Program-made: the position numbers and the translations under genes
Shown: one piece after another, positions 1 to 64,000 of the stretch
Position numbering within the stretch: the stretch's first letter is position 1
How the letters are laid out: every line of letters begins with the position of its first letter
Assembly: GCF_026343955.1 (NCBI RefSeq)
Contig: NZ_JAPKNI010000004.1
Coordinates: forward strand, 248,001 to 312,000
Direction of reading: 5' to 3'
Length of the DNA: 64,000 bases
Origin: Kaistia defluvii
GTDB taxonomy: Bacteria; Pseudomonadota; Alphaproteobacteria; Rhizobiales; Kaistiaceae
The notes under the pieces: generated by a model
Database searches by the model: none
The model's input: only the letters and a program-made list of their open reading frames with translations
Told to the model about the DNA's origin: nothing

Positions 1-976
1 CGCCAGACCAGCCGAGCGAGTCGGCCGTCGTGACCACGGCGCCGCTGGCCTCGGCGAGCTGGCGCAGGATGGCGGGATTATGCGCCCCGCCGCCGCAGAC
101 AATGATCTCGCCGGCGCCGCCCGCGAGCGCCACGGCGCGCGCGATCGTCTCGGCGGTGAAGGCGGCGAGCGTCGCGCAGGCATCGGCCGTCGACAGACGC
201 GCCACCGGCGCGCGGGAAAAGGCATCGCGATCGAGCGATTTCGGCGGCGGCAGGCTGAACCAGGGATCGTCCATCAGTTCGGCGAGGGATTGGAGATGGA
301 CGGTGCCCGCCGCGGACAAGGCGCCGTCGACGTCCATGCTGGCGCCCGTGCGCTCGCGGACGAGATCGTCGATCAGCGCGTTGCCCGGGCCGGTGTCGAA
401 GGCGACGATCGAGCCATCGGCGCCGATCCGCGTGACATTGCCAACGCCACCGATATTGACCACCGCGACATCACCCTCCAGTCCGGCGGCGCGCACGAGG
501 GCCGCATGGAAGATCGGCACCAGCGGCGCGCCCTGCCCGCCCGCGGCGACGTCGGCGGCGCGAAAATCATAGACGACAGGCAGGCCGAGCCGCTGCGCGA
601 GCGCGGCGCCATCGCCGATCTGGATCGTCAGCCGACGCGCGGGCGCATGGAACACGGTCTGGCCATGGAAGCCCACCAGCGTGACGCGCGGCGCGTCGAC
701 ATCGCGGCGGGACAGCAGGGCCTCGACGGCTTCCGCATGCGCGTCGGTGACGATCCGCTCGGCATCGCCGATCACACCGGGACGAGCCTCGCGCCGGTCC
801 AGCCCGACCGCAGCCGCCAACGCCGCGCGCAGCACGGCGCGTTCATCCGCTTGATAAGGCCTGAAATAGGTGGGGCCGAAAGCCTCGACCTCTTCCCCGT
901 CGGTCGCGATCAGTGCCGCGTCGACGCCATCCATCGACGTTCCGCTCATGAGCCCGACAACGACCGTTCTGCGCAT
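1..976 (-). CDS. anmK: Anhydro-N-acetylmuramic acid kinase, 3' end beyond window
   Basis: Phosphorylates and opens 1,6-anhydro-MurNAc to MurNAc-6-phosphate in cytosolic peptidoglycan recycling. The minus-strand reading frame begins at ATG 976-974 with the family N-terminus VVGLMSGTSMDG (residues about 6-17). It continues through VNIGGVGNVT and a phosphate-binding DTGPGN segment, and CGGGAHNP lies near the left edge. About 325 codons are visible and no stop occurs before base 1, so the C-terminus is missing. It is divergent from the aroG leader and tyrS; anmK beside tyrS is a familiar rhizobial arrangement, here with aroG inserted between them. The 142-bp gap to the leader ATG must hold both promoters. 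Confidence 0.93.
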   Translation of the reverse strand, partial: MRRTVVVGLMSGTSMDGVDAALIATDGEEVEAFGPTYFRPYQADERAVLRAALAAAVGLDRREARPGVIGDAERIVTDAHAEAVEALLSRRDVDAPRVTLVGFHGQTVFHAPARRLTIQIGDGAALAQRLGLPVVYDFRAADVAAGGQGAPLVPIFHAALVRAAGLEGDVAVVNIGGVGNVTRIGADGSIVAFDTGPGNALIDDLVRERTGASMDVDGALSAAGTVHLQSLAELMDDPWFSLPPPKSLDRDAFSRAPVARLSTADACATLAAFTAETIARAVALAGGAGEIIVCGGGAHNPAILRQLAEASGAVVTTADSLGWSG

Positions 977-1082
977 TGGTTCCCCCGGAACTATTCCAAT
1001 CCGGGATAGCCGCATGCGTTGCTTCCGCAAAGAGCAGATCGGCAACAGTGACGCCGTTTCGTCAAAAGCCGCAACGTCCCCC

Positions 1083-1111
1083 GTGACAAACCGTTTCGGC
1101 TGATCTATATG
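1083..1111 (+). promoter_or_regulatory. Candidate sigma-70 promoter of the aroG leader
   Basis: GTGACA at 1083-1088 and TATATG at 1106-1111 are separated by exactly 17 bases. This predicts transcription starting about 1117-1119, which is where the leader-peptide ATG begins. The leader would then have little or no 5' UTR. The elements are seen in the sequence; promoter activity is inferred. Confidence 0.5.
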
Positions 1112-1118
1112 CGCTGTC

Positions 1119-1199
1119 ATGACTTTCGCCGCCACCACCTATGCTTGGTACTTTAGCTATCCGCTCGCTTTGGCGGAGGTAGGGGTGCGCGCGGTCTAA
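1119..1199 (+). CDS. Aromatic-rich leader peptide of the aroG attenuator
   Basis: A 26-codon frame from ATG 1119 to TAA 1197. The first 14 residues read MTFAATTYAWYFSY, with Phe at 1125, Tyr at 1140, Trp at 1146, Tyr at 1149, Phe at 1152 and Tyr at 1158. Six aromatic codons, five of them within a 21-base stretch, are what is expected of a control-codon leader that senses charged tRNA for Phe, Tyr and Trp. It lies directly upstream of an intrinsic terminator and of DAHP synthase, the first enzyme of aromatic amino-acid synthesis. No Shine-Dalgarno sequence is evident before the ATG, consistent with a leaderless mRNA. It has no expected function as a protein. Confidence 0.8.
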   Translation: MTFAATTYAWYFSYPLALAEVGVRAV

Positions 1200-1246
1200 A
1201 AAGCCGCGAAATGTCCCGAAGCCGCCAGACACCTGGCGGCTTTTTT
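1128..1246 (+). promoter_or_regulatory. Transcription attenuator with four alternative pairing segments (aroG)
   Basis: Segment 1, CCGCCA at 1129-1134 inside the leader codons, can pair with segment 2, TGGCGG at 1171-1176. Segment 2, extended to TTTGGCGG at 1169-1176, can pair with segment 3, CCGCCAGA at 1222-1229, as an antiterminator. Segment 3, GCCGCCAG at 1221-1228, also pairs with segment 4, CTGGCGGC at 1233-1240, through an ACAC loop and followed by T6 at 1241-1246, giving an intrinsic terminator. A ribosome stalled on the aromatic codons (1140-1160) would mask segment 1 and free 2 to pair with 3, allowing aroG transcription. This matches the classical trp/phe attenuator logic. The pairings are seen; the regulation is inferred. 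Confidence 0.8.
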
Positions 1247-1285
1247 AATGCCGCCGGGTGGTCCAATTTCTCAAGGAGCCACACC

Positions 1286-2353
1286 GTGCTGATCACCGAC
1301 GACCTCCGCATCCGCGAACTGAAAGAACTCTCGACACCCGAACAGGTGATGCGCGAGTTCCCCCGCACCGAGACCGCCAGCGACACCGTCACCGGCGCCC
1401 GAACCGCGCTGCACAACATCCTGCACGGCACCGACGACCGCCTTGCCGTCGTCATCGGCCCCTGCTCGATCCATGATCCCGTCGCCGCCATGGACTATGC
1501 GCGCCGCCTCGCCGAAATCCGCCCCTACCTCGCCGACCGGCTCGAGATCATCATGCGGGTCTATTTCGAGAAGCCGCGCACGACCGTCGGCTGGAAGGGC
1601 CTGATCAACGATCCCGACCTCGACGGCAGCTTCGAGATCGACAAGGGCCTGCGCATCGCGCGCAACCTGCTGCTCGAGATCAACGATCTCGGCGTGCCGG
1701 CAGGCTCCGAATTCCTCGACATGACGACGCCGCAGTATTTCGCCGATCTCGTCGGCTGGGGCGCGATCGGCGCGCGCACGACCGAAAGCCAGGTGCATCG
1801 CGAGCTGGCCTCCGGCCTCTCCTGCGCGGTCGGCTTCAAGAACGGCACGGACGGCAACGTCAAGATCGCGCTCGACGCGGTTCTCTCGGCGTCGCAGCCG
1901 CACCATTTCCTGGCCGTCACCAAGACCGGACGGTCCGCCATCGCCACCACGGTCGGCAACGAGGACTGCCACATCATCCTGCGCGGCGGAAAATCGACCA
2001 ACTATGACGCCGCCAGCGTCGAGGAAGCGGCCAAGGCCTCGGAGAAGGCCGGCATCGTGCCGAAGATCATGATCGACGCCAGCCATGCCAACTCCTCGAA
2101 GAAGCCGGAAAACCAGCCGATCGTCGTCGAGGACATCGCCCGCCAGGTCGAGGCTGGCGACAACCGCATCATGGGCGTGATGGTGGAGAGCAACCTGGTC
2201 GCCGGCCGGCAGGACCTGGTCGAAGGCCAGCCGCTCGTCTACGGCCAGAGCATCACCGATGGCTGCATCGACTGGGACACCTCGGTCGACGTTCTCGAGC
2301 GGCTCGCCGCCGCCGTGGAAGCCCGCCGGGCCCGCGCCCGCCGCGCCGCCTGA
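1286..2353 (+). CDS. aroG: 3-deoxy-7-phosphoheptulonate (DAHP) synthase, class I (AroG/AroF type)
   Basis: Condenses phosphoenolpyruvate and erythrose-4-phosphate in the first step of the shikimate pathway. The 355-residue protein matches the AroG/AroF/AroH length of about 350. It shows IGPCSIHD (residues 62-69), RVYFEKPRTTVGWKG near 95, PAGSEFLD, GARTTESQ, CAVGFKNGTDG and DASHANSSKKP. I chose GTG 1286 because AAGGAG sits 7 bases upstream at 1274-1279 and the protein then begins like its relatives. An ATG at 1211 in the same frame would translate the terminator hairpin and is rejected. It is followed after 93 bp by tyrS. Control by the aromatic leader attenuator is strongly suggested. Confidence 0.96.
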   Translation: MLITDDLRIRELKELSTPEQVMREFPRTETASDTVTGARTALHNILHGTDDRLAVVIGPCSIHDPVAAMDYARRLAEIRPYLADRLEIIMRVYFEKPRTTVGWKGLINDPDLDGSFEIDKGLRIARNLLLEINDLGVPAGSEFLDMTTPQYFADLVGWGAIGARTTESQVHRELASGLSCAVGFKNGTDGNVKIALDAVLSASQPHHFLAVTKTGRSAIATTVGNEDCHIILRGGKSTNYDAASVEEAAKASEKAGIVPKIMIDASHANSSKKPENQPIVVEDIARQVEAGDNRIMGVMVESNLVAGRQDLVEGQPLVYGQSITDGCIDWDTSVDVLERLAAAVEARRARARRAA

Positions 2354-2360
2354 TCCTGAT

Positions 2361-2396
2361 ACGGGAAATTTCGCCCTTCGAGGTGAAATTTCCCGT
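2361..2396. repeat. Perfect 12-bp inverted repeat between aroG and tyrS
   Basis: ACGGGAAATTTC at 2361-2372 is mirrored exactly by GAAATTTCCCGT at 2385-2396 with a 12-base loop. It lies between the aroG stop and the tyrS start. No U-tract follows, so it could be a 3'-end-stabilising hairpin, a processing site or a weak terminator. Transcription may read through into tyrS. Confidence 0.7.
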
Positions 2397-2446
2397 TCCG
2401 GCTGCTAGAAAGCCGGCCAATCCCATCCTTCTTCCAAAGGTCCGTC

Positions 2447-3700
2447 ATGAGCGCCTTCAAGTCCGAGTTGATGCAGATCCTGACCGAGCGTGGCTTCGTC
2501 CACCAGTGCTCGGATAGCGAAGGGCTCGATCGCCGCTTCGCGACGGAGACCGTCACCGGCTATATCGGCTTCGACGCCACGGCGAAGAGCCTGCATGTCG
2601 GCTCGCTGATGCAGATCATGATGCTGCGCTGGATGCAGAAGACCGGCCATCGCCCGCTGGCGCTGATGGGCGGCGGCACCACGCGCATCGGCGACCCGTC
2701 CTTCAAGGACGAGGCACGCAAGCTGCTCACCGACGAGATGATCGACGAGAATTTCGCCGGCATCCGCAGGGTGTTCGCCAACTACCTCGATTTCGACCGC
2801 GCCGAGCGCCCGGCGATCATGACGAACAATGCCGAATGGCTGAACGGCCTGCACTACATCGACTTCCTGCGCGATGTCGGCCGCCACTTCTCGGTCAACC
2901 GCATGCTCTCCTTCGACTCGGTGAAGCTGCGCCTCGACCGCGAGCAGTCGCTGTCCTTCCTCGAATTCAACTACATGATCCTGCAGGCCTATGACTTCGT
3001 CGAGCTGAACCAGCGCCATGACGTGACGCTGCAGATGGGCGGCTCTGACCAGTGGGGCAACATCGTCAACGGCATCGAGCTCGGCCACCGCATGCTCGAC
3101 AAGCAGTTCTATGCGCTGACCACGCCCCTGCTCACCACCTCGTCCGGCGCCAAGATGGGCAAGACCGCGAACGGTGCCGTCTGGCTCAACGCCGACATGC
3201 TGGGCTCGTACGAGTTCTGGCAGTTCTGGCGCAACACCGAGGATGGCGACGTCGAGCGCTTCCTCAAGCTCTACACCGAGCTGCCTCTGGACGAGATCGC
3301 CCGCCTGGCGGCGCTGGGCGGCTCCGAGATCAACGACGCCAAGAAGATCCTCGCCACCGAGGTGACGGCGCTGGCGCATGGCCGCGCCGCGGCCGAGGAA
3401 GCGGCCGAAACGGCGCGCCGCACCTTCGAGGAAGGCGCGCTGGCCGAGAACCTGCCGACGATCGAGGTCGCGGCGTCCGACTTCGCCAACGGCCTCGGCG
3501 TGCTGTCGCTGTTCGTGCAGGCCGGCCTCGTCGCCTCGAACGGCGAAGCCCGCCGCCAGATCAAGGGCGGCGGCCTGCGCGTCAACGACCAGGCGATCAC
3601 CGACGAGAAGGTACTGGTCGGTCCCGACGCGCTGACCTCGGAAGGCGTCGTCAAGCTCTCTCTCGGCCGCAAGAAGCACATCCTGGTCCGCCCGCTCTGA
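2447..3700 (+). CDS. tyrS: Tyrosyl-tRNA synthetase
   Basis: Charges tRNA-Tyr with tyrosine in the cytoplasm. The 417-residue length is typical of the bacterial TyrRS with a C-terminal S4 domain. The HIGH-like signature is HVGSLMQ (about residue 50). The tyrosine-pocket region reads YMILQAYDF, followed by [12 protein letters not shown], and the class I KMSKS loop is KMGKT near residue 238. The S4 domain occupies roughly residues 350-410, around [12 protein letters not shown]. The start is supported by AAAGG about 7 bases upstream. Because it depletes the free tyrosine pool and sets charged tRNA-Tyr, its position after the attenuated aroG gene is functionally suggestive. Confidence 0.97.
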
Positions 3701-3728
3701 TCTTTCGGACAGCATGAGGATTCGAGGC

Positions 3729-3755
3729 GGCGCAGGAAACGGCGCCGTCTTTTTT
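3729..3755 (+). terminator. Rho-independent terminator after tyrS
   Basis: GGCGC at 3729-3733 pairs with GCGCC at 3742-3746, with GTC and then six T at 3750-3755. It lies 28 bases past the tyrS stop. Confidence 0.65.
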
Positions 3756-3782
3756 GTTTCCGCCTTCGCCACCACGCCCGGC

Positions 3783-3882
3783 GTCATCCTGGGCTTGAGC
3801 CAGGATCCATGCGGCCGGCTTTGCGGACGCGGTCCTCCCCGTGCCACAGGCTGAATGGATCCTCGCTTTCGCGAGGAGGACG
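3783..3882. repeat. Long imperfect palindromic intergenic element
   Basis: The outer arms GTCATCCT (3783-3790) and AGGAGGAC (3875-3882) and the inner arms AGGATCCAT (3802-3810) and ATGGATCCT (3855-3863) frame about 100 bp of non-coding DNA between two convergent genes. Sequences of this kind recur as dispersed intergenic palindromes in rhizobial genomes (recalled knowledge). Only one copy is visible here, so its repeat status is inferred. Confidence 0.5.
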
Positions 3883-3921
3883 GTGCGGAATCGGGACGCG
3901 GGGAGCCAAAACATCGATAAC

Positions 3922-3950
3922 AAAAAGGCGGCGCAGTCGCCTGCGCCGCC
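3922..3950 (-). terminator. Terminator of the first autotransporter gene
   Basis: A perfect 10-bp stem, GGCGGCGCAG at 3927-3936 and CTGCGCCGCC at 3941-3950, with a TCGC loop. On the minus strand it is followed by five T (complement of A at 3922-3926). Confidence 0.88.
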
Positions 3951-3975
3951 TTTCGCATTTCGGAGCTGGCTCGCC

Positions 3976-6687
3976 TTAGAACGCGATGCTCAGGCGTCCC
4001 TGGACCGAGTTATCCGCCGCGTCGCTGGCCAGTTGTCCGGCATAGAACAGGCCGAGCTTGGCGCCCGCCGCCACGTCGACATCGAAGCCTGCCTTGAGCA
4101 GCAGGGCATCCTGCGCGATCGGCGCCCCAGTCACCTGGAAGGCATCGCCACCGGCGAAGGCCAGCGTGCTTACCGGCGTCACGTCGCCCCAGGCATGCTG
4201 CCACGCAGCGGCGCCCTGCAGCGTCACGCCGACATTGCCGACCACGAGCTTGTGATCGGCGCGTAGGCCGAGCGTGCCATAGGTGACGCTCTGGTTGGCG
4301 CCATCGGCGCTCAGCGCTGCCGAACCGCCCGTCTCGCTATAACCATCCGTCGAGAGATGGACGTAGGCGAGACCGGCGAACGGCTCGATCGTCGCCGCGG
4401 CGCTGACCGCGATGTCGTAGCCGACTTCACCGAAGATCTGCGTCGTACCGGCGGAATAGTCAGCCTTCTCCTGTTCGAAGAAGCCCGGCAGCGACACATT
4501 TCGGCTCGTGTCGATCTCGTTCCAGGTGTAGCTGGCGCCGAGGCGGACATTGACGTCCGAAACCTTGCCGCCGGCATAGGCGAGCAGGTGGTAGTTGTCG
4601 CTGTCGCCCGAGGACGAGCGGTCATCGAGATCGAAGCTGGTGCGGCTGTAGCCGGCGGCCGCGCCGATCAGCCAGTCCTTGCCGACGACGCGGTCATAAC
4701 CGACGATGATGCCGCCGGTCGAACGATCGAGCTTGGCGACATTGGCATCGCCGTCGCTATGGCCCCACGAGCCGAAGCCCTGCGACCAGAACGTGTTGGG
4801 ATCGGCAACCGGAGCGGATGCGACGCCGGGGAACGGAGCCATGCTGCGCTTGTCGCCCTCGGCATAGCCGGAGGCGAGGCTGACGGACGGCGCGGCCGAC
4901 CCCCTGGACGGGTAATGCAGGCGGCCAAGCACGGCGTCGCGCAGGAAGAAGCTGTCATTCAGCAGGACGCCGGAAGCGCTCGCATGAATCTCGCCGGAGA
5001 TCGCGTCGAAGACGGCTGGACCGTCGGCCATGGTGAGGAACTGGACGGCGTCAAACAGCGAGCCCGATCCAACGGATTCAATACCGTTCGCGGCGGCGAC
5101 CTGGTTCGATGTCGTCGCGCCGGACGCGAAGTTCACGTCCTGCGTGAGGGTCAGGTAGATCGAATGGCTGTCATCGTCGAGCGACAAGGCTCCGGAAATG
5201 AAGGCGAAGTCCTCGATGACGCTGCCGTTGCCGAAGCTCGCATTGCCGCCGGCTGTGGCGACCGTGTAGTCATGGTCCAGAAGGTAGCCGCTGACCGGCA
5301 CGACGCGGACCGCGCCGTCCAGGACGAGATCGCCTGTCGCAGCTATCTTGCCAGCCTGACCTGAATCGTCGATGCCGGTTACGAACTGGCCCTCCGTGCC
5401 GAGTGCAAAATCTCCCGTGACGTTCAGCGTGCTGCCGGCATAGACGGCGATCGTCGTCGGACCCGCGAAATTCTTGCTGCCGGTCAGCGTGACGTCGCCT
5501 TGCGACACGCCGAGCACCTCAATCGTTTCCGACAGGTTGCCAATCGTCAGCGTACCGGCGCCGTACTTTTCGAGACCGCCATTGCCGGCGAGACTACCGG
5601 ACCAGGTGGCGTCGAAACCATTGGTGTCGATGAAGGACAGCGTGCCGTCGGTCAGAGTGGCATCGACGGACGTGTTGAGCGCGCTCGTGACCTTGATCGC
5701 GCCGCCGCCGAGGTTGAAATTATAGGTGCCCTGCCCGCTGACGCGTCGGCCCTTCAGGCTGGCTCCGCCAATCTCCAGCGTGCCACCATCGAGATTGTAG
5801 GTTCCCGTTCCGGTGCCCGCGAGATAGAGCGACGACGTTGCGTCGACGCGCAGGATACCGCCGTTCTGGTTGATCTCGCCGGTAGCGGTGGCCGCGCCAT
5901 TGTCGGTCTCGCGACCAAACCCAATGGCCAGATAGCCGCTATCCCGGATCGAGACAGTGCCGCCTTCGATGTTGAGAGTGCCGCTGGTGCCGCCCGTCTG
6001 AGTGGTGTTGCGTCCGAGCGTCATGCGGCCATCACTCACCTCCAGCAAGCCGTCGCTGATCGTGTAGGTGCCCTGGCCGCCCTGATTGCCGATGTGAACA
6101 GCCGCGCAGCGATCTTCGTTGCCGCAGGTGGGAGAAATGGTAACCGTGCCGCCGGTCTGCATCGCCGTGCCGGTACCGCCGTAGTAGCCAACGGACAGGC
6201 CGACGCCGAACGAAGCGGATGCACCCTCCCCGATCGTCATCGCGCCATCGCTGGACGCGCCCGAACCGACCGCCAGGTACTCGATGGCGCTATCGCCGGT
6301 GAAATCCAGCGTGCCGCCAGCGATATGGGTCTCACCGCCGTTGATGGTGGCGCCATCGAGCGTCAGCGTGCCGGCGCCCATCTTGGTGAAAGTTCCATAG
6401 GAGCTATCCCAGGCGACGCCTTCGAGTTCGATCGTATCCGAGAACGTGACGCTGCCGGCATTGTTCAAGACCAGCGGCGCCGCCGCCGAAACGTCGATGA
6501 CGCCCGTGACAACAAGGTCATCCAGTTCGGCCTGCGTCTCGACAATGATCGGCGACGGATCGGCCGAGGCTCGTCCAGCGCCGCCCAGCATCGTCGCTAT
6601 GGCGACCAACGACACGCCCGCCGCCCAGCGCGCGCGTGCGAAATCCGGCGCCGAACGAGTCGCCCGGCCTGCTTTGAATGATGACAT
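3976..6687 (-). CDS. Type Va autotransporter with beta-helix-type passenger
   Basis: A predicted 902-residue surface protein that exports its own passenger through an outer-membrane barrel. The signal peptide has a basic n-region, a hydrophobic VSLVAIATML core and a likely ASA|D cleavage at 42/43. Residues about 60-450 are rich in Gly-Thr/Ser repeats such as GGTLDFTG, GAGTLTLDG and GTLTIGNLS, the autotransporter-associated beta-strand pattern. A SGEIHAS linker precedes the barrel, which runs from about 630 to a terminal Phe. I chose ATG 6687 rather than upstream GTG/ATG codons because the signal peptide starts there. The passenger function is unknown. The barrel is clearly related to the second autotransporter at 59.7-61.6 kb. 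Confidence 0.88.
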   Translation of the reverse strand: MSSFKAGRATRSAPDFARARWAAGVSLVAIATMLGGAGRASADPSPIIVETQAELDDLVVTGVIDVSAAAPLVLNNAGSVTFSDTIELEGVAWDSSYGTFTKMGAGTLTLDGATINGGETHIAGGTLDFTGDSAIEYLAVGSGASSDGAMTIGEGASASFGVGLSVGYYGGTGTAMQTGGTVTISPTCGNEDRCAAVHIGNQGGQGTYTISDGLLEVSDGRMTLGRNTTQTGGTSGTLNIEGGTVSIRDSGYLAIGFGRETDNGAATATGEINQNGGILRVDATSSLYLAGTGTGTYNLDGGTLEIGGASLKGRRVSGQGTYNFNLGGGAIKVTSALNTSVDATLTDGTLSFIDTNGFDATWSGSLAGNGGLEKYGAGTLTIGNLSETIEVLGVSQGDVTLTGSKNFAGPTTIAVYAGSTLNVTGDFALGTEGQFVTGIDDSGQAGKIAATGDLVLDGAVRVVPVSGYLLDHDYTVATAGGNASFGNGSVIEDFAFISGALSLDDDSHSIYLTLTQDVNFASGATTSNQVAAANGIESVGSGSLFDAVQFLTMADGPAVFDAISGEIHASASGVLLNDSFFLRDAVLGRLHYPSRGSAAPSVSLASGYAEGDKRSMAPFPGVASAPVADPNTFWSQGFGSWGHSDGDANVAKLDRSTGGIIVGYDRVVGKDWLIGAAAGYSRTSFDLDDRSSSGDSDNYHLLAYAGGKVSDVNVRLGASYTWNEIDTSRNVSLPGFFEQEKADYSAGTTQIFGEVGYDIAVSAAATIEPFAGLAYVHLSTDGYSETGGSAALSADGANQSVTYGTLGLRADHKLVVGNVGVTLQGAAAWQHAWGDVTPVSTLAFAGGDAFQVTGAPIAQDALLLKAGFDVDVAAGAKLGLFYAGQLASDAADNSVQGRLSIAF

Positions 6688-7245
6688 GATGCCCCAATTA
6701 CCCTCGCCCGAAGCCGAAATTGCCAGTGGAAGCGCCGCTCCCGCCATGGCTGTCCATCTTCGTGCCCCCACGGAAATGATCCGCCGAGGATATCAACCCA
6801 CCAGCGGGGTCGCAATAATGGTTTCAAAGTAATTCAAGTTTAGAACGACTCGAAGTTGTTGGTATAGCTGACTCTGCCTCTCCCACCCGGATAACAGATC
6901 GAACCCCAAACCAAAACAACATGCAATTTTTATTGAGAAACATTGCCACATATATTCAAATAACGTCTACGACAAGCAATAAGTTAAGAGAAGAAATCCA
7001 GTAGAATCATGGTCGAACCAGGCGGATTATCGTAATTCAGCAAGATACAGCGCCCCCCTTATCATCAATCGGCGCTAGAAATATAAGCGAACCTCGACCA
7101 AAGCTTGTGCTGTCAAGTTGAGGGCCATGCGACCGCGCAAGCGGATGGGAAAGGCCGAACCCGGGGCGCCAGGGTCCACGGCGGACAGGCCTGGCCGCCG
7201 TGACAAAAGAACGGTCTCTCACCGCCCCGGGCGTCAAACCTGCGT
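6688..7245. other. AT-rich intergenic region, autotransporter promoter side
   Basis: Both flanking genes are on the minus strand, so this region lies downstream of the AsmA-like gene and upstream of the autotransporter. Bases about 6830-7110 are markedly AT-rich compared with the rest of the window. I found no convincing conserved gene, tRNA or strong promoter pair. The composition suggests the autotransporter regulatory region, or a site for a nucleoid protein. Confidence 0.45.
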
Positions 7246-10200
7246 TCAGTTGACGGGAAATTCGAAGATCTTGCGGAAGATGCCGGGGGTGATGACCGAG
7301 AGCGGGTTGATCATCAGGTTCGGCGCGCCCAGCTTGCCGTCCACCTTGAAGGTGACGCCGATCAGGCCGCCCTTGCTGCCACCGCCAAGCGCCAGCCCGA
7401 TGATGGGAAGCCTGCCGAACAAATTGTTGAAGGCGTATGCCGGCAGGTAGGTCCCGGCCAGCGAGACGGTCTGGCGAGCCAGATCGAGCGTGCCGTTGAA
7501 GGTCGCGCCGACCGAGGCGCCGCGCAATGTCGCGTCGTCGATGACGACGATCGAGCCGCGCTTGGTGTAGTCGAGCCGCATGCGGTCGAACGGCACGTTG
7601 GATGGATCGAGCCCGGTGCGCGTCGCCTCCGGGCCGCTGCCATTGGTGGCGGAAACCAGCCGGCTCATCGACGGCTCGTCCACGATGCGGAAATTCCAGA
7701 CGTCGAACACGCCGGAGAACGGGCCGCTGGAACCCGCCCGGGTTCCCGTCAGGGTCAGACGACCGCCGGCGATGCGGCCGTAAATGTCGATAAAGCGGAA
7801 CACGCTGCCAGCATCGCCGGAGTTGAGCCGCAAATCGGCCTTGTCGCCACCGTCGACGAAGCTGAGCGAGATGCCGCCCTTGTCGAGCATGCCTTCCAGC
7901 GACGCCTTCTGCACGGTGCCGCCGCGCGCCTGCACGACAACCGCAGCGTCGGACAGGGTCGCCTGGTTGAAGCCGATCAGCGTGCCGACCTTGGCGTCCA
8001 GCGAGATATCCGCCGCGCCCTCGCTCGGCCCCATCGCCGCCGACTTGTATTGCGCGATCAGCCCCCGGACGTCGAACGAGGAACCCCGCGCCACGATCGC
8101 ATAGCCGTTGCCCTTGCGGCTCAGATTGACCGAAATCTGGTCGCCCTTGCGCAGCGCCAGGCGGTCGAGCTCGGCGGAGACGAGGCCGTATTTGGAGTCG
8201 AGCACGGCCTTGCCCTTGAAGCCGAAGCCGTCGCCCGTGGCGACCATGTTGTCGACGGCGAAGCCATTGCCGAGCGGACGCAGATCGAAGCTCAGCTTGG
8301 CCGGCACACCGATGCCCTTGGACCAGCCGACCGCCTGAAGCACGAGGCGGGCCTGCTTCAGGTCCAGTTCGTAATGCTGCCCCTTGCTGCCATCCCCGAG
8401 GTCGGAGACTGAGGCGCCGACCGTGCCGCCAATCACATTGTCGAGGCCGATGCCGAGGGCCTTGCGGGCCTTCTCGTCCAGGCTCAGCGTCACCTTGCGA
8501 CGGCCGGCCTCGGTCTGGCCATCGCCATCCGTGTCGCCGAGCGGCTGCGCCACGTCGATCGAGGCAAGGACGCCGTTGATCGTCGCCTTGCCATGAACTT
8601 GGATTTCGGCGGGCGTCGCCGTCATCGACAGCGCGCCATTCTTGATCACCTTGCCTTCGATCGGCTCGCTGCTGGCAAAGCCGGTGGTCGTCAGCGCGAC
8701 GCGCCAGTCCACCTCGGACGGCGTCACGCCGGGCCGGAGCGGCAGCTTGATCGAGACGTTCGCCTGCGCCTTGCCGGATAGCGAGCCCGGGTCGATCGAC
8801 CGGCGCTCCATCGCCAGAAGCGGCTCGCTGTCGGCGATCTCCGCCATGGCGCCGACATCGCCCTCGAGCTGGATCTCGATCTGCGCATCGGGAAAGCGCT
8901 GGGCGGTGTTGGAGACGGCGAAGGCGCCGGCGGTGATCTCGACGGTCTTCCCGAGCGGCGTGACGACACGCCCCTTCTCGACGTCCAGGCCGAAGGTCGA
9001 GCCCGCCAGCACGGCATTGCCGCTCGCCCCCGTCACCATGGGGACCGTTCCGATGGTCGTGAACGAGACGTCGTCGAGGCGCATATCGAGGCGCATGTAT
9101 TCTTCCGGCAGCACGACCCGTTCGCCGGTCCACAGAACGCCGGCGGGCACGGATGCCTCGAAGCGTCCCGCTTCCAGCGTACCGCCCTTTACGTGCTCAT
9201 AGGCCCATTTGCGGGCTGCGCCGGCCAGGAAAGGCGGCCACATCTGCTTGAGCGTCGAAAGCGCCATCGGCGAGAAGGAGGCAGCCATCGCCAGCGACGG
9301 CGTCGGTCCCTCGAGGCCGACCGACCCGGCGGCCGCGATCGAGCCGCCCTGCGTGGTAATCGACGCATCGGTGAAGTCGATGCGCCTGGCGGCGACATCC
9401 GCCGTGCCGACCAGTGCAATGCGGTCAGCGACGATCGGCGGCGCGTTGGCGTCGGCGGCGAAGAGGACCGCGTTGCGGCTCTCCAGCGTGAAGCCATAGC
9501 GGCCATCCGCCTTGTCGTTCAGCGGCTTGACCTCACCGATGACGACGGCGCGCGTGTCGCCGAAGAAGAACGAGGATGGCTCCATGACGATGGCACGGCG
9601 CGGCACATCCCAGCGCAGGCGCACCGTCGCCTCGTCGAGCAGGACCGTATCCTTGCCAAGCCCCGAGACGAAGGTTCCTGCGCCCAGATCCAGCCGAACC
9701 GTTGCCGCCTGGACATTACCCTTGTCGTTCAGGCGAACGGTGGCGCGCCCGAACATCGGCACGTTGGACTGCAGCATGCTGTCCGGCCTGCCGAGCGCAG
9801 GATTGAGATCGGCCAGAGACAGTTGCGAGAAGATGACGGACAGATTGCGGTCATGGCTGTCCGGATCGACCGTGCGCTCGGCCAGCACGCCCCAACGCCC
9901 GGCATAGCCCGACGTATCGAGATTGGCCTTCACCGCGCCTGTCTCGCCATCGACGGTCAATGCGATGTCGGTATGCCCGAAGCTCCGTTGCTGCATCTGC
10001 GCGGCGTCCCAGACACGGATGGTCGAGGCATCGACCGAAAGACGCTCGAAGCCGCGCGAAATCGCGAAGTCGACGGCCGGATCGAGCGCGCCATTGACAG
10101 TGCGGAGCGCCCGCAGCAGATCCGGGAAGCCGCCATCGGCCACATCGTCACTTTCCGGCGCTGAGGGAGCCGCCGCGGTCACGGTCGGCGGCGGCCCGGG

Positions 10201-10692
10201 CTGATGGTCCGTATCCGCCGTGCCCAGATAGACCGCGCCGGACGGGGCGCGGACGAAGGAAACGTCGGCGTCGGAGATCTCGACCGTGCGGATGTTGAGG
10301 CGAAAGCGCAGCAGAGACAGAGGATCGATCGCCAGCCGCGCGGCCGGAACATTGCCGACGACGACACTGGCGCGATCGCGCACGGAAATATCGTCGAGCT
10401 GGACAACGAGACCGAGCACGGGGTCGACATCGATCAGGGCGCGGCCGACCTTGACCGCATAATCCGGCCCGAGGCGCTTGGACAATGACGCGCGCACCCG
10501 GTCGCGCACGGCGTCGAGTTCCACCGGCCCGGTTGCCACGATCGCCGCCAGCGTGCCGAACAGGATCACGACGAGCAGAAGAAACGCCCCAAGCAGACGC
10601 AGCAGCAAGTTGGACCAGCCACGCCGTCTCGGCGGCGGACGCTCATAGAGAGGCCGGTGAGCGCGCGCCGATGGATACTCGTCGAGGCGCAT
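7246..10692 (-). CDS. Giant AsmA-like envelope protein (YhdP/DUF3971 type)
   Basis: A 1,148-residue protein with a short proline/arginine-rich cytosolic N-terminus, one transmembrane segment at about residues 28-52 and a very long periplasmic region of beta-strand character. Its C-terminal AsmA-like region contains GRIAGGRLTLTGT and GLDPSNVPFDRM and ends in a short hydrophobic-plus-polar tail. Proteins of this superfamily are thought to bridge inner and outer membranes and carry phospholipid (family knowledge). Length and layout match the YhdP branch rather than short AsmA. It appears monocistronic; the start at 10692 has only a weak Shine-Dalgarno sequence. The substrate is not deducible from the sequence. 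Confidence 0.85.
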   Translation of the reverse strand: MRLDEYPSARAHRPLYERPPPRRRGWSNLLLRLLGAFLLLVVILFGTLAAIVATGPVELDAVRDRVRASLSKRLGPDYAVKVGRALIDVDPVLGLVVQLDDISVRDRASVVVGNVPAARLAIDPLSLLRFRLNIRTVEISDADVSFVRAPSGAVYLGTADTDHQPGPPPTVTAAAPSAPESDDVADGGFPDLLRALRTVNGALDPAVDFAISRGFERLSVDASTIRVWDAAQMQQRSFGHTDIALTVDGETGAVKANLDTSGYAGRWGVLAERTVDPDSHDRNLSVIFSQLSLADLNPALGRPDSMLQSNVPMFGRATVRLNDKGNVQAATVRLDLGAGTFVSGLGKDTVLLDEATVRLRWDVPRRAIVMEPSSFFFGDTRAVVIGEVKPLNDKADGRYGFTLESRNAVLFAADANAPPIVADRIALVGTADVAARRIDFTDASITTQGGSIAAAGSVGLEGPTPSLAMAASFSPMALSTLKQMWPPFLAGAARKWAYEHVKGGTLEAGRFEASVPAGVLWTGERVVLPEEYMRLDMRLDDVSFTTIGTVPMVTGASGNAVLAGSTFGLDVEKGRVVTPLGKTVEITAGAFAVSNTAQRFPDAQIEIQLEGDVGAMAEIADSEPLLAMERRSIDPGSLSGKAQANVSIKLPLRPGVTPSEVDWRVALTTTGFASSEPIEGKVIKNGALSMTATPAEIQVHGKATINGVLASIDVAQPLGDTDGDGQTEAGRRKVTLSLDEKARKALGIGLDNVIGGTVGASVSDLGDGSKGQHYELDLKQARLVLQAVGWSKGIGVPAKLSFDLRPLGNGFAVDNMVATGDGFGFKGKAVLDSKYGLVSAELDRLALRKGDQISVNLSRKGNGYAIVARGSSFDVRGLIAQYKSAAMGPSEGAADISLDAKVGTLIGFNQATLSDAAVVVQARGGTVQKASLEGMLDKGGISLSFVDGGDKADLRLNSGDAGSVFRFIDIYGRIAGGRLTLTGTRAGSSGPFSGVFDVWNFRIVDEPSMSRLVSATNGSGPEATRTGLDPSNVPFDRMRLDYTKRGSIVVIDDATLRGASVGATFNGTLDLARQTVSLAGTYLPAYAFNNLFGRLPIIGLALGGGSKGGLIGVTFKVDGKLGAPNLMINPLSVITPGIFRKIFEFPVN

Positions 10693-10895
10693 TGTCAGGC
10701 GTCAATACCCCTTGCAAGCCGCCTCCGTTCCGGGAGCGGCGTAAAACCCATCGGTGACGTCGACCGGTCCGGACCCGTGGACCGACGCGCTGATTCTGAT
10801 CTCATCCGGAATCGCGGGCCGATCCAAGCCCCACTTGCAAATTCCCCGTCAATTCTGCTTCTCACGCCAGACAAGTGCGACGAAAGGAAGGCAGC

Positions 10896-11363
10896 ATGTC
10901 CATACTGACCCAAGGTTCTGTGGCCCCGGATTTCGACCTTCCGACCGATGGCGGCAGCAGAATCAAGCTCTCCGACCTCAAGGGACGCAAGGTAGTCCTC
11001 TATTTCTACCCGAAGGACAACACTTCCGGCTGTACCGTGGAGGCAATCGACTTTTCGGCGCGGCAAGCCGACTTCGAGGCAGCCGACACCTTGGTGATCG
11101 GCGTGTCGCCGGACAGCGTCCAGTCTCACGAGCGCTTCCGCAAGAAGCATAAACTCTCGGTCACGCTCGCCTCCGATGAAAACAAAGCCATGCTGGAGAG
11201 CTATGGCGTTTGGGAGGAGAAATCGATGTTCGGGCACAAATATATGGGGGTGGTGCGCACCACCTATCTGATCGACCGTGACGGCAGGATCGCCCGCGCC
11301 TGGGAAAAGGTGAAGGTGAAGGGGCATGTCGACGAGGTTCTCGCCGCCGCCCGGAGCGCATGA
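10896..11363 (+). CDS. bcp: Thioredoxin-dependent peroxiredoxin, Bcp/PrxQ family, one-cysteine form
   Basis: Reduces hydrogen and organic peroxides in the cytosol. The 155-residue protein starts at ATG 10896 behind AAAGGAAGG (10883-10891). The peroxidatic Cys46 lies in the motif PKDNTSGCTVEA. In most Bcp proteins a resolving Cys sits five residues later (CTxEAC), but here that position is Ile51 and no other Cys is present, so it must act as a one-Cys enzyme using an external thiol. The C-terminus carries the family's TYLIDRDG. Its stop overlaps the next start as ATGA, so the two genes are translationally coupled. Confidence 0.94.
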   Translation: MSILTQGSVAPDFDLPTDGGSRIKLSDLKGRKVVLYFYPKDNTSGCTVEAIDFSARQADFEAADTLVIGVSPDSVQSHERFRKKHKLSVTLASDENKAMLESYGVWEEKSMFGHKYMGVVRTTYLIDRDGRIARAWEKVKVKGHVDEVLAAARSA

Positions 11364-12199
11364 AGCCCCTCATGGAACCGACCGACCTGCGCAGCCTCGC
11401 CGCGGCCTCCGCCCGCATTGTCGCCACGGCCGATCTCGACGAGAAGGTCGAACTGGCCTTCGCCACCGCCAAGGCCTGGTTCGGCCGCCGCCTGTCGCTC
11501 TCGGCCGGGCCTCTCGACGGCGCCATGCCGGACAGGCCCGGCCGCCCGGCGAATCTCGTCCTGGTGCCGCCGCGCGAATTGCCCAAGCGCTCGGTCCATT
11601 CCGAGCATGGCCGGATCTCGATGATCCACTCGCTCGCCCACATCGAACTCAACGCCGTCGACCTGACCTGGGACTTGGTCGGCCGGTTCGTGCGCGTGCC
11701 CCTGCCCCGTTCGTTCTTCGACAACTGGGTGCAGGTGGGGCTCGAGGAGGCCAAGCACTATTCGCTGCTGGCCGACCGGCTGCGCTCGCTCGGCGCCGCC
11801 TATGGCGACCTGCCGGCGCATGACGGGCTGTGGCAGGCGACCCAGGAGACCGGGCACGACCTGACCGCCCGGCTCGCCATCCTGCCGCTCGTGCTGGAAG
11901 CGCGTGGACTCGACGTCACGCCCCCGCTGATCGACAAGATGATCGAGGTCGGCGACGCGGAAAGCGCGGCTATTCTCGCCATCATCTACCGCGACGAAAA
12001 GCGCCATGTCGCCTTCGGCGCCAAGTGGTTCCGCTTCATGTGCGACCGACAGAGGCTGGCACCCGAACCGACCTTCCGGCAGCTGGTAATCAAGCATTTC
12101 CGTGGCCCCCTCAAGCCGCCCTTCAACGAGGCGGCGCGCTCCGAGGCCGGCATGACGCCGGGCTTCTACCGGCCCCTCGCCCCCGCAAGGGACCGCTAA
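11360..12199 (+). CDS. DUF455 ferritin-like protein
   Basis: A 279-residue soluble protein. Acidic/histidine helix motifs HSLAHIELNAVD (about 93-104), EEAKHYSLL (about 131) and YRDEKRHVAFG (about 212) fit a four-helix ferritin-like fold with a probable di-metal centre. This is the pattern of the DUF455 family, whose members are of unknown activity (family knowledge). It overlaps bcp by four bases (ATGA), so the pair is probably one operon linked to oxidative stress or metal handling. No signal peptide or membrane segment is visible. Confidence 0.88.
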   Translation: MKPLMEPTDLRSLAAASARIVATADLDEKVELAFATAKAWFGRRLSLSAGPLDGAMPDRPGRPANLVLVPPRELPKRSVHSEHGRISMIHSLAHIELNAVDLTWDLVGRFVRVPLPRSFFDNWVQVGLEEAKHYSLLADRLRSLGAAYGDLPAHDGLWQATQETGHDLTARLAILPLVLEARGLDVTPPLIDKMIEVGDAESAAILAIIYRDEKRHVAFGAKWFRFMCDRQRLAPEPTFRQLVIKHFRGPLKPPFNEAARSEAGMTPGFYRPLAPARDR

Positions 12200-12221
12200 G
12201 CCGGCGCGGCATCAACCAAGC

Positions 12222-12234
12222 TTTAACCTTAACC
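12222..12234 (+). promoter_or_regulatory. Tandem TTAACC motifs before the M23 peptidase
   Basis: TTAACC occurs twice in direct succession (12223-12228 and 12229-12234), about 70 bases before the peptidase start. The motif resembles CtrA half-sites (TTAACC) of alphaproteobacterial cell-cycle genes. Spacing differs from the classical TTAA-N7-TTAA, so this is only a candidate. Confidence 0.3.
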
Positions 12235-12300
12235 GCCTCTAATCGTTGCGATCGGTCGTCCTCCTCGGCCAAAGGTCCGAGTACCGACGTTACGGTTGGA

Positions 12301-13743
12301 ATGCAGATGCCGAGTCAGTATCAAGATTATCATCCCATCCCCCGCCAGAGCCTGGTCTCTCACCTTCCCGCGCCCCCCATGCCGGAGCCCGAGGCGCCTC
12401 GCGCCCGGACGCGCGGCGGCAAGGCCAAGACGCAGATCGTGATTGCCGATGGCGAGCGCGTGCGGGCCATCCATGTCCGCCGGCGCACGATCGCGCTCGG
12501 CGGCGTCTGCCTGCTGCTGCTCTCCACGCTCTACTTCGGGGCCACCGGTTATCTGTTCTTCCGCGACGGCCTGCTCAAGGCGGCCGAGGAGCGGCAGAAC
12601 GCCATCATCGCCTCGCAGAATGTGCGCGAGGCGCGCGAGGTCGAGGCCGCCGCCATCCACGAGGTCCAGATCTCTGCCTATGAGGGACAGGTCGCGGCGC
12701 TGCGCGACAAGGTCGGCAAGCTCAATTCCGAAATCGAGACCCTGAACAAGACGCGCTCCAAGGAGAGCGCCGGCGTCGACGAGAAGGTGCGTAGCCTGCT
12801 CGATCGCCAGAAGGAACTCGAGGCCCGCCAGAAGGCGCTGGCGAAGATTGCCGAGGCGGCTCGCCGCGCCGGACTGGACGTGACGATCCCGCCTCCAGCC
12901 CCGGCCAAGCCGAAGCCCGCCAAGGGACGCAAGGCCGCGCTCGATCCGGAAGTGACGGGCTCGATCTCGCCGGCCGTCGCCAAGCCTTCCGTGCAATTCG
13001 CCGATATGGGCCTGCGCTCGCCGCAGCCGATGCCGCCCATCGTCGTGCCGCGTCTCGATCCGCTCGAGGACAAGATCGTCGCCATGGCGGCCGATCAGGA
13101 TGCACTCGTCGGCGGCCTGATGGCCGGCGTCACCAAGCGGACGCAGAAGATCGACGCGGCGCTGCGCAAGCTCGGGCGCCGCGTGCCGCCGGCCCCGTCG
13201 GGCATGGGGGGGCCGTTCGTGCCGGCCCCGAAGGGCACCATCTCCAGCCCCGCCAGCTTCAAGGCCGACGTGGCTACGCTGACCAACCAGTTCGACCGGC
13301 TCGCCAAGCTCCGCCAGATCGCGCTCGCCCTGCCGCTGAAGCGCCCGCTGGAGGACGCCGACATCAGCTCGGGGTTCGGCACGCGCCGCGACCCGTTCCT
13401 GGGCCGCCTGGCGACGCATACCGGCATCGATTTTCGCGCCATGTCCGGATTGCCGGCCCGCACCGTCAACGCCGGCAAGGTGGTCGCCGCCGCCTTCAAT
13501 GGCGGCTATGGCAATTGCGTCGATGTCGACCATGGCAACGGCGTGATTACGCGCTATGGCCACCTGCGCAGCATCAGCGTCAAAGTCGGCGAACGCGTCG
13601 TCGCCGGCCAGAAGATCGGTACGGTCGGCTCGACCGGCCGCTCGACCGGCCCGCATCTCCACTATGAAATCCGCATCGATGGCGAGCCGATCGACCCGAT
13701 GATCTATCTGCGCGCCGGCCAGGAAATCAACCGCCTGCTCTAG
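12301..13743 (+). CDS. M23 (LytM-type) peptidase with membrane anchor and coiled coil
   Basis: A 480-residue envelope protein. A cytosolic proline-rich N-terminus leads to one transmembrane segment (about 64-87), then a charged coiled coil (about 90-190), a linker and a C-terminal M23 domain (about 355-475). Zinc-site motifs are present: HTGIDF (about 373) and GPHLHYE (about 451-457), so it may be an active endopeptidase that cuts peptidoglycan cross-links. The layout is that of NlpD/EnvC/DipM-like cell-separation factors, though without LysM. The start is ATG 12301; ATG 12307 is an alternative. TTAACC repeats upstream suggest cell-cycle control. Confidence 0.9.
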   Translation: MQMPSQYQDYHPIPRQSLVSHLPAPPMPEPEAPRARTRGGKAKTQIVIADGERVRAIHVRRRTIALGGVCLLLLSTLYFGATGYLFFRDGLLKAAEERQNAIIASQNVREAREVEAAAIHEVQISAYEGQVAALRDKVGKLNSEIETLNKTRSKESAGVDEKVRSLLDRQKELEARQKALAKIAEAARRAGLDVTIPPPAPAKPKPAKGRKAALDPEVTGSISPAVAKPSVQFADMGLRSPQPMPPIVVPRLDPLEDKIVAMAADQDALVGGLMAGVTKRTQKIDAALRKLGRRVPPAPSGMGGPFVPAPKGTISSPASFKADVATLTNQFDRLAKLRQIALALPLKRPLEDADISSGFGTRRDPFLGRLATHTGIDFRAMSGLPARTVNAGKVVAAAFNGGYGNCVDVDHGNGVITRYGHLRSISVKVGERVVAGQKIGTVGSTGRSTGPHLHYEIRIDGEPIDPMIYLRAGQEINRLL

Positions 13744-13757
13744 GCGCGTTGCCCGTT

Positions 13758-14380
13758 TCAGGCGTGAAAGCGCCGGCGATATTCCGCCGGCGACAGCCCG
13801 ACGATCCGCACGAACACCTTCCGGAACGCGCCGGGATCGCCATAGCCGACCTGCCAGGCGACCTCATCCGCCGACAACGCGCTGAACTGAAGCAGTTCGC
13901 GCGCGCGGTTCACCTTGAGCTGCTGCTGGTATCCCGTCGTCGTCAGCCCGGTCGCCTTGCGGAAGCGGCGCAGAAAGGTTCGCTGCTCCAGCCCTTCCTG
14001 CGAGGCGAGCCGCTCGAGCGATGCCTCGCCGTTGGCAAGCCCGTGCAGCCAGTGCTGCGCCTGCAGCACCGCCCTGTCGCCATGATCGAGGCGCGGCACG
14101 AAGGTGCTGTAATAGCGCTGCTCCCTCCCCGGCGGATCGACCAGCAGCACGCGCGCCGTCTCCAGCATCACCTCCGAGCCGAGATAGCGGTCGACCAGCT
14201 TGAGGCCGAGATCCGTCCAGGCCATCAGTCCGCCGGCCGTAACGATATCGCCCTCATGGACGATCAGCCGGTCGAGATCCAGCCGCACGTCGGGAAACCG
14301 CCTGGCAAAGGCCTCACCGAGCCCCCAATGCGTCGTAGCGGTACGGCCCGCGAGCAGGCCGGTTTCGCCCAGCAAGGCGA
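13758..14380 (-). pseudogene. GlxA-type AraC regulator, 5' half deleted
   Basis: The minus strand encodes the last two thirds of a GlxA-family regulator. It contains the end of the DJ-1/PfpI-like domain ([12 protein letters not shown], then [11 protein letters not shown]) and a complete AraC helix-turn-helix pair ending in [13 protein letters not shown]. Upstream of about 14380 the homology stops and the frame runs antisense into an isochorismatase gene, so the start codon, nucleophile-elbow region and promoter are gone. A frame continuing to 14723 is fortuitous. The downstream part is intact, without stops, which suggests that the deletion is recent. Confidence 0.75.
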
Positions 14381-14801
14381 TGCCGTCATCCACATCCAGC
14401 ATCTGGCCACTTCGCCCGAAGCGCCCTTCTTCGTCCCCGGCACAGAGGGCGTGGAGATCCACGCGACCGTCCGGCCGCAGGGCGACGAAACGGTGGTGAC
14501 CAAGCATTTCCCCAACGCATTTCGCGAGACGGTGCTGAAGCAGGTTCTCGACGCACGCGGGATCGATGAGGTGGTGCTCGTCGGCGCGATGAGCCACATG
14601 TGCATCGCCGCGACCGGACGCGCCGCCGCGGACTTCGGCTACAAGACCGTGGTCGTCCACGATGCCTGCGCGACGCGCGCGCTTGAATTCAACGGCACGA
14701 CGGTGCCCGCCGCGCAGGTCCATGCCGCCAACATGGCGGCGCTGGCCTTCGGCTACGCCAAGGTGATCGGCGCGGCCGAGTGGATCGCTGGCGAGGGCTG
14801 A
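14381..14801 (+). pseudogene. Isochorismatase-family cysteine hydrolase, 5' half deleted
   Basis: Plus-strand codons from about 14381 read as the second half of an isochorismatase-like hydrolase. They include [18 protein letters not shown], the KHFPNAF motif, [15 protein letters not shown] with the catalytic-type Cys, and HDACATR, ending in a normal C-terminus. Upstream of that point the same frame is the antisense of the regulator remnant, so the Asp-containing N-terminus and start are missing. In many proteobacteria such a hydrolase is divergent from a GlxA-like regulator (recalled knowledge). One deletion across the shared promoter explains both truncations. Confidence 0.78.
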
Positions 14802-14857
14802 TGTCGTCGGGGGAGACCCGAAAATCCGGGCGGAGCCAAGCCCCGCCCGGAGAGGCG

Positions 14858-15986
14858 TCAGTCGAGGTCCTGGACGTCGGCGGAAGGACCGCCGAGGCGC
14901 TGGGCCAGGGCGGCTTCCATGAAGTCGTTCAGATCGCCGTTCAGCACGTCCTGCGGGCTGGTCGATTCAACGCCGGTGCGCAGATCCTTGACCAGCTGGT
15001 ATGGCTGCATGACGTAGGACCGGATCTGGTGCCCCCAGCCGATGTCCTTCTTGCTGGATTCGGTCGCCATCGCGGCGGCCTCGCGACGCTCCAGCTCGGC
15101 CTCGTAGAGGCGCGAGCGCAGCATGTCCCAGGCCGCGGCCCGGTTCTTGTGCTGCGAGCGTTCGTTCTGGCACTGCACGACGATGCCGGACGGCATGTGC
15201 GTGATACGCACGGCCGAGTCGGTCGTGTTGATGTGCTGGCCACCGGCGCCCTGCGCGCGATAGGTATCGATGCGGCAGTCGCTCTCGTTGATCTCGATCT
15301 CGATCGAATCATCGACGACCGGATAGACCCAGATCGAGGCGAACGAGGTGTGGCGGCGCGCGGCGCTGTCATAGGGCGAGATGCGGACCAGGCGGTGCAC
15401 GCCCGATTCGGTCTTCAGCCAGCCATAGGACTGCTCGCCCTTGACGAGGATGGTGGCCGACTTGATGCCCGCCTCCTCACCGTCATGGACTTCCAGCAGT
15501 TCGACCTTGCGACCGCTCTTCTCGGCCCAGCGCGTATACATGCGCAGCAGGATGTTGGCCCAGTCCTGGCTTTCCGTACCGCCGGCGCCGGCATGCACTT
15601 CGACATAGGTGTCGTTGCCGTCGGCCTCGCCGGACAGCATCGAATTGACCTGGCGCTTGCGGATGTCGCCCTTCAGCGCGACGATCGCGGCCTCGGCCTC
15701 GGCGACGATCGAGGGATCTCCCTCAGCCTCGCCCATCTCGATCAGCTCGATATTGTCCTGAAGCTCGCGCTCGCTGGTCAGGACGGCGTTGATGCCGTCC
15801 TCGAGGCCCTGGCGCTCACGCATCAGCTTCTGCGCCTTCTGGGGATCATCCCAGAAGTTCTGCGTCTCGGACAGGGCGTTCAGTTCGAGCAGGCGTCTCT
15901 GGGCACGATCCCAGTCAAAGATGCCTCCTCAGCAGGGTGATGCCCTGCTTGATCTCGTCGATGATCGTTTCGATCTCGGCTCGCAT
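14858..15986 (-). CDS. prfB: Peptide chain release factor 2, programmed +1 frameshift
   Basis: Releases peptides at UGA and UAA. The zero frame starts at ATG 15986 (MRAEIETI), runs 23 codons and meets an in-frame TGA at 15917-15915. There the minus strand reads AGG AGG CAT CTT TGA C, the classical frameshift site with an internal Shine-Dalgarno sequence. After CTT (15920-15918) the ribosome skips one base to GAC (15916-15914) and continues to the stop at 14858. The product has 375 residues, the normal RF2 length. [15 protein letters not shown] supplies the catalytic GGQ. An annotation starting at the internal Met near 15823 would lose about 54 residues. Expression is self-regulated by RF2 supply. 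Confidence 0.95.
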
Positions 15987-16092
15987 TGGATAGACGTCCA
16001 TTTCTCGTTCGGGCGGGTTACCCCACCGGGTGGGGCAACATAGTGATGCCCCTATCCCATGTAAACCAAGCCGACCAACCAGGGAGACTTCG

Positions 16093-16689
16093 ATGACGTC
16101 GCTTGTCCACCGCCTATGCCGGATGCCGGCGATCGCACTCATCCTGATCTCCGGCAGCGCCTTCGCCGATGGCACGATGGCCACGCGGACGCTTACCAAG
16201 ACCGACAGGGAGCGGATCGCCCGCTACGAGGTGACGCAGAAATCGGCCGTCGCCGAAGCGCGCAAGGGCGGCGACAAGGCCGATGTGACGACACTCGACG
16301 CAGTGCTGGCGGCGAAACCCCAGCCGATCCTCGGAATCGATATAAGGGGCGACTATCGCTGCCGGACGATCAAGCTCGGCGGCGGGCTGCCGCTCACCGT
16401 CTATGGCTGGTTCAACTGCAAGATCGACGAGGACGACCTCGGCTACCGGCTGACCAAGACCAGCGGATCGCAGCGCCTGGCCGGTCATTTCATCGACGAT
16501 TCCGCCAACCGCCTGCTCTATTACGGCGTCTCCTACATTGCCGGCGACAAGCCGGGACGCTATGGCGCCAAGGCCGACGACGACCAGGTCGGCTATTTCC
16601 TGAAGACCGGGCCGAAGAGCTACCGGCTCGACCTGCCGCTGCCGACATTCGAATCGAAGTTCGACATCATCGAATTGCAGAAGCGGTAG
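16093..16689 (+). CDS. Secreted DUF4893-like protein of unknown function
   Basis: A 198-residue protein with a Sec signal peptide (hydrophobic core AIALILISGSAFA, cleavage likely near residue 26). The mature part contains GDYRCRTIKLGGGLPLTVYGWFNC, with a Cys pair likely to be oxidised in the periplasm. I associate it with DUF4893 from this core motif, from memory. AGGGAG at 16081-16086 supports ATG 16093. It is divergent from prfB and convergent with mgtE. The function is unknown. Confidence 0.72.
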   Translation: MTSLVHRLCRMPAIALILISGSAFADGTMATRTLTKTDRERIARYEVTQKSAVAEARKGGDKADVTTLDAVLAAKPQPILGIDIRGDYRCRTIKLGGGLPLTVYGWFNCKIDEDDLGYRLTKTSGSQRLAGHFIDDSANRLLYYGVSYIAGDKPGRYGAKADDDQVGYFLKTGPKSYRLDLPLPTFESKFDIIELQKR

Positions 16690-16771
16690 TCCAGCCTGGG
16701 CTATGTGCATGCCTCGAGGCCGGGCTCGCGTCTTGAACCCTCCCCCCTTGAGGGAGGGCTCAAGAAGCTCC

Positions 16772-18139
16772 CTAAAGCAGCGTGCCGCTCAGGATCACCA
16801 TCGCCACGCTGAAATAGATCACCAGGCCGGTGACATCGACCAGCGTCGCGACGAAGGGGGCCGAGGCGCTGGCCGGGTCGAAGCCGAGCCGCTGCATGAT
16901 GAAGGGCAGCATCGAGCCCGCCATCGAGCCGAAGGTGACGATCCCGAGCAGGCCCGTACCGACGGTGGCCGCGATCAGCATCCAGTGCTCCCCGTAGTCA
17001 TAGAGGCCGAGCATCTGCCAGGCGCTGATGCGGATGACGCCGAGCGTGCCAAGGATGGCACCGAGCGTCAGGCCGCTGGGCAATTCGCGCAAGGCGACCC
17101 GCCACCAGTCCCGAAGCTTGACCTCGCCCAGCGCGAGCGCGCGGATGATCAGCGACGTCGCCTGGGAACCCGAATTGCCGCCGGAGCTCATGATCAGCGG
17201 AATGAACAGGGTCAGCACGATCGCCCGCTCCAGCTCATGCTCGAAATGCTGCATGGCGGTCGCCGTCAGCATCTCGCCGATGAACAGCGCGCAGAGCCAG
17301 CCGGCGCGCTTGTGCATCATCTTGAGGAAGCCGATGTCCATGTAGGGCTGATCGAGCGCCTCCATGCCGCCGAACTTCTGGACGTCCTCCGTGCTCTCCT
17401 CGAAGATCGTGTCGATGATGTCGTCGACGGTGACGATACCCACGACATGAAAGCGTTCGTCGACGACCGGCACGGCGATCTGATCGTATTTCGAGAACAG
17501 GCGCGCCACTTCCTCGCGGTCTGTGCGGGGCGTGACGGTGATCGGACGGCGATGGCGGGCGGCGGACAGGACCGGGGCATTGAGGTCGGCCGCGATCAGG
17601 CGGCGCAGCGTCACGGTCTGCACGAGCGCATGCGTGACCGGGTCGAGCACGCAGATCGTATAGATCGTCTCGCGGCTCTTCTCGACGACGCGAATGTGCT
17701 GCAGCGTCTGGCCAACGGTCCAGTTGGCGGGGACGCTCACCACTTCGGTGGTCATGATCGAGCCGGCGCTACCCTCGGGATAGGCGGCGAGACGGGCCAC
17801 GGCATTGCGGGTTTCGGGATCGAGCCTGGCGATCAGCTGCGAGCGGGTGGGCTCGTCGATTTCCGCCAGCAGATCGGTAGCCCGGTCAGCCGACATGCCG
17901 GCCAGCACCCGGACCGCGCGGTCCGCCGGCAGGCTCGACATCAGCTCGACCGAGGCTTCGAACTCCGGCTGGTCGAGAACCTCGATCAGCCTTTCGTCGG
18001 AAACGCCCGCCAGAAGCGCCGGATTGGCTTCGGCTTCATGTTGATTGAGACGTTCGACGAGATCCGCAACGTGCTCGCCTTCGAGATCCAAAGCGCGCGA
18101 ACGCACGGTGGCCTCGTCTTCGCGGACGATATCTTCCAT
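16772..18139 (-). CDS. mgtE: Magnesium transporter MgtE
   Basis: A 455-residue Mg2+ channel. Residues about 1-130 form the helical MgtE N domain. Two CBS domains follow (about 135-255, including VNDV-like GIVTVDDIID). The C-terminal part, about 280-455, has five membrane segments with the conserved pore sequence SSGGNSGSQAT and the helix-5 region VDVTGLVIYF. The N and CBS domains are known to sense cytosolic Mg2+ and gate the pore. Length and all domains are normal. A GC-rich palindrome lies downstream. I see no M-box riboswitch upstream. Confidence 0.96.
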   Translation of the reverse strand: MEDIVREDEATVRSRALDLEGEHVADLVERLNQHEAEANPALLAGVSDERLIEVLDQPEFEASVELMSSLPADRAVRVLAGMSADRATDLLAEIDEPTRSQLIARLDPETRNAVARLAAYPEGSAGSIMTTEVVSVPANWTVGQTLQHIRVVEKSRETIYTICVLDPVTHALVQTVTLRRLIAADLNAPVLSAARHRRPITVTPRTDREEVARLFSKYDQIAVPVVDERFHVVGIVTVDDIIDTIFEESTEDVQKFGGMEALDQPYMDIGFLKMMHKRAGWLCALFIGEMLTATAMQHFEHELERAIVLTLFIPLIMSSGGNSGSQATSLIIRALALGEVKLRDWWRVALRELPSGLTLGAILGTLGVIRISAWQMLGLYDYGEHWMLIAATVGTGLLGIVTFGSMAGSMLPFIMQRLGFDPASASAPFVATLVDVTGLVIYFSVAMVILSGTLL

Positions 18140-18452
18140 GACTCACTCCGATCGGCCACCCAGCCGGTCGCGTGAGCCGATCGAGCGATCAGATCACGGC
18201 GGCCGTGGGCGGCGCCTGTATTCGACAGCTACTGTCGCTCGACATGAAACTGGGGTTCCAATGGGGGTCGGCCGCGGAAGCGGAAACCGACTTGACCCGG
18301 GTGAGGTGCGCCACTCCGCCGGCGGCGTCAAGCTCTTTCGCCTGCCCGGCGCAACGAAATCCAATTTGACGCAGTTTTGCCGCGCGTTGCCATTTTAAGG
18401 CGGCTAGGGAACGTTGCAGCGCCCGACAGCGCGATGCCCTAGGTGAACGGCC
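18140..18452. other. Intergenic region upstream of mgtE
   Basis: About 310 bp between the mgtE start and the EamA stop. It must contain the mgtE promoter, but I could not identify a convincing -35/-10 pair. No RNA gene, conserved frame or repeat is evident. Confidence 0.4.
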
Positions 18453-18890
18453 TCAGCTGCGCATGGCCACCAGAATCGCCCCGGACGCGATCAGGAGAAC
18501 GCCGAGCCAGTTCCGGGCGGACAGCTTCTCGCTCAGGAAAACGACGCCGAAGACGGCGACCAGCACGACGCTGAGCTTGTCGATCGGCGCGACCCGCGCG
18601 GCATCCCCGAGCTTCAGCGCCCGGAAATAGCAAAGCCAGGAAGCCCCGGTGGCGAAGCCGGACAGAACCAGGAAGCCATAGCTGCGCGGCGAGACGGAAC
18701 CGAAAGGTTGCCATTGCCCGGTCAGCGTCAGGATGAAGGCGATGGTGACCAGGATGACCAGGGTGCGGATGAAGGTCGCGAAGTCGGAATTAACGTTGCT
18801 GATGCCGATCTTGGCGAAGATGGCGGTGAGCGCGGCGAAGACCGCCGAGAGCAGCGCCCAGAACAGCCACGACGCCAGCATGTCCCGCAT
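18453..18890 (-). CDS. Single-domain EamA/DMT-type membrane transporter
   Basis: A 145-residue inner-membrane protein with about five hydrophobic segments and one EamA repeat. It contains SGFATGASWLCYFRALKLGD and FLSEKLSARNWLGVLLIASGAILVA near the end. Full DMT exporters carry two such repeats; half-size members act as dimers (family knowledge). The substrate is unknown. A later ATG (MLASW) three codons downstream is an alternative start. Confidence 0.82.
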   Translation of the reverse strand: MRDMLASWLFWALLSAVFAALTAIFAKIGISNVNSDFATFIRTLVILVTIAFILTLTGQWQPFGSVSPRSYGFLVLSGFATGASWLCYFRALKLGDAARVAPIDKLSVVLVAVFGVVFLSEKLSARNWLGVLLIASGAILVAMRS

Positions 18891-18975
18891 CCTGCCTTGC
18901 CTCCCGCAGAAGCCGGAGCGTCGCAGAAGCGCGCGCAGGGCGCAATGCGTTGGCGATTTCCGAACCGGGTCGGTG

Positions 18976-19010
18976 TTGCTTCACCTCTCCCTGAGGGAAA
19001 AGTGAAGCAA
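18976..19010. repeat. Intergenic palindrome with CTCTCCCTGAGGGA core
   Basis: TTGCTTCAC (18976-18984) is mirrored by GTGAAGCAA (19002-19010), and the loop itself folds (TCCC TGA GGGA). It sits just downstream of the GNAT gene and may act as its terminator, although no U-tract follows. Related CCCTCC/GAGGG palindromes occur near 16740 and 29095. Confidence 0.55.
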
Positions 19011-19033
19011 GTGCCCCGCGCGCCTCAGTCCGC

Positions 19034-19552
19034 CTACGCCAGCGGCCGGACCATGAACCGGGCGTCGTCGTCATAGCTGCGCAGCTTGGCGTCGAGGGCC
19101 GGAACGGAGACCGTCTCAAATCCGTGGCGGCCCCAGAAGCCGGCCGAGCCGTTGACTGCGACCAGCGAGACCTCCGGGCAGCCGGACCGGCGCGCATCGT
19201 CGAGCAGGATGCGCACGATCGCCGAGCCGGCGCCCTGCCCGCGCGTCTCGGGCAGCAGGGCGAGGTCGTGGATGTAATAGGTGGTGGGCGGCACGGGCAG
19301 CGCGCCGAGCAGAGAATTGAGCGGCGGCGGCGCAAGGGCCTGCGCCGGATGGCTCAGCACATAGGCGATGAGTTCGCCGTCGCTTTCATAGACCCAGCAT
19401 CCGCGGGGCCAGAGCCGCAGGCGCTCGGCGAAGACGTCCGGATCTTCGGGATAGGCCGCGTGAACCCGGTCGGCGATCGCGGCGACCGTGGGCAGATCGT
19501 CCGGCCGCATCGGCCGCCAGGTTCCCGTCTTGCTCGGGATGTCGCTCGTCAT
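19034..19552 (-). CDS. GNAT-family N-acetyltransferase
   Basis: A 172-residue predicted acetyl-CoA-dependent acyltransferase. The acetyl-CoA loop is RGQGAGS (motif A), preceded by YYIHDLALLPE and followed by VNGSAGFWGRHGFE, the usual motif B. The substrate is not predictable. ATG 19552 is preferred over an in-frame TTG at 19573 because the protein then starts normally, although neither has a clear ribosome-binding site. It follows mrcA on the same strand, separated by a hairpin. Confidence 0.88.
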   Translation of the reverse strand: MTSDIPSKTGTWRPMRPDDLPTVAAIADRVHAAYPEDPDVFAERLRLWPRGCWVYESDGELIAYVLSHPAQALAPPPLNSLLGALPVPPTTYYIHDLALLPETRGQGAGSAIVRILLDDARRSGCPEVSLVAVNGSAGFWGRHGFETVSVPALDAKLRSYDDDARFMVRPLA

Positions 19553-19577
19553 CGTCAAGGAAACAGCACCCAAGAAG

Positions 19578-19603
19578 AGGCCGCGGATTGGAGCCCGCGG
19601 CCT
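19578..19603 (-). terminator. Hairpin after mrcA
   Basis: AGGCCGCGG (19578-19586) pairs with CCGCGGCCT (19595-19603) just beyond the mrcA stop. On the minus strand it is followed by the pyrimidine-rich CTTCTT, giving a weak intrinsic terminator. Confidence 0.55.
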
Positions 19604-19609
19604 GCTTGG

Positions 19610-22054
19610 TCAGTAAAGGCCACCGGTGCCCGATATGACGGCCCGGTCAGCTTCCGGCGTCACGGTCAGCGGCTGACCATTCGCATCGGTCTGGCCGATG
19701 ATCGAATAGGTGTCCGGCGGACCCGTGCCCGGCTTGAAGGCTTCGAGGATCGTGCCCGGGGCGCCGGCGGTGGAGCGCATGCCGGTCTTGCGGTCGATCG
19801 GGATCAGGGTGAGACCCGGCGGGACGCGGAACGGGATGGCGGCCTTGTCGGCCAGCGCCAGCTTGAAGAAGTCGCCGGCGATCGGAGCCGCGATTTCGCC
19901 GCCCGTCATGCCGCGTCCCATCGGCTTCGGATTGTCGTAGCCGATGAAGACGCCGACCACGAGATCCGGCGAATAGCCGATGAACCAGGCGTCCTTGTAG
20001 TCGTTCGATGTGCCCGTCTTGCCGGCGAGCGGCTTGCCGACGCTCTTCAGCACGGTCGCGGTGCCGCGCTGCACGACGCCTTCCAGCATCGAGGTGATCT
20101 GGTAGGCGGTCATCGGATCGAGCACCTGCTCGCGATTATCCTCGATGACCGGCTCGTCCTGATGCGACCACTGCTCGGCATCGCAGCCCTCGCAGATGCG
20201 CTCTTCATGCTTGAAGATGGTCTTGCCGAAGCGATCCTGGATGCGGTCGATCAGCGTCGGCTTCACCTGGCGGCCGCCATTCGCGAACACCGAATAGCCG
20301 GAGACCATGCGCAGAACCGTCGTTTCCGACGCGCCGAGCGCGTTGGGCAGGAAGGGCCCGAGCTTGTCATAGACGCCGAAGCGCTTGGCATATTCGGCCA
20401 CGAGCGGCATGCCCATGTCCTGAGCCAGGCGCACCGTCATCACGTTACGCGACTGCTCGATGCCGGTGCGCAGCGTCGAAGGGCCATAGAACTTCTGCGC
20501 ATAGTTTTCCGGACGCCAGATCGGCTGGCCATAGCCCGGATCCACCTCGATCGGCGCATCCATGACCACCGACGACGGCGTGTAGCCATTGTCGAGGGCG
20601 GCGGCATAGACGAACGGCTTGAACGAGGAGCCCGGCTGCCGCAGCGCCTGGGTGGCGCGATTGAACTGGCTCTCCGCATAGGAGAAGCCGCCATCCATCG
20701 CCAGCACGCGGCCGGTATGGGGGTCCATCACCACCATGGCGCCGGCGATGGCGGGCACCTGATGCAGGCGGAACGATCCCGGCTTGCCGTCGGCGGGCTC
20801 GACATAGACGACATCGCCAACGGAGAGCGCGTCGCTGGCGCCCGTCAGCTTCTTGCCGGCGGGCTTTGCCCACTTCATCTCCGAGAACGGGATGACGCCG
20901 GTTTCACGCGCGGGCAACAGCTTGCCGGTTTCGTCGCGGCCAGGCTGCAGGCCGATCTCGGCCTCGTCCTTGTTGACGGCGGTAACGATGGCGAGGCGCC
21001 ATTCGATGACGTCGGAAAGCGCCGGCACGGTACCGACGGCAACGCCCCAATCGCCTTCGATCGGCACGTTCTTGACCGGACCGCGCCAGCCATGCTGCTC
21101 GTCGAACTGGACCAAGCCGTTCATCAGCGCCTGGCGCGCCATGACCTGCATGCCCGGGTCGAGCGAGGTGCGGACCGAGAGACCGCCGTCATAGAGCGCC
21201 TTCTCGCCATAGATCTGCATCAGCTGCCGGCGCACTTCCTCGACATAATAGTCGGCGGCGAAGATGTGCGGGCTGGCGACACGGGTCTTGACGCCGAGCG
21301 GCTGCGCCTTGGCGGCATCGCCCTCGTCGCGGGTCGCGAAGCCGTTCTCGACCATGCGGTCGATGACCCAGTTGCGGCGCTCGATGGCGCGGTCGGCGTA
21401 GCGGAAGGGATTGTAGTTGTTCGGGCCCTTGGGCAGCGCCGCCAGATAGGCAGCTTCCGAAAGGGTCAGCTCGTGCACGGACTTGTCGAAATAGGACAGG
21501 CTCGCGGCGGCGACACCATAGGAGCCAAGGCCGAGGAAGATTTCGTTCAGGTAGAGCTCGAGGATCTTGTCCTTCGAGTTCGCCTGCTCGATGCGGAGCG
21601 ACAGGATCGCTTCCTTGATCTTGCGGTCGAGCGAGCGCTCGTTGGTGAGCAGGAAGTTCTTGGCGACCTGCTGGGTGATCGTCGACGCGCCGATCATGCG
21701 CTTGTCGGAAGAAAGCGCCGCGATGTTCTGCAGGGCCGCACGGGCGATGCCGTAATAGTCGAGACCGGCGTGCTGGTAGAAATTCTTGTCTTCCGCCGAG
21801 ATGAAGGCAGCCTTCACCCGATCCGGGATCGCCTGGATCGGCAGATAGAGGCGACGCTCGCGGGCGTATTCGCCGACGAGCTGACCATCGGACGCGTGGA
21901 TGCGCGTCATCACCGGCGGCTCGTATTTCGCCAGGACTTCGACCGACGGCAATCCGCCCGTCAAGCCGGAGACATACCAAGCCACACCTGCAGCAACTGC
22001 CAAGAAAAACACGGCGCCAATCCCGAATAAATAGCCGATTAGTCGCAGAAACAT
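19610..22054 (-). CDS. mrcA: Bifunctional penicillin-binding protein 1A
   Basis: Class A PBP that polymerises glycan strands and cross-links peptides. The 814-residue protein has a membrane anchor at about 5-27 and a GT51 domain (about 55-225) with ISAEDKNFYQHAG and the GASTITQQVAKN motif. An OB-like linker follows, then the transpeptidase with the active-site serine in GSSFKPF, SRN, and KTGTSNDYKDAWF. All catalytic motifs are intact. It lies next to the amidase on the same strand; 320 bp separate them, so each may have its own promoter. PBP1A-amidase-RNase E clustering is common in rhizobia. Confidence 0.96.
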   Translation of the reverse strand: MFLRLIGYLFGIGAVFFLAVAAGVAWYVSGLTGGLPSVEVLAKYEPPVMTRIHASDGQLVGEYARERRLYLPIQAIPDRVKAAFISAEDKNFYQHAGLDYYGIARAALQNIAALSSDKRMIGASTITQQVAKNFLLTNERSLDRKIKEAILSLRIEQANSKDKILELYLNEIFLGLGSYGVAAASLSYFDKSVHELTLSEAAYLAALPKGPNNYNPFRYADRAIERRNWVIDRMVENGFATRDEGDAAKAQPLGVKTRVASPHIFAADYYVEEVRRQLMQIYGEKALYDGGLSVRTSLDPGMQVMARQALMNGLVQFDEQHGWRGPVKNVPIEGDWGVAVGTVPALSDVIEWRLAIVTAVNKDEAEIGLQPGRDETGKLLPARETGVIPFSEMKWAKPAGKKLTGASDALSVGDVVYVEPADGKPGSFRLHQVPAIAGAMVVMDPHTGRVLAMDGGFSYAESQFNRATQALRQPGSSFKPFVYAAALDNGYTPSSVVMDAPIEVDPGYGQPIWRPENYAQKFYGPSTLRTGIEQSRNVMTVRLAQDMGMPLVAEYAKRFGVYDKLGPFLPNALGASETTVLRMVSGYSVFANGGRQVKPTLIDRIQDRFGKTIFKHEERICEGCDAEQWSHQDEPVIEDNREQVLDPMTAYQITSMLEGVVQRGTATVLKSVGKPLAGKTGTSNDYKDAWFIGYSPDLVVGVFIGYDNPKPMGRGMTGGEIAAPIAGDFFKLALADKAAIPFRVPPGLTLIPIDRKTGMRSTAGAPGTILEAFKPGTGPPDTYSIIGQTDANGQPLTVTPEADRAVISGTGGLY

Positions 22055-22377
22055 ATCGCTCGCGTTCCCCGCTGGATCGCCTTGCCGGCGACAAGCTCAG
22101 GCCGACGAGACGAACCCCGGTACGAATTTGGTTGATCTACCTGACAGCTCTTGCCAGGCCGGTCCCGAAAAAAGAACGACACCGTTCGCGCGACTTGCGC
22201 GACCAACGCCTGAAGGCTTGGGGCTCAACTGCCCGTTGACTGAAGGCGAACTACAGGTTCGTTTGGCCTCGATAGACCCAACAGGTCCGTTCTTCCAGTC
22301 CGTTTGTGGAGAAACTTGGGCGCTGCCCGCCGGAAGGGAAGCGCGAGCCGCCGCGTGTTGTTCGGGCAACAGCGCCT
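22055..22377. other. Intergenic region between amidase and mrcA
   Basis: About 320 bp downstream of the amidase and upstream of mrcA. No credible gene: the frames here lack a start with a ribosome-binding site and any recognisable homology. It probably contains the mrcA promoter. Confidence 0.4.
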
Positions 22378-23799
22378 TCATGGCTTGCCGACCCCCGCAG
22401 TCAGGGCTTCGGAGGCGGCCATATTGGCGACCCGGTTGCGAAAATAGGCGTCGATGGCGCGGGTGATCGCGACCGCCGCCTTGTCCCGCCATTCGGGAGA
22501 CGTCAGCAGCTTTTCGTCATCCGGATTAGATAGATAGCCCAGCTCGACGAGGGCCGAGGGGACGTCGGGCGCCTTCAGGACCATGAAGCCCGCCTGCTGG
22601 TGCGCGCGCTTGAACAGGCGCACCGCCGGCTTCAGTTCCTTGATCATGTTGCGGGCAAAGACGACCGCGAAATTTTTCGTCTCCCGCCGCGCCAGATCGA
22701 TCAGGATATCGGACACCTCGTTGGTGTCCTCCGGCACGTCGACGCCGGCAAGGATGTCGGACTTGTTTTCCGATTCTGCGATCGACGCCGCCATCTGGTC
22801 CGACGCGCGCTCGGACAGGGTGTAGATGGTCGCGCCCCGGATATCGCTGCCCGAAAAGGAATCGGCGTGGATCGAGATGAACAGGTCGGCGTGCTTGGAA
22901 CGGGCAAACTGGACGCGGCCACGCAGCGTCACGAAGGTGTCGTCCGAGCGCGTCATTAGCACTTCGTAGCGGCTGTTCGCCTCGAGCTTCTCCTTCAGCG
23001 TCTGGGCGAAGGCGAGCACGATCGTCTTTTCCAGCATGCCGGACTTGGCGATGGCGCCGGAATCGATGCCGCCATGACCGGGATCGAGCACGATGCGCAG
23101 CTTGCCGTCGTTCGGCACGGGACCGGGAACGGCCTCGCGCTCCTGTGCGGCGGTGGCCCGGTCGCGATCGCGCGAAATGCGGAGCGTGTCCAGGAAGGCG
23201 GTGCGGGTGCTCTTGACGAGATCGACGACAAGACGGGCCGGCTGGCCCTTGTCGGCCGGCAGCACAAAAGCCTTGTCGACCGAGACCGGGCCGGTCGCGT
23301 CCAGCACGATGCGCGACTTGCCGGCCGAAATCAGGCCGTAGCGGAAGGCGGAGACGAGCCCCTTCCCCGCCTTGCCCGCATCGGCAGCGAGATCGAAGTG
23401 GACTTCCGGCAGGTCGACGACGACCCGGTAGGGTTCGTCGAGCGTGAACACGGAGACGACCGAGGGGCCGGTCAGATCCATCACGAAGCGGGTGCGCGAT
23501 CCGTCACCGACAACGCGCGCCTCGCGGGCGATCACCGGTTCCGCGGAAGGCGCGGACGATGCGGGTTCAAGCGGCGCGGCATCGTCTGGCGCGGGCACGA
23601 TCGCGGCGGGCATCTCGGCGCCAGCCGTCGAGGCGACCGGAGAGATGGCGGAGGTGACGCTGTTGTCGATCGGCGTTTGAGCCGCGGAAGCAAAGGCAGA
23701 AAACAGGACGAACAGACCCGCGCCCAGCCATCGCCCGGCACCGTGTGTGGCCCTTCGCCATTCCTGTCGATCGGCGCTGACGCCTTGTCGTTCTCGCAT
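22378..23799 (-). CDS. amiC: N-acetylmuramoyl-L-alanine amidase with AMIN domain (AmiC type)
   Basis: A periplasmic zinc amidase that splits septal peptidoglycan. The 473-residue protein has a signal peptide (core LGAGLFVLFSAFASAA), an AMIN domain (about 90-200, RFVMDLTGPSVVSVF) and a C-terminal Amidase_3 domain (about 245-460). Zinc and catalytic motifs are visible: LDPGHGGIDSGAI, FISIHADSF and SALVELGYLSN. In this family an external activator such as an EnvC/NlpD-like LytM protein is needed; the M23 protein at 12.3-13.7 kb is one candidate. An imperfect palindrome with TTAA/TAACC halves lies 71-88 bases upstream. Confidence 0.93.
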   Translation of the reverse strand: MRERQGVSADRQEWRRATHGAGRWLGAGLFVLFSAFASAAQTPIDNSVTSAISPVASTAGAEMPAAIVPAPDDAAPLEPASSAPSAEPVIAREARVVGDGSRTRFVMDLTGPSVVSVFTLDEPYRVVVDLPEVHFDLAADAGKAGKGLVSAFRYGLISAGKSRIVLDATGPVSVDKAFVLPADKGQPARLVVDLVKSTRTAFLDTLRISRDRDRATAAQEREAVPGPVPNDGKLRIVLDPGHGGIDSGAIAKSGMLEKTIVLAFAQTLKEKLEANSRYEVLMTRSDDTFVTLRGRVQFARSKHADLFISIHADSFSGSDIRGATIYTLSERASDQMAASIAESENKSDILAGVDVPEDTNEVSDILIDLARRETKNFAVVFARNMIKELKPAVRLFKRAHQQAGFMVLKAPDVPSALVELGYLSNPDDEKLLTSPEWRDKAAVAITRAIDAYFRNRVANMAASEALTAGVGKP

Positions 23800-23869
23800 G
23801 TCTGTCGTGTCGTCCGGTGCAGCCCTGCCCCCGCCCCGATCTTGGCTGTGTAGACGATTAGGATCGAAT

Positions 23870-23887
23870 GGTTAAGACCTCCTAACC
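23870..23887 (-). promoter_or_regulatory. Candidate CtrA-like box upstream of the amidase
   Basis: The 18-base sequence GGTTAAGACCTCCTAACC is a near-palindrome with TTAA and TAAC halves separated by seven bases. This is close to the alphaproteobacterial CtrA consensus TTAA-N7-TTAA. Cell-division hydrolases are plausible CtrA targets, but the second half-site is imperfect. Confidence 0.35.
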
Positions 23888-23889
23888 AA

Positions 23890-24510
23890 ACCGGCTTCCT
23901 GCACAGCCGGGTAACGGCAGAAGGGCCGGTGCGCGAGGCAAGACCACCCCTTCGGCACCGCCATGCCCCGCCGTCCAATATCCTTGCCAAGAATCGTCGC
24001 CTTCCATAAAAGGAGACTACGGAATTCATCCTCCGACCGGTTTGCTGCCTAACGTGGCGTGATCGGCATGATGCGGTGGGGCGCTGAGAGACGATCGACC
24101 CGGTCAAGGGTCGCAGCCTCAAGAGCGTTCCGCGGTCACTTCGGTGCACGGTCAGGGGATGGGACAGGTATCTTTGTCGTGCAGACTCGCCCCTTTCCGA
24201 GCGCACGACCGGCGAGCCTGCCGATCCGGCGGCTGTAGGGCGTGGAAGCGTCCGCGGTCGGGATTACCGGCGGGGGCAGCTCTGCCGGTCTGTTCTTCAA
24301 GAGGCTCATAGCGCGTACCCATGTTTTTGCCGACCCCCTACCGTTTCGCCAACCCTGAACCGGCCATTGCCGGTCGGGTGGTATCGACGGTGCTGGCTCC
24401 GGCACGCGCATCTTCACTTTTCCCCCATCACGGCTTCTTCGCGACCAACCCGGCATCGGCGCTCCGCGCCGGCCGGAGATTTGCGCGTCGAGCCCTGGAG
24501 AATTTCCAAT
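23890..24510 (+). other. Long untranslated region between the amidase and rne
   Basis: About 620 bp separate the amidase upstream box from the rne start codon. The stretch from about 24040 to 24510 is GC-rich and contains several short self-complementary segments (for example around 24200-24225). RNase E mRNAs in other bacteria have long structured leaders that the enzyme itself cleaves, so a 5' UTR is likely. No convincing coding frame is present on either strand. Confidence 0.4.
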
Positions 24511-27363
24511 ATGGCAAACAAGATGCTCATCGATGCCACCCACCCGGAGGAGACCCGGGTCGTGGTGGTGCGCGGCAATCGGGTCGAGGAATTCGACTTT
24601 GAATCCGCGAGCCGGAAGCAGCTTCGCGGCAACATCTATCTAGCCAAGGTCACTCGCGTCGAACCTTCGCTGCAGGCGGCCTTCGTCGAATATGGCGGCA
24701 ATCGCCACGGCTTTCTCGCTTTCTCCGAAATCCACCCGGACTACTACCAGATCCCGGTCGCCGACCGTCAGGCGCTGATCGAGGCCGAAGAGCAGGAAGA
24801 GCGCGAGGCTGAAGAGCGCGCCGCCGCCAAGGCCAAGAGCAGCCGCCGGCGCGGCAGCAATCGTTCGGCCGCCGCCAAGGCTGCCGACGAAGCCCGTTCC
24901 GAAGGGGTTTCCGAGGAAGGCCAGGAAGGCGCATCGCCCGACGACGCGCAGGCCGACGACCATCCCGAAGACGGCCATGCCGACGAACACCATGACGACG
25001 AGTCGAACGGCGAGCGGCCGGTTTCCGACGAGTCGTCGGACCATGGCGACGAGAACGGCTCGGACGACCACGCCTCGCATCTCGACGCGCCGGCTTCCGA
25101 CCATAGCGTCGAGGAGATCGGCGGCGACGAAGAGCATGAGGAAGACGCCGTCGAGTCGGTCGGCGCCGAGGACGCGCTCGAGGAACTGCCAGAGCGGCGC
25201 CGCGGCCGCGGCCGCCAGTACAAGATCCAGGAAGTCATCAAGCGCCGCCAGGTGCTGCTGGTGCAGGTCGTCAAGGAAGAGCGCGGCAACAAGGGCGCGG
25301 CTCTCACCACCTATCTGTCGCTCGCCGGCCGCTATTCCGTGTTGATGCCGAACACGGCCCGCGGCGGCGGCATTTCGCGCAAGATCACCAACACCGCCGA
25401 TCGCAAGCGCCTCAAGGAAGTCGCCGCCGATCTGGAGGTGCCGGAGGGCATGGGCGTCATCCTGCGCACGGCAGGCGCCTCGCGCACCAAGGCCGAGGTC
25501 AAGCGCGACTTCGAATATCTGCTGCGCCTCTGGGAGAATGTCCGCGAACTGACGCTGCGCTCGGCCGCCCCGACCCTCGTCTACGAGGAAGGAAGCCTGA
25601 TCAAGCGGTCGATCCGCGATCTCTACAACAAGGACATCGACGAGGTTCTCGTCGCCGGCGATGACGGCTACCGCGAGGCGAAGGACTTCATGCGCATGCT
25701 CATGCCGAGCCATGCCAAGAATGTTCAGCCCTATCGCGAGAGCCAGCCGATCTTTGCCCGCACCGGCATCGAGGCGCAGCTTGACGCGATGTTCTCGCCG
25801 CAGGTGACGCTGAAGTCCGGCGGCTACATCGTCATCAACCAGACCGAAGCGCTTGTCGCCATCGACGTGAACTCGGGCCGGTCGACGCGTGAGCACAATA
25901 TCGAGGACACCGCCTACCAGACCAATCTGGAAGCGGCCGAGGAAGTGGCGCGCCAGCTTCGCCTGCGCGATCTCGCCGGCCTGATCGTCGTCGACTTCAT
26001 CGACATGGAAGAGAAGCGCAACAACCGTTCGGTCGAGCGCAAGCTGAAGGACGCGCTGAAGAACGACCGCGCCCGGATCCAGGTCGGCCGGATCTCGCAT
26101 TTCGGCCTGCTTGAAATGTCGCGCCAGCGTCTGCGCACGGGCGTGGTCGAGAGCTCTGTCGAGGTCTGCCCGCACTGCCATGGCACCGGCTATGTCCGCG
26201 CGCCGGCGTCGGTTGCGCTGCATGTGCTGCGTTCGCTCGAGGACAATCTCCTCAAGGGCGCGACCCACAACCTCATCATCCGCACCAAGACGGTCGTCGC
26301 CCTCTACATTCTCAACCAGAAGCGCAATCACCTGGCCGAGATCGAGGCGCGTTTCGGCATCACCATCACGGTGCTTGCCGATGAGACCGTCAACTCCGCC
26401 CAGCATTACATGCTTGAGCGTGGCGAGGCCGTGCAGCCGCGCGACGTGCCGCTGATCGCGGCTCCCTCGCCGATCGTCCATCCCGACACGATCTATCCGG
26501 TCGATGAGGAGATCGAGGACGAGGTCGAGTCGGAAGAGAGCGAAGCCGAGGCGGACGCCGATACCGAGGCCGCGGGCGAAAGCTCGACCGAGGCGGCACG
26601 CGCCGATGAAGGCGGACGCCGCAAGCGTCGTCGCCGTCGGCGTCGGCGCGGCGGCGAGGCTGGCGGCGCTGGCCAGGAGGCCGGATCTGCGGGCGAAGCC
26701 GGTGACGAGGAAGACGAAGGCGAAGCGGGCGAAGGCGCCGCCGCCGAAGGCTCCAGCAGCGAAGCGTCCGAGGGCGGCAGCGATGCCGAGGGCGACGAGC
26801 AGGAGCACGACGAGAATGGCGAGCCGCGTCGTCGGCGTCGTCGCGGCCGCCGGGGTGGCCGTCGCGGTCGTCGGGGCGCCGAGGGCGAAGGTTCCGAGGT
26901 CGAAGGTTCCGAGACTGAAGGTTCCGAAGAGGGCCGGACGCTGGAACTGGACGAAAGCGGTGAAGTGCTGTCCGAGCGGTTTGTCGAAGTCGAGGATGAA
27001 GGCATTCGCGACATCGAGCCGGAAGATGCCGGCGAGCGCCTGATCGCCGCGGATATTCCGGTCGCCGATATCGCCGACATGGCCGAGCCCTTCCTCGACG
27101 AGATCGGCGATGAGCCGGAACTCGACATGCCGGAAGTCGGCGATGACGAGGATGACGAGCCGGAAGAGGAAGTCTCCGACCTGCGCGTCACCACGGAAGA
27201 GGTGATGGCCAGCCAGAGCGACGATCCGCTCGGCGTCGACGACGAGTCGATGGTCGACAAGACCCCGGCCGAGATCGAGGCCACCAAGCAGGAGCCGGAA
27301 GCGCAGCCGGAGGACGATCGTCCGAAGCGCGGCGGCTGGTGGCAGCGGCGCTCGTTCTTCTAG
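24511..27363 (+). CDS. rne: Ribonuclease E, degradosome scaffold
   Basis: Essential endoribonuclease for mRNA decay and rRNA/tRNA processing. The 950-residue protein has an S1 domain (from about 35) interrupted by a long acidic Glu/Asp/His insertion (about 85-230), as is typical of alphaproteobacteria. The RNase H/DNase I-like catalytic core includes VAIDVNSG and IVVDFIDM, which carry the metal-binding aspartates. The Zn-link motif CPHCHGTGY is near 552. The C-terminal third is a disordered scaffold alternating Arg-rich blocks (RRRRRRRRGG-like) with acidic runs. ATG 24511 follows CTGGAG by 10 bases; upstream in-frame codons have no homology. A strong double terminator follows. Confidence 0.95.
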   Translation: MANKMLIDATHPEETRVVVVRGNRVEEFDFESASRKQLRGNIYLAKVTRVEPSLQAAFVEYGGNRHGFLAFSEIHPDYYQIPVADRQALIEAEEQEEREAEERAAAKAKSSRRRGSNRSAAAKAADEARSEGVSEEGQEGASPDDAQADDHPEDGHADEHHDDESNGERPVSDESSDHGDENGSDDHASHLDAPASDHSVEEIGGDEEHEEDAVESVGAEDALEELPERRRGRGRQYKIQEVIKRRQVLLVQVVKEERGNKGAALTTYLSLAGRYSVLMPNTARGGGISRKITNTADRKRLKEVAADLEVPEGMGVILRTAGASRTKAEVKRDFEYLLRLWENVRELTLRSAAPTLVYEEGSLIKRSIRDLYNKDIDEVLVAGDDGYREAKDFMRMLMPSHAKNVQPYRESQPIFARTGIEAQLDAMFSPQVTLKSGGYIVINQTEALVAIDVNSGRSTREHNIEDTAYQTNLEAAEEVARQLRLRDLAGLIVVDFIDMEEKRNNRSVERKLKDALKNDRARIQVGRISHFGLLEMSRQRLRTGVVESSVEVCPHCHGTGYVRAPASVALHVLRSLEDNLLKGATHNLIIRTKTVVALYILNQKRNHLAEIEARFGITITVLADETVNSAQHYMLERGEAVQPRDVPLIAAPSPIVHPDTIYPVDEEIEDEVESEESEAEADADTEAAGESSTEAARADEGGRRKRRRRRRRRGGEAGGAGQEAGSAGEAGDEEDEGEAGEGAAAEGSSSEASEGGSDAEGDEQEHDENGEPRRRRRRGRRGGRRGRRGAEGEGSEVEGSETEGSEEGRTLELDESGEVLSERFVEVEDEGIRDIEPEDAGERLIAADIPVADIADMAEPFLDEIGDEPELDMPEVGDDEDDEPEEEVSDLRVTTEEVMASQSDDPLGVDDESMVDKTPAEIEATKQEPEAQPEDDRPKRGGWWQRRSFF

Positions 27364-27382
27364 AACGAGCCTCCCGAAATTC

Positions 27383-27448
27383 ACGCCAGCGCTTCGGCGC
27401 TGGCGTCCAGAACGAGAAAGGGCCCGGCATTTGCCGGGCCTTTTCTTT
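27383..27448 (+). terminator. Double-hairpin terminator after rne
   Basis: The first hairpin is a perfect 10-bp stem with a TTCG tetraloop (27383-27392 and 27397-27406). The second is GGCCCGGC (27421-27428) with GCCGGGCC (27433-27440), followed by TTTTCTTT. The second is a textbook intrinsic terminator. On the other strand it may also serve ohr. Confidence 0.88.
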
Positions 27449-27465
27449 CGGCTCCCGGCGGCGGT

Positions 27466-27894
27466 TCAGAGCTCGACGGAAACGCGGACGTCGAGATTGG
27501 CGCGGGTCGCTTCGGAATAGGGGCAAACCACATGCGCCTTGGCGACAAGATCATCCGCCTGCGCCTGGTCGAAGCCCGGAAGGGCGACGACGATCGCGAC
27601 GTCGAGGCCGAAGCCAGTGCCGTCGGCGCGCGGACCGATGCCCACTTCCGCCGTCACGCTGGTGCCATCCGGCAGCTTGGCCTTTTCCTTGCCGGCAACG
27701 AAACGAAGCGCGCTCAGGAAACAGGCGGAATAGCCTGCCGCGAAGAGCTGTTCGGGATTGGTGCCCGGACCGTCATTGCCGCCCAAGACCTTGGGAACGC
27801 TGAGCTGCAGGTCGAGGCGACCGTCCGAGCTGGTGCTGCGGCCATCTCGGCCGCCACCGGTTGTCGTGGCCGAGGCTGCATAAAGTATCGTCAT
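27466..27894 (-). CDS. ohr: Organic hydroperoxide resistance protein Ohr
   Basis: A 142-residue lipoyl/thiol-dependent peroxidase that detoxifies organic and fatty-acid hydroperoxides. The catalytic Cys is in GYSACFLSAL (about residue 57) and the second Cys in VVCPYSEATRAN (about 121), matching the Ohr pair. The start at 27894 is supported by AGGAG just upstream on the minus strand; a longer frame to 28035 crosses the regulatory region and is rejected. It is divergent from ohrR, the usual arrangement in which reduced OhrR represses both genes. Confidence 0.95.
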   Translation of the reverse strand: MTILYAASATTTGGGRDGRSTSSDGRLDLQLSVPKVLGGNDGPGTNPEQLFAAGYSACFLSALRFVAGKEKAKLPDGTSVTAEVGIGPRADGTGFGLDVAIVVALPGFDQAQADDLVAKAHVVCPYSEATRANLDVRVSVEL

Positions 27895-27960
27895 GATGGG
27901 CTCCTGGCTGGATGAGCGCCGATGCGCTTCGAGGCGCCGGTCTTGTCCGGCGACCAGTTG

Positions 27961-28046
27961 AATCGCACACGATCTTATCGTTGACGATACACATTCTCGC
28001 ATGGCAGCCCTGCCAATGGCGCGCTTCCGCTTCAATCGCGCACGAT
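27961..28046. promoter_or_regulatory. Duplicated element in the ohr-ohrR intergenic region
   Basis: AATCGCACACGAT at 27961-27973 recurs as AATCGCGCACGAT at 28034-28046, 12 of 13 bases identical and 73 bases apart. One copy lies on the ohr side and one on the ohrR side. The first is flanked by further ATCGT/ACGAT inverted halves. The placement fits OhrR operators over two divergent promoters, but the sequence is not the ohr consensus known from other groups. Confidence 0.45.
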
Positions 28047-28077
28047 ATAATATACAGGGTCAAACCGGAGACGAACC

Positions 28078-28557
28078 ATGACGCCGCTTGCCGCTTCTGC
28101 GCTCGACCTCGACCGGATGCTGTGCTTCGCCATCTACTCGGCCAATGGCGCCTTCAACCGCGCCTACCGGCCGCTGCTCGACAGGCTGGGCCTCACCTAT
28201 CCGCAATATCTGGTGCTGATGGCGCTGGGCGAGGCCGACGACCTCACCGTCAGCGAGATCGGCGCGCGCCTGTTCCTCGAATCGAACACGCTGACCCCGC
28301 TGCTGAAGCGGCTGGAAGCGGCCGGGCACCTGGTACGGCGCCGCGACGCGACCGACGAGCGTCAGGTTCGCGTCTCGCTGACCGACCAGGGACGGGCTTT
28401 GCTGCAGGATGCCTGCGGCGTGACGCAGTCGCTGGCCGGCACGGTCGCCATGACCGAGGCGCAGGCAAGGACGCTGCGCGACAGCATCGCGGCGCTGCGC
28501 GACATCCTCAACGATCCCGCCGCAATGGCCCGCGTCGGCGACGCCCGCGACGGATGA
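28078..28557 (+). CDS. ohrR: MarR-family organic peroxide sensor OhrR
   Basis: A 159-residue dimeric repressor of ohr. Cys16 in [11 protein letters not shown] is the conserved peroxide-sensing residue of OhrR proteins. The winged helix spans about residues 50-110, with [25 protein letters not shown] as recognition region and [13 protein letters not shown] as wing. A second Cys in DACGV (about 114) makes the two-Cys OhrR mechanism possible. ATG 28078 is preceded by GGAGACG. It is followed by the NDUFA12-like gene, probably independently transcribed. Confidence 0.93.
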
Positions 28558-28663
28558 GCGCAAGACGGGCCGCATTCCTCGTTATCGCCCCCTGCAGCCT
28601 TTGACTTGGCCGCGCCATGGCGGCATAAGCAGGGTGAAATACCTGTCGAGAGAAAGGTCGAAA

Positions 28664-29068
28664 ATGGGCTGGTTCCTGACCGAATTGTTCACCTGGTGGA
28701 ACGGCCAGACCATGGGCACGCGCCTCTATACGCGGCGCAAGGGCGAAAAGGTCGGCACGGACGAGTTCGGCAACACCTATTACCGCACGCCGGACAAGGA
28801 TCGCACCGCTGGCGGATTTCCGGAGCGCCGCTGGGTGATCTACAACGGCTATGCCGACAGCTCGACGATCCCGACCGGCTGGCATGGCTGGATCCATCAC
28901 CGCAGCGAACTGCCGCCGACGCAGGTGAGCTACGCGCCCCGCGAGTGGCAGAAGCCGCACAAGCCGAACGGCACCGGCACCGCCGCGGCCTACCGGCCGA
29001 AGGGCTCGATCGTCGGCGCCGACCAGCGCCCGCGCGCGACCGGCGACTACGAGGCCTGGACACCCTAG
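28664..29068 (+). CDS. NADH:ubiquinone oxidoreductase subunit NDUFA12
   Basis: A 134-residue homologue of mitochondrial complex I accessory subunit NDUFA12 (B17.2), one of the supernumerary subunits shared by alphaproteobacteria and mitochondria. Conserved features visible are the early Trp-rich FTWWNGQTMGTRLYT, DEFGNTYY, RRWVIYNG and WHGWIHH. I chose ATG 28664 behind AGAAAGG because the family starts there; the frame extends upstream without homology. It is located away from the nuo operon. Confidence 0.94.
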   Translation: MGWFLTELFTWWNGQTMGTRLYTRRKGEKVGTDEFGNTYYRTPDKDRTAGGFPERRWVIYNGYADSSTIPTGWHGWIHHRSELPPTQVSYAPREWQKPHKPNGTGTAAAYRPKGSIVGADQRPRATGDYEAWTP

Positions 29069-29763
29069 GTCGACTTGGCATCGGGCGCGTCGCTCCCCTC
29101 CCCGATGGGGGAGACGGAAGCTTGATCCGTTTTCCGGCTCTGGCCGGCTATCGAGCCCTCCCCCTCCGGAGGGCTCGATTCGTTTTGGGGGCACGCACCC
29201 CGGAGGGCGACCGCCAGCTTTCCCGGCCGGGCCTTCGCCGCGAGCGCTGATTCGCGAGCCATTTCGCGCTCCGGATTTGCCGTCCCCAGCCGCATGGCGG
29301 CTTTCCGCCGTTTCCATTTCCGCAAGGCCGTGAGGGCAACATGGGGCCGCTAAATCGGCTCCTGTGGAGATTGAGGATAAGGCGTCCCGCCCGGTCGTGA
29401 TCGACAGCGCGTCACAGGAGCGTCGTCCGCTCCCGCCTTCCCGCGCAAGGCTTTGTTAACTTTGAAACTCCTGTCGTTTCAAACGCTCACGCGAATTCGC
29501 TACGCAACCCCTCGCGGATTTTGCAATGCCAAATCCACATGTAGGCGGCTTAGAATTCACCACCACTATTCCTTGACGCTTTTGCCGGACTCGTCATAGC
29601 TTCCGGCTTAGAGTTGGAATGCGCTCCGGATCCCCCCGATCCGGTTTTCCAGGACATGGTTGGCAGTCGGAACATACGGCGGTTGGGTGGACTCCCTTCC
29701 CCGTCTGATCGCCCTATTGTGTCTTGGATCGGCATGTCCAAACCGTGACATTTTGGTGTGTAA
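29069..29763. other. Long non-coding region upstream of nrdJ with several hairpins
   Basis: No gene is supported in these 695 bp. A GC-rich palindrome begins at about 29090. A terminator-like stem is present, GAGCCCTCC (29153-29161) with GGAGGGCTC (29168-29176) and GATTCGTTTT after it; it probably ends the NDUFA12 transcript. A further hairpin, TTTGAAA/TTTCAAA at 29461-29483, has an anti-Shine-Dalgarno-like loop (CTCCT). Bases about 29450-29790 are less GC-rich and probably hold the nrdJ promoter. Confidence 0.5.
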
Positions 29764-29810
29764 ACACTATATTTAGAGTCTCAGCGTATCTTGAGCACTA
29801 GATGAGGGGT
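29764..29810 (+). promoter_or_regulatory. Tandem NrdR boxes upstream of nrdJ
   Basis: ACACTATATTTAGAGT at 29764-29779 matches the NrdR consensus acaCwAtATaTwgtgt at 14 of 16 positions. A weaker copy, GCACTAGATGAGGGGT at 29795-29810, matches at 10 of 16. The start-to-start distance is 31 bases, the three-helical-turn spacing known for NrdR box pairs. This predicts ATP/dATP-responsive repression of the class II reductase by NrdR. Confidence 0.72.
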
Positions 29811-29922
29811 GGGGCCGAAACCCATCCTGGTGTAAAGCGTTGGGCAAGGGACAGAGCGGGCGCCATGCGCCGGCCGGTGGCGCGCCGAGGCTGCGCTACC
29901 CGAAAACAAAGGGCTTGAGACG

Positions 29923-32900
29923 ATGCGGATCGAACGGCGCTACACGACAGCAGGCCAGTCAGCCTATGCCGGCATCGAGTTCCGAACGACGAAAAGCGAG
30001 ATCCGCAATCCCGATGGATCGATCGTCTTCCGCCTGGAAGGCATCGCGGTCCCCTCGACCTGGAGCCAGGTCGCCAGCGACATCATTGCCCAGAAATATT
30101 TCCGCAAGGCAGGCGTGCCGGCGCGGCTGAAGCGCGTCGAGGAGAACGATGTTCCGTCGTTCCTCTGGCGCTCGGTCGCCGACGAGAAGGCGCTCGCCGC
30201 GCTGCCCGAGAAGGAGCGCTTCACCGGCGAGGTCGATTCGCGCCAGGTATTCGACCGTCTCGCCGGCACCTGGACCTATTGGGGCTGGAAGGGCGGTTAT
30301 TTCGACACCGAGGAGGACGCGCAGGCCTTCTTCGACGAACACCGCTTCATGCTGGCGACGCAGAAGGTGGCGCCGAACTCCCCGCAATGGTTCAACACCG
30401 GCCTGCATTGGGCCTATGGCATTGACGGCCCGAGCCAGGGCCATTTCTACGTCGACTACAAGACCGGCAAGCTGGTCAAGTCGAAGACCGCCTATGAGCA
30501 CCCGCAGCCGCATGCCTGCTTCATCCAGTCCGTCTCCGACGATCTGGTGAACGAGGGCGGCATCATGGACCTCTGGGTCCGCGAGGCGCGCCTGTTCAAG
30601 TACGGCTCCGGCACCGGCTCCAACTTCTCGGCGCTCCGCGGCGAAGGCGAAAAGCTCTCCGGCGGCGGCAAGTCGTCCGGCCTGATGAGCTTCCTGAAGA
30701 TCGGCGACCGCGCGGCCGGCGCCATCAAGTCGGGCGGCACGACGCGTCGCGCCGCCAAGATGGTCGTCGTCAACGCCGACCATCCCGACATCGAGAAGTA
30801 CATCAACTGGAAGGTGCACGAGGAGCAGAAGGTCGCCGCCCTCGTCACCGGCTCGAAGATCAACGCGCAGCACCTCAAGGCCATCATGAAGGCCTGCGTG
30901 AACTGCGAGGGCTCGGGCGACGATTGCTACGACCCGACCAAGAACCCGGCCCTGAAGCGCGAGATCCGCGCCGCCAAGAAGGCGCTGGTTCCGCAGAACT
31001 ACATCCTGCGCGTCATCCAGTTCGCCAAGCAGGGCTATACGGACATCGAATTCCCCGTCTATGACGCCGATTGGGATTCGGAGGCCTACCTCACCGTCTC
31101 GGGCCAGAACTCCAACAACTCCGTCTCGATCACCGACGATTTTCTCCGCGCGGTGGAGCGTGACGGCGACTGGAACCTGATCCGCCGCACCGACGGCAAG
31201 GTCGCCAAGACGCTGAAGGCTAGGGATCTCTGGGAGCAGATCGGCCACGCCGCCTGGGCTTCCGCCGATCCGGGCCTGCACTTCAACACCACGATGAACG
31301 AGTGGCACACCAGCCCGGCGTCTGGACGCATCAACGCGTCCAATCCGTGCTCGGAATACATGTTCCTCGACGACACGGCCTGCAACCTCGCCTCGCTGAA
31401 CCTTCTGCAGTTCCGCAACGAGGACAAGAGCTTCGACGTCGAGCGCTACGAGCATGCCTGCCGCCTCTGGACGGTGGTGCTCGAGATCTCCGTGCTGATG
31501 GCGCAGTTCCCGTCCAAGGAAATCGCCGAGCTCTCCTACGAATTCCGCACGCTCGGCCTCGGCTACGCCAATATCGGCGGCCTGCTGATGACCGCCGGCA
31601 TCCCCTATGACTCGGCCGAAGGCCGTGCCATCTGCGGCGCGCTGACCGCGATCATGACCGGCACCGCCTATGCCACCTCGGCCGAGATGGCCAAGGAACA
31701 GGGCCCCTTCCCCGGCTTCGCCAAGAACCGCGAGCACATGCTGCGCGTCATCCGCAATCACCGCCGCGCGGCGCATGCGGAAGCGACGGGCTATGAGGGC
31801 CTCTCGGTCCTGCCGGTGCTGCTCGACCATGCCTCGCTCAAGGATGCCCGCCTCGGCGAGCATGCCAAGGCTGCCTGGGACAAGGCACTGGCGCTCGGCG
31901 AACAGCATGGCTACCGCAACGCCCAGTCGACCGTGATCGCACCGACCGGCACGATCGGCCTGGTCATGGATTGCGACACCACCGGCATCGAGCCCGATTT
32001 CGCGCTGGTGAAGTTCAAGAAGCTCGCCGGCGGCGGCTACTTCAAGATCATCAACCGCGCCGTGCCGGAAGCCCTCCAGGGCCTCGGCTATGCCGAGCAC
32101 CAGATCGCCGAGATCGAGGCCTATGCGGTCGGCCATGCTTCGCTGCGCCAGTCGCCCGGCGTCAACCACACCACGCTGAAGGCCAAGGGCTTTACCGACG
32201 AGGTGCTGGAGAAGCTGGAAGGCGGCCTCGCCTCGGCCTTCGACATCAAGTTCGTCTTCAACAAGTGGGCGCTGGGCGAGGACTTCCTCAAGACGCTCGG
32301 CTTCACCGAGGCGCAGCTGAACGACCCCGCCTTCGAGATCCTGCCGGCCCTCGGCTTCTCGAAGAAGGAAATCGAAGCCGCCAACGTGCATGTCTGCGGT
32401 GCGATGACGCTGGAAGGCGCCCCGCATCTGAAGCTCGAGCACTACGCCGTGTTCGATTGCGCCAATCCCTGCGGCAAGCTCGGCAAGCGCTATCTCTCGG
32501 TCGAGAGCCACATCCGCATGATGGCGGCGGCGCAGCCCTTCATCTCGGGCGCGATCTCCAAGACCATCAACATGCCGAACGACGCCACCGTCGAGGATTG
32601 CAAGAACGCCTACATGCTGTCCTGGCGCCTGGCGCTGAAGGCCAACGCGCTCTATCGCGACGGCTCGAAGCTGTCGCAGCCGCTGAATTCGCAGATCCTC
32701 GCCGATGACGACGAGGATGCGGACGACGCCGTCGAGGCGCTGATGGCCAAGACGCCAGCGGCGCGCGCCGAGCAGATCGCCGAGCGCATCGTCGAGCGGA
32801 TCATCGAGCGCGAAGTCCGCAAGCGGGAGAAGATGCCGGACCGCCGCACGGGCTATACCCAGAAGGCGAATGTCGGCGGCCACAAGGTCTATATCCACAC

Positions 32901-33630
32901 CGGCGAATATCGCGACGGCCGCCTCGGCGAGATCTTCATCGACATGCACAAGGAAGGCGCAGCCTTCCGTGCGATGATGAACAACTTCGCCATCGCCATC
33001 TCGCTCGGCCTGCAATATGGCGTGCCGCTCGAGGAATATGTCGAGGCCTTCGTGTTCACCCGCTTCGAGCCGGCGGGCCTGGTCACCGGCAACGAGGCGA
33101 TCAAGAACGCCACGTCGATCCTCGACTACGTGTTCCGCGAGCTGGCCGTTTCCTATCTCGGCCGCAACGACCTCGCCCATGTCGTCCCCGAGGACAACAA
33201 TGCGACGACGCTGGGCGGCGGCGACCTGCCGACCTCCAAGCCGCCGCAGGTCAGCCATGGCCTCGTCCGCGGCAAGACCGAGCGTTTCAAGCTGGTCGAC
33301 CGCGCCGGTGAATCGAAGGGCGCGGCCACCGCTCCCGCCGTCACCGGCTCGACGGTAACGGCGCTGCGCACGACGGGCATTGGCGGCGCCGCCGCCACGG
33401 CCTTCAAGCGCGACGTCGCCCCCGAGACGGAGCTTGCCGTCGGCACGGTCGAGCCGGTCGCGGCCTCGCCCGCCAGCCAGCCCAAGCCGAAGGCGGCCGA
33501 ACAGGTCGCGATCGCGCGAATGAAGGGCTATGAGGGCGAAAGCTGCACCGAATGCGGCAACTTCACCATGGTGCGCAACGGCACGTGTTTGAAGTGCGAT
33601 ACGTGCGGAAATACGAGCGGCTGCTCGTAG
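29923..33630 (+). CDS. nrdJ: Adenosylcobalamin-dependent (class II) ribonucleotide reductase
   Basis: Reduces ribonucleotides to deoxyribonucleotides with or without oxygen, using a radical generated from B12. The 1,235-residue protein has the alphaproteobacterial NrdJ length and no intein. Visible are [12 protein letters not shown] with the redox Cys, [13 protein letters not shown], the active-site region [20 protein letters not shown], and the phosphate-binding APTGTIG. It ends in a Cys-rich C-terminus, [10 protein letters not shown]...CLKCDTCG, that resembles a zinc ribbon and regenerates the active site. It appears monocistronic, with NrdR boxes about 115-160 bases upstream and a terminator downstream. 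No cobalamin riboswitch is evident. Confidence 0.96.
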
Positions 33631-33650
33631 CACACCCTTTTGGAGATATC

Positions 33651-33677
33651 GGGCCGGCAGAAATGCCGGCCCTTCTT
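33651..33677 (+). terminator. Rho-independent terminator after nrdJ
   Basis: GGGCCGGCA (33651-33659) pairs with TGCCGGCCC (33664-33672) around a GAAA tetraloop, followed by TTCTT. Confidence 0.85.
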
Positions 33678-33721
33678 ATATGGCTAGGTCACAATTATAG
33701 AAGCTTGGAACCGCACCCCAT

Positions 33722-34564
33722 ATGGCCAAGAAATATGTACGCATGGCAATTGCATACGATTTCGATGGAACGCTCGCTCCCGGCAATATGCAAGAACACC
33801 AGTTCCTTCCAGACATTGGCATGAAGCCGGCTGCATTCTGGTCGGAGGTCAAGCGCCTCACGCGAGAGCATCAAGCCGACGAAGTGCTCGTTTATATGAA
33901 CTTGATGTTGAAAAAAGCGGCTTCAGCGGATGTCCCGGTGCGCCGTGAGAACTTCAAGACCCATGGAGAGCAGATCAAGCTTTTCGATGGAGTTATAGAC
34001 TGGTTCGATAGAATTACCGAATACGCGCGAGCGAGAGAAATCCGCGTTGATCACTTTTTGATTTCTTCCGGAAATGCAGAGATATTTGCAGGCACGCCAA
34101 TTGTAGCAAAGTTTGCACAAGTCTATGCATCCAAGTTTATATTTAATCAAAACGGGGTCGCCGATTGGCCCGCCTTGGCCATAAATTATACTACAAAAAC
34201 GCAATATCTATTTAGGATAAACAAAGACTCCCATGATCTGAGTGATAACTCAGAAGTAAACCGGTTTGTCGCCAAGCAAGATAGACCTGTCCCCTTCGAG
34301 AACATGATCTTTATCGGGGATGGCGCAACGGACATTCCCTGCTTTCGCTTAGTAAAGGAACAGGGAGGTTTGTCGATCGCCGTTTATAAGCCACACACCG
34401 GCGGGGCCAAAGGGAAAGCTGATCGATATAAAAATGACGGGCGAGTCCATTGTGTTGCTCCGGCAGTTTACGATGACGGAAGCAGAATAGATCGAATTGT
34501 GAAAGCGCAGATCGATCTTATTGCGACGAGGTCAGCCGCTCAAGTGATCCGTGCTGACGACTAG
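33722..34564 (+). CDS. HAD-superfamily phosphatase, AT-rich, probably acquired
   Basis: A 280-residue soluble protein with the full HAD signature: DFDGTLAPGN (motif I, the first Asp being the nucleophile), LISSGN (motif II) and FIGDGATDIPCF (motif IV). A C1-type helical cap of about 80 residues follows motif I, so it resembles the phosphoserine phosphatase-like branch. The substrate is unknown. Its codons use many A/T third positions (ATA, AAA, TAT), unlike the GC-rich genes on both sides, a sign of recent transfer. The neighbours are a terminator on the left and a toxin-antitoxin pair on the right. Met8 (33743) is an alternative start. Confidence 0.82.
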   Translation: MAKKYVRMAIAYDFDGTLAPGNMQEHQFLPDIGMKPAAFWSEVKRLTREHQADEVLVYMNLMLKKAASADVPVRRENFKTHGEQIKLFDGVIDWFDRITEYARAREIRVDHFLISSGNAEIFAGTPIVAKFAQVYASKFIFNQNGVADWPALAINYTTKTQYLFRINKDSHDLSDNSEVNRFVAKQDRPVPFENMIFIGDGATDIPCFRLVKEQGGLSIAVYKPHTGGAKGKADRYKNDGRVHCVAPAVYDDGSRIDRIVKAQIDLIATRSAAQVIRADD

Positions 34565-34670
34565 TCCTCGGGGATGCTGGAATGGTGGTTCGGTGACCTC
34601 GCCACAAGCTACACCCTTGCCGCCCCGGCCATATGCACCTATCTTCTTGGCATATCGCCAGGAGGCGCTC

Positions 34671-35099
34671 ATGGCTCATACGCAAGCACTCGATATTGTC
34701 GGCGGGGAAACCGCGCTCGGGCTTTCGATCCGGAGCGGGCGGGATCTGATCGCCGCCGTGCGACAAGGATTGCCGGTGCGGGCGGTCGAGCATGTGCTCG
34801 ATAGCGGCCGGATGACGCTGGCCGAGCTCGACCTCGTCGTGCTGCCGCGAAAAACGCTGTCGCACCGTCGTAAGATCGGCACACTCACGGCCGACCAGTC
34901 CGACCGGCTGATGCGCGCCGCGCGCGTGATCGCCGCGGCCGAGGATACGTTTGGCAGCCAGCAGAAGGCCGCGACCTGGCTGCGCCGGCCGACGACCGCG
35001 CTGGGCGACGAGACGCCCCTGTCGCTGCTCGACACGTCGGAAGGCGCGCTGCAGGTCGAAACCCTGCTCGGCCGGATCAGCCACGGCATCGCCGCCTGA
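34671..35099 (+). CDS. parS: Xre/MbcA/ParS-type antitoxin
   Basis: A 142-residue antitoxin. The N-terminal half has a short helix-turn-helix-like region. The C-terminal half, from about 85 (AAEDTFGSQQKAATWLRRPTTALGD), is the toxin-binding MbcA/ParS domain, with the family signature for the W-LRRP and PLSLLDT segments. ATG 34671 has a strong AGGAGG at 34660-34665. It is followed by a RES-domain toxin. In such systems the antitoxin represses its own operon; ATATGC/GCATAT halves at 34631-34655 are a possible operator. Confidence 0.9.
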   Translation: MAHTQALDIVGGETALGLSIRSGRDLIAAVRQGLPVRAVEHVLDSGRMTLAELDLVVLPRKTLSHRRKIGTLTADQSDRLMRAARVIAAAEDTFGSQQKAATWLRRPTTALGDETPLSLLDTSEGALQVETLLGRISHGIAA

Positions 35100-35205
35100 T
35101 GGACGCACGCAGCCCCGGGGGCCGTAGGTTGCGCCGCCACGGGGGCGGACAGGTTGCAGCCTGCCGCGCGTCGGCCGTCGCCGCTCTCCTCCCGGTGCGC
35201 CTCGC

Positions 35206-35643
35206 TTGATCGCCTGGCGCATCTCCCGCGCGCCCTTCGCCGATCTTTCCGGCACCGGGGCGCGGCTCTATGGGGGGCGCTGGAATTCGCCCGGCCGGGC
35301 GATGATCTACGCGGCCGAAGCCGCGGCGCTGGCCGTGCTCGAGGTCCGCGTCCATCTCGACCTGACGCCCGATCTGCTGCCGGACGACTATGTTTTGACA
35401 GGCATCGCCCTCGACGGCCTCGCCGTCGAGACGCTCGACACCCTGCCGGAGGCGCCGCAGGCCCTTGGCGATGCGTGGCTCGCCGAAGCGCGCACGCCGG
35501 TGCTGCGCGTGCCGTCCTTCATCGTGCCGGAGAGCTTCAACCTGCTGGTGAACCCGGCCCATCCGGCCGGGGCGGCGCTTTCGATTGCGAACCAGCGCCC
35601 GTTCCGCTTCGACGAACGGCTCTGGCTGCCCGCCCGTCTCTAG
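35206..35643 (+). CDS. parT: RES-domain NAD-degrading toxin (ParT type)
   Basis: A 145-residue toxin of the RES family, whose members deplete or transfer NAD+ and stop growth. The N-terminus IAWRISRAPFADLSGTGARLYGGRWNSPG is complete, with the conserved Arg in GGRW. The Glu is in AAEAAALAVLE and the Ser near VPSFIVPES, giving the R-E-S triad. The only suitable start is TTG 35206, with no strong ribosome-binding site, 106 bases after the antitoxin stop. Most RES toxins overlap or closely follow their antitoxin, so low translation may keep the toxin scarce. Confidence 0.88.
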   Translation: MIAWRISRAPFADLSGTGARLYGGRWNSPGRAMIYAAEAAALAVLEVRVHLDLTPDLLPDDYVLTGIALDGLAVETLDTLPEAPQALGDAWLAEARTPVLRVPSFIVPESFNLLVNPAHPAGAALSIANQRPFRFDERLWLPARL

Positions 35644-35787
35644 GCATGGAGCCGCCTCAAAGCGCGACGGCGCGTTCCCTCTCGCTGCATGAGGGTGAAG
35701 GAAGCCGGCCTCTCGAATTGAATCGAGAAGCCCGGACAAAGCCTTGATCCCATTCTGCTATCGACCATCCGTCCGCAAGAGCGCCCC

Positions 35788-36789
35788 TCACCCGACTGCG
35801 CGGATCGCCTCGATCTTGTCCATGCCGCCGACCTTGCCGGCAAAGCTCTGCCAGACGGTGCGCGCGCCCTTCTCCCAGGCCGGGCGGTCTTCCGGCTGGA
35901 CGATCTGGCCGCCATTCTGGGCCGCGAGCTGCATCGAGGCCGCTTCGTCGGCGATGATGAGCTCGTCGAAATAACGGGCGCCGTCGCTGGCAGCCGCCTG
36001 GAAGACGGCCCTTTGCCGCTCGTCCAGACGCTTCCAGAACGGCGCTGCGAAGACGACCACGCCGGAGGCCCAGATATGGCCGGTCTCGGTCAGATACGGC
36101 ACCACCTCGTAGAGCTTGAAGCCGGCATAGGCGGATTTCGTCAGGTCCATGGCGTCGACGACGCCGGTCGACAGCGCGTTGTAGGTCTCGGGGATCGGGA
36201 TCGCCGTCGGGTTGGCGCCGAAGGACGCCCAGAGTTCCGTGTGCAGCGGGCTCTGGATGACGCGGATGCGCTTGCCCCTCAGCTGTTCCGGCCGGGTGAT
36301 TGCTTCCTTGGCCAGCAGATGGCGGGCGCCATAGTTGATGTAGTCTGCGACCACGAAATTCTCCGCGCCGAGCTTCTGTTTCAGTTCGGCGCCGAGATCG
36401 CCCTGTACGACCTTTCGGAGATGATCGCGATCGCGAAACAGGAAGGGCAGATCGAGGATCTGCGTCTCCGGCACCCAGCCCGACAGGGTCGAGATGGTGG
36501 AGAGGCTGGCCTGGATCGAGCCGAGGCGCAGGCCCTCGGCCACTTCCTTCTCGCCGCCCAGCGCCGCATTGGCGACGATGTTGAAGCGGAATGCGCCCGG
36601 CAGTTCCGCCTCGACCCTGTCTCGGATCCGCTCCCAGATCCTGGTCTCGGGCTTGTCCGGTCCCAGCAGCGAGGCAATCGTCAGCGACGTCGCGGCGGCG
36701 GCCCGGCCTACCAGAGCCGGGGTTGCGAGCGCGGCGAGGCCCAGTGTCGGGGCGGAGCGGAGGAACTGGCGGCGGGTGAACCGGGGCAT
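35788..36789 (-). CDS. dctP: TRAP transporter solute-binding protein (DctP family)
   Basis: A 333-residue periplasmic receptor. The twin-arginine signal peptide starts RRQFLRSAPTLGL with cleavage after AAAA near residue 33. DctP-family regions include DLPFLFRDRDHLRKV, the ligand-binding Arg in LRGKRIRVIQSPLH, and ALSTGVVDAMD. The ligand is probably a carboxylate, but its identity is not readable. It is the first-listed partner of a fused DctQM permease that lies 13 bases upstream on the same strand, so the genes form one operon with the permease transcribed first. Confidence 0.92.
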   Translation of the reverse strand: MPRFTRRQFLRSAPTLGLAALATPALVGRAAAATSLTIASLLGPDKPETRIWERIRDRVEAELPGAFRFNIVANAALGGEKEVAEGLRLGSIQASLSTISTLSGWVPETQILDLPFLFRDRDHLRKVVQGDLGAELKQKLGAENFVVADYINYGARHLLAKEAITRPEQLRGKRIRVIQSPLHTELWASFGANPTAIPIPETYNALSTGVVDAMDLTKSAYAGFKLYEVVPYLTETGHIWASGVVVFAAPFWKRLDERQRAVFQAAASDGARYFDELIIADEAASMQLAAQNGGQIVQPEDRPAWEKGARTVWQSFAGKVGGMDKIEAIRAVG

Positions 36790-36802
36790 GGGGGGAAGCT
36801 CT

Positions 36803-38665
36803 CTAGCGGACGGATGGAATGGCGAGGATCGCGCCCGCGCAAAGCAGCGCGAGCGCGGCCACGAGGGCGAACAGATAAGGCAGGATGGCGCGGAACAGCG
36901 CTCCCGCCGGCAGTTTCGTGACGCCGCTGACGACATAGACCAGCATGCCGACGGGCGGCGTCAGGCCGCCGATCATCAGATTGACCACCAGGATAACGCC
37001 GAAGTGGATCGGATCGATGCCGGCGGCGACCGCCAGCGGCAACAAGAGCGGCCCGAACAGCAGGATCGCCGCGCCGATATCGAGCACCAGCCCGACGACG
37101 AGCAGGATGAGATTGCCGAGCAGCAGGACGGCGACCGGGCTGCCGCCAAAACGATCGGCAAGGCTGGCCACCAGGCCTGAAATGTCATCGACGGCGAGGA
37201 GGAAGGCGAACGGCGCCGCCGTGCCGATCAACAGTCCGATCGCCGAGGCTTCTACGCCCGCCTGCCGGAACGCGGCATAGAGGCTTTTGGCGCCCAGCCG
37301 TCCGAACAGTCCGATGAGCAGCGTGTAGAGCGCGGCGAGCGCGGCGGCCTCGGTCGTGGTGACGACGCCAAGCCGGATGCCGGCGACGACGATGACGCCG
37401 AGGCCGAAGGCCGGGATCGCAGCGATGGCGGCGTTGCGGCGCTCGGCGGGCGTGGCGCGGGTCTCGGAACTGCGGACCCGGACCGTGAAATGGATGGCCA
37501 GCGCCAGCGCCGCGGCCATCACCGCGCCGGCGACGAAGCCGCCGACCAGCAGGCTGCCGACCGAAAGATTGGTCGCCGCCGCGAGGATCAGGAAGGCGAT
37601 CGAGGGCGGGATGACATTATCGAGCACCGAGGTGGCGGCGATGATCGCGCCCGCCTGGGCCGGCGGATAGCCGCGCTTGACCAGCTCCGGCTGAAACGTG
37701 CTGGCCCCGAACGCGGCATTGGCGACCGAGGAACCCGAGGCGCCGGAGAACAGCACGCTCGTCAGGAGTGTCGTCTGCGCCAGCCCTGCCCGCTTGTGGC
37801 CGACCAGCGCGGCGGCAAAGCGCACAAGCTGGCCGGCGACACCGGAGGCGGTCAGCAAGCCGCCCGCGAGCAGGAAGAAGGGGATCGCCAGCAGCAGGAA
37901 TTTCGACATGCCGGAAACGACGGAAGCGACCATGGCCGGTTCCGGCATGCTGCTGCCGAAGGGGATGGCGAGAAAAGCGGCGGCGAGAAACGCAAATGGC
38001 AGCGGCGCCGCAACCACGAGGCCAACCAGCGCGATCAGCCCGAGCGCCAGGCTGGCTGGCAGGTCGGCCGACAGGGATAGGCTGCTGCCGCCGATATAGA
38101 GCGCCGCTCCGATCACAAGGACGGCCAGCAGCAGCCAGGCCCTGCCCTCGGACAGGTGTTTCAGGATCACGACCAGCAGCGTCAGCGCCCCGCCAAGGCC
38201 CAGAAAGGCGAAGCGCACCCATTCCGGCAGGCCGAGCGTCGGCGAGACACCGCCGAGCATGGCGATGATTTCGCCACCACCGAAAACCAGCACCAGGCCG
38301 CCGACGATGACGAGGCTGTCGGCAAGCACCAGCGCGGCCCGTTGTCCGGCCGCCGGGAGGAGGCGGGTGAAGACGTCGAGGCGCATCGCCAGCGCGCCAT
38401 GGATCGAGAGCGGCGCACCGATGGCGATCAGGGCGACATGCAGCCATATCGCCAGTTCGTCGGAGCCGAGAAAGGCACTGCCCAGCCCATAGCGCAGCCC
38501 GACCGAAAGCAGGACCACGGCCAGAAGCAGGGCGAGAATCCCGGCGCAGAGCGCGCCAAGCCCCGCCTCCAGCCACCCCAGAACGAGACCGGCGCGGATG
38601 GCAACGGTGCGTCGAGATCCCCGTGGTGCGCCGGGGGGCGAGGGTCTCGTCGCTTGGAGGATCAT
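36803..38665 (-). CDS. dctQM: TRAP transporter permease, fused DctQ-DctM
   Basis: A 620-residue inner-membrane protein. Residues about 25-185 form the four-helix DctQ domain (LGSDELAIWLHVALIAIG). Residues about 215-615 form the large DctM permease with FSGASGSSVANAAFG, IIAATSVLDNVIPPSIAFLI and GGLTPPVGMLVYV. Such secondary transporters use a sodium gradient with a periplasmic binding protein, here the downstream DctP. The natural fusion is common in this family. The substrate is unknown. Confidence 0.94.
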   Translation of the reverse strand: MILQATRPSPPGAPRGSRRTVAIRAGLVLGWLEAGLGALCAGILALLLAVVLLSVGLRYGLGSAFLGSDELAIWLHVALIAIGAPLSIHGALAMRLDVFTRLLPAAGQRAALVLADSLVIVGGLVLVFGGGEIIAMLGGVSPTLGLPEWVRFAFLGLGGALTLLVVILKHLSEGRAWLLLAVLVIGAALYIGGSSLSLSADLPASLALGLIALVGLVVAAPLPFAFLAAAFLAIPFGSSMPEPAMVASVVSGMSKFLLLAIPFFLLAGGLLTASGVAGQLVRFAAALVGHKRAGLAQTTLLTSVLFSGASGSSVANAAFGASTFQPELVKRGYPPAQAGAIIAATSVLDNVIPPSIAFLILAAATNLSVGSLLVGGFVAGAVMAAALALAIHFTVRVRSSETRATPAERRNAAIAAIPAFGLGVIVVAGIRLGVVTTTEAAALAALYTLLIGLFGRLGAKSLYAAFRQAGVEASAIGLLIGTAAPFAFLLAVDDISGLVASLADRFGGSPVAVLLLGNLILLVVGLVLDIGAAILLFGPLLLPLAVAAGIDPIHFGVILVVNLMIGGLTPPVGMLVYVVSGVTKLPAGALFRAILPYLFALVAALALLCAGAILAIPSVR

Positions 38666-38878
38666 ACGGCGGCCGTCCCTGCCATCCTGCGTCAGCGGAT
38701 GTCCAAACGTGCCAAGGAATCACCGCGATCGCGGCATGACACTGCATCGGGCCTGCCTCGACAAGGGCTTGGGGGCCCGTCCGACCGCCTGGCATCGGGA
38801 CGACGGGCGGGACCGGTGGGTATTGGGCGCGGCATGGGCTTGGGGTTACGGTGCCGGAAAAGCATCCAAGGCTGATTC

Positions 38879-39589
38879 ATGACCCGACCGCCCGCTCCCG
38901 CCCCGACCCGCATCGTCGAAAACCTCGTAGCCGAGAAGATTCGGCTGACGACCCTGTTCGATGGCGAGACCGACTTTGCCAGGGCCCGCTTCGCCGATTG
39001 CCAGTTCATCGATTGCGACATGAAGGGCCTCCAACTCGCCGAGGCGAGCTTCGAGCGCTGCGATGTCTCGGGCAGCGATCTTCGCGGCGTCGAGGCGACC
39101 GGATCGCGGTGGAACGAGGTGCGCGCGCTGAAGGCGGTTCTTTCCGGCGCCGAGCTCGCGGACACGCACTTCGGCAACTGCAATATGAGCAACGCCGAAT
39201 TCGTCCGCGCGCGATTGACCAATGCTCGCTTCGAGGATTGCAAGCTGACAGGCGGCGACTTCCAGGGCGCGGCAGCGATCGGCATCGCCTTCCGCCGCAC
39301 CCGCCTGAACGGCGCGATGCTGCGCAACCTCTCTCTTCGCAAGGAGCGGATCGACGGCGTCGACTTCGCCGATGCCGATCTCGCCGGCGCCGATTTCCGC
39401 GATGCCGTTTTTCTCGATTCGTCGCTGCGCTCAGCCAGCCTCAGGGCCGCGAAATTCGAGGGCGCGGACCTGCGCGGCTGCGATCTCGGCGCCATCTCGC
39501 TGGCCGATGCCGGCCTTTTCCGCAAAGCAGTCATCTCCAAGGCGCAGGCGACGGAATTGTTGAAGGGCATCGGCCTGATCGTCATGTGA
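38879..39589 (+). CDS. Pentapeptide-repeat protein
   Basis: A 236-residue protein in which residues about 35-215 consist of A(D/N)LXX-like pentapeptides, for example FADCQFIDCDMKGLQLAEASF and ADADLAGADFRDAVF. They form a right-handed quadrilateral beta-helix. No signal peptide or membrane segment is present, so it is probably cytosolic. Some relatives protect DNA gyrase, but most have no known role. It is divergent from the TRAP operon, with a 213-bp gap that must hold both promoters. Confidence 0.9.
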   Translation: MTRPPAPAPTRIVENLVAEKIRLTTLFDGETDFARARFADCQFIDCDMKGLQLAEASFERCDVSGSDLRGVEATGSRWNEVRALKAVLSGAELADTHFGNCNMSNAEFVRARLTNARFEDCKLTGGDFQGAAAIGIAFRRTRLNGAMLRNLSLRKERIDGVDFADADLAGADFRDAVFLDSSLRSASLRAAKFEGADLRGCDLGAISLADAGLFRKAVISKAQATELLKGIGLIVM

Positions 39590-39708
39590 GGATGCCGCTT
39601 GCGCGCGAGATTACGTTGCGCGAACCTCCGGTTGCCCATGAGAAAGACGCTGTGCCGCCGGATAGCCCGGCGCATCGAAGCGAAGGGCCAACCAGAGGAT
39701 GAGTTCCC

Positions 39709-39876
39709 ATGCGCACCCTGCTTGCCGTTCTTGCCATCAGCGCCGGCCTGGCCAGCCTGTCGGGTTGCACCAGCAATCCCAACGCCCCCGCCATCAAGGC
39801 GATGGACGACCCGGTCAATGCCTGCGGTCCCGGCGGATCCAGCAACGAGAACGACTGCTCAAGCAACCGCCGCTGA
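39709..39876 (+). CDS. Tiny lipoprotein A (55 residues), first of a tandem pair
   Basis: A 55-residue lipoprotein. The signal peptide is MRTLLAVLAISAGLASLSGC with lipobox LSGC, lipidated Cys20. The 36-residue mature part contains SNPNAPAIKAMDDPVNACGPGG and ends in an Asn/Ser/Arg tail with a further Cys. AGAGGA at 39694-39699 provides a good ribosome-binding site. Asp rather than a consensus outer-membrane retention signal does not follow Cys20 (it is Thr), so outer-membrane sorting is expected. A paralogue follows at 40092. Gene finders may miss it because of its size. The function is unknown. Confidence 0.75.
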   Translation: MRTLLAVLAISAGLASLSGCTSNPNAPAIKAMDDPVNACGPGGSSNENDCSSNRR

Positions 39877-40038
39877 TCGGTCCCTTCTGCCAGGCAGTCG
39901 GATACCCCGCCTGCCTGGCTCGACCTGGGGTCGCCGGCCACGGACTGCGGATATGGCTTGGGCTTTGCCCACAGGCTGGTCGCGACGGTCTGCCCGCCTA
40001 TATGGAGAAGAGGATCGCCGGAGCCCCATCACCGTTGA

Positions 40039-40066
40039 AGCGGCAACGAGGCTCAACGTTGCCGCT
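40039..40066. repeat. Perfect 10-bp inverted repeat between the tiny lipoprotein genes
   Basis: AGCGGCAACG (40039-40048) is mirrored by CGTTGCCGCT (40057-40066) with an 8-base loop, 26 bases before the second lipoprotein gene. It could be a terminator lacking a U-tract, a leader hairpin or an operator. Confidence 0.65.
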
Positions 40067-40091
40067 CGAACCGCACAGGTGAAGCAAGCTC

Positions 40092-40256
40092 ATGCGCTCT
40101 CTCCTCCTGGCTTTCGCTGTCCTTTCGGGAAGTGCCTGCCTTCAGGGCTGCACGACCGATCCGAACTCCCCGGCCCTCAAGGCCATGGAGCCGGTCAATG
40201 CCTGCGGCCCGGGCGGCACCTCTGACATCAATGCTTGCTCGCGCAGCCGCGGCTGA
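40092..40256 (+). CDS. Tiny lipoprotein B (54 residues), second of a tandem pair
   Basis: A 54-residue lipoprotein with signal MRSLLLAFAVLSGSACLQGC (lipobox LQGC, Cys20). The mature part reads TTDPNSPALKAMEPVNACGPGG and ends in SDINACSRSRG. It aligns with lipoprotein A over the whole mature region: CT-x2-PN-x-PA-x-KAM, PVNACGPGG and a final Cys before a basic tail are shared. The two mature-part cysteines are conserved in both, suggesting one disulfide. Two diverged copies with the same core argue strongly that both are real genes. The function is unknown. Confidence 0.75.
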   Translation: MRSLLLAFAVLSGSACLQGCTTDPNSPALKAMEPVNACGPGGTSDINACSRSRG

Positions 40257-40497
40257 CAGCGCGGGGGGTTCCGATGGCGCTCCGGGTGGCGGTTGCTGCG
40301 GCCAACCGGGCGGCACCGGGATGCCGGAAAGCGTTCAGCGGATTCGGGCGGGTGCAATCCCCCGTTTCGACACGGGTGACGTTCATCACACGCTGGGCCG
40401 CCGTTCTTGCTCTCGCCATGAAGTGCGGCCAGAATGCCCGTCGGACCTTGCTTCGGCCTGTCGCCGAGCCCTCTCGATTCGTTCCTTGGAGGACATA

Positions 40498-41640
40498 ATG
40501 AACCTGACAGTTTCCGGCTTCGCGGTGCGCGGCCTTACGCTCGCATCCGCGCTGATGCTGTCGACGGCGGCCTTCGCAGCACCCGACGCCCAGAAGATCG
40601 CAGACGCCTTCGTCGCCGCCGCCCAGGCCCGCGGCGAGGCCAAGGTCACGTTCGATTCGGCCAAGGCCGATGGCGACAACGTCACCCTCAGCAATGTGAA
40701 GATGACCGCCAAGCAGGGCGGCGACGTGACCATTCCGGCCATTGTCATCGAAAGCCCGATCGAGCGCACCAGCGGCGGCTTCACGGCAGCCAGCATCTCG
40801 TTCGACGCCGGCAAGATCGTCGACGAGCAGACGACCATCAGCTGGGACAAGGGCCTGTTCAAGGACGCCATCGTTCCCGCGCCGACCGAGATCAACTCGA
40901 AGGCCAAGATCACGCCGTTCTCGAACATGGAAGTATCGACCATCAGCGTCGTTTCCACCGAGACCCCCGCGCCGATCACCGTCGATGGTATCAACGTCTC
41001 GCTCGGCGACGTGATCGAGGGCGCGCCGAATGACGGCCAGCTCCGCGTCAGCGGTGTCACCATTCCCGGCGAAGTCCTGAAGTCGGACGAGCAGACCAAG
41101 GATTGGGTCGAACAGCTGGGCTACGACAAGCTCAACTTCGACGTCGGCATCGACGGCGCCTATGACAATTCCAAGCAGAGCTTTACCTTCCGCTCCATCA
41201 GCCTCGACGGCAGGGATGTCGGCAAGCTGGTGATCACCGGCACGTTCGGCGGCCTGCCGCGCGACAAGCTGCAGGATCCGGACAAGCTCTCGGAACTCGC
41301 CGCCACCGCCACCGTCGACAACGCCAAGATCCGCTTCGACAATGCCGGCATTGTCGGCCGCGTGATCGCGATGCAGGCGAAGCAGATGGGCGCTACCCCG
41401 GAGCAGTTCGTCGACCAGATCAGCGGCGCGCTGCCGCTGCTGCTTTCGGTCGTTGGCAACCAGGGATTCCAGGATCGCATCGCCATGGCGGCGACCGCCT
41501 TCCTCAAGGACCCGCAGTCGCTGACCATCACCGCCGAGCCTGGCAATCCGGTTCCGATCATGCAGATCTTCGGCGCCGCTTCGACCGCGCCGCAGACGCT
41601 GCCGGACGTTCTGGCCGTCGACATCCAGGCCAACCAGTAA
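40498..41640 (+). CDS. Secreted protein of unknown function, paralogue A
   Basis: A 380-residue protein with a Sec signal peptide (LTLASALMLSTAAFA, cleavage about residue 27), so it is periplasmic or outer-membrane associated. The mature chain alternates short hydrophobic beta-strand-like stretches (NVTLSNVKMT, GGFTAASISFDAGKIV). The last 140 residues, from about LGYDKLNFDVGID, align with the end of the next gene, including MQAKQMGATPEQFVDQISGALP, SLTITAEPGNPVP and LPDVLAVDIQ. TTGGAGGA gives a strong ribosome-binding site. I do not recognise a named family. Confidence 0.8.
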   Translation: MNLTVSGFAVRGLTLASALMLSTAAFAAPDAQKIADAFVAAAQARGEAKVTFDSAKADGDNVTLSNVKMTAKQGGDVTIPAIVIESPIERTSGGFTAASISFDAGKIVDEQTTISWDKGLFKDAIVPAPTEINSKAKITPFSNMEVSTISVVSTETPAPITVDGINVSLGDVIEGAPNDGQLRVSGVTIPGEVLKSDEQTKDWVEQLGYDKLNFDVGIDGAYDNSKQSFTFRSISLDGRDVGKLVITGTFGGLPRDKLQDPDKLSELAATATVDNAKIRFDNAGIVGRVIAMQAKQMGATPEQFVDQISGALPLLLSVVGNQGFQDRIAMAATAFLKDPQSLTITAEPGNPVPIMQIFGAASTAPQTLPDVLAVDIQANQ

Positions 41641-41681
41641 GCGCCTGCGAAAGCTGCGCGCCCCGGCGCGCCAAATGGATC

Positions 41682-41708
41682 CCGGGCGGCGCAAACCGCC
41701 CGGTTTTT
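41682..41708 (+). terminator. Terminator after paralogue A
   Basis: CCGGGCGG (41682-41689) pairs with CCGCCCGG (41696-41703), loop CGCAAA, followed by five T. The two paralogues are therefore probably separate transcripts. Confidence 0.88.
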
Positions 41709-41788
41709 CTTGTCCCGGATCGGGAAAACAGACTTTAATGGTCGATCACTCGCCGAGCCGGATCGACCCGATGCCAATGGAGCACCCT

Positions 41789-43759
41789 ATGAGCCGTTCG
41801 TCGCTACGTGTCCGTCTTCTCGCCGCCGGTGTCAGCGCCGTGGCCATGACGGCCTCGTTGCCGGCGCTTGCCGAGGAGCCGATCGAGACGGCGATCCGCC
41901 ACTGGATCTCGACGCTCGACGCCTCGCCAAACTGGGTCGCCGGCTTTTCCGAGCTTTCCTATGACGAGGGCCAGCGCACCGCGACGCTGCGCAACCTGAC
42001 CATCCGCAGCGAGACGCTGGCGACCAAGCTGGAAATCAGCTTCGGCAACATCGCCATCACCAATTACGCCGAGACTGCCGATGGCGGCTTCAAGGCGAGC
42101 GAGATCACCGCCGACAGCGGCAAGCTGGTGGTGGGCGACCTCGGCAGCTCGAAGCTCACCGACATCCGCGTCGACAATCTCGCGGTCCCGAGCTTCGTCA
42201 ATTACGTCTTCGACCAGAACCGCATCTTTACCTCGCTCGCCAAGGGCTGGGGCATCATTGCCAAGGCTTCCGTCGACAGCGTGCGTGTCGGCCGAATCGA
42301 GGCGACCGAGACCAGCGAGGGCCAGACGTCCGCCGCCAGCTTCGGCTCCTACGAGCTGAAGGGGATGGCGAACGGCGTCATCGACCAGGTGACGATCGGC
42401 CCCGTCTCGCAGGAAATGCCTTCGCCCGACGGCCTGCTGAAATTCACGATCGACAAGATCGAAGCGCGCAAATACGACCTCGACGCGATCTCGGCCGTGT
42501 TCGATCCCGAGCGCTATGTCGGCGGTGTCGGCGACGGCAAGTGGCGCACCGCGCTCGGCCTCGAAATCTATCGCAACTTCTCGATCGAGATGCCCGGCGC
42601 GTCGATCCGCATGGGCTCGTTCGAGATGGAGAATCTTCGCCTCCGCCAGCCCCCGAAGAGCTTCACCAGCTTCCTGGACACCATGCTGGCGACCGCCGAC
42701 CGGCCGGAAGAAGAACTGGCGCAGATGGTCCGCGAGCATCTCGCCGGGCTGTTCAGCTTCGCCGGCGTCGGCACGGTGCGCTTCACCGATCTGGATGTGA
42801 CCGCGCCCGAGGTCGAGCGCTTCCATCTCGGCGATTTCCACATCAATGATTTCTCGAGCGACGGCATCGGCGAAATCGGCGTGCGCGATCTGGATGTCGC
42901 CATCCAGGACAAGGGTTCGCTTGGCGCCGAGCGGCTCGCGGTCGGGGGCTTCAAGTTCCCGCCGCCCGATCTGCTGGTCTCGTCGATCTTCACCAGCCTG
43001 GGCGGCGGCGAATTCGACCCCACGCCAGTGATGCCGACCATGGGATTCGCCGAAGCCGTGGGCGTCGACGTCACGCAGGGCGGCAAGAAGCTCGGCGCGC
43101 TCGACCGCGCGCGCATCGATCTCGGCGCCTATATCGGCCCGGTGCCGACCAGCATCACCAGCGACGTCCGCGGGCTCGATCTCGACCTGTCGCAGATCGA
43201 CGACCGCCGCGCCCGCGAGATGATCAAGGGCCTCGGCTATGACCGGCTGGTTGCCGATTACGGCTTCCGCCTCTCCTGGCGCGAAGCGGATGAGAGCGTC
43301 ATCCTCGACGGCTTCAAGCTCGCCATCCAGGACCTGGCGACGATGAACGTCGACGCCACGCTGACCGGGCTGACGCGCCAGGCGATCGAGAATCCGAAGA
43401 CGCTGGAGGGAGCCATGGCTTCCCTGCTGTTCACGCGTGGCAAGCTGTCGATCGAGGACAAGTCGATCGTCGAGCGCGCCGTCGGCATGCAGGCGAAGAA
43501 GATGAATGTCGATCCGGACAAGTTCCGCCAACAGATCGCCGGCGCGTTGCCGCTGTTCCTGATGGTGCTGAAGAACCCTGGCTTCCAGGCCAAGCTGGCG
43601 CCGGCGCTGCAGGCTTTCATCAAGGCGCCAGGCACGATGACCATCACCGCCGAGCCGACGACGCCGGTGCCGGTGATGACGCTGATCGAAACGGCGGACA
43701 GCGCACCGCAAAAGCTCCCCGATCTCCTGCAGATCGAGATCAAGACCAACACCCCGTAA
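41789..43759 (+). CDS. Secreted protein of unknown function, paralogue B
   Basis: A 656-residue protein with a Sec signal peptide (AAGVSAVAMTASLPALA). The start ATG 41789 is supported by GGAG six bases upstream; in-frame ATGs at 41771 and 41777 are less likely. It seems built of repeated blocks of the same fold: ELSYDEGQRTATLRNLTI, SVRVGRIEATE, FEMENLRLRQPP, DFHINDFSSDGIGEI. The C-terminal region from LGYDRLVADYGF matches paralogue A (MQAKKMNVDPDKFRQQIAGALP, TMTITAEPTTPVP, LPDLLQIEIK). This suggests a duplicated, extended version of one envelope protein. No named family is recognised. Confidence 0.82.
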   Translation: MSRSSLRVRLLAAGVSAVAMTASLPALAEEPIETAIRHWISTLDASPNWVAGFSELSYDEGQRTATLRNLTIRSETLATKLEISFGNIAITNYAETADGGFKASEITADSGKLVVGDLGSSKLTDIRVDNLAVPSFVNYVFDQNRIFTSLAKGWGIIAKASVDSVRVGRIEATETSEGQTSAASFGSYELKGMANGVIDQVTIGPVSQEMPSPDGLLKFTIDKIEARKYDLDAISAVFDPERYVGGVGDGKWRTALGLEIYRNFSIEMPGASIRMGSFEMENLRLRQPPKSFTSFLDTMLATADRPEEELAQMVREHLAGLFSFAGVGTVRFTDLDVTAPEVERFHLGDFHINDFSSDGIGEIGVRDLDVAIQDKGSLGAERLAVGGFKFPPPDLLVSSIFTSLGGGEFDPTPVMPTMGFAEAVGVDVTQGGKKLGALDRARIDLGAYIGPVPTSITSDVRGLDLDLSQIDDRRAREMIKGLGYDRLVADYGFRLSWREADESVILDGFKLAIQDLATMNVDATLTGLTRQAIENPKTLEGAMASLLFTRGKLSIEDKSIVERAVGMQAKKMNVDPDKFRQQIAGALPLFLMVLKNPGFQAKLAPALQAFIKAPGTMTITAEPTTPVPVMTLIETADSAPQKLPDLLQIEIKTNTP

Positions 43760-43764
43760 CGCAA

Positions 43765-43792
43765 ACGGCCGGATCGCAAGATCCGGCCGTTT
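43765..43792. terminator. Bidirectional terminator between paralogue B and azoR
   Basis: ACGGCCGGATC (43765... to 43775, allowing one base) pairs with GATCCGGCCGT (43780-43790) around a GCAA tetraloop, with TTTC on the plus side and AAAC/TTTGCG on the minus side. It serves two convergent genes. Confidence 0.82.
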
Positions 43793-43815
43793 CACTTCGA
43801 GGCCCGATAACGGCC

Positions 43816-44439
43816 TCAGGCGGCGATGGCGCGCGCCGTTTCCGAAGCCTTGATCTCGGCGGCGGCGACCGCGCTGGCAGCCTGCTCCGCGCCGAAGGCC
43901 ACGCCCTCGACCGTGATCTCCTCAACATCCTTGAGGCCGACGAAGGCCAGGATGAAGCGCAGATAGGGCAACTGGAAATCGGCCGGCTTCATCGGACCTT
44001 CCGAATAGATGCCGCCCTTCGACTCGACCAGCACGACGCGCTTGCCGGTGACGAGGCCAACCGGTGCGTTGTCGACATAGGCGAAGGTCCGGCCGGCACG
44101 CGCGATATAGTCGAGCCAGGTCTTCAGCGTCGAGGTGATGGTGAAATTGATCATCGCCGAGGCGATCACGATGATGTCCGCGGCGAAGAGTTCGTCGATC
44201 AGCGTGTCGGAGAGGGCGACGGCCGCCGCCTGGGTTTCCGTGCGGGCCTCGGCGGGCGTGAACAGTGCGCCGAGATAGGCCTCGTCGACATGCGGCAGCG
44301 GATCGGCGGCGAGGTCGCGGCGAACAACCGTGGCGCTCGGGTTATGCGCGACCAGATCGGCGAGAACGCGCTCGGCGACCTTGCTGGAATGCGAAGCGCC
44401 GCCACGGGGGCTCGAGGTAACGAAAAGGATGTTGGTCAT
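43816..44439 (-). CDS. azoR: FMN-dependent NADH-azoreductase
   Basis: A 207-residue flavodoxin-fold enzyme that reduces azo compounds and quinones with NADH. Features are the phosphate loop TSSPRGGASHSSKV, the FMN-binding SAMINFTITSTLKTWLDYIARAGRTFAY and VLVESKGGIYSEG. Length and motifs fit AzoR. The start at 44439 is preceded by AAGGGAAG. It is divergent from a TetR regulator, with a perfect palindrome between them, so local regulator control is likely, perhaps in response to a quinone-like inducer. Confidence 0.93.
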   Translation of the reverse strand: MTNILFVTSSPRGGASHSSKVAERVLADLVAHNPSATVVRRDLAADPLPHVDEAYLGALFTPAEARTETQAAAVALSDTLIDELFAADIIVIASAMINFTITSTLKTWLDYIARAGRTFAYVDNAPVGLVTGKRVVLVESKGGIYSEGPMKPADFQLPYLRFILAFVGLKDVEEITVEGVAFGAEQAASAVAAAEIKASETARAIAA

Positions 44440-44504
44440 CGGTCTTCCCTTCACTATGTTACGGAAACCGGCCCAAATCCGGGGGGAACTGCGTCGATAC
44501 CGTA

Positions 44505-44528
44505 GAGTAACATTATTAAATGTTACTC
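44505..44528. promoter_or_regulatory. Perfect palindromic operator between azoR and tetR
   Basis: GAGTAACATT (44505-44514), ATTA, AATGTTACTC (44519-44528): a 10-bp perfect inverted repeat. Additional half-sites occur at TGTTAC (about 44456-44461) and GTAACA (44533-44538). This is the layout expected for the TetR repressor of both genes. Confidence 0.82.
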
Positions 44529-44551
44529 CTAGGTAACATCGAGTCAACGAG

Positions 44552-45163
44552 ATGGAAGTGAAGATCGCTGAACAGTCTGTTCACAGCAGCCCCGCCGTAC
44601 GGGCGCTGCCGCCGCGCGAGCGTATCCTGATCGCCGCGCGCCAGCTGTTCGCGCGCCACGGGGTGCATGGCGTTGGCGTGGAGGCGGTCGCCGAGGCAGC
44701 CGGCACCAATAAGATGACGCTCTATCGGCATTTCGAATCGAAGGACCTGCTGGTCGCCGAATATCTGCGCGGACTGGCGGCAGAGGGCTCTGCCATCTGG
44801 TGCGAGATCGAAAACGAGCATCCGGGCGAGCCGCTGGCGCAAATCGACGCCTGGCTGCAGCGCATCGCCAATCACGCCGAGCACGGCAATGAGAGCGGCT
44901 GCGCGCTGGCCAGCGCCGCGATCCAGATCACCGATCCGGCTCATCCCGGCCGTCAGGTGCTGGAGGCGCATACACGCCAGCACCGGGACAATCTGATCCG
45001 CATCTGCCGCGCCTCAGGGTTGGCCGAGCCCGAACTGCTGGCGGACCAGTTATTCCTGCTGATCGAGGGATCGCGCGTCGCCTGGCAGAATGCCGAAGGC
45101 GGCAAGCCGACCAGCACCCTCGCCGCACTGGCCGCCGGCATCATCGCCTCGCACCGGCGGTAG
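44552..45163 (+). CDS. TetR-family transcriptional regulator
   Basis: A 203-residue repressor. The N-terminal TetR helix-turn-helix spans about residues 23-70: RERILIAARQLFARHGVHGVGVEAVAEAAGTNKMTLYRHFESKDLLV. The C-terminal part is a ligand-binding helical domain with ESGCALASAAIQITDPAHPGR. It is divergent from azoR and lies 24 bases from the perfect GAGTAACATT palindrome, so it probably represses both azoR and itself. The ligand is unknown. Confidence 0.92.
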   Translation: MEVKIAEQSVHSSPAVRALPPRERILIAARQLFARHGVHGVGVEAVAEAAGTNKMTLYRHFESKDLLVAEYLRGLAAEGSAIWCEIENEHPGEPLAQIDAWLQRIANHAEHGNESGCALASAAIQITDPAHPGRQVLEAHTRQHRDNLIRICRASGLAEPELLADQLFLLIEGSRVAWQNAEGGKPTSTLAALAAGIIASHRR

Positions 45164-45193
45164 CGATCGGGCCTTCTGGGCACCGTCCTTCGC

Positions 45194-46846
45194 TCATCCC
45201 ACCGGCGTCAGCACGCCGCCCTCCAGTCGATAGATCCGATCCACCGCGCCGGGGGGGATCGCAGCGTGGGTCGCGAGGATCAGCGTGCGTCCCGTGGTAA
45301 CGGCCAGAAGATCCGCCAGGAACTCCGCCTCGGTCGGCCGGTCGAGCCCGGCCGTGGGCTCATCGAGAAGCAGCACGGGAGCCGGTGACAGCAAGGTACG
45401 GGCCAGGCAGAGACGGCGCGCCTGCCCGGCCGACAGCGTCTCGCCGGATTCGCCGAGCCAGGTATCGAGCCCTTGCGGAAGGGCGCGGACGAAGTCATCG
45501 AGCCGCGCCTTTTCAAGGACGATGTGGAGCATCGCGTCATCGGCGGCTGGATCGGCAATCCTCAGATTGTCCCGGATCGTGCCGATGAAGACCGGCGCGT
45601 CCTGCGACAGAAGCGCGACATGGCCATGCAGATCAGTCTGGGCGAGCCGGCGGATATCGATGCCTCCGATCTGGATGCGGCCGGAATCAACGTCCATCAG
45701 CCGCAGCAGCAGGCCGAGCAAGGTCGACTTGCCGGAGCCGCTTTCGCCGAGGATGGCAATGCGCTCGCCGGGATGGAGGGTCAGATTGAGGCCGGCCAGG
45801 ATCGACTGGTCGCGGCCATAGGTGAAGCCGACCTTCTCGAACGTGATATCGCCGGTCGGGGGGATGGCGACCGGATTTGCGGGATCGACGATGCCCGGCT
45901 GCATGTCGACCAGCGACTGCACGCGGCCCGCGGCCGCGCTCGCGGCTCCCAGTCGCCCTGCCCCGCGCAGGATCGGCCCGGCGACCTCGAACACGGCCAT
46001 CACGGCGAGCAGCGCGCCGACGAGCACCGGGCCGGTGACGCGGCCCTGTTCGAGAACCGGCAGGCCGACGAAGAGGGTGGCGATCGCGGTCACGCCGGTG
46101 CCGAGAACGACGAAGGCCGGGCCGAAGGCGATCCGCCAGGACTGACGAAGCCGCGTCCTGCGCAAGGCGGCCGCCGCGTCGTCGACCGTGCGACGGGCGC
46201 CGTCGACGGCGCCAAGTGTCACGAGATCGGCGTGGCCGTCGATGCCATCCAGCACGGCGACGCGCAGATCCGCCGCCGTGCGCACCGTCGCGGCTCCGGT
46301 GTGGCGACCCGCGAGCCCGATCATCAGGGGAACGAACAGCGTCGTCAGTCCGAAACCGACCAGGGCGACGGGCAGCGCCTCCGGCAGCACCAGCCACAGG
46401 AACAGGCCAAGGCCGAGCGCGCCGAGGATGGCGGTGGCCACCGGGGCGACCACTTGCAGGAACATCATGTCGAGCGTCTCGACGTCGGCGGTGAGCCGCG
46501 CGACGAAATCGCCCGTCCGGTGCGCCGCCGCCTTCAGCGGCACCAGCGGGATCAGCCTGGAGAAAACCCGCACCCGGATATCCGACAGGATCTTGAAGGT
46601 GGTGGCATGCCCGGCGAGGCGTTCCCCATAGCGCGAGACGATGCGCAGGAACGAGAAGCCCCGAACCATCGCCGAGGGCCCGAACAGGTTGAAGGTCATG
46701 GCCGAGGTCGCCAGCGCCGCGCCGGTCAGGAACCAGCCGGAGACGCCGAAAAGGGCGACGCCGGCCGCCAGCGTCATGCAGGAGAGCAACAGCGCCAGCA
46801 GCAGACCGCCGGCCCGGGTGGCGTAGAGGCTGAAAAGAAGCCGCAT
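45194..46846 (-). CDS. cydC: Cysteine/glutathione ABC exporter subunit CydC
   Basis: A 550-residue half-transporter. Six membrane segments occupy about 15-310, including SGWFLTGAALA. The ATPase contains the Walker A GESGSGKST (about 367), the signature LSAGQARRLCLARTLL and Walker B VLLLDEPTAGLD. CydDC exports reduced thiols and haem-related compounds and is needed to assemble cytochrome bd in the periplasm (family knowledge). The start overlaps the cydD stop as TGATG, so the two are translationally coupled. Confidence 0.94.
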   Translation of the reverse strand: MRLLFSLYATRAGGLLLALLLSCMTLAAGVALFGVSGWFLTGAALATSAMTFNLFGPSAMVRGFSFLRIVSRYGERLAGHATTFKILSDIRVRVFSRLIPLVPLKAAAHRTGDFVARLTADVETLDMMFLQVVAPVATAILGALGLGLFLWLVLPEALPVALVGFGLTTLFVPLMIGLAGRHTGAATVRTAADLRVAVLDGIDGHADLVTLGAVDGARRTVDDAAAALRRTRLRQSWRIAFGPAFVVLGTGVTAIATLFVGLPVLEQGRVTGPVLVGALLAVMAVFEVAGPILRGAGRLGAASAAAGRVQSLVDMQPGIVDPANPVAIPPTGDITFEKVGFTYGRDQSILAGLNLTLHPGERIAILGESGSGKSTLLGLLLRLMDVDSGRIQIGGIDIRRLAQTDLHGHVALLSQDAPVFIGTIRDNLRIADPAADDAMLHIVLEKARLDDFVRALPQGLDTWLGESGETLSAGQARRLCLARTLLSPAPVLLLDEPTAGLDRPTEAEFLADLLAVTTGRTLILATHAAIPPGAVDRIYRLEGGVLTPVG

Positions 46847-48618
46847 CAGGCCACTCCCTGCAGGATGGAGGCAGCCGGCCGGGCGTTCCTTGCGACAATG
46901 CGCCGGCGATCGTCGATTTCGCAGATACGGTCCATCCGCTCCGCCACCGCCATCGAGTGGGTCGCGATCAGCAGGGTGCGGCCGGCGGCGAATTCGAGCA
47001 CGGCACGCAGGATTCGGGCCTCCGTCTCGACATCGAGATGGGCGGTGGGTTCATCGAGCAGCACCAGCGCGGGATCGCGCAGGAAGATGCGGGCGAGCGC
47101 CACACGCTGCGCCTCGCCGCCCGACAGCCCCCTGCCCCGCTCCCCGACCGGCGTCTCCAGGCCTTCGGGCAGGCGAGCGGCGAAGTCCAGCACGCAGGCT
47201 TGCTCTGCCGCCGCGCGCACATCGGCGTCGGTCGCATCGGCGCGGCCGAGCCGGATGTTGCTGGCGATCGTGCCGTGGAACAGGCGCGGCCGCTGGCCAA
47301 GCGCTGCCACATGCCGGCGAAGCGCCGCTTCGCCGATATCCTCGAGCGGAACACCGCCGAGTTCGACGAGGCCCTGGTGACCGCGGAGCCGGGCCAGCAC
47401 CTCGATCAGCGTCGACTTGCCGATGCCGCTCGGGCCGAGCAGCGCGACGGTTTCGCCGGGCGCGATGTCGAGCGTCGCATCGGCCAGGATGGCGCCGCGA
47501 TCCTGCGTCTCCACGGTCAGGTGGCGGGCCGTGACGCCGATCGCGCTGTCCGGCGCCCAGGCGATGCCCGGCGTCGCGATCGACTCGTCTACGGCAGGCA
47601 GGTTCTCGAAGGTCGCCGCGAGGCTCGTCACCGCTGCCTTGGCGGAGGCACGGTCGTGATAATTGGCCGCCAGCGTGCGCAGCGGCAAATAGACCTCCGG
47701 CGCCATCAGCAGGCAGAACAGTCCCGCCTGCAGGCCGAGTTCCGCCCCGCGCAAATCGAGCAGGCCGATATAGGTCAGGCCGACATAGAGCGCGACGCCG
47801 GCAACCCCGAGGGCGGCGAAAAACTCAAGCACCGCGGAGGACAGGAAGGCGATCCGCAGCACGGCCAGGGTGCGCGACGCAAACTCGTCGCTGGCGCTGC
47901 GGACCCGGACGATCTCGTCCTCGGCCCGTCCGAACAGCTTCAGCACCAGCAGGCCGCGCAGCCGGTCGGCAAACATGCCGGACAGGCGCGACAGAGCGGT
48001 CAGGTGCTGACGGCTCGCCGCTTCCGCGCCCCAGCCGGCCAGCGCCATGAACAGCGGAATGAGCGGCGCGGTGACGAGCAGAACGAGACCGACGACGAGA
48101 TCGACCGGCATCAGGCCGACCGCGAAGGCGATGGGCACCACGGCGGCGGCGATCATCGCCGGCACGAAGCGGGAAAAATAGCCGTCGAGCGCCTCGACCT
48201 GGTCGAGGATCTGGCTTGCCAGTTCGCCGGAAGAACGCTGGCGCATCCAGTCCGGCCCGCGCCGCATCAGCGTCGCGAACAGGTCGCGGCGGATCGCCTG
48301 CTTGATATCCTCGGCGGCCCGAATTCCGGCCGCCTCGCCGACCCATGCCAGCGCGGCGCGCGCGACCACGAGTCCGACCAGTCCAAGAATGGCGGCCGCC
48401 TGGGAGGCGCTCGCCAGTTGGTCGACGATGGCGCGATGCAGGATCGTCGCCAGGAGATAGGCCTGCGCCACCGTCAGGCAGGCGCCGACGAGCGGCACGA
48501 TGATCGCGATTCCCGTGGCGCGACGGCCGACGCGTCCGCGCGCCCGCAGCCACTTGGTTTCATTGACGGGCGGACGCACGGGCCCCGCAGCGTTCGCGGC
48601 AGATTCGACGGTGTTCAT
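46846..48618 (-). CDS. cydD: Cysteine/glutathione ABC exporter subunit CydD
   Basis: A 590-residue half-transporter partner of CydC. The membrane domain (about 35-330) is followed by an ATPase with Walker A GPSGIGKST, signature LSGGEAQRVALARIFL and Walker B VLLDEPTAHLD. ATG 48618 was chosen because the homologous region begins there; a longer frame to 48828 runs over the cydA promoter. It is divergent from cydABX, which together make a self-contained bd oxidase locus. The promoter lies within the 147-bp shared region. Confidence 0.93.
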   Translation of the reverse strand: MNTVESAANAAGPVRPPVNETKWLRARGRVGRRATGIAIIVPLVGACLTVAQAYLLATILHRAIVDQLASASQAAAILGLVGLVVARAALAWVGEAAGIRAAEDIKQAIRRDLFATLMRRGPDWMRQRSSGELASQILDQVEALDGYFSRFVPAMIAAAVVPIAFAVGLMPVDLVVGLVLLVTAPLIPLFMALAGWGAEAASRQHLTALSRLSGMFADRLRGLLVLKLFGRAEDEIVRVRSASDEFASRTLAVLRIAFLSSAVLEFFAALGVAGVALYVGLTYIGLLDLRGAELGLQAGLFCLLMAPEVYLPLRTLAANYHDRASAKAAVTSLAATFENLPAVDESIATPGIAWAPDSAIGVTARHLTVETQDRGAILADATLDIAPGETVALLGPSGIGKSTLIEVLARLRGHQGLVELGGVPLEDIGEAALRRHVAALGQRPRLFHGTIASNIRLGRADATDADVRAAAEQACVLDFAARLPEGLETPVGERGRGLSGGEAQRVALARIFLRDPALVLLDEPTAHLDVETEARILRAVLEFAAGRTLLIATHSMAVAERMDRICEIDDRRRIVARNARPAASILQGVA

Positions 48619-48693
48619 GCATCCATTCTTACAGGATTGATGGTCTAATTGGCCCAGCCTGTGCCAATCGACCGCACGTGACAGCACGCTGCA

Positions 48694-48707
48694 TTGATTT
48701 CGCTCAA
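48694..48707 (+). promoter_or_regulatory. FNR/FixK-type box upstream of cydA
   Basis: TTGAT-TTCG-CTCAA at 48694-48707 matches the FNR/FixK consensus TTGAT-N4-ATCAA at nine of ten defined positions. Its centre is about 65 bases before the cydA ATG, allowing activation from about -41.5 of a start near 48742. Low-oxygen induction of the bd oxidase is expected. Confidence 0.7.
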
Positions 48708-48765
48708 TGTCGGAGGCCTTATGGCTGCGTAGTTTTAAATCCTGGCGACTCAAAAGGTATAGGCC

Positions 48766-50355
48766 ATGATTGATATCGATATTGTAACCCTGTCGAGGCT
48801 GCAGTTCGCGGCCACGGCGATGTATCACTTTCTTTTCGTTCCCTTGACGCTCGGGCTCTCTTTCCTGATGGCGATCATGGAGAGCGTCTATGTTATGACG
48901 GGCCGCGAAATCTGGCGGCGCATGACCCTATTCTGGGGTACCTGTTTCGGCATCAACTTCGCCATGGGCGTTGCGACCGGCGTCGTGATGGAATTCCAGT
49001 TCGGCATGAACTGGTCGTACTACAGTCACTATGTCGGCGACATCTTCGGCGCGCCGCTGGCGCTCGAAGGACTGATGGCCTTCTTCCTCGAGGCGTCGTT
49101 CATCGGCCTGTTCTTCTTTGGCTGGGACCGCATGTCCAAGGTCGGCCACCTGGTCGTCACCTGGCTGGTCGCCTTTGGCGCCAATTTCTCGGCGCTGTGG
49201 ATTCTGGTCGCCAATGGCTGGATGCAGCATCCGGTCGGCGCGGTCTTCAATCCCGACACCATGCGCATGGAAGTCACCGACTTCATGGCCGTGATATTCA
49301 ATCCGGTTGCCCAGGCCAAGTTCGTCCACACGGTCAGCGCGGGTTATGTCACCGGCGCCATGTTCGTGATGGCCGTCAGCGCCTGGTATCTGCTGCGCGG
49401 ACGCCACCAGGAATTCGCCAAGCGCTCGATGGCCGTTGCCGCCAGCTTCGGCTTGGCAGCAGCCCTGTCCGTCGTCGTGCTCGGTGACGAGAGCGGCTAC
49501 GTGACGACCGAGAACCAGAAGATGAAGATCGCCGGCATGGAAGCCATGTGGCACACCGAGCCGGCTCCCGCCGCGATCAACGTCATTGCCTTCCCCAACA
49601 TGGAGAAGCAGGAAAACAGCTTCGCCATCAGCGTCCCCTATCTGCTCGGCATCATCGGCACGCGCTCGCTGACGAAGGAGCTTCCGGGCATCGTGAACCT
49701 GGTCGATACCGCGCATGACAAGATCCGCGACGGCATCGAGGCCTATGTCGCCCTGCAGAAGGTTCGCGCCAATCCGGCCGATGCCGAAGCGCGCGCCGTA
49801 TTCGACGCCAAGTGGCCGAACCTCGGCTATGGCCTGCTGGTCAAGCAGTTCCGCACTGACATCGAGAACGCCACGCCGGAAGACATCACCAAGGCGGCGA
49901 ATTCGACGATCCCGAACGTGCCGGTGCTGTTCTGGAGCTTCCGCGTGATGGTGGGTCTCGGCTTCTATTTCATCGCCTTCTTCGGCGCCGCGTTCTGGAT
50001 TGCATCGCGTCACAAGCTCGGCGAGAAGCGCTGGACCCTGTGGCTGGCGCTCTTCAGCCTGCCGCTGCCCTGGCTCGCGATCGAATCCGGCTGGCTGCTG
50101 GCTGAATATGGCCGTCAGCCCTGGGCGATCGAAGGCGTGTTGCCGACCTTCTACGCGGCATCCGGGCTCACGCTCTGGGACCTCGCCATCAGCCTCGCCC
50201 TGTTCCTGGCGATCTACACCGTGCTGGCGATCATCGAGGTCGTGCTGATGGTCAAGACCATCAAGAAGGGACCGCTGGACCACAACCCCTTCGAGTCCGC
50301 TCCTGCTGGTGCCGGTGTCCTGCCGGTGACGGCAGCCGCCGCTCCGAAGCTCTGA
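48766..50355 (+). CDS. cydA: Cytochrome bd ubiquinol oxidase subunit I
   Basis: A 529-residue membrane subunit that oxidises quinol and carries hemes b558, b595 and d. His21 (AMYHFLF) and His186 (KFVHTVSAGY) are the conserved ligands, and GLMAFFLEASF carries the proton-path Glu. The periplasmic Q-loop region GDESGYVTTENQKMKIAGMEAMW is followed by a long insertion (about 265-385), as in the long-Q-loop E. coli type. It begins the cydABX operon; cydB follows after 15 bases. An FNR/FixK-like box upstream fits oxygen control. Confidence 0.97.
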   Translation: MIDIDIVTLSRLQFAATAMYHFLFVPLTLGLSFLMAIMESVYVMTGREIWRRMTLFWGTCFGINFAMGVATGVVMEFQFGMNWSYYSHYVGDIFGAPLALEGLMAFFLEASFIGLFFFGWDRMSKVGHLVVTWLVAFGANFSALWILVANGWMQHPVGAVFNPDTMRMEVTDFMAVIFNPVAQAKFVHTVSAGYVTGAMFVMAVSAWYLLRGRHQEFAKRSMAVAASFGLAAALSVVVLGDESGYVTTENQKMKIAGMEAMWHTEPAPAAINVIAFPNMEKQENSFAISVPYLLGIIGTRSLTKELPGIVNLVDTAHDKIRDGIEAYVALQKVRANPADAEARAVFDAKWPNLGYGLLVKQFRTDIENATPEDITKAANSTIPNVPVLFWSFRVMVGLGFYFIAFFGAAFWIASRHKLGEKRWTLWLALFSLPLPWLAIESGWLLAEYGRQPWAIEGVLPTFYAASGLTLWDLAISLALFLAIYTVLAIIEVVLMVKTIKKGPLDHNPFESAPAGAGVLPVTAAAAPKL

Positions 50356-50370
50356 TCCGCGAGGTATGCG

Positions 50371-51522
50371 ATGAGTAACATTGTGCCTGTCGACTATGAG
50401 ACGCTCCGCCTCATCTGGTGGCTACTGCTCGGCATCCTGCTGATCGGCTTCGCAATCATGGACGGCTTCGATCTCGGCATCGGCGCCCTCCTGCCCTTCG
50501 TCGCCAAGACGGACGAGGAACGGCGTATCGTGATCAACGTGGTCGGCCCGGTCTGGGAAGGCAACCAGGTCTGGCTGATCCTGGGCGGCGGCGCGATCTT
50601 CGCCGCCTTCCCCCTGCTCTATGCCGTGTCGTTCTCCGGCCTCTATCTGGCGATGATGGTGATCCTGATCGCCCTCATCCTGCGGCCGGTCGGCTTCAAG
50701 TATCGCAGCAAGATCGGCGATACCGGCTGGCGCTCGAAGTGGGACATGGTGCTGTGCTTCTGCGGCACCGTCCCGGCCCTGATCCTCGGCGTTGCCGTCG
50801 GCAACGTGCTGCTCGGCCTGCCCTTCGAGCTCGACGGCACGCTGCGGACCTTCTACCGCGGCAACTTCTTCCAGCTGCTGACGCCGTTCGCGCTTGTGGC
50901 CGGCCTCGTCAGCCTCTCCATGCTGATCATGCATGGCGCGGCGCTGCTGACCTGGAAGACGTCGGGCCCGATCGCCGACCGGGCGCGGACCTATGGCCGC
51001 TGGGCCGCTCTCGCCGCGATCGTATTGTTCGCCCTGGCCGGCGTCTGGGTTGCCTATGGTATCGGCGGTCATGTCCTGACCAGCGCCATCGACCCCAACG
51101 GCCCGTCCAACCCGCTCGGCAAGACGGCGATGGTCGAAACCGGCGCCTGGCTGGCCAACTACAAGACCTATCCCTGGATGATGATCGCGCCGATCGCGGG
51201 CTTTGTAGGCCTGGTGCTGGCCCTCATCGGCTTCACCATCCGCAAGCCGGCCATGACCTTCATCACCTCGGGGCTGGGCATCTTCGGTATCATCGCGACG
51301 GCAGGCGTCTCGCTCTTCCCGTTCCTGCTGCCGTCCTCGATCAACCCCAATGCCGGCCTGACGATCTGGGACGCCTCGTCCTCGCACCTGACGCTCTGGA
51401 TCATGCTGCTCTCGACCTGCTTCTTCCTGCCGATCGTCCTGCTCTACACGGCCTTCATCTACAGGGTCATGCGCGGCAAGGTGACAGGAGACAGCATGGC
51501 CAAGAACCCCAACGCCTACTGA
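50371..51522 (+). CDS. cydB: Cytochrome bd ubiquinol oxidase subunit II
   Basis: A 383-residue membrane protein with eight to nine segments. It shows the CydB signature WWLLLGILLIGFAIMDGFDLGIG at the N-terminus, GPVWEGNQVWLILGGGAIFAAFP (about 59-81), and the C-terminal SSHLTLWIMLLSTCFFLPIVLLYT. GAGGT upstream supports ATG 50371. The downstream cydX starts 15 bases after the stop, so this is a single operon. Confidence 0.97.
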   Translation: MSNIVPVDYETLRLIWWLLLGILLIGFAIMDGFDLGIGALLPFVAKTDEERRIVINVVGPVWEGNQVWLILGGGAIFAAFPLLYAVSFSGLYLAMMVILIALILRPVGFKYRSKIGDTGWRSKWDMVLCFCGTVPALILGVAVGNVLLGLPFELDGTLRTFYRGNFFQLLTPFALVAGLVSLSMLIMHGAALLTWKTSGPIADRARTYGRWAALAAIVLFALAGVWVAYGIGGHVLTSAIDPNGPSNPLGKTAMVETGAWLANYKTYPWMMIAPIAGFVGLVLALIGFTIRKPAMTFITSGLGIFGIIATAGVSLFPFLLPSSINPNAGLTIWDASSSHLTLWIMLLSTCFFLPIVLLYTAFIYRVMRGKVTGDSMAKNPNAY

Positions 51523-51537
51523 GTGGAGGACAAAGCA

Positions 51538-51666
51538 ATGTGGTATTTCTCCTGGATCCTCGGCCTCAGCCTGGCCTGTGCCTTCGGCATCCTGAACGCC
51601 ATGTGGTACGAGTTGCGCGACGATCGGCTGAAGGGCCGCGTGGCGATCACGCCGGCCGAAGACTAG
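51538..51666 (+). CDS. cydX: Cytochrome bd small subunit CydX
   Basis: A 42-residue single-helix protein, MWYFSWILGLSLACAFGILN then AMWYELRDDR. The Trp-Tyr/Phe start, one membrane helix and the conserved Trp-Tyr-Glu after the helix are the CydX/YbgT pattern; this subunit stabilises the CydAB hemes. GGAGG lies nine bases upstream (51526-51530 area). It is commonly missed because of its size. Confidence 0.93.
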   Translation: MWYFSWILGLSLACAFGILNAMWYELRDDRLKGRVAITPAED

Positions 51667-51675
51667 CCGGCTGAA

Positions 51676-51756
51676 CCGGCGCGACCCGCGCCGGCCCCGA
51701 CACAAGCGACCGCCTTGCGCGATCTTCGGATCCCGTCTGGCGGTCGTTTGCGTTTT
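51676..51756 (+). terminator. Double hairpin ending the cydABX operon
   Basis: CCGGCGCG (51676-51683) pairs with CGCGCCGG (51687-51694). A second, longer-looped stem, CGACCGCC (51707-51714) with GGCGGTCG (51739-51746), is followed by TTTGCGTTTT. Confidence 0.65.
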
Positions 51757-51770
51757 GGAGACGGCGACAG

Positions 51771-52793
51771 CTACTCGAAGAAGCCCAAGCGCCTGAGCAG
51801 CAGCAAGGTACAGCCGGAGGCGAGGCCGCCGATCAGCGACGCGCCGATCCAGCCATGCACGCCCTCGAGAAAGGGCAGCCCGCCGGTATTCATGCCGAAA
51901 AATCCGGTGACCAGCGTCGGCGGCATCAGAAGCGCCGTCATCACCGACAGCAGGTAGAGATGGCGGTTGCTGATCGTGGCAAGCTTCGCCGCGATCTCGT
52001 CCTGCAGGAAGCGCGCGCGGTCCTGCACCTCCTGCACCTCCTGGTCGAGCGTCTCGATCCGGCGCAAGAGCCGTTCCGCTGCCGCGCGCGAAGCAACATG
52101 GCTACCGTCGACATGCTCATCCTCGGCGAATTCGCGCAGGATGCTGCGCAGGCCCGAGAGCTGGCGATGCAGTTTCACGGCCGTGCGCCGCAGCGGGCCG
52201 AGGCGGCGCGATTCGTCGTGCAACCGCTCGTCCAGAACCCGATCCTCGATCGAATCCGCCTCCGCCCGCGAGGCGCGCAACGTCTCGGCGATGGCGCGCA
52301 GCACCTGCTCGATCATGACCTCGAACAAGGCAACGGGTCCGCCGACGGGGTGACCGCTGTCGATCTTCGTCCGCGTGAGCGCGGCCGCGCGAACCGGATG
52401 GCGGCGGCCGGAGACCAGATAGCCCGGACCGAAGGCGAAGCGCATCGGCACCGTGCGATCGCTGTCCTCGTCCGGATCCTGCAGCGTGTCGGAGAACCGG
52501 CCCCACACCGAGGACGCGTCATATTCGAGCGCTGGATAATCGTCCGGGCTCAGGAGCAGCCGTCGCGCCTGTGGCCCCAGCCAGTCGATGCCGGCGATCC
52601 AGTCGCGCGCCAGCCTGTCGACAAAGTCGAGGTGAACCCAGAGAAAGCCTTCGCCGTGGGCGAGCGGCCGGATGCAGGCATCGAGCGCCACCGGCGTCGC
52701 TTGACCTTTGCCATCGAAGCGATATGCCCAGATCACGCCCGATACGGGCCGCGCCATCCGGTCAGCCGGCAATGGTTTCTCTCGGTGACTCAT
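51771..52793 (-). CDS. CorA-superfamily transporter, ZntB-like
   Basis: A 340-residue pentameric divalent-metal transporter. The N-terminal cytosolic funnel (about 1-275) includes SGVIWAYRFDG and WVHLDF. The C-terminus has two transmembrane helices with the pore motif GFFGMNTGGLPFLEG. The GMN motif is intact, and the N-terminus resembles ZntB more than CorA, so zinc is the more likely ion; magnesium remains possible. It is convergent with cydABX across a terminator. Confidence 0.85.
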   Translation of the reverse strand: MSHREKPLPADRMARPVSGVIWAYRFDGKGQATPVALDACIRPLAHGEGFLWVHLDFVDRLARDWIAGIDWLGPQARRLLLSPDDYPALEYDASSVWGRFSDTLQDPDEDSDRTVPMRFAFGPGYLVSGRRHPVRAAALTRTKIDSGHPVGGPVALFEVMIEQVLRAIAETLRASRAEADSIEDRVLDERLHDESRRLGPLRRTAVKLHRQLSGLRSILREFAEDEHVDGSHVASRAAAERLLRRIETLDQEVQEVQDRARFLQDEIAAKLATISNRHLYLLSVMTALLMPPTLVTGFFGMNTGGLPFLEGVHGWIGASLIGGLASGCTLLLLRRLGFFE

Positions 52794-52960
52794 GGGTCGT
52801 GGGGCTATTCAAGTTCGGGGGCGGAGCGCCGCTTGGCATCACTGCGACGGCAGCCATGACAGAACGATGACAGTCGCGAGGCGCGACGGGATTTCCGTTG
52901 TCGCCGGCCCGCGCCACAGCCATGATCGCAGCGAACCTCCGGCAGTTGGCGGACAGGCAT

Positions 52961-54244
52961 ATGCAGAACGACCCTCGATCGCACGGCCTTTGGGAGCAGA
53001 CGGCCCCTCCGCCTCCCGCAACGACAGCGCTTGCCGGCGCCCTGACGGCCGACGTCGTGGTGGTCGGCGGCGGCTATACCGGTCTTTCGACGGCACTGCA
53101 CGCAGCGCGCGACGGCCTCGACGTCGTGCTGCTCGAAGGGGTCGAATTCGGCTTCGGCGGCTCCGGACGGAATGTGGGCCTGGTCAATGCCGGCATGTGG
53201 GTCATGCCGGATGACCTGCCCGCCGCACTTGGCCCCATCTATGGCGACCGGCTTCTCGACCTGCTCGGCAACGCGCCGAAGCTCGTCTTCGAACTGGTGC
53301 GCCGCCACGCCATCGCCTGCGAACTGGAGACGGCCGGCACGCTGCACTGCGCGGTCGGCGCCAAGGGTCTCGCCGAAATCCGGCAGCGCGCGGCGCAATG
53401 GAGCGCCAGGGGCGCGGCGGTGCGGCTGCTCGATGCCGACGAAACGGCGGCGAAGCTGGGTAGCCGCGCCTATGCCGGCGCGCTGCTCGACCTGCGCGCC
53501 GGAACCGTCCAGCCGCTCGCCTATGCACGCGGGCTCGCCCAGGCCGCCATCGATGCCGGCGCGCGTCTTGCGACGCAAAGCCCGGTCCGCCAGGCCGAGA
53601 GGATCCCGACCGGCTGGCGCGTCACCACCGATCGCGGCAGCGTCACAGCGCGGTGGATCGTCGTTGCCACCGACGCCTACACCAACATGCCCTGGCCCGA
53701 AATCCGGGCGGAGCAGGTGCACCTGCCCTATTTCAACTTCGCCACCGTGCCGCTCCGTGCGGAGCTGCGCCAATCCATCCTGCCCGAGCGCCAGGGCGCG
53801 TGGGATACGAAGGAGGTCCTGACCTCTTTCCGCTTCGACCGCGCCGGCCGGCTGGTGTTCGGCAGCGTCGGCGCCTTGCGCGGCACCGGGGCTGCGGTGC
53901 ACCGCGCCTGGGCCAAGCGGGCCCTCGCCAAGATCTATCCGCAGATCGGTGATATCGGCTTCGAGGCCGAGTGGTACGGGCAGATCGGCATGACCGACAA
54001 CAGCCTGCCGCGCTTCCACAGGCTTGCCGAGAATGTCATCGCCGTCTCGGGCTATAATGGCCGCGGCATTGCGCCGGGAACCGTGTTCGGCCGGGTGTTG
54101 GCCGACCATATCGCCGGCAGGATCGCGGAGGCCGATCTGCCGCTGCCGGTCACGACGCCACAGGAGGCGCGCTTGCGTCGCCTCAAGGAAGCCTATTACG
54201 AAGTGGGGGCGCAGATCGCCCATCTCGCCGATGCCCGGCTCTAG
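52961..54244 (+). CDS. amaA: FAD-dependent amine oxidase, L-pipecolate oxidase-like
   Basis: A 427-residue enzyme of the DAO family. The dinucleotide-binding motif is VVVVGGGYTGLSTALHAA (about 30-47). GFGGSGRNVGLVNAGMWVMPDDL and GYNGRGIAPGTVFGR resemble Pseudomonas AmaA (recalled). ATG 52961 is chosen over upstream in-frame codons because the homologues start with a LWEQT-like segment. The next gene is an ALDH7-type aldehyde dehydrogenase, so the pair could convert L-pipecolate via piperideine-6-carboxylate to 2-aminoadipate. Gamma-glutamylputrescine oxidase is the main alternative. Confidence 0.78.
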   Translation: MQNDPRSHGLWEQTAPPPPATTALAGALTADVVVVGGGYTGLSTALHAARDGLDVVLLEGVEFGFGGSGRNVGLVNAGMWVMPDDLPAALGPIYGDRLLDLLGNAPKLVFELVRRHAIACELETAGTLHCAVGAKGLAEIRQRAAQWSARGAAVRLLDADETAAKLGSRAYAGALLDLRAGTVQPLAYARGLAQAAIDAGARLATQSPVRQAERIPTGWRVTTDRGSVTARWIVVATDAYTNMPWPEIRAEQVHLPYFNFATVPLRAELRQSILPERQGAWDTKEVLTSFRFDRAGRLVFGSVGALRGTGAAVHRAWAKRALAKIYPQIGDIGFEAEWYGQIGMTDNSLPRFHRLAENVIAVSGYNGRGIAPGTVFGRVLADHIAGRIAEADLPLPVTTPQEARLRRLKEAYYEVGAQIAHLADARL

Positions 54245-54281
54245 ATATCCGCGCGGAAGCCACGGAATTCGAGGAAACACC

Positions 54282-55823
54282 ATGACCATCGCCATCCAGA
54301 ACACCCTCGCGACCGAGGTCGAGGCCCTGCTTTCCGGAATGGGGGTCACCGCCGCGCGAACCGGCGGCACGCTCGCCGTCCATTCGCCGATCACCGGCGA
54401 GGAGCTAGCGCGCCTGGTCGAGATCGACGCGGCCGGCGCCCGGGCGGCGATCGACACCGCGCACACTGCCTTCCTTGCCTGGCGCAGCGTCCCGGCGCCG
54501 AAGCGCGGCGAGCTGGTGCGCCTGCTCGGCGAGGAACTGCGCGCGCACAAGGCCGCGCTCGGCCGCCTCGTCTCGATCGAGGCCGGCAAGATCGTCTCCG
54601 AAGGTCTCGGTGAAGTGCAGGAAATGATCGACATCTGCGATTTCGCCGTCGGCCTGTCGCGCCAGCTCTACGGCCTCACCATCGCCACCGAGCGCAGCGA
54701 TCACCGGATGATGGAGAGCTGGCATCCGCTCGGCGTCACCGGCATCATCTCGGCCTTCAACTTCCCCGTCGCGGTCTGGTCGTGGAACGCCGCGCTCGCG
54801 CTCGTCTGCGGCAACAGCGTCGTCTGGAAGCCTTCGGAAAAGACCCCGCTGACGGCGCTCGCGACCTCGGCCCTGTTCGAGCGCGCGCTCAAGCGTTTCG
54901 TTGAAGAGGGCGGCAGTGCGCCGGACGGTCTCTCCGCCCTGCTGATCGGCGGTCGCGAGATCGGCGAAGTGCTCGTCGACCATCCGCGCGTGCCGTTGGT
55001 CTCGGCCACCGGCTCGACCGCGATGGGCCGCATCGTCGGCCCGCGCCTCGCCGGCCGTTTCGCCCGCGCGATCCTGGAGCTGGGCGGCAACAATGCCGCG
55101 ATCATCTGCCCCTCGGCCGATCTCGACCTGACGCTGCGCGGCGTCGCCTTCGCCGCCATGGGCACGGCGGGACAGCGCTGCACCTCGCTGCGACGCCTGT
55201 TCGTACATGACAGCATCTATGACAGCTTCGTGCCCCGGCTGAAGCAGGCCTATGGATCTGTGACGATCGGCAACCCGCTCGAATCCGGCACGCTGGTCGG
55301 CCCGCTGATCGACGCGGCCGCCTACAAGGGCATGCAGGCGGCGCTGGACGCCGCCCGGGCTGCCGGCGGCAGCGTTACCGGCGGCGACCGGGTGGACGGG
55401 GACAAGGCGGCCAATGCCTTCTATGTGCGCCCGGCGATCGTCGAAATGCCGGCGCAGAGCGGCCCGGTCGCGCATGAGACCTTCGCACCGATCCTTTATG
55501 TGATGCGCTATTCGGATTTCGAGGCGGCGCTGGCGCTGCACAATGACGTGCCCCAGGGCCTCTCCTCGTCGATCTTCACCAACGATCTGCGCGAGGCCGA
55601 GACGTTCCTGTCGGTGCGCGGCTCCGATTGCGGCATCGCCAACGTCAATATCGGCCCGTCCGGCGCCGAGATCGGCGGTGCCTTTGGTGGCGAGAAGGAG
55701 ACGGGCGGCGGTCGCGAATCCGGCTCCGACGCCTGGAAGGCCTATATGCGACGCGCCACGAACACCATCAATTACGGCAAGACGCTGCCCCTCGCCCAAG
55801 GCGTCAAGTTCGACGTCGCCTGA
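54282..55823 (+). CDS. amaB: ALDH7-family aldehyde dehydrogenase (2-aminoadipate semialdehyde type)
   Basis: A 513-residue NAD-dependent dehydrogenase. The catalytic Cys (about 300) lies in GTAGQRCTSLRR and the general-base Glu in ILELGGNNAA (about 265). GIISAFNFPVAVW and NIGPSGAEIGGAFGGEKETGGGRESGSDAWK are hallmarks of the antiquitin/AmaB branch. GAGGAAA precedes ATG 54282. Coupled by position to the AmaA-like oxidase (37 bases), it would oxidise aminoadipate semialdehyde in lysine or pipecolate degradation. No transporter or regulator of the pathway is adjacent. Confidence 0.88.
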   Translation: MTIAIQNTLATEVEALLSGMGVTAARTGGTLAVHSPITGEELARLVEIDAAGARAAIDTAHTAFLAWRSVPAPKRGELVRLLGEELRAHKAALGRLVSIEAGKIVSEGLGEVQEMIDICDFAVGLSRQLYGLTIATERSDHRMMESWHPLGVTGIISAFNFPVAVWSWNAALALVCGNSVVWKPSEKTPLTALATSALFERALKRFVEEGGSAPDGLSALLIGGREIGEVLVDHPRVPLVSATGSTAMGRIVGPRLAGRFARAILELGGNNAAIICPSADLDLTLRGVAFAAMGTAGQRCTSLRRLFVHDSIYDSFVPRLKQAYGSVTIGNPLESGTLVGPLIDAAAYKGMQAALDAARAAGGSVTGGDRVDGDKAANAFYVRPAIVEMPAQSGPVAHETFAPILYVMRYSDFEAALALHNDVPQGLSSSIFTNDLREAETFLSVRGSDCGIANVNIGPSGAEIGGAFGGEKETGGGRESGSDAWKAYMRRATNTINYGKTLPLAQGVKFDVA

Positions 55824-55833
55824 CGCACGACGC

Positions 55834-55868
55834 AAAAAAGGCCCCGGCCGGAACATCCGGCCAGGGCC
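55834..55868 (-). terminator. Terminator of csbD (and possibly amaB)
   Basis: GGCCCCGGCCGG (55840-55851) pairs with CCGGCCAGGGCC (55857-55868) except for one mismatch. On the minus strand it is followed by six T (complement of A at 55834-55839), so it is oriented for csbD. Confidence 0.82.
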
Positions 55869-55898
55869 ATGTATATCATCGATGATAGATCTCAGCGA

Positions 55899-56090
55899 TC
55901 AGGCCTTGTCGACGACGTCCTTGACGGCATCCTTGGCCTTGCCCACAGCCTGCTGGGCTTCACCCTTGATTTCCTGAGCCTTGCCTTCGGCGCGCAGGCG
56001 ATCATTGTCGGTCATCTTGCCCACACCCTGCTTGACGTTGCCGGCTGCTTCGTTGGCGAGGCCCTTGATCTTGTCGCTCGTGCTGCTCAT
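55899..56090 (-). CDS. csbD: CsbD-family stress protein
   Basis: A 63-residue, highly charged protein rich in Lys, Ala and Glu ([20 protein letters not shown] and [19 protein letters not shown]). This is the CsbD pattern, a small general-stress protein of unknown biochemical role. GAGGAATTC lies just before the start. It has its own terminator and the initiator tRNA gene lies upstream on the same strand. Confidence 0.9.
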
Positions 56091-56244
56091 CGTGAATTCC
56101 TCGTTTTGTTATTACGAGGAGACAACCGCTCAGCGGGTCATTGGTTCCACTCACGGCGCTGATTTAAACGCTGCAGCCATCGGCTGACCGGCCCACGCTT
56201 CCCCTCGCCGCATCGCAAGCTTCAGCAAGCTGGTCCCGAAACGA

Positions 56245-56272
56245 AAGAACCCGCCGGTTAGGGCGGGTTCTT
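56245..56272 (-). terminator. Terminator after tRNA-fMet
   Basis: AAGAACCCGCC (56245-56255) pairs with GGCGGGTTCTT (56262-56272) over 11 bases, followed on the minus strand by TTCGTTTC. It lies just downstream of the tRNA 3' end. Confidence 0.85.
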
Positions 56273-56279
56273 CGTAGGC

Positions 56280-56356
<77 letters not shown>

Positions 56357-56690
56357 TCACGCGCTTCGTCTTTCGTCGTCGCGCAGTGGTGATATAGGGG
56401 GTCGAACCGGGAATGAGAAGCCCAATTCGGTATTTATTCGGCTTTATACACCGCGATCGGGCCAGTCCGTCCCCGAGAGGGCCGAACCGACGGAAAACTG
56501 GGCGGGATCGCCGCCCCGGCAATCCAGCAGGAGGGTCAACACCGCGATCCTTTCCCGAGCAAACGATGCTTCCGAAAGCAGGCCGCAGGGCCGTTCGTGG
56601 ATTTCGCGGCCGAGAGCCTGCTAGAAAGCGGGTGGCGCGCCCGGCCGTCCGGGCCTCCTGCCACTCAACCCTGCACCGACAAGGCCCCGC
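56357..56690. other. Intergenic region between tRNA-fMet and the hydrolase gene
   Basis: About 330 bp with divergent promoters. On the minus strand CTATAT (complement near 56391-56397) is a possible -10 for the tRNA. No gene is supported. Confidence 0.4.
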
Positions 56691-57332
56691 ATGACGATTT
56701 TCTTCCTTCCGGGCGCCGGCGGCAGCGCCTCCTTCTGGGACGCGGTCTCGCAGCGGCTGGATCTCGATGAACAGCGCCACTTCTTCGCCTGGCCAGGCCT
56801 GGGCAATGAACCACCCGATCCATCGGTGCGCGGGATCGACGATCTGGTCCGGCTGGTGCTGGAGGCGCTGGAGTCAACCGCTGAACCTTCGGTCCTCGTC
56901 GCGCAGTCCATGGGCGGCTATGTGGCAATGCGGGCCGCGCTGGCGTCGTCTGCGCACCGCATCCGGCGGATCGTCCTGGCCGTGACGTCGGCCGGGGTGC
57001 CGATGGGCGAACTCGGCGCCAGAGACTGGCGCGAAAGCTATCGCGCCAGCTTTCCGCAGGCGGCGGAATGGATTGCCGATCCGCCGCAAGACCTGTCCGC
57101 AAGCCTGCCCGGCGTGAAAGTTCCCTGCCTGCTGCTATGGGGCGATGCGGACCCGATAAGCCCGGTCGCGGTCGGCGAGAGACTGCTGGGCCTTCTGCCG
57201 GATGCGCGCCTGCATGTCCTGGCCGACGCCGATCACGACCTCGCCATCACCCACGCCGCCGAGGTCGCGGCCTTGATCCGGGCGCATCTCGAGGCAGGAC
57301 CACTCATCCCGAAAACGAATCCATCAAGATGA
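56691..57332 (+). CDS. Alpha/beta hydrolase
   Basis: A 213-residue soluble hydrolase. Oxyanion region FFLPGAGGS at the N-terminus, nucleophile elbow VAQSMGGY (Ser about 72), Asp in LLLWGDADPI and His in DADHDLAIT complete the Ser-Asp-His triad. The small size indicates no lid domain. The substrate is unknown. Its last 29 bases overlap the convergent antibiotic-monooxygenase-like gene. Confidence 0.85.
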   Translation: MTIFFLPGAGGSASFWDAVSQRLDLDEQRHFFAWPGLGNEPPDPSVRGIDDLVRLVLEALESTAEPSVLVAQSMGGYVAMRAALASSAHRIRRIVLAVTSAGVPMGELGARDWRESYRASFPQAAEWIADPPQDLSASLPGVKVPCLLLWGDADPISPVAVGERLLGLLPDARLHVLADADHDLAITHAAEVAALIRAHLEAGPLIPKTNPSR

Positions 57333-57594
57333 AGGTCGGCGCCTGTCTCTGATGCGCATTGATCAATGGGACGAGGCGGGTGAAGTGCTCGGAAGCGCAG
57401 TGGATGTCGAGGGCCGCGCGGTCGGGCCACATCTCGATGAAGATGAAATGTCCCGGGTCCTTCTGGTCAATGAAGAGATCATAGGCGATGCAGAGCGGCT
57501 CCTGCCGCGTCATCGCGACCAGTTCGCGATAGAGCGGCCGAACGATCTCCACCGCCTCCGGCCGGATGAAATCCTGCGCGATCACCTTGAGCAC
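57304..57594 (-). CDS. Antibiotic biosynthesis monooxygenase (ABM)-domain protein
   Basis: A 96-residue dimeric alpha+beta-barrel protein. VLKVIAQDFIRPEAVE at the start, YDLFIDQKDPGHFIFIEMW and HCASEHFTRLV are the ABM pattern. GTG 57594 is preceded by AAGGGAGAG, so the start is well supported, although no ATG is available. Members include quinol monooxygenases such as YgiN, but the substrate cannot be read. It overlaps the hydrolase end by 29 bases on the opposite strand. Confidence 0.82.
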   Translation of the reverse strand: MLKVIAQDFIRPEAVEIVRPLYRELVAMTRQEPLCIAYDLFIDQKDPGHFIFIEMWPDRAALDIHCASEHFTRLVPLINAHQRQAPTFILMDSFSG

Positions 57595-57760
57595 GAACCA
57601 CTCTCCCTTGGACTCCGGATTGCCGAGGCCCCGACAGACAACAATCCGCCTCCCGGAGCAAGGCGCCTGTACGCCAGGATAATGGCCATCACCGCCGCTC
57701 GCCATCCGCCGCTGGCGGGTGACAGGTCGGGAGGCGGGTTCCGAACGAGGCGCGCTGCCG

Positions 57761-58558
57761 CTACGGGTAGCCCTCGCCGGCCATGGGTAGAATCCGCCGC
57801 AATGGCTGCCGGATCGCCGGAGTTCCGGCGAGAACCGCATTGCCCTGCAACAGTCCGCCCCGGGCGGTGAAGTCGCTCACCCAGCCACCGGCCTCCTCGA
57901 CCAGAAGCAGGCCGGCGAGCACGTCCCAACTGTGCAGAAACAGTTCGCAATAGCCGTCGATGCGGCCACAGGCGACGTGCGCCAAGCCGATCGCCGCCGA
58001 TCCATTCTGCACAAAGGCGAAACCGTCCTCCAGCAGCCGGCCGACCAGCGCCACATAGTCGGCCAGCGGGCGCTTGGACGAATAACCGGCGTCGACGAGG
58101 GCGTCCGTGACGCCCCGCGTGGGCCGCACGCGGATCGGCTGCCCATTGCAGGTGGCGCCGAAGCCACGGCGGGCGACGAACATCTCGTTCAGGACGGGAT
58201 TGTAGACGACGCCGCTCTCCGTGCGTCCCTCCGTGTGAAAGGCAATCGAGACGGCGAAATGGGGGATCCGGCGCGCGAAGTTCGCCGTGCCGTCGATCGG
58301 ATCGATCACCCAGAGCCGCGAGGCGCCATCGCCGCCCGATTCCTCGGTCAAAATGCCGTCTTCCGGAAATTCCTGCCGCAGGCGCTCGATCAGGAAGCGA
58401 TCGATGTCGAGATCCGCCTGGGTGACGAGATCGTGTGCCCCCTTCTCCATGGCGCCCATCGCGTCGCCGGAATGAAAGTAGCGGCGCGCAATCGCGCCGG
58501 CATCGCGTGCGATCTCCTGGGCAAAGGCGTGGCGACGGGCAATGTCGAGGCTGTTCAT
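57761..58558 (-). CDS. Inositol-monophosphatase-family phosphatase
   Basis: A 265-residue Mg2+-dependent phosphatase. Metal-site motifs are DGILTEESGG (Glu pair), WVIDPIDGTANF and SWDVLAGLLLVEEAGG (motif B). Possible substrates are inositol-1-phosphate, PAP or histidinol phosphate. It overlaps the GntR gene by four bases (ATGA), so the regulator is co-transcribed with it. That pairing makes a role in a specific sugar or inositol-phosphate pathway more likely than housekeeping. Confidence 0.88.
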   Translation of the reverse strand: MNSLDIARRHAFAQEIARDAGAIARRYFHSGDAMGAMEKGAHDLVTQADLDIDRFLIERLRQEFPEDGILTEESGGDGASRLWVIDPIDGTANFARRIPHFAVSIAFHTEGRTESGVVYNPVLNEMFVARRGFGATCNGQPIRVRPTRGVTDALVDAGYSSKRPLADYVALVGRLLEDGFAFVQNGSAAIGLAHVACGRIDGYCELFLHSWDVLAGLLLVEEAGGWVSDFTARGGLLQGNAVLAGTPAIRQPLRRILPMAGEGYP

Positions 58559-59379
58559 GGACGACCCGGCTCCGGGGATACAAGGTGGGGTGGCGAAAGG
58601 GTGGCGCGCTCCTTCAACCGGCCGAGGCGGGCCTCCAGAGAGATGCGCACGTCCTCTTCCGCCCCATCCAGCAGCGCAATCAGCGCCTTCGTCGTCGCAG
58701 CCGGATCACGCTGCTCGATGGTCTCGACGATGCGGCGGTGCAGGCCGAGGGAATGGACCTGCCCGGCCGGATTGTCGTCCGTCAGGCGGAAGCTGATCAC
58801 CAGCGCGGTTTCGATCAGCGCCGAGAGCGAGCCGATCAACTCATTGCCCGACATGTGCAGGATCGCCTGATGGAAGGCGAGGTCCGGCACGGCGAAACGC
58901 TCGCCGTCGCTGCCGGCCTGTTCCATCTCGTCGAGCAGCGCGCGCAGTTCCGCGATCTGCTCCGCGGAGGCGCGCTCGGCCGCCAGCGCGCCGGCCATCG
59001 GCTCGATCGCCCGGCGCAGTTCGAACAGCGAGCGCGCCTCTTCGGCGGTGGTCCGGGCGCTGAAGCGCCAGAGAAGCACGTCGGGATCGAGGAAGTTCCA
59101 GTCCTTGCGGGGGCGGACCCGCGTGCCGGTGCGCGGCCGCATCTCGACCATGCCCTTGCCCGCCAGCACCTTGACCACCTCGCGCAGGCCGGTGCGGCTG
59201 GCGCCGAAAGCGGCGCTCCAGTCGTCGCCATTGGGCAACTGGTCGCCGGGAACCAGCTCGCCGCGGACGATGCTGAGGCCGATCTCGTTGAGCAGCCGCG
59301 CGTGCAGTCCGGAACGAGAGGAGCCCTCGATGCGCGGGCGCAGCCGCGAGGCCCTCGAGAGAGCGTCATCATTCTTCAT
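58555..59379 (-). CDS. GntR/FadR-family regulator
   Basis: A 274-residue regulator. The winged helix (about 25-100) contains LPNGDDWSAAFGASRTGLREVVKVLAGKG, and the C-terminal FadR-type ligand domain begins around FSARTTAEEARSLFELRRAIEP. The sequence PRTGTRVRPRKDWNFLDPDVLLW resembles sugar-acid regulators of the DgoR/KdgR type. ATG 59379 was preferred; an in-frame GTG lies nine bases upstream. It is co-transcribed with the phosphatase and divergent from the second autotransporter. Confidence 0.88.
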   Translation of the reverse strand: MKNDDALSRASRLRPRIEGSSRSGLHARLLNEIGLSIVRGELVPGDQLPNGDDWSAAFGASRTGLREVVKVLAGKGMVEMRPRTGTRVRPRKDWNFLDPDVLLWRFSARTTAEEARSLFELRRAIEPMAGALAAERASAEQIAELRALLDEMEQAGSDGERFAVPDLAFHQAILHMSGNELIGSLSALIETALVISFRLTDDNPAGQVHSLGLHRRIVETIEQRDPAATTKALIALLDGAEEDVRISLEARLGRLKERATLSPPHLVSPEPGRP

Positions 59380-59716
59380 ATCATTCACACTATTCACAAG
59401 ACTGTCATGCCCCACCCCTATTAAGCACACCGTCGACCACGCATCCAGAGTATTCGATACAAAGACACATAAATAATACTCCATACCAAAGTACAAATAT
59501 GAATAGAAAGAATCCAATCGAGCCGACTCGAAGGATTCTTTATGCATGATTGCCGCGAATGCGGACGATCCATCATTAAAAGCTTTCTGACTGGATCCCT
59601 TCAGCAAGGAAGCCACACCCGAATTGAAACTTGCCACCGTCGAGGGTTGCCGCCGTCGGGGAACGATGTCGTGCGAGCTGAGAAATCGACGCAATACACC
59701 AACAGGAATGCCATCC
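59380..59716. promoter_or_regulatory. AT-rich divergent regulatory region between gntR and the autotransporter
   Basis: About 340 bp with clear loss of GC richness from 59380 to 59560. It contains the short palindrome GTATTCGATAC (59450-59460) and AT-rich repeats of TAC and ATA around 59470-59510. These are plausible GntR operators for both directions, but no consensus is proven. Confidence 0.4.
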
Positions 59717-61648
59717 ATGAAGATCGACACCGCCGGTGAAGCCACCCGCCGTCCGGCCCAGCATCCGCGCCGCTTTGCCGCCCTGAAGCATACGGCGGCC
59801 ACCACCCTGCTCTGGTCCACCGCCCTCGCCGCAACGACGCTGCCGGCTTTCGCGGTCGAGCCCTGGATCATGGTCGAGCGCAACTTCTTCCTGGGCGCCG
59901 ACCCCGCGCGCGGCCAGGGCGTTACCTCGGACGGAACATACTGGTATTTCTCGGGCACCCATTCGCTCGAGATCGCCGACAGCAACTTCAACACCGTCTC
60001 GATCAACCCGGAAGCGATCGCCAACGTGCTGAAGATCCCGTCCGAGCTCTCGGATGCAGGCCTCAACCACATCGGCGACATCGATTACGCCAACGGGCTG
60101 CTCTACATCTCGCTCGATTCCAGCAACCGGGATCCGGTGACCAACCTCAAATACAACAACCCGGTCTTTGCCATCTATGATGCGAAGACGCTGGAATATA
60201 CCGGCCAGGCCTATGCGCTCAATCCGCCGGACGGCACCGTGGATGTCGCCAGCTGGGTCGCGGTCGACGCCAAGGCGGGTGTCGCCTATGGCATGGCCTA
60301 CGACAACGCCACGCAGATCGCCGTCTACAACCTTTCCGATTTCAGCTTCAAGGAATACATCCCCCTGTCGCAGACGATCGATCAGGCGCAGGGCGGCAAG
60401 GTCCTCAATGGCTGGATGTATTTTTCGAGCGACGACGCCGAGAAAACGCTGAGCCGCGCCAATCTCAAGACCGGCGAGGTCGAGATCCTCGGCAATCTGA
60501 AGCTCGGCGCCGAGCAGGAAATCGAAGGCCTCTCCTTCAAGTGGACGAAGGACGGCTGGTCGCTGAACGTCCTCGACCGCGAGGAGAGCTTTCCCGGCAA
60601 TGGCGAGGAAGGCGTCGCCTTCTACAAATACCTTCGCCCCTATGGAAATACGCTGTCCGGCGAGATCCATGCCGACATCAAGGGTGGCCTGATCGAGGAC
60701 AGCCGCTATGTCCGCGACGCGGCGAACCGCCGTATCCGCTCCTCCTTCGACGCGATCGCGACGCCATCGTCCATGACCGCCACCTTTGACGCCAACGGCC
60801 TGCATGCCGCCCCCGCCAACACGGACGGCATCGTGATCTGGGGCGAGGCGCTGGCCATGACGGCCGATGCCAAGGGCTCCGGCGACGCCGCCGATTTCGG
60901 CCGTAACTCGGCCGGCTTCGTGGCGGGTGTCGATGCGCCGGTCGGCGGCTGGCGTCTCGGCATGCTGGGCGGCTACAGCCATTCCAGCTATAACGTCGAC
61001 GATCGCGCCTCGTCGGGTTCGAGCGACAATTACGACATCGGCGTCTATGCCGGTACGCAGTGGGGCGCGCTCGGCTTCCGCTCCGGCGCCCTGTATGGCT
61101 GGCACGAGATCGACACGCGCCGCAACGTCGCCTTCCCGGCGTTCAGCGAATCGCTTTCCGCCGATTACAACGCCGCGACGGCGCAGGTCTTCGGCGAGCT
61201 CGCCTATCGCCTCGACATGGGCAAGAGCGCGATCGAGCCCTTCGTGAACCTCGCTTATGTCCATCTCGACACGGACGGCTTCTCCGAGACCGGCGGCACG
61301 ATCGCGGCGCTTTCAACCGACGACTCGACCACGGAAAACACCTTCTCGACCTTCGGTGCCCGTGCCTCGACGACGTTCGATCTAGGCAAGACCAAGACCG
61401 CCCTGCACGGCATGCTCGGCTGGCAGCACGCCTATCAGGACGTGACGCCTGTCTCCAGCTTCGCCTTCGGCACCGGCGCCTCGTTCGACATTGCCGGCGT
61501 GCCGATCGCCAAGGATGCGCTGGCGGTGGAGGCCGGCTTCGGCGTCTCGCTGACGGAGAGCGCCACCCTCGGCGCGTCCTATTCCGGCCAGATCGCCAGC
61601 GACGTCCAGGCGCACGCGTTCAAGATCAACTTCGACGTGAAGCTCTAA
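59717..61648 (+). CDS. Autotransporter with beta-propeller-like passenger
   Basis: A 643-residue surface protein. A long basic signal peptide ends near residue 46 (TLPAFA|V). Residues about 47-310 are not the usual Gly-rich beta-helix; they consist of repeating four-strand-like blocks (GLLYISLDSS, PVFAIYDAKTLEYTG, QIAVYNLSDFSFKEY, GWMYFSSDDAEKTLSRANLKTG) that read like a propeller. A SGEIHADIKGGLIEDSRYVRD linker leads into a barrel (about 370-643) that closely follows that of the first autotransporter. ATG 59717 is 9 bases after AGGA. It is divergent from GntR. Passenger function is unknown; a lectin- or esterase-like surface role is conceivable. Confidence 0.83.
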   Translation: MKIDTAGEATRRPAQHPRRFAALKHTAATTLLWSTALAATTLPAFAVEPWIMVERNFFLGADPARGQGVTSDGTYWYFSGTHSLEIADSNFNTVSINPEAIANVLKIPSELSDAGLNHIGDIDYANGLLYISLDSSNRDPVTNLKYNNPVFAIYDAKTLEYTGQAYALNPPDGTVDVASWVAVDAKAGVAYGMAYDNATQIAVYNLSDFSFKEYIPLSQTIDQAQGGKVLNGWMYFSSDDAEKTLSRANLKTGEVEILGNLKLGAEQEIEGLSFKWTKDGWSLNVLDREESFPGNGEEGVAFYKYLRPYGNTLSGEIHADIKGGLIEDSRYVRDAANRRIRSSFDAIATPSSMTATFDANGLHAAPANTDGIVIWGEALAMTADAKGSGDAADFGRNSAGFVAGVDAPVGGWRLGMLGGYSHSSYNVDDRASSGSSDNYDIGVYAGTQWGALGFRSGALYGWHEIDTRRNVAFPAFSESLSADYNAATAQVFGELAYRLDMGKSAIEPFVNLAYVHLDTDGFSETGGTIAALSTDDSTTENTFSTFGARASTTFDLGKTKTALHGMLGWQHAYQDVTPVSSFAFGTGASFDIAGVPIAKDALAVEAGFGVSLTESATLGASYSGQIASDVQAHAFKINFDVKL

Positions 61649-61696
61649 CCGCAGACAGTGCCGCCCCGCTGAACGGGACGAGTCCAGAGCAGACAG

Positions 61697-61732
61697 GAAG
61701 AAGCCCCGGATCCCGCGATCCGGGGCTTCTTC
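61697..61732 (+). terminator. Terminator of the second autotransporter
   Basis: A perfect 16-bp stem: GAAGAAGCCCCGGATC (61697-61712) and its complement at 61717-61732, with a CCGC loop. It lies 48 bases after the stop. Confidence 0.9.
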
Positions 61733-61773
61733 ATGAGCGGTTCCCGACACATGGGAGTACTTCGCCCTGGCCG

Positions 61774-62163
61774 TCAGCGGGCATCCGCGGGCTTTATTCC
61801 CGACGGCGTACCATCCGGCTTCATGCCGTACCGGCGATAGAGTTCCTGCTCGTCGCGCGCCAGCTGGGCATCCATGCGCGCATTGGCGCTTCGGGCCATG
61901 GCATTGCGCCCGGCCAACGCTACCGGCGCCATGACGAAGCTGGAGAGCCCCGTGGGATCGGCGGAGGCGGCCAAGCTCGTTGCGCTCTGGGCCGCGCCGA
62001 AGGCTACCGCCTCGGCTTCCAACTGCTTCTCCAGCGCGCGCGTCTTGTCCGAGACATTCGCGCCCTTGAAGCTCGACGCGGAAGTCTGGCAGGCGGCCGT
62101 GCCGCCCGCGGCAACGAGCAGAAGCGCCGCCCGAAAAACCTGGCCATTCCAATAGATAGGCAC
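61774..62163 (-). CDS. Lipoprotein of unknown function, end of the doxX operon
   Basis: A 129-residue protein with a short signal peptide, AALLLVAAGGTAAC (lipobox TAAC, Cys about 25), then a charged, helical part with KTRALEKQLEAEA and QLARDEQELYRRYG. GTG 62163 is chosen because AGAGG lies nine bases before it and the signal then has a normal length; an in-frame GTG at 62199 is the alternative. It follows the next lipoprotein gene by 14 to 49 bases. No family recognised. Confidence 0.68.
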   Translation of the reverse strand: MPIYWNGQVFRAALLLVAAGGTAACQTSASSFKGANVSDKTRALEKQLEAEAVAFGAAQSATSLAASADPTGLSSFVMAPVALAGRNAMARSANARMDAQLARDEQELYRRYGMKPDGTPSGIKPADAR

Positions 62164-62212
62164 GATTGCGACCTCTGGCTTTGAAGACAGGCTCGGCACA
62201 GGAGGCCGGTGG

Positions 62213-62581
62213 CTAGTAACAGGCGACGCTGAAGGGCGCCTGGCTCGCCATTGCCGCGCCGCTCACCGGCCCCATGGCGCGAGCCGCCAGGGCGCCGCCC
62301 GGCCCGGCGAAGCTGACCGCCGCCATCGCGGCCGTGGTCGCCATGTGCGTCGCCTGAACCGCCCTTCCATGGGCCTGGATCTGATCGACGCAGGATCGCG
62401 CGGAGGCATAGCCCCGGGCGCGTTCCCGATCCTCCGCCGTGCCGCCGGGGCGGCTGGCGGCAGCCTCGGCAGCGGCCTGCCGGGTGGTCAGATCGGCGCG
62501 AACGGCATTCATCCGCGCATCGCTGGTGCAGCCGGCCGCGAACAGGCAAAGACCGGCGGTGAGAAGCCATGGCGCGCTCAT
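62213..62581 (-). CDS. Lipoprotein of unknown function, middle of the doxX operon
   Basis: A 122-residue protein with signal LLTAGLCLFAAGC and lipidated Cys at about 18. The mature part is Ala-rich and helical (DLTTRQAAAEAAAS), with two further Cys residues and a hydrophobic Ala/Gly-rich stretch near the end that could insert into a membrane. Its ATG overlaps the doxX stop as ATGA, so it is translationally coupled. The function is unknown. Confidence 0.74.
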   Translation of the reverse strand: MSAPWLLTAGLCLFAAGCTSDARMNAVRADLTTRQAAAEAAASRPGGTAEDRERARGYASARSCVDQIQAHGRAVQATHMATTAAMAAVSFAGPGGALAARAMGPVSGAAMASQAPFSVACY

Positions 62582-63051
62582 GCCGCCGCCCCTTTCCGAG
62601 TCGCCGATGCGTAGACTGCGACCAGCAGGCCCCCGACCACGGTGATGTGCTCCATGGCAACATGGAACTCCAGCGTCTTCAGGGGCTCTTCCATCGCCCA
62701 GAAATCGTGGGCGATCGGAATCGTCAGGAGGGTGAAGACCGCCAGGGCTCCGGCGCCAAGCCATGTCCAGCGGTCGAGGATGACCAGCAGCGAGCCGCCG
62801 AGTTGCACCGCCACGGTTGCCACGTAGAACAGCATTGCCGGTTCAAGACCGAAATGCCGCATTTCGGCAAGGCCGGCATCCATGTCCAGGAGCTTCGCGA
62901 GGCCGCTCGCCCAGAACATGAAGGTGAGCAGCGCACGGGCGACATAGCCTGCCCAGGGCCTGCGGAGGATGGCGGCCGCAGTATCCAGCCAAGCCGTTGC
63001 CGACGCAGCCGGGCTCTCCGGGCCGGATTCATTCGATATTTCAAGGCTCAT
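62578..63051 (-). CDS. DoxX-family membrane protein
   Basis: A 157-residue protein with four membrane segments between about 35 and 150. The DoxX pattern is seen in ALLTFMFWASGLAKLLDMDAGLAEM and in MEHITVVGGLLVAVYAS. Members are linked to redox stress or respiratory functions, but none is firmly assigned. It opens a three-gene operon with two lipoproteins, an arrangement I do not recognise as a known system. Confidence 0.85.
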   Translation of the reverse strand: MSLEISNESGPESPAASATAWLDTAAAILRRPWAGYVARALLTFMFWASGLAKLLDMDAGLAEMRHFGLEPAMLFYVATVAVQLGGSLLVILDRWTWLGAGALAVFTLLTIPIAHDFWAMEEPLKTLEFHVAMEHITVVGGLLVAVYASATRKGAAA

Positions 63052-63422
63052 CGTAGTCTCGCTTTGATCAGTTGCATGCCCTTGCCCCGGTCGGCCGCGG
63101 ACAAAGTCCGCCGGCGACGGATGCAGGTGCGTCCGAAGGAAAAAACCTGGTTATGTCTGGCTCCCGATTGCCCCGGGAGGTCGGGCGCCGATAGCGTCGC
63201 GCCGTATTGGCCCGCCTCGAAAGGGGCTGGCCTCGTCGAGCAATAGCGAACCCGATCGCGGCATCGAAGGGCCAATTAGCTACAATTCTTCGGCTAATTT
63301 CCCACCTCGATCGCCGAAGGCGGCAGGGTGTGACCTCGGTCGCAGCGAGGTGCGCCGGGGCGTGGCAATGCCTTATGGTTGAAACACAGAGTGGTCCTGT
63401 CCCGCGGTCGGAATCCAACCCC
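63052..63422. promoter_or_regulatory. Divergent promoter region between doxX and a wHTH regulator
   Basis: About 370 bp. AATTAGC (63274-63280) and GCTAATT (63293-63299) form a 7-bp inverted repeat in a locally AT-rich stretch. It could be an operator of the adjacent winged-helix regulator. No gene is supported in the rest. Confidence 0.4.
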
Positions 63423-63923
63423 ATGAACAAGAGCGAGGTCGCGCGCCGCGACATCTCCAACGACGTCCTTGAGATCGAAGATCATGCCGAGGTGGCGCTC
63501 GATCCGGAGCAGCGGGCCCTGCTGGCCTCGGACGTCTCGTGGCTCGAATACCGGGCCGAATTCCGCCGGCAGATGATCCAGCAGGGCTTTCTGAAGCATC
63601 CGTGGCGGAGCATCTTCGAAGCCGACATGATCTTCACCCTGATCGGCCATAAATGGCTGCAGGGCGAGATCCTGACCGTCAAGCAGGTGGCAACCTACTT
63701 CGAAGCCTTCACCAGCGACGTCACGATTACCCGGCACATCGACGACATGGTCGCTTCCGGCACGCTGGTGCGCACGCCCGACCCCAAGGATCGCCGCCGC
63801 CTGCTGCTGATGCCGACGCAGCGGCTGTTCGAGATCGGCCGCATCTTCCTGCAGGCGCGCAAGGAAATCGCCCGCCGGCATGGCTACGTCTATGACCCGG
63901 CTCGCGCCAGCGCCGGCGAATAG
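63423..63923 (+). CDS. MarR-like winged-helix regulator
   Basis: A 166-residue soluble protein. Residues about 80-140 form a MarR-like winged helix with ILTVKQVATYFEAFTSDVTITRHIDDMVASGTLVRTPDPKDRRRLLLMP (helix-turn-helix plus wing). ATG 63423 begins the family-like part; upstream in-frame codons have no obvious homology. It is divergent from the doxX operon, so it may regulate it. Ligand and targets are unknown. Confidence 0.78.
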   Translation: MNKSEVARRDISNDVLEIEDHAEVALDPEQRALLASDVSWLEYRAEFRRQMIQQGFLKHPWRSIFEADMIFTLIGHKWLQGEILTVKQVATYFEAFTSDVTITRHIDDMVASGTLVRTPDPKDRRRLLLMPTQRLFEIGRIFLQARKEIARRHGYVYDPARASAGE

Positions 63924-63939
63924 CCCTCAAATTGCAATC

Positions 63940-63962
63940 GATCGGCTTTGATCGTGCCGATC
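63940..63962. repeat. Hairpin after the winged-helix gene
   Basis: GATCGGC (63940-63946) and GCCGATC (63956-63962) form a 7-bp stem without a U-tract. It is a weak terminator candidate. Confidence 0.4.
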
Positions 63963-64000
63963 CGCATCCCTAGGCATGGCTGTCACCAGCAACAGGAAAG

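Follow-up and report, generated by a model that had tools for sequence, protein, structure and literature searches.

One deletion of ~585 bp has probably fused a divergent regulator-hydrolase gene pair in a Kaistia lineage

The window analysed here is a stretch of 64,000 nucleotides (C16:248001-312000, contig 16) from the Kaistia genome G000, a 4.90-Mb draft in 21 contigs. It contains the remnants of two divergent genes which, with a probability of about 0.9, were fused by a single deletion of ~585 bp in this Kaistia lineage, and both of which are most likely pseudogenes. Its breakpoints would have fallen within a regulator gene on one side and within the adjacent hydrolase gene on the other, and the pair would thereby have lost its two starts, the promoter region between them and a probable operator consisting of two TGTC boxes 21 bp apart.

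Results

Two truncated genes back to back

The C-terminal remnant of a GlxA/FtrA-type AraC-family regulator occupies positions 13758-14374 on the minus strand, and that of an isochorismatase-fold hydrolase positions 14376-14801 on the plus strand. The two point away from each other and lie between a gene ending at 13743, which judging by its protein sequence encodes an M23-peptidase-like protein, and a minus-strand gene ending at 14858, presumably prfB on the same grounds, which flanks the hydrolase remnant. Within prfB (minus strand, window 15914-15920), an in-frame stop follows RRHL (CTT TGA C) and reading resumes at +1, an arrangement that resembles the programmed +1 frameshift of many bacterial prfB genes.

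Both remnants were assigned by DNA match to the intact locus of genome G009 from the same genus and by Pfam, with the FtrA model as further evidence for the regulator. HTH_18 (PF12833) is found in the minus-strand piece with an E-value of 4.9e-22 and 78.5 bits (cut-off 33.6). The FtrA model, scanned against the remnant alone, covers it from position 116 of 327 only and scores 147.8 bits, below its cut-off of 425. Isochorismatase (PF00857) matches the plus-strand piece (E 2.4e-26) over profile positions 43-155 of 175, short of the whole domain; the 7 other isochorismatase-family genes in G000 all match this profile from position 1 or 2. The stop codons are located at 13758-13760 for the regulator and 14799-14801 for the hydrolase, and neither remnant frame contains an internal stop. 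Hence, the first-pass annotation, which had placed two truncated divergent genes with stop-free 3' parts here, is borne out. The locus is single-copy within G000, where neither gene has a close second copy (next match to the regulator at 25% identity); in G009, the next matches to its hydrolase fall below 40% identity.

Intact relatives place a single gap between the remnants

With positions 13741-14810 as query (E <= 0.001), 28 of the 61 relatives' genomes searched gave a match; within the genus the figure was 12 of 14, and G000 is included in both counts. Comparison with intact loci of close relatives, as the first-pass annotation had advised, shows the pair to be intact in four of the five genus genomes that have it at this locus (G009, G012, G006 and G011); the other 9 of the 14 genus genomes have no match to both halves. 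The two halves are adjacent in all four and the query breaks at 634/636, with the exception of G006, where the left match continues to query position 645. In G009 and G012, the intact proteins are 323 and 184 residues long, the start codons lie 102 bp apart and the same neighbours as in the window are found on both sides. Both neighbours are likewise present in G011, with the peptidase-like gene more distant, while the G006 contig at this locus is only 3884 bases long. G012 carries a second, more distant regulator-hydrolase pair on its contig C10.

An extra gene absent from the window, with a translation resembling a class I methyltransferase, lies between the hydrolase and prfB in G009 (L031:1069-1837). 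By eye, the G012 spacer (L032:1684-1851) seems to keep only the end of this gene, suggesting the spot between hydrolase and prfB is labile.

Both remnants are 93% identical to G009 at the DNA level, with query positions 11-634 and 636-1068 matching separately and 586 bases separating the two matching halves in G009. A single gap of 585 bases net converts the G009 layout into that of the window, and an alignment of the five loci contains a single large gap, in G000 only. The missing stretch comprises regulator codons 1-119, the entire 102-bp intergenic region and hydrolase codons 1-43 of 184, so that both start codons fall inside the gap. In terms of the intact G009 proteins, the regulator remnant spans residues 120-323 plus a fragment of codon 119, and the hydrolase remnant residues 44-184 followed by the stop. 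This agrees with the earlier proposal that one deletion removed both N-termini and their shared promoter; the common loss of homology had been put at about 14376-14386, and the breakpoint at 14374/14376 lies at the edge of that range.

The junction and the possibility of an assembly error

Alignment with G009 places the junction at 14374-14376, with base 14375 fitting neither flank exactly. The 80-base neighbourhoods of the breakpoints in G009 have no word longer than 6 bases in common, and the longest one is out of register; on this basis, recombination between repeats is rejected. As the breakpoints share no repeat, the two ends look to have been joined without one. The same observations bear on a possible misassembly, in which the pair would be intact in the strain and ~585 bases would have been dropped from the sequence. 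The assembly is in draft form, with 21 contigs, but the junction (C16:262374) is located inside a contig that extends to at least 312000, no repeat longer than 6 bases links the breakpoints and G000 contains this locus only once. A junction of this kind, free of repeats and well inside a contig, is evidence against misassembly, making this a very unlikely account.

Consequences for the two proteins

The catalytic residues of the isochorismatase superfamily form an Asp-Lys-Cys triad, to which the aspartate of the DLQND motif belongs. This motif was encoded by the 43 codons now missing, while TKH and SHMC are still present. As judged from its predicted protein, the hydrolase remnant cannot be an enzyme. 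The regulator lacks the first 119 of its 323 codons and is thus not full-length, having lost the N-terminal third; the N-terminal domain of GlxA/FtrA-type regulators is DJ-1/PfpI-like. With the hydrolase lacking DLQND and the regulator its N-terminal third, the sequences suggest that both have most likely lost their function and are most likely pseudogenes.

The deletion is probably recent

Across the pair of remnants, the G000 branch has 19 synonymous changes and 8 nonsynonymous ones, one of the 8 (R to R) being an artefact of a codon changed more than once; the corresponding figures for the G009 branch are 26 and 5, and a further 14 synonymous changes are not attributable to either branch. 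Amino-acid changes are in excess on the G000 branch, but the nonsynonymous to synonymous ratios (8:19 versus 5:26) do not differ significantly (Fisher p 0.34; 0.35 without the artefact), giving no significant support to relaxed selection. Neutrality over the whole of the G000 branch is rejected (likelihood ratio 23.8), so that the deletion is probably recent relative to the divergence of G000 from its closest sampled relative. A two-rate estimate, assuming a nonsynonymous-site fraction of 0.745 and treating the G009 counts as exact, puts the unconstrained share of the G000 branch at 0.085 (95% range 0 to 0.265). The low ratio on the G000 branch would also fit a remnant under continuing selection. 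Of the two possibilities, a late deletion and a remnant under lasting constraint, we prefer the former.

The fused frames are not evidence of new genes

The fusion leaves two long open frames: one of 321 residues on the minus strand (13758-14723), the first part of which is antisense to the hydrolase remnant, and one of 350 residues on the plus strand (13749-14801), the first part of which is antisense to the regulator remnant. The antisense frames over both stretches have 0 stops in G000 and in 4 of 4 intact relatives, with 1 to 8 stops in other frames. This openness is a property of the two GC-rich genes themselves and predates the deletion. As the antisense frames are open in the intact relatives, the fused frames do not constitute evidence of new genes.

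A rival account is an expressed regulator remnant, the minus frame being started inside the hydrolase remnant (for instance at the ATG near 14403 or at 14723) and giving an active, sensor-less HTH regulator. The open minus frame, the intact HTH domain (78.5 bits against 33.6) and a low dN/dS relative to G009 (0.072) would all be consistent with this. However, the antisense part being open in all four intact relatives means that openness needs no selection, and dN/dS is just as low (0.058) for the hydrolase remnant, which should have no enzymatic activity, so that recency explains both. Furthermore, the regulator changes on the G000 branch are mostly at sites invariant in the four relatives (D>H, A>E, E>G). 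An expressed remnant is thus very improbable. It is likewise very improbable that the deletion made a working gene, in which the minus frame would use a promoter in the hydrolase remnant and an overprinted N-terminus would replace the sensor half; if true, the new HTH regulator would act on distant targets without its old signal.

A genuine overlap ancestral to the group would account for a long open frame on each strand, but has a negligible chance of being correct, as none of the 4 intact genus loci is so arranged (the genes are separate and full-length, 102 bp apart at their starts in G009 and G012) and the hydrolase match begins at residue 1 in every one of 80 named loci that encode a related hydrolase, the best-ranked 80 among 544 confirmed matches. 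The first-pass annotation had named full-length homologues sharing such an overlap as the case against a deletion; neither these four loci nor the 80 contain any. Overlapping or overprinted genes are ruled out by the same hydrolase starts together with the open antisense frames of the four intact relatives.

Gene finders usually forbid long overlaps on opposite strands, and automatic annotation is therefore likelier to contain a single call or a pseudogene call here than the two overlapping genes that the first-pass annotation had forecast. Whichever long frame is called, its N-terminal part would be an artefact.

A candidate operator in the lost control region

A looser count finds divergent pairs at 57 of the 80 named loci (best 80 of 544), a figure that overstates the pair because it includes weak matches (32-40% identity) and some genes ~1 kb apart. 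We confined box counts to the 40 of these 80 loci at which the regulator match begins within the first 10 residues and the genes are divergent and within 250 bp, excluding the other 40. Two TGTC words exactly 21 bp apart occur between the divergent genes in 31 of the 40, against a mean of 0.044 and a maximum of 1 in 500 single-base shuffles; the spacing was spotted in the data before being counted. After thinning of similar regions, which removes common ancestry only partly, the pair is found in 23 of 30. It is present in 5 of 5 Kaistia regions, these being G009 (L031:2404-2505), G012, G006, G011 and the second G012 pair, and absent from the G000 remnant. Boxes separated by two helical turns are what an AraC-family operator would be expected to have, and the TGTC pair is thus probably the regulator's predicted site.

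A looser single-box pattern is found at 29 of the 40 loci (shuffle mean 0.11). A degenerate 'half-site' pattern was judged worse than chance, with 1 of 40 loci against a shuffle mean of 0.32 and up to 3. Elsewhere in G000, the operator-like pattern TGTCG-N4-CGCCAAT has three exact matches (L151, L152 and L153, at C1:266278, C12:537634 and C12:573636), compared to 0 for the backwards control.

Discussion

The intact orthologues in place in G009, G012, G006 and G011, with one gap explaining the difference, mark the locus as most likely a pair of deletion pseudogenes. The event is ordinary gene loss by a known kind of decay, with nothing else unusual, and its significance extends little beyond annotation. 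As a by-product, the intact relatives indicate a probable operator for a widespread regulator-hydrolase pair. Literature searches, within the words tried, found no published work on this pair and nothing relevant on divergent-gene deletions or Kaistia pseudogenes.

Divergent GlxA/FtrA-type regulator-hydrolase pairs with the same families, order and orientation are found in Kaistia terrae, Aminobacter, Bradyrhizobium and Psychrobacter, and the hydrolase remnant is 84% identical to its K. terrae counterpart. Unlike these pairs, G000 lacks both N-termini and the region between them. In Microvirga pakistanensis NCCP-1258 (L084:380-1160), the regulator is also N-terminally truncated, matching only from residue 148; in contrast to G000, the adjoining hydrolase is complete, and the truncation is an independent event. 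Deletion pseudogenes of bacterial genomes are open remnants without start and promoter, and those of G000 are likewise open, lack both and are probably recent. They differ from the usual kind in that one event hit two genes, which were broken at once because they are divergent neighbours.

Follow-up and report, generated by a model that had tools for sequence, protein, structure and literature searches.

In the 64,000 nucleotides of Kaistia defluvii DNA considered here (positions 248,001 to 312,000 of NZ_JAPKNI010000004.1, assembly GCF_026343955.1; hereafter the window, which is part of contig C16 in a genome of 4.9 Mb) two very short open reading frames follow one another, and both look like lipoprotein genes. 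Annotation often overlooks lipoproteins of small size. The locus raises the question of whether these frames are genes, how far their kin extend and what such proteins may do in the bacterial envelope. The earlier note had described two frames with lipoboxes lying 215 bases apart, which proved to be exact:

39709–39876, + strand: gene 1, encoding a 55-residue lipoprotein with lipobox LSG/C20, core PVNAC39GPGG and C50; MRTLLAVLAISAGLASLSGCTSNPNAPAIKAMDDPVNACGPGGSSNENDCSSNRR
40092–40256, + strand: gene 2, encoding a 54-residue lipoprotein with lipobox LQG/C20, core PVNAC38GPGG and C49; MRSLLLAFAVLSGSACLQGCTTDPNSPALKAMEPVNACGPGGTSDINACSRSRG

The spacer occupies positions 39877–40091. Both translations also contain the elements ascribed to them in common, PN-x-PA-x-KAM, PVNACGPGG and a late cysteine, and the two proteins are 59–60% identical. 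When protein 1 was compared with its own whole genome, only two genes matched, itself (E 1.1e-31) and one other (E 1.3e-15); with the whole genome searched and at such identity the likeness of the pair is not due to chance. A third match (E 0.34) was discarded as noise.

Both frames are genes under purifying selection. They differ from each other at 53 bases, 25 of them in third positions, with dN 0.30 and dS 1.01 (dN/dS 0.30). Comparison with the nearest orthologues (genome G009, NG86 estimates) gave dN 0.025 and dS 0.13 for gene 1 and dN 0.051 and dS 0.50 for gene 2, so that dN/dS relative to the nearest species is 0.10–0.19. For orthologue-like pairs of neighbouring species the ratio obtained by NG86 was about 0.03–0.3, reaching 0.42 in one distant pair, and in these pairs the majority of changes fell in third positions. 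Relative to the nearest species identity amounts to 95% in gene 1 and 87% in gene 2, both without gaps, against 76% with five gap columns in the spacer and 81% in the stretch downstream. Conservation of the core had been attributed to selection, and the low dN together with the third-position excess confirmed this; on the two points singled out beforehand as decisive, 13 of the 14 Kaistia genomes contain homologues with an open frame, and synonymous change outweighs non-synonymous change. The idea that chance frames lie over a conserved RNA or opposite to other reading frames could be fed by a stem-loop found 5′ of gene 2 and by the long overlapping frames that occur in the GC-rich DNA of the window. 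However, the frame is kept in all 53 copies of the family described below, dN stays well below dS, spacers are less conserved than the frames and Rfam gave no match above threshold. These results have already refuted it, and its remaining chance is negligible.

The tandem paralogous family of small lipoproteins that the earlier note suspected is real, and the data obtained go beyond it, in that the pair is old, the family occupies several loci and is restricted to one genus. Whole-genome searches registered 53 copies, spread over 13 of the 14 Kaistia genomes at 2–8 per genome (8, 8, 6, 6, 4, 4, 4 and 3, with 2 in each of the other five); the carriers include Kaistia terrae, K. adipata, K. granuli and K. 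hirudinis, and the sole genome without a match (G006) is split into about 720 pieces and is 92% complete. The loci form two main syntenic clusters, accompanied by scattered copies. In the tree of 53 chains, which was built on 57 columns and left many forks unresolved, gene 1 of the window is joined by the first genes from five further Kaistia species (98/95) and gene 2 by its orthologue from G009 (99/97), the latter two falling inside a group that also takes in other species’ second genes, with support (86/90) under the starring limit. The genes of the window thus belong to different orthologous lines, which means that the duplication is old, having preceded these species, and that no homogenisation is under way. 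A 51-residue subfamily ending at the last cysteine (TTANPNSRVYQTMNNQPNACGPGFKRDIDAC and its variants) makes up a clear separate clade (100/99). Some records grouped in the genus bear names that look wrong: these are L069 and L072, from a metagenome bin labelled “Bosea sp.” (JAFKFV010000019.1 and JAFKFV010000018.1), and L073, labelled “Mesorhizobium sp. BR1-1-16” (NZ_JAIUIE010000001.1).

Beyond the genus, the full-length profile found only weak matches, mostly to signal peptides, in 14 genomes from other genera of the same bacterial family, where every candidate was scored, in about 386 other genomes sampled from the order and in 384 genomes sampled from the class. With the mature-chain profile three chance matches were obtained in the order sample, two of them in one genus, and none among 397 other genomes of the phylum sample. 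In the order, class and phylum samples 16–19 candidates per genome were scored, so that a very distant relative could be missed. Weak hits in G143, G111 and G346 were rejected as not being lipoproteins of the family’s build, and that in G047, the one examined among the three mature-chain matches of the order sample, as a chance match inside another protein, which by its look we take to be 5-aminolevulinate synthase. No relative was detected in phages, plasmids and viral contigs by profiles or, for viral contigs, by a regular-expression check with positive controls. Where other genera of the bacterial family have the DacC-like gene, the search for an ancestral copy next to it found none. So far, therefore, the family has been found only in Kaistia. 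Collections of known families gave the same picture. Mature chains had no significant match in Pfam-A, NCBIfam or PHROGs, full chains had none in PADLOC, and a PDB profile search returned only signal-peptide-level matches (E 1.5). Matches of full-length chains, the strongest being to a spanin model (E 2.3e-4), are due to the signal peptide. With this peptide removed none of the first three collections holds a matching family, which supports the supposition that the family may be undescribed. A literature search on Kaistia lipoproteins or small proteins yielded nothing relevant.

The build of the protein is uniform in its essentials. A charged N-terminus, a hydrophobic stretch and a lipobox cysteine are present in all 53 copies, 51 of which start with MR. 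Position −1 of the lipobox is always G, A or S, position −3 is L, V or I in 48 copies, and position +2 is T (29), S (13), Q (6), A (3) or G (2), but never D. According to the Escherichia coli rule for Lol sorting, Asp at +2 is the signal of inner-membrane retention; if this rule has force in Kaistia, as we assume, the constant absence of Asp from +2 points to the outer membrane, and the location proposed in the earlier note is to this extent supported. The mature chain (31–41 residues, 53 in one copy) has exactly three cysteines in every copy, the lipidation one and two others always 11 positions apart (N-x-C-G-x9-C, i.e. C-x10-C), with the short core N-x-C-G invariant in 53 of 53. The tether before the pair varies in length and the tail past the last cysteine varies freely, being reduced to zero in six copies. 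As the pair keeps a fixed distance amid changing surroundings, it probably forms a disulfide loop, and the epithet “disulfide-stabilised” gains indirect support from the same invariant spacing, in the form of a prediction. AlphaFold2 modelled the mature chain poorly (mean pLDDT 66.5, pTM 0.23, one helix of 7 residues), so that no fold backs a binding role.

The chromosomal context was compared next to both clusters. In six genomes cluster I, to which the pair in the window belongs, lies between the gene of a pentapeptide-repeat protein and two tandem genes of exported proteins without Pfam match. In the window the latter (40498–41640 and 41768–43759, + strand) encode paralogous products of 380 and 663 residues, and they adjoin the lipoprotein pair in the six Kaistia genomes. 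In five other genomes cluster I is found near phasin-like and D-alanyl-D-alanine-carboxypeptidase-like genes, having on its other side a ribonucleotide-reductase-like gene or an Xre/RES pair, genes that in the window are located further upstream. Such a pair, an Xre/MbcA/ParS antitoxin with a RES-domain toxin (34551–35096 and 35206–35640, + strand), lies close to the lipoprotein cluster of several Kaistia species. Cluster II, with 1–4 copies, precedes acyltransferase, photolyase-like, cysteine-synthase-like and alanyl-tRNA-editing-like genes. Its copies are accompanied by two small conserved genes without Pfam match (about 97 and 119 residues; 6193–6486 and 6737–7096 in locus L041), which have counterparts in other cluster II loci. 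Part of these gene names are our own presumptive assignments, recognised from the sequence. Since the neighbourhoods contained nothing phage-like and nothing common to all loci, the context gives little functional help.

Three elements that may be related to expression were registered around the pair:

39889–39919, + strand: GC-rich inverted repeat (GCCAGGCAGTCGG / CCGCCTGCCTGGC), 13 bases past the stop of gene 1, with no T run and a weak RNA fold (z −1.5); possible transcript end
39976–40003, + strand: promoter-like CTGGTC-N16-CTATAT upstream of gene 2
40034–40071, + strand: strong stem-loop (z −3.1) within what is presumed to be the 5′ leader of gene 2

No classical terminator was found at the repeat behind gene 1, and of the two hairpins only that before gene 2 is clearly more stable than shuffled sequences; its comparison, made with the nearest species only (L034), revealed a different GC-rich predicted fold there. 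Twelve family genes, gene 2 included, are preceded by the pattern CTGGYC-N16/17-CTATNT when a single mismatch is allowed, against about 0.08 expected from shuffled upstream regions, a contrast to be read in the knowledge that the pattern was chosen after reading these regions and that related ones were counted separately. No match to the boxes was found upstream of gene 1, and the 14 matches counted genome-wide equal the control, making the boxes no regulon marker. Being a post-hoc pattern in related upstream regions, with no genome-wide enrichment, they are best seen as an inherited housekeeping-type promoter. The general stress (EcfG) motif GGAAC-N-CGTT was not enriched upstream of family genes over shuffles, and a free motif search of the same regions was dominated by the end of the gene upstream of cluster II.

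The explanation that we prefer, tentatively, is that these are small outer-membrane lipoproteins with a disulfide loop and a surface role like that of Atu8019. As established lipoprotein biology would have it, the precursor may be exported by Sec, acylated on the lipobox cysteine and cut by signal peptidase II, whereupon the Lol system would carry it to the outer membrane. Oxidation of the other two cysteines would close the CGPGG loop, which would be borne by a short flexible tether, the whole measuring about 35 residues. The product could be a constitutive surface lipoprotein of cells and outer-membrane vesicles, mediating or tuning surface contact as Atu8019 does (PMC7296081). This surface or vesicle role is a guess, the single most likely one, though we place it below even odds. 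The variable tails and the copy number of 2–8 fit a dosage or surface-variation role and not an essential one, while neighbour genes, which differ between the clusters, offer no consistent clue. A more far-reaching version, in which a family going back to the Kaistia stem and present in up to eight copies per genome relies on a fixed disulfide loop for specific contacts among cells or vesicles or with phages, as a new surface-recognition lipoprotein without relatives, seems doubtful.

Other roles at the envelope have to be weighed against it. Small size, several copies and simple promoter boxes, as well as the proximity of cluster II to photolyase-like and cysteine-synthase-like genes, would suit structural fillers or envelope-stress lipoproteins, which on the inner side of the outer membrane would tune membrane or peptidoglycan spacing. 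The parallel with Lpp or OsmE is one of place and not of sequence. However, the chains have neither an alanine zipper nor an Lpp-type C-terminal Lys, and the lack of enrichment of the stress motif adds to the reasons for considering such a role unlikely. Quite unlikely is also the part of an envelope-assembly helper, i.e. a permanent partner of some outer-membrane complex, comparable to LptM with respect to LptD, that would make contact through the CGPGG loop. The invariance of the N-x-C-G core speaks for it, and three members graze the NCBIfam LptM model (NF047847), but these matches are insignificant (best E 0.35) and disappear with the signal peptide, mature chains giving none, and a family of 2–8 copies at differing loci of one genus is unlike an essential helper.

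Phage-encoded T5 Llp acts on FhuA and Rtp45 on LptD, hindering phage adsorption (PMC12685063), and host-encoded blockers of this kind, disulfide lipoproteins binding the periplasmic face of an outer-membrane protein, would have the same build, a small acylated chain with a close cysteine pair, while a genome with several diverged copies would be equipped for several receptors. Yet no relative was met in phages, plasmids, viral contigs or PADLOC, the core is under purifying selection with no sign of an arms race, and the loci are stable and chromosomal, beside housekeeping-type genes; we hold this less probable still than assembly help. As for entericidin-like lytic lipopeptides or phage spanins, 7 of 18 members give a match to the Rz-like spanin PHROG 3198, at E 2.3e-4 in the best case, but the match of P0001 covers residues 1–32, mostly signal peptide, mature chains match no spanin model, Pfam gave no entericidin match and no lysis genes were seen beside the loci, so a lytic function is highly improbable.

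Whatever the role, a known kind of protein is represented here by a new family restricted to one genus, and 53 sequences give a profile for naming and annotating it. Carried in several copies by nearly all genomes of one genus (13 of 14), under strong constraint there and yet not found in the neighbouring genera, it represents a clean case for the study of gene origin, as well as for asking which genus-specific envelope trait such genes serve.

Among known systems LptM (YifL), whose conserved part is the N-terminal stretch binding LptD, resembles the family in being a very small lipoprotein of which a short mature segment is conserved; the Kaistia proteins differ in being genus-restricted and multi-copy and in not matching model NF047847. 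The superinfection-exclusion lipoproteins T5 Llp and Rtp45 are likewise small and act at the outer membrane, and Rtp45 has a Cys30–Cys38 disulfide (PMC12685063), but they are products of phage genes, whereas the Kaistia family is chromosomal, multi-copy and under purifying selection. They are the nearest by build with a disulfide, and probably not relatives, judging by the searches of phages and viral contigs for members of the family. Atu8019 of Agrobacterium, a widely conserved lipoprotein of the entericidin A/B family with 53 residues (32 in the mature form), resides in the outer membrane, is surface-exposed on cells and vesicles and favours vesicle attachment (PMC7296081). The Kaistia family differs from it by its confinement to one genus, its multiple copies and its CGPGG...C core. 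Since the Pfam entericidin model gave no match at E up to 1, either full-length or mature, and none was obtained in NCBIfam, the parallel is one of size, place and lineage only. Although apparently not a relative by the tests made, Atu8019, which shares with the family small size, a lipobox and the same order of Alphaproteobacteria, is its nearest counterpart by build and lineage.
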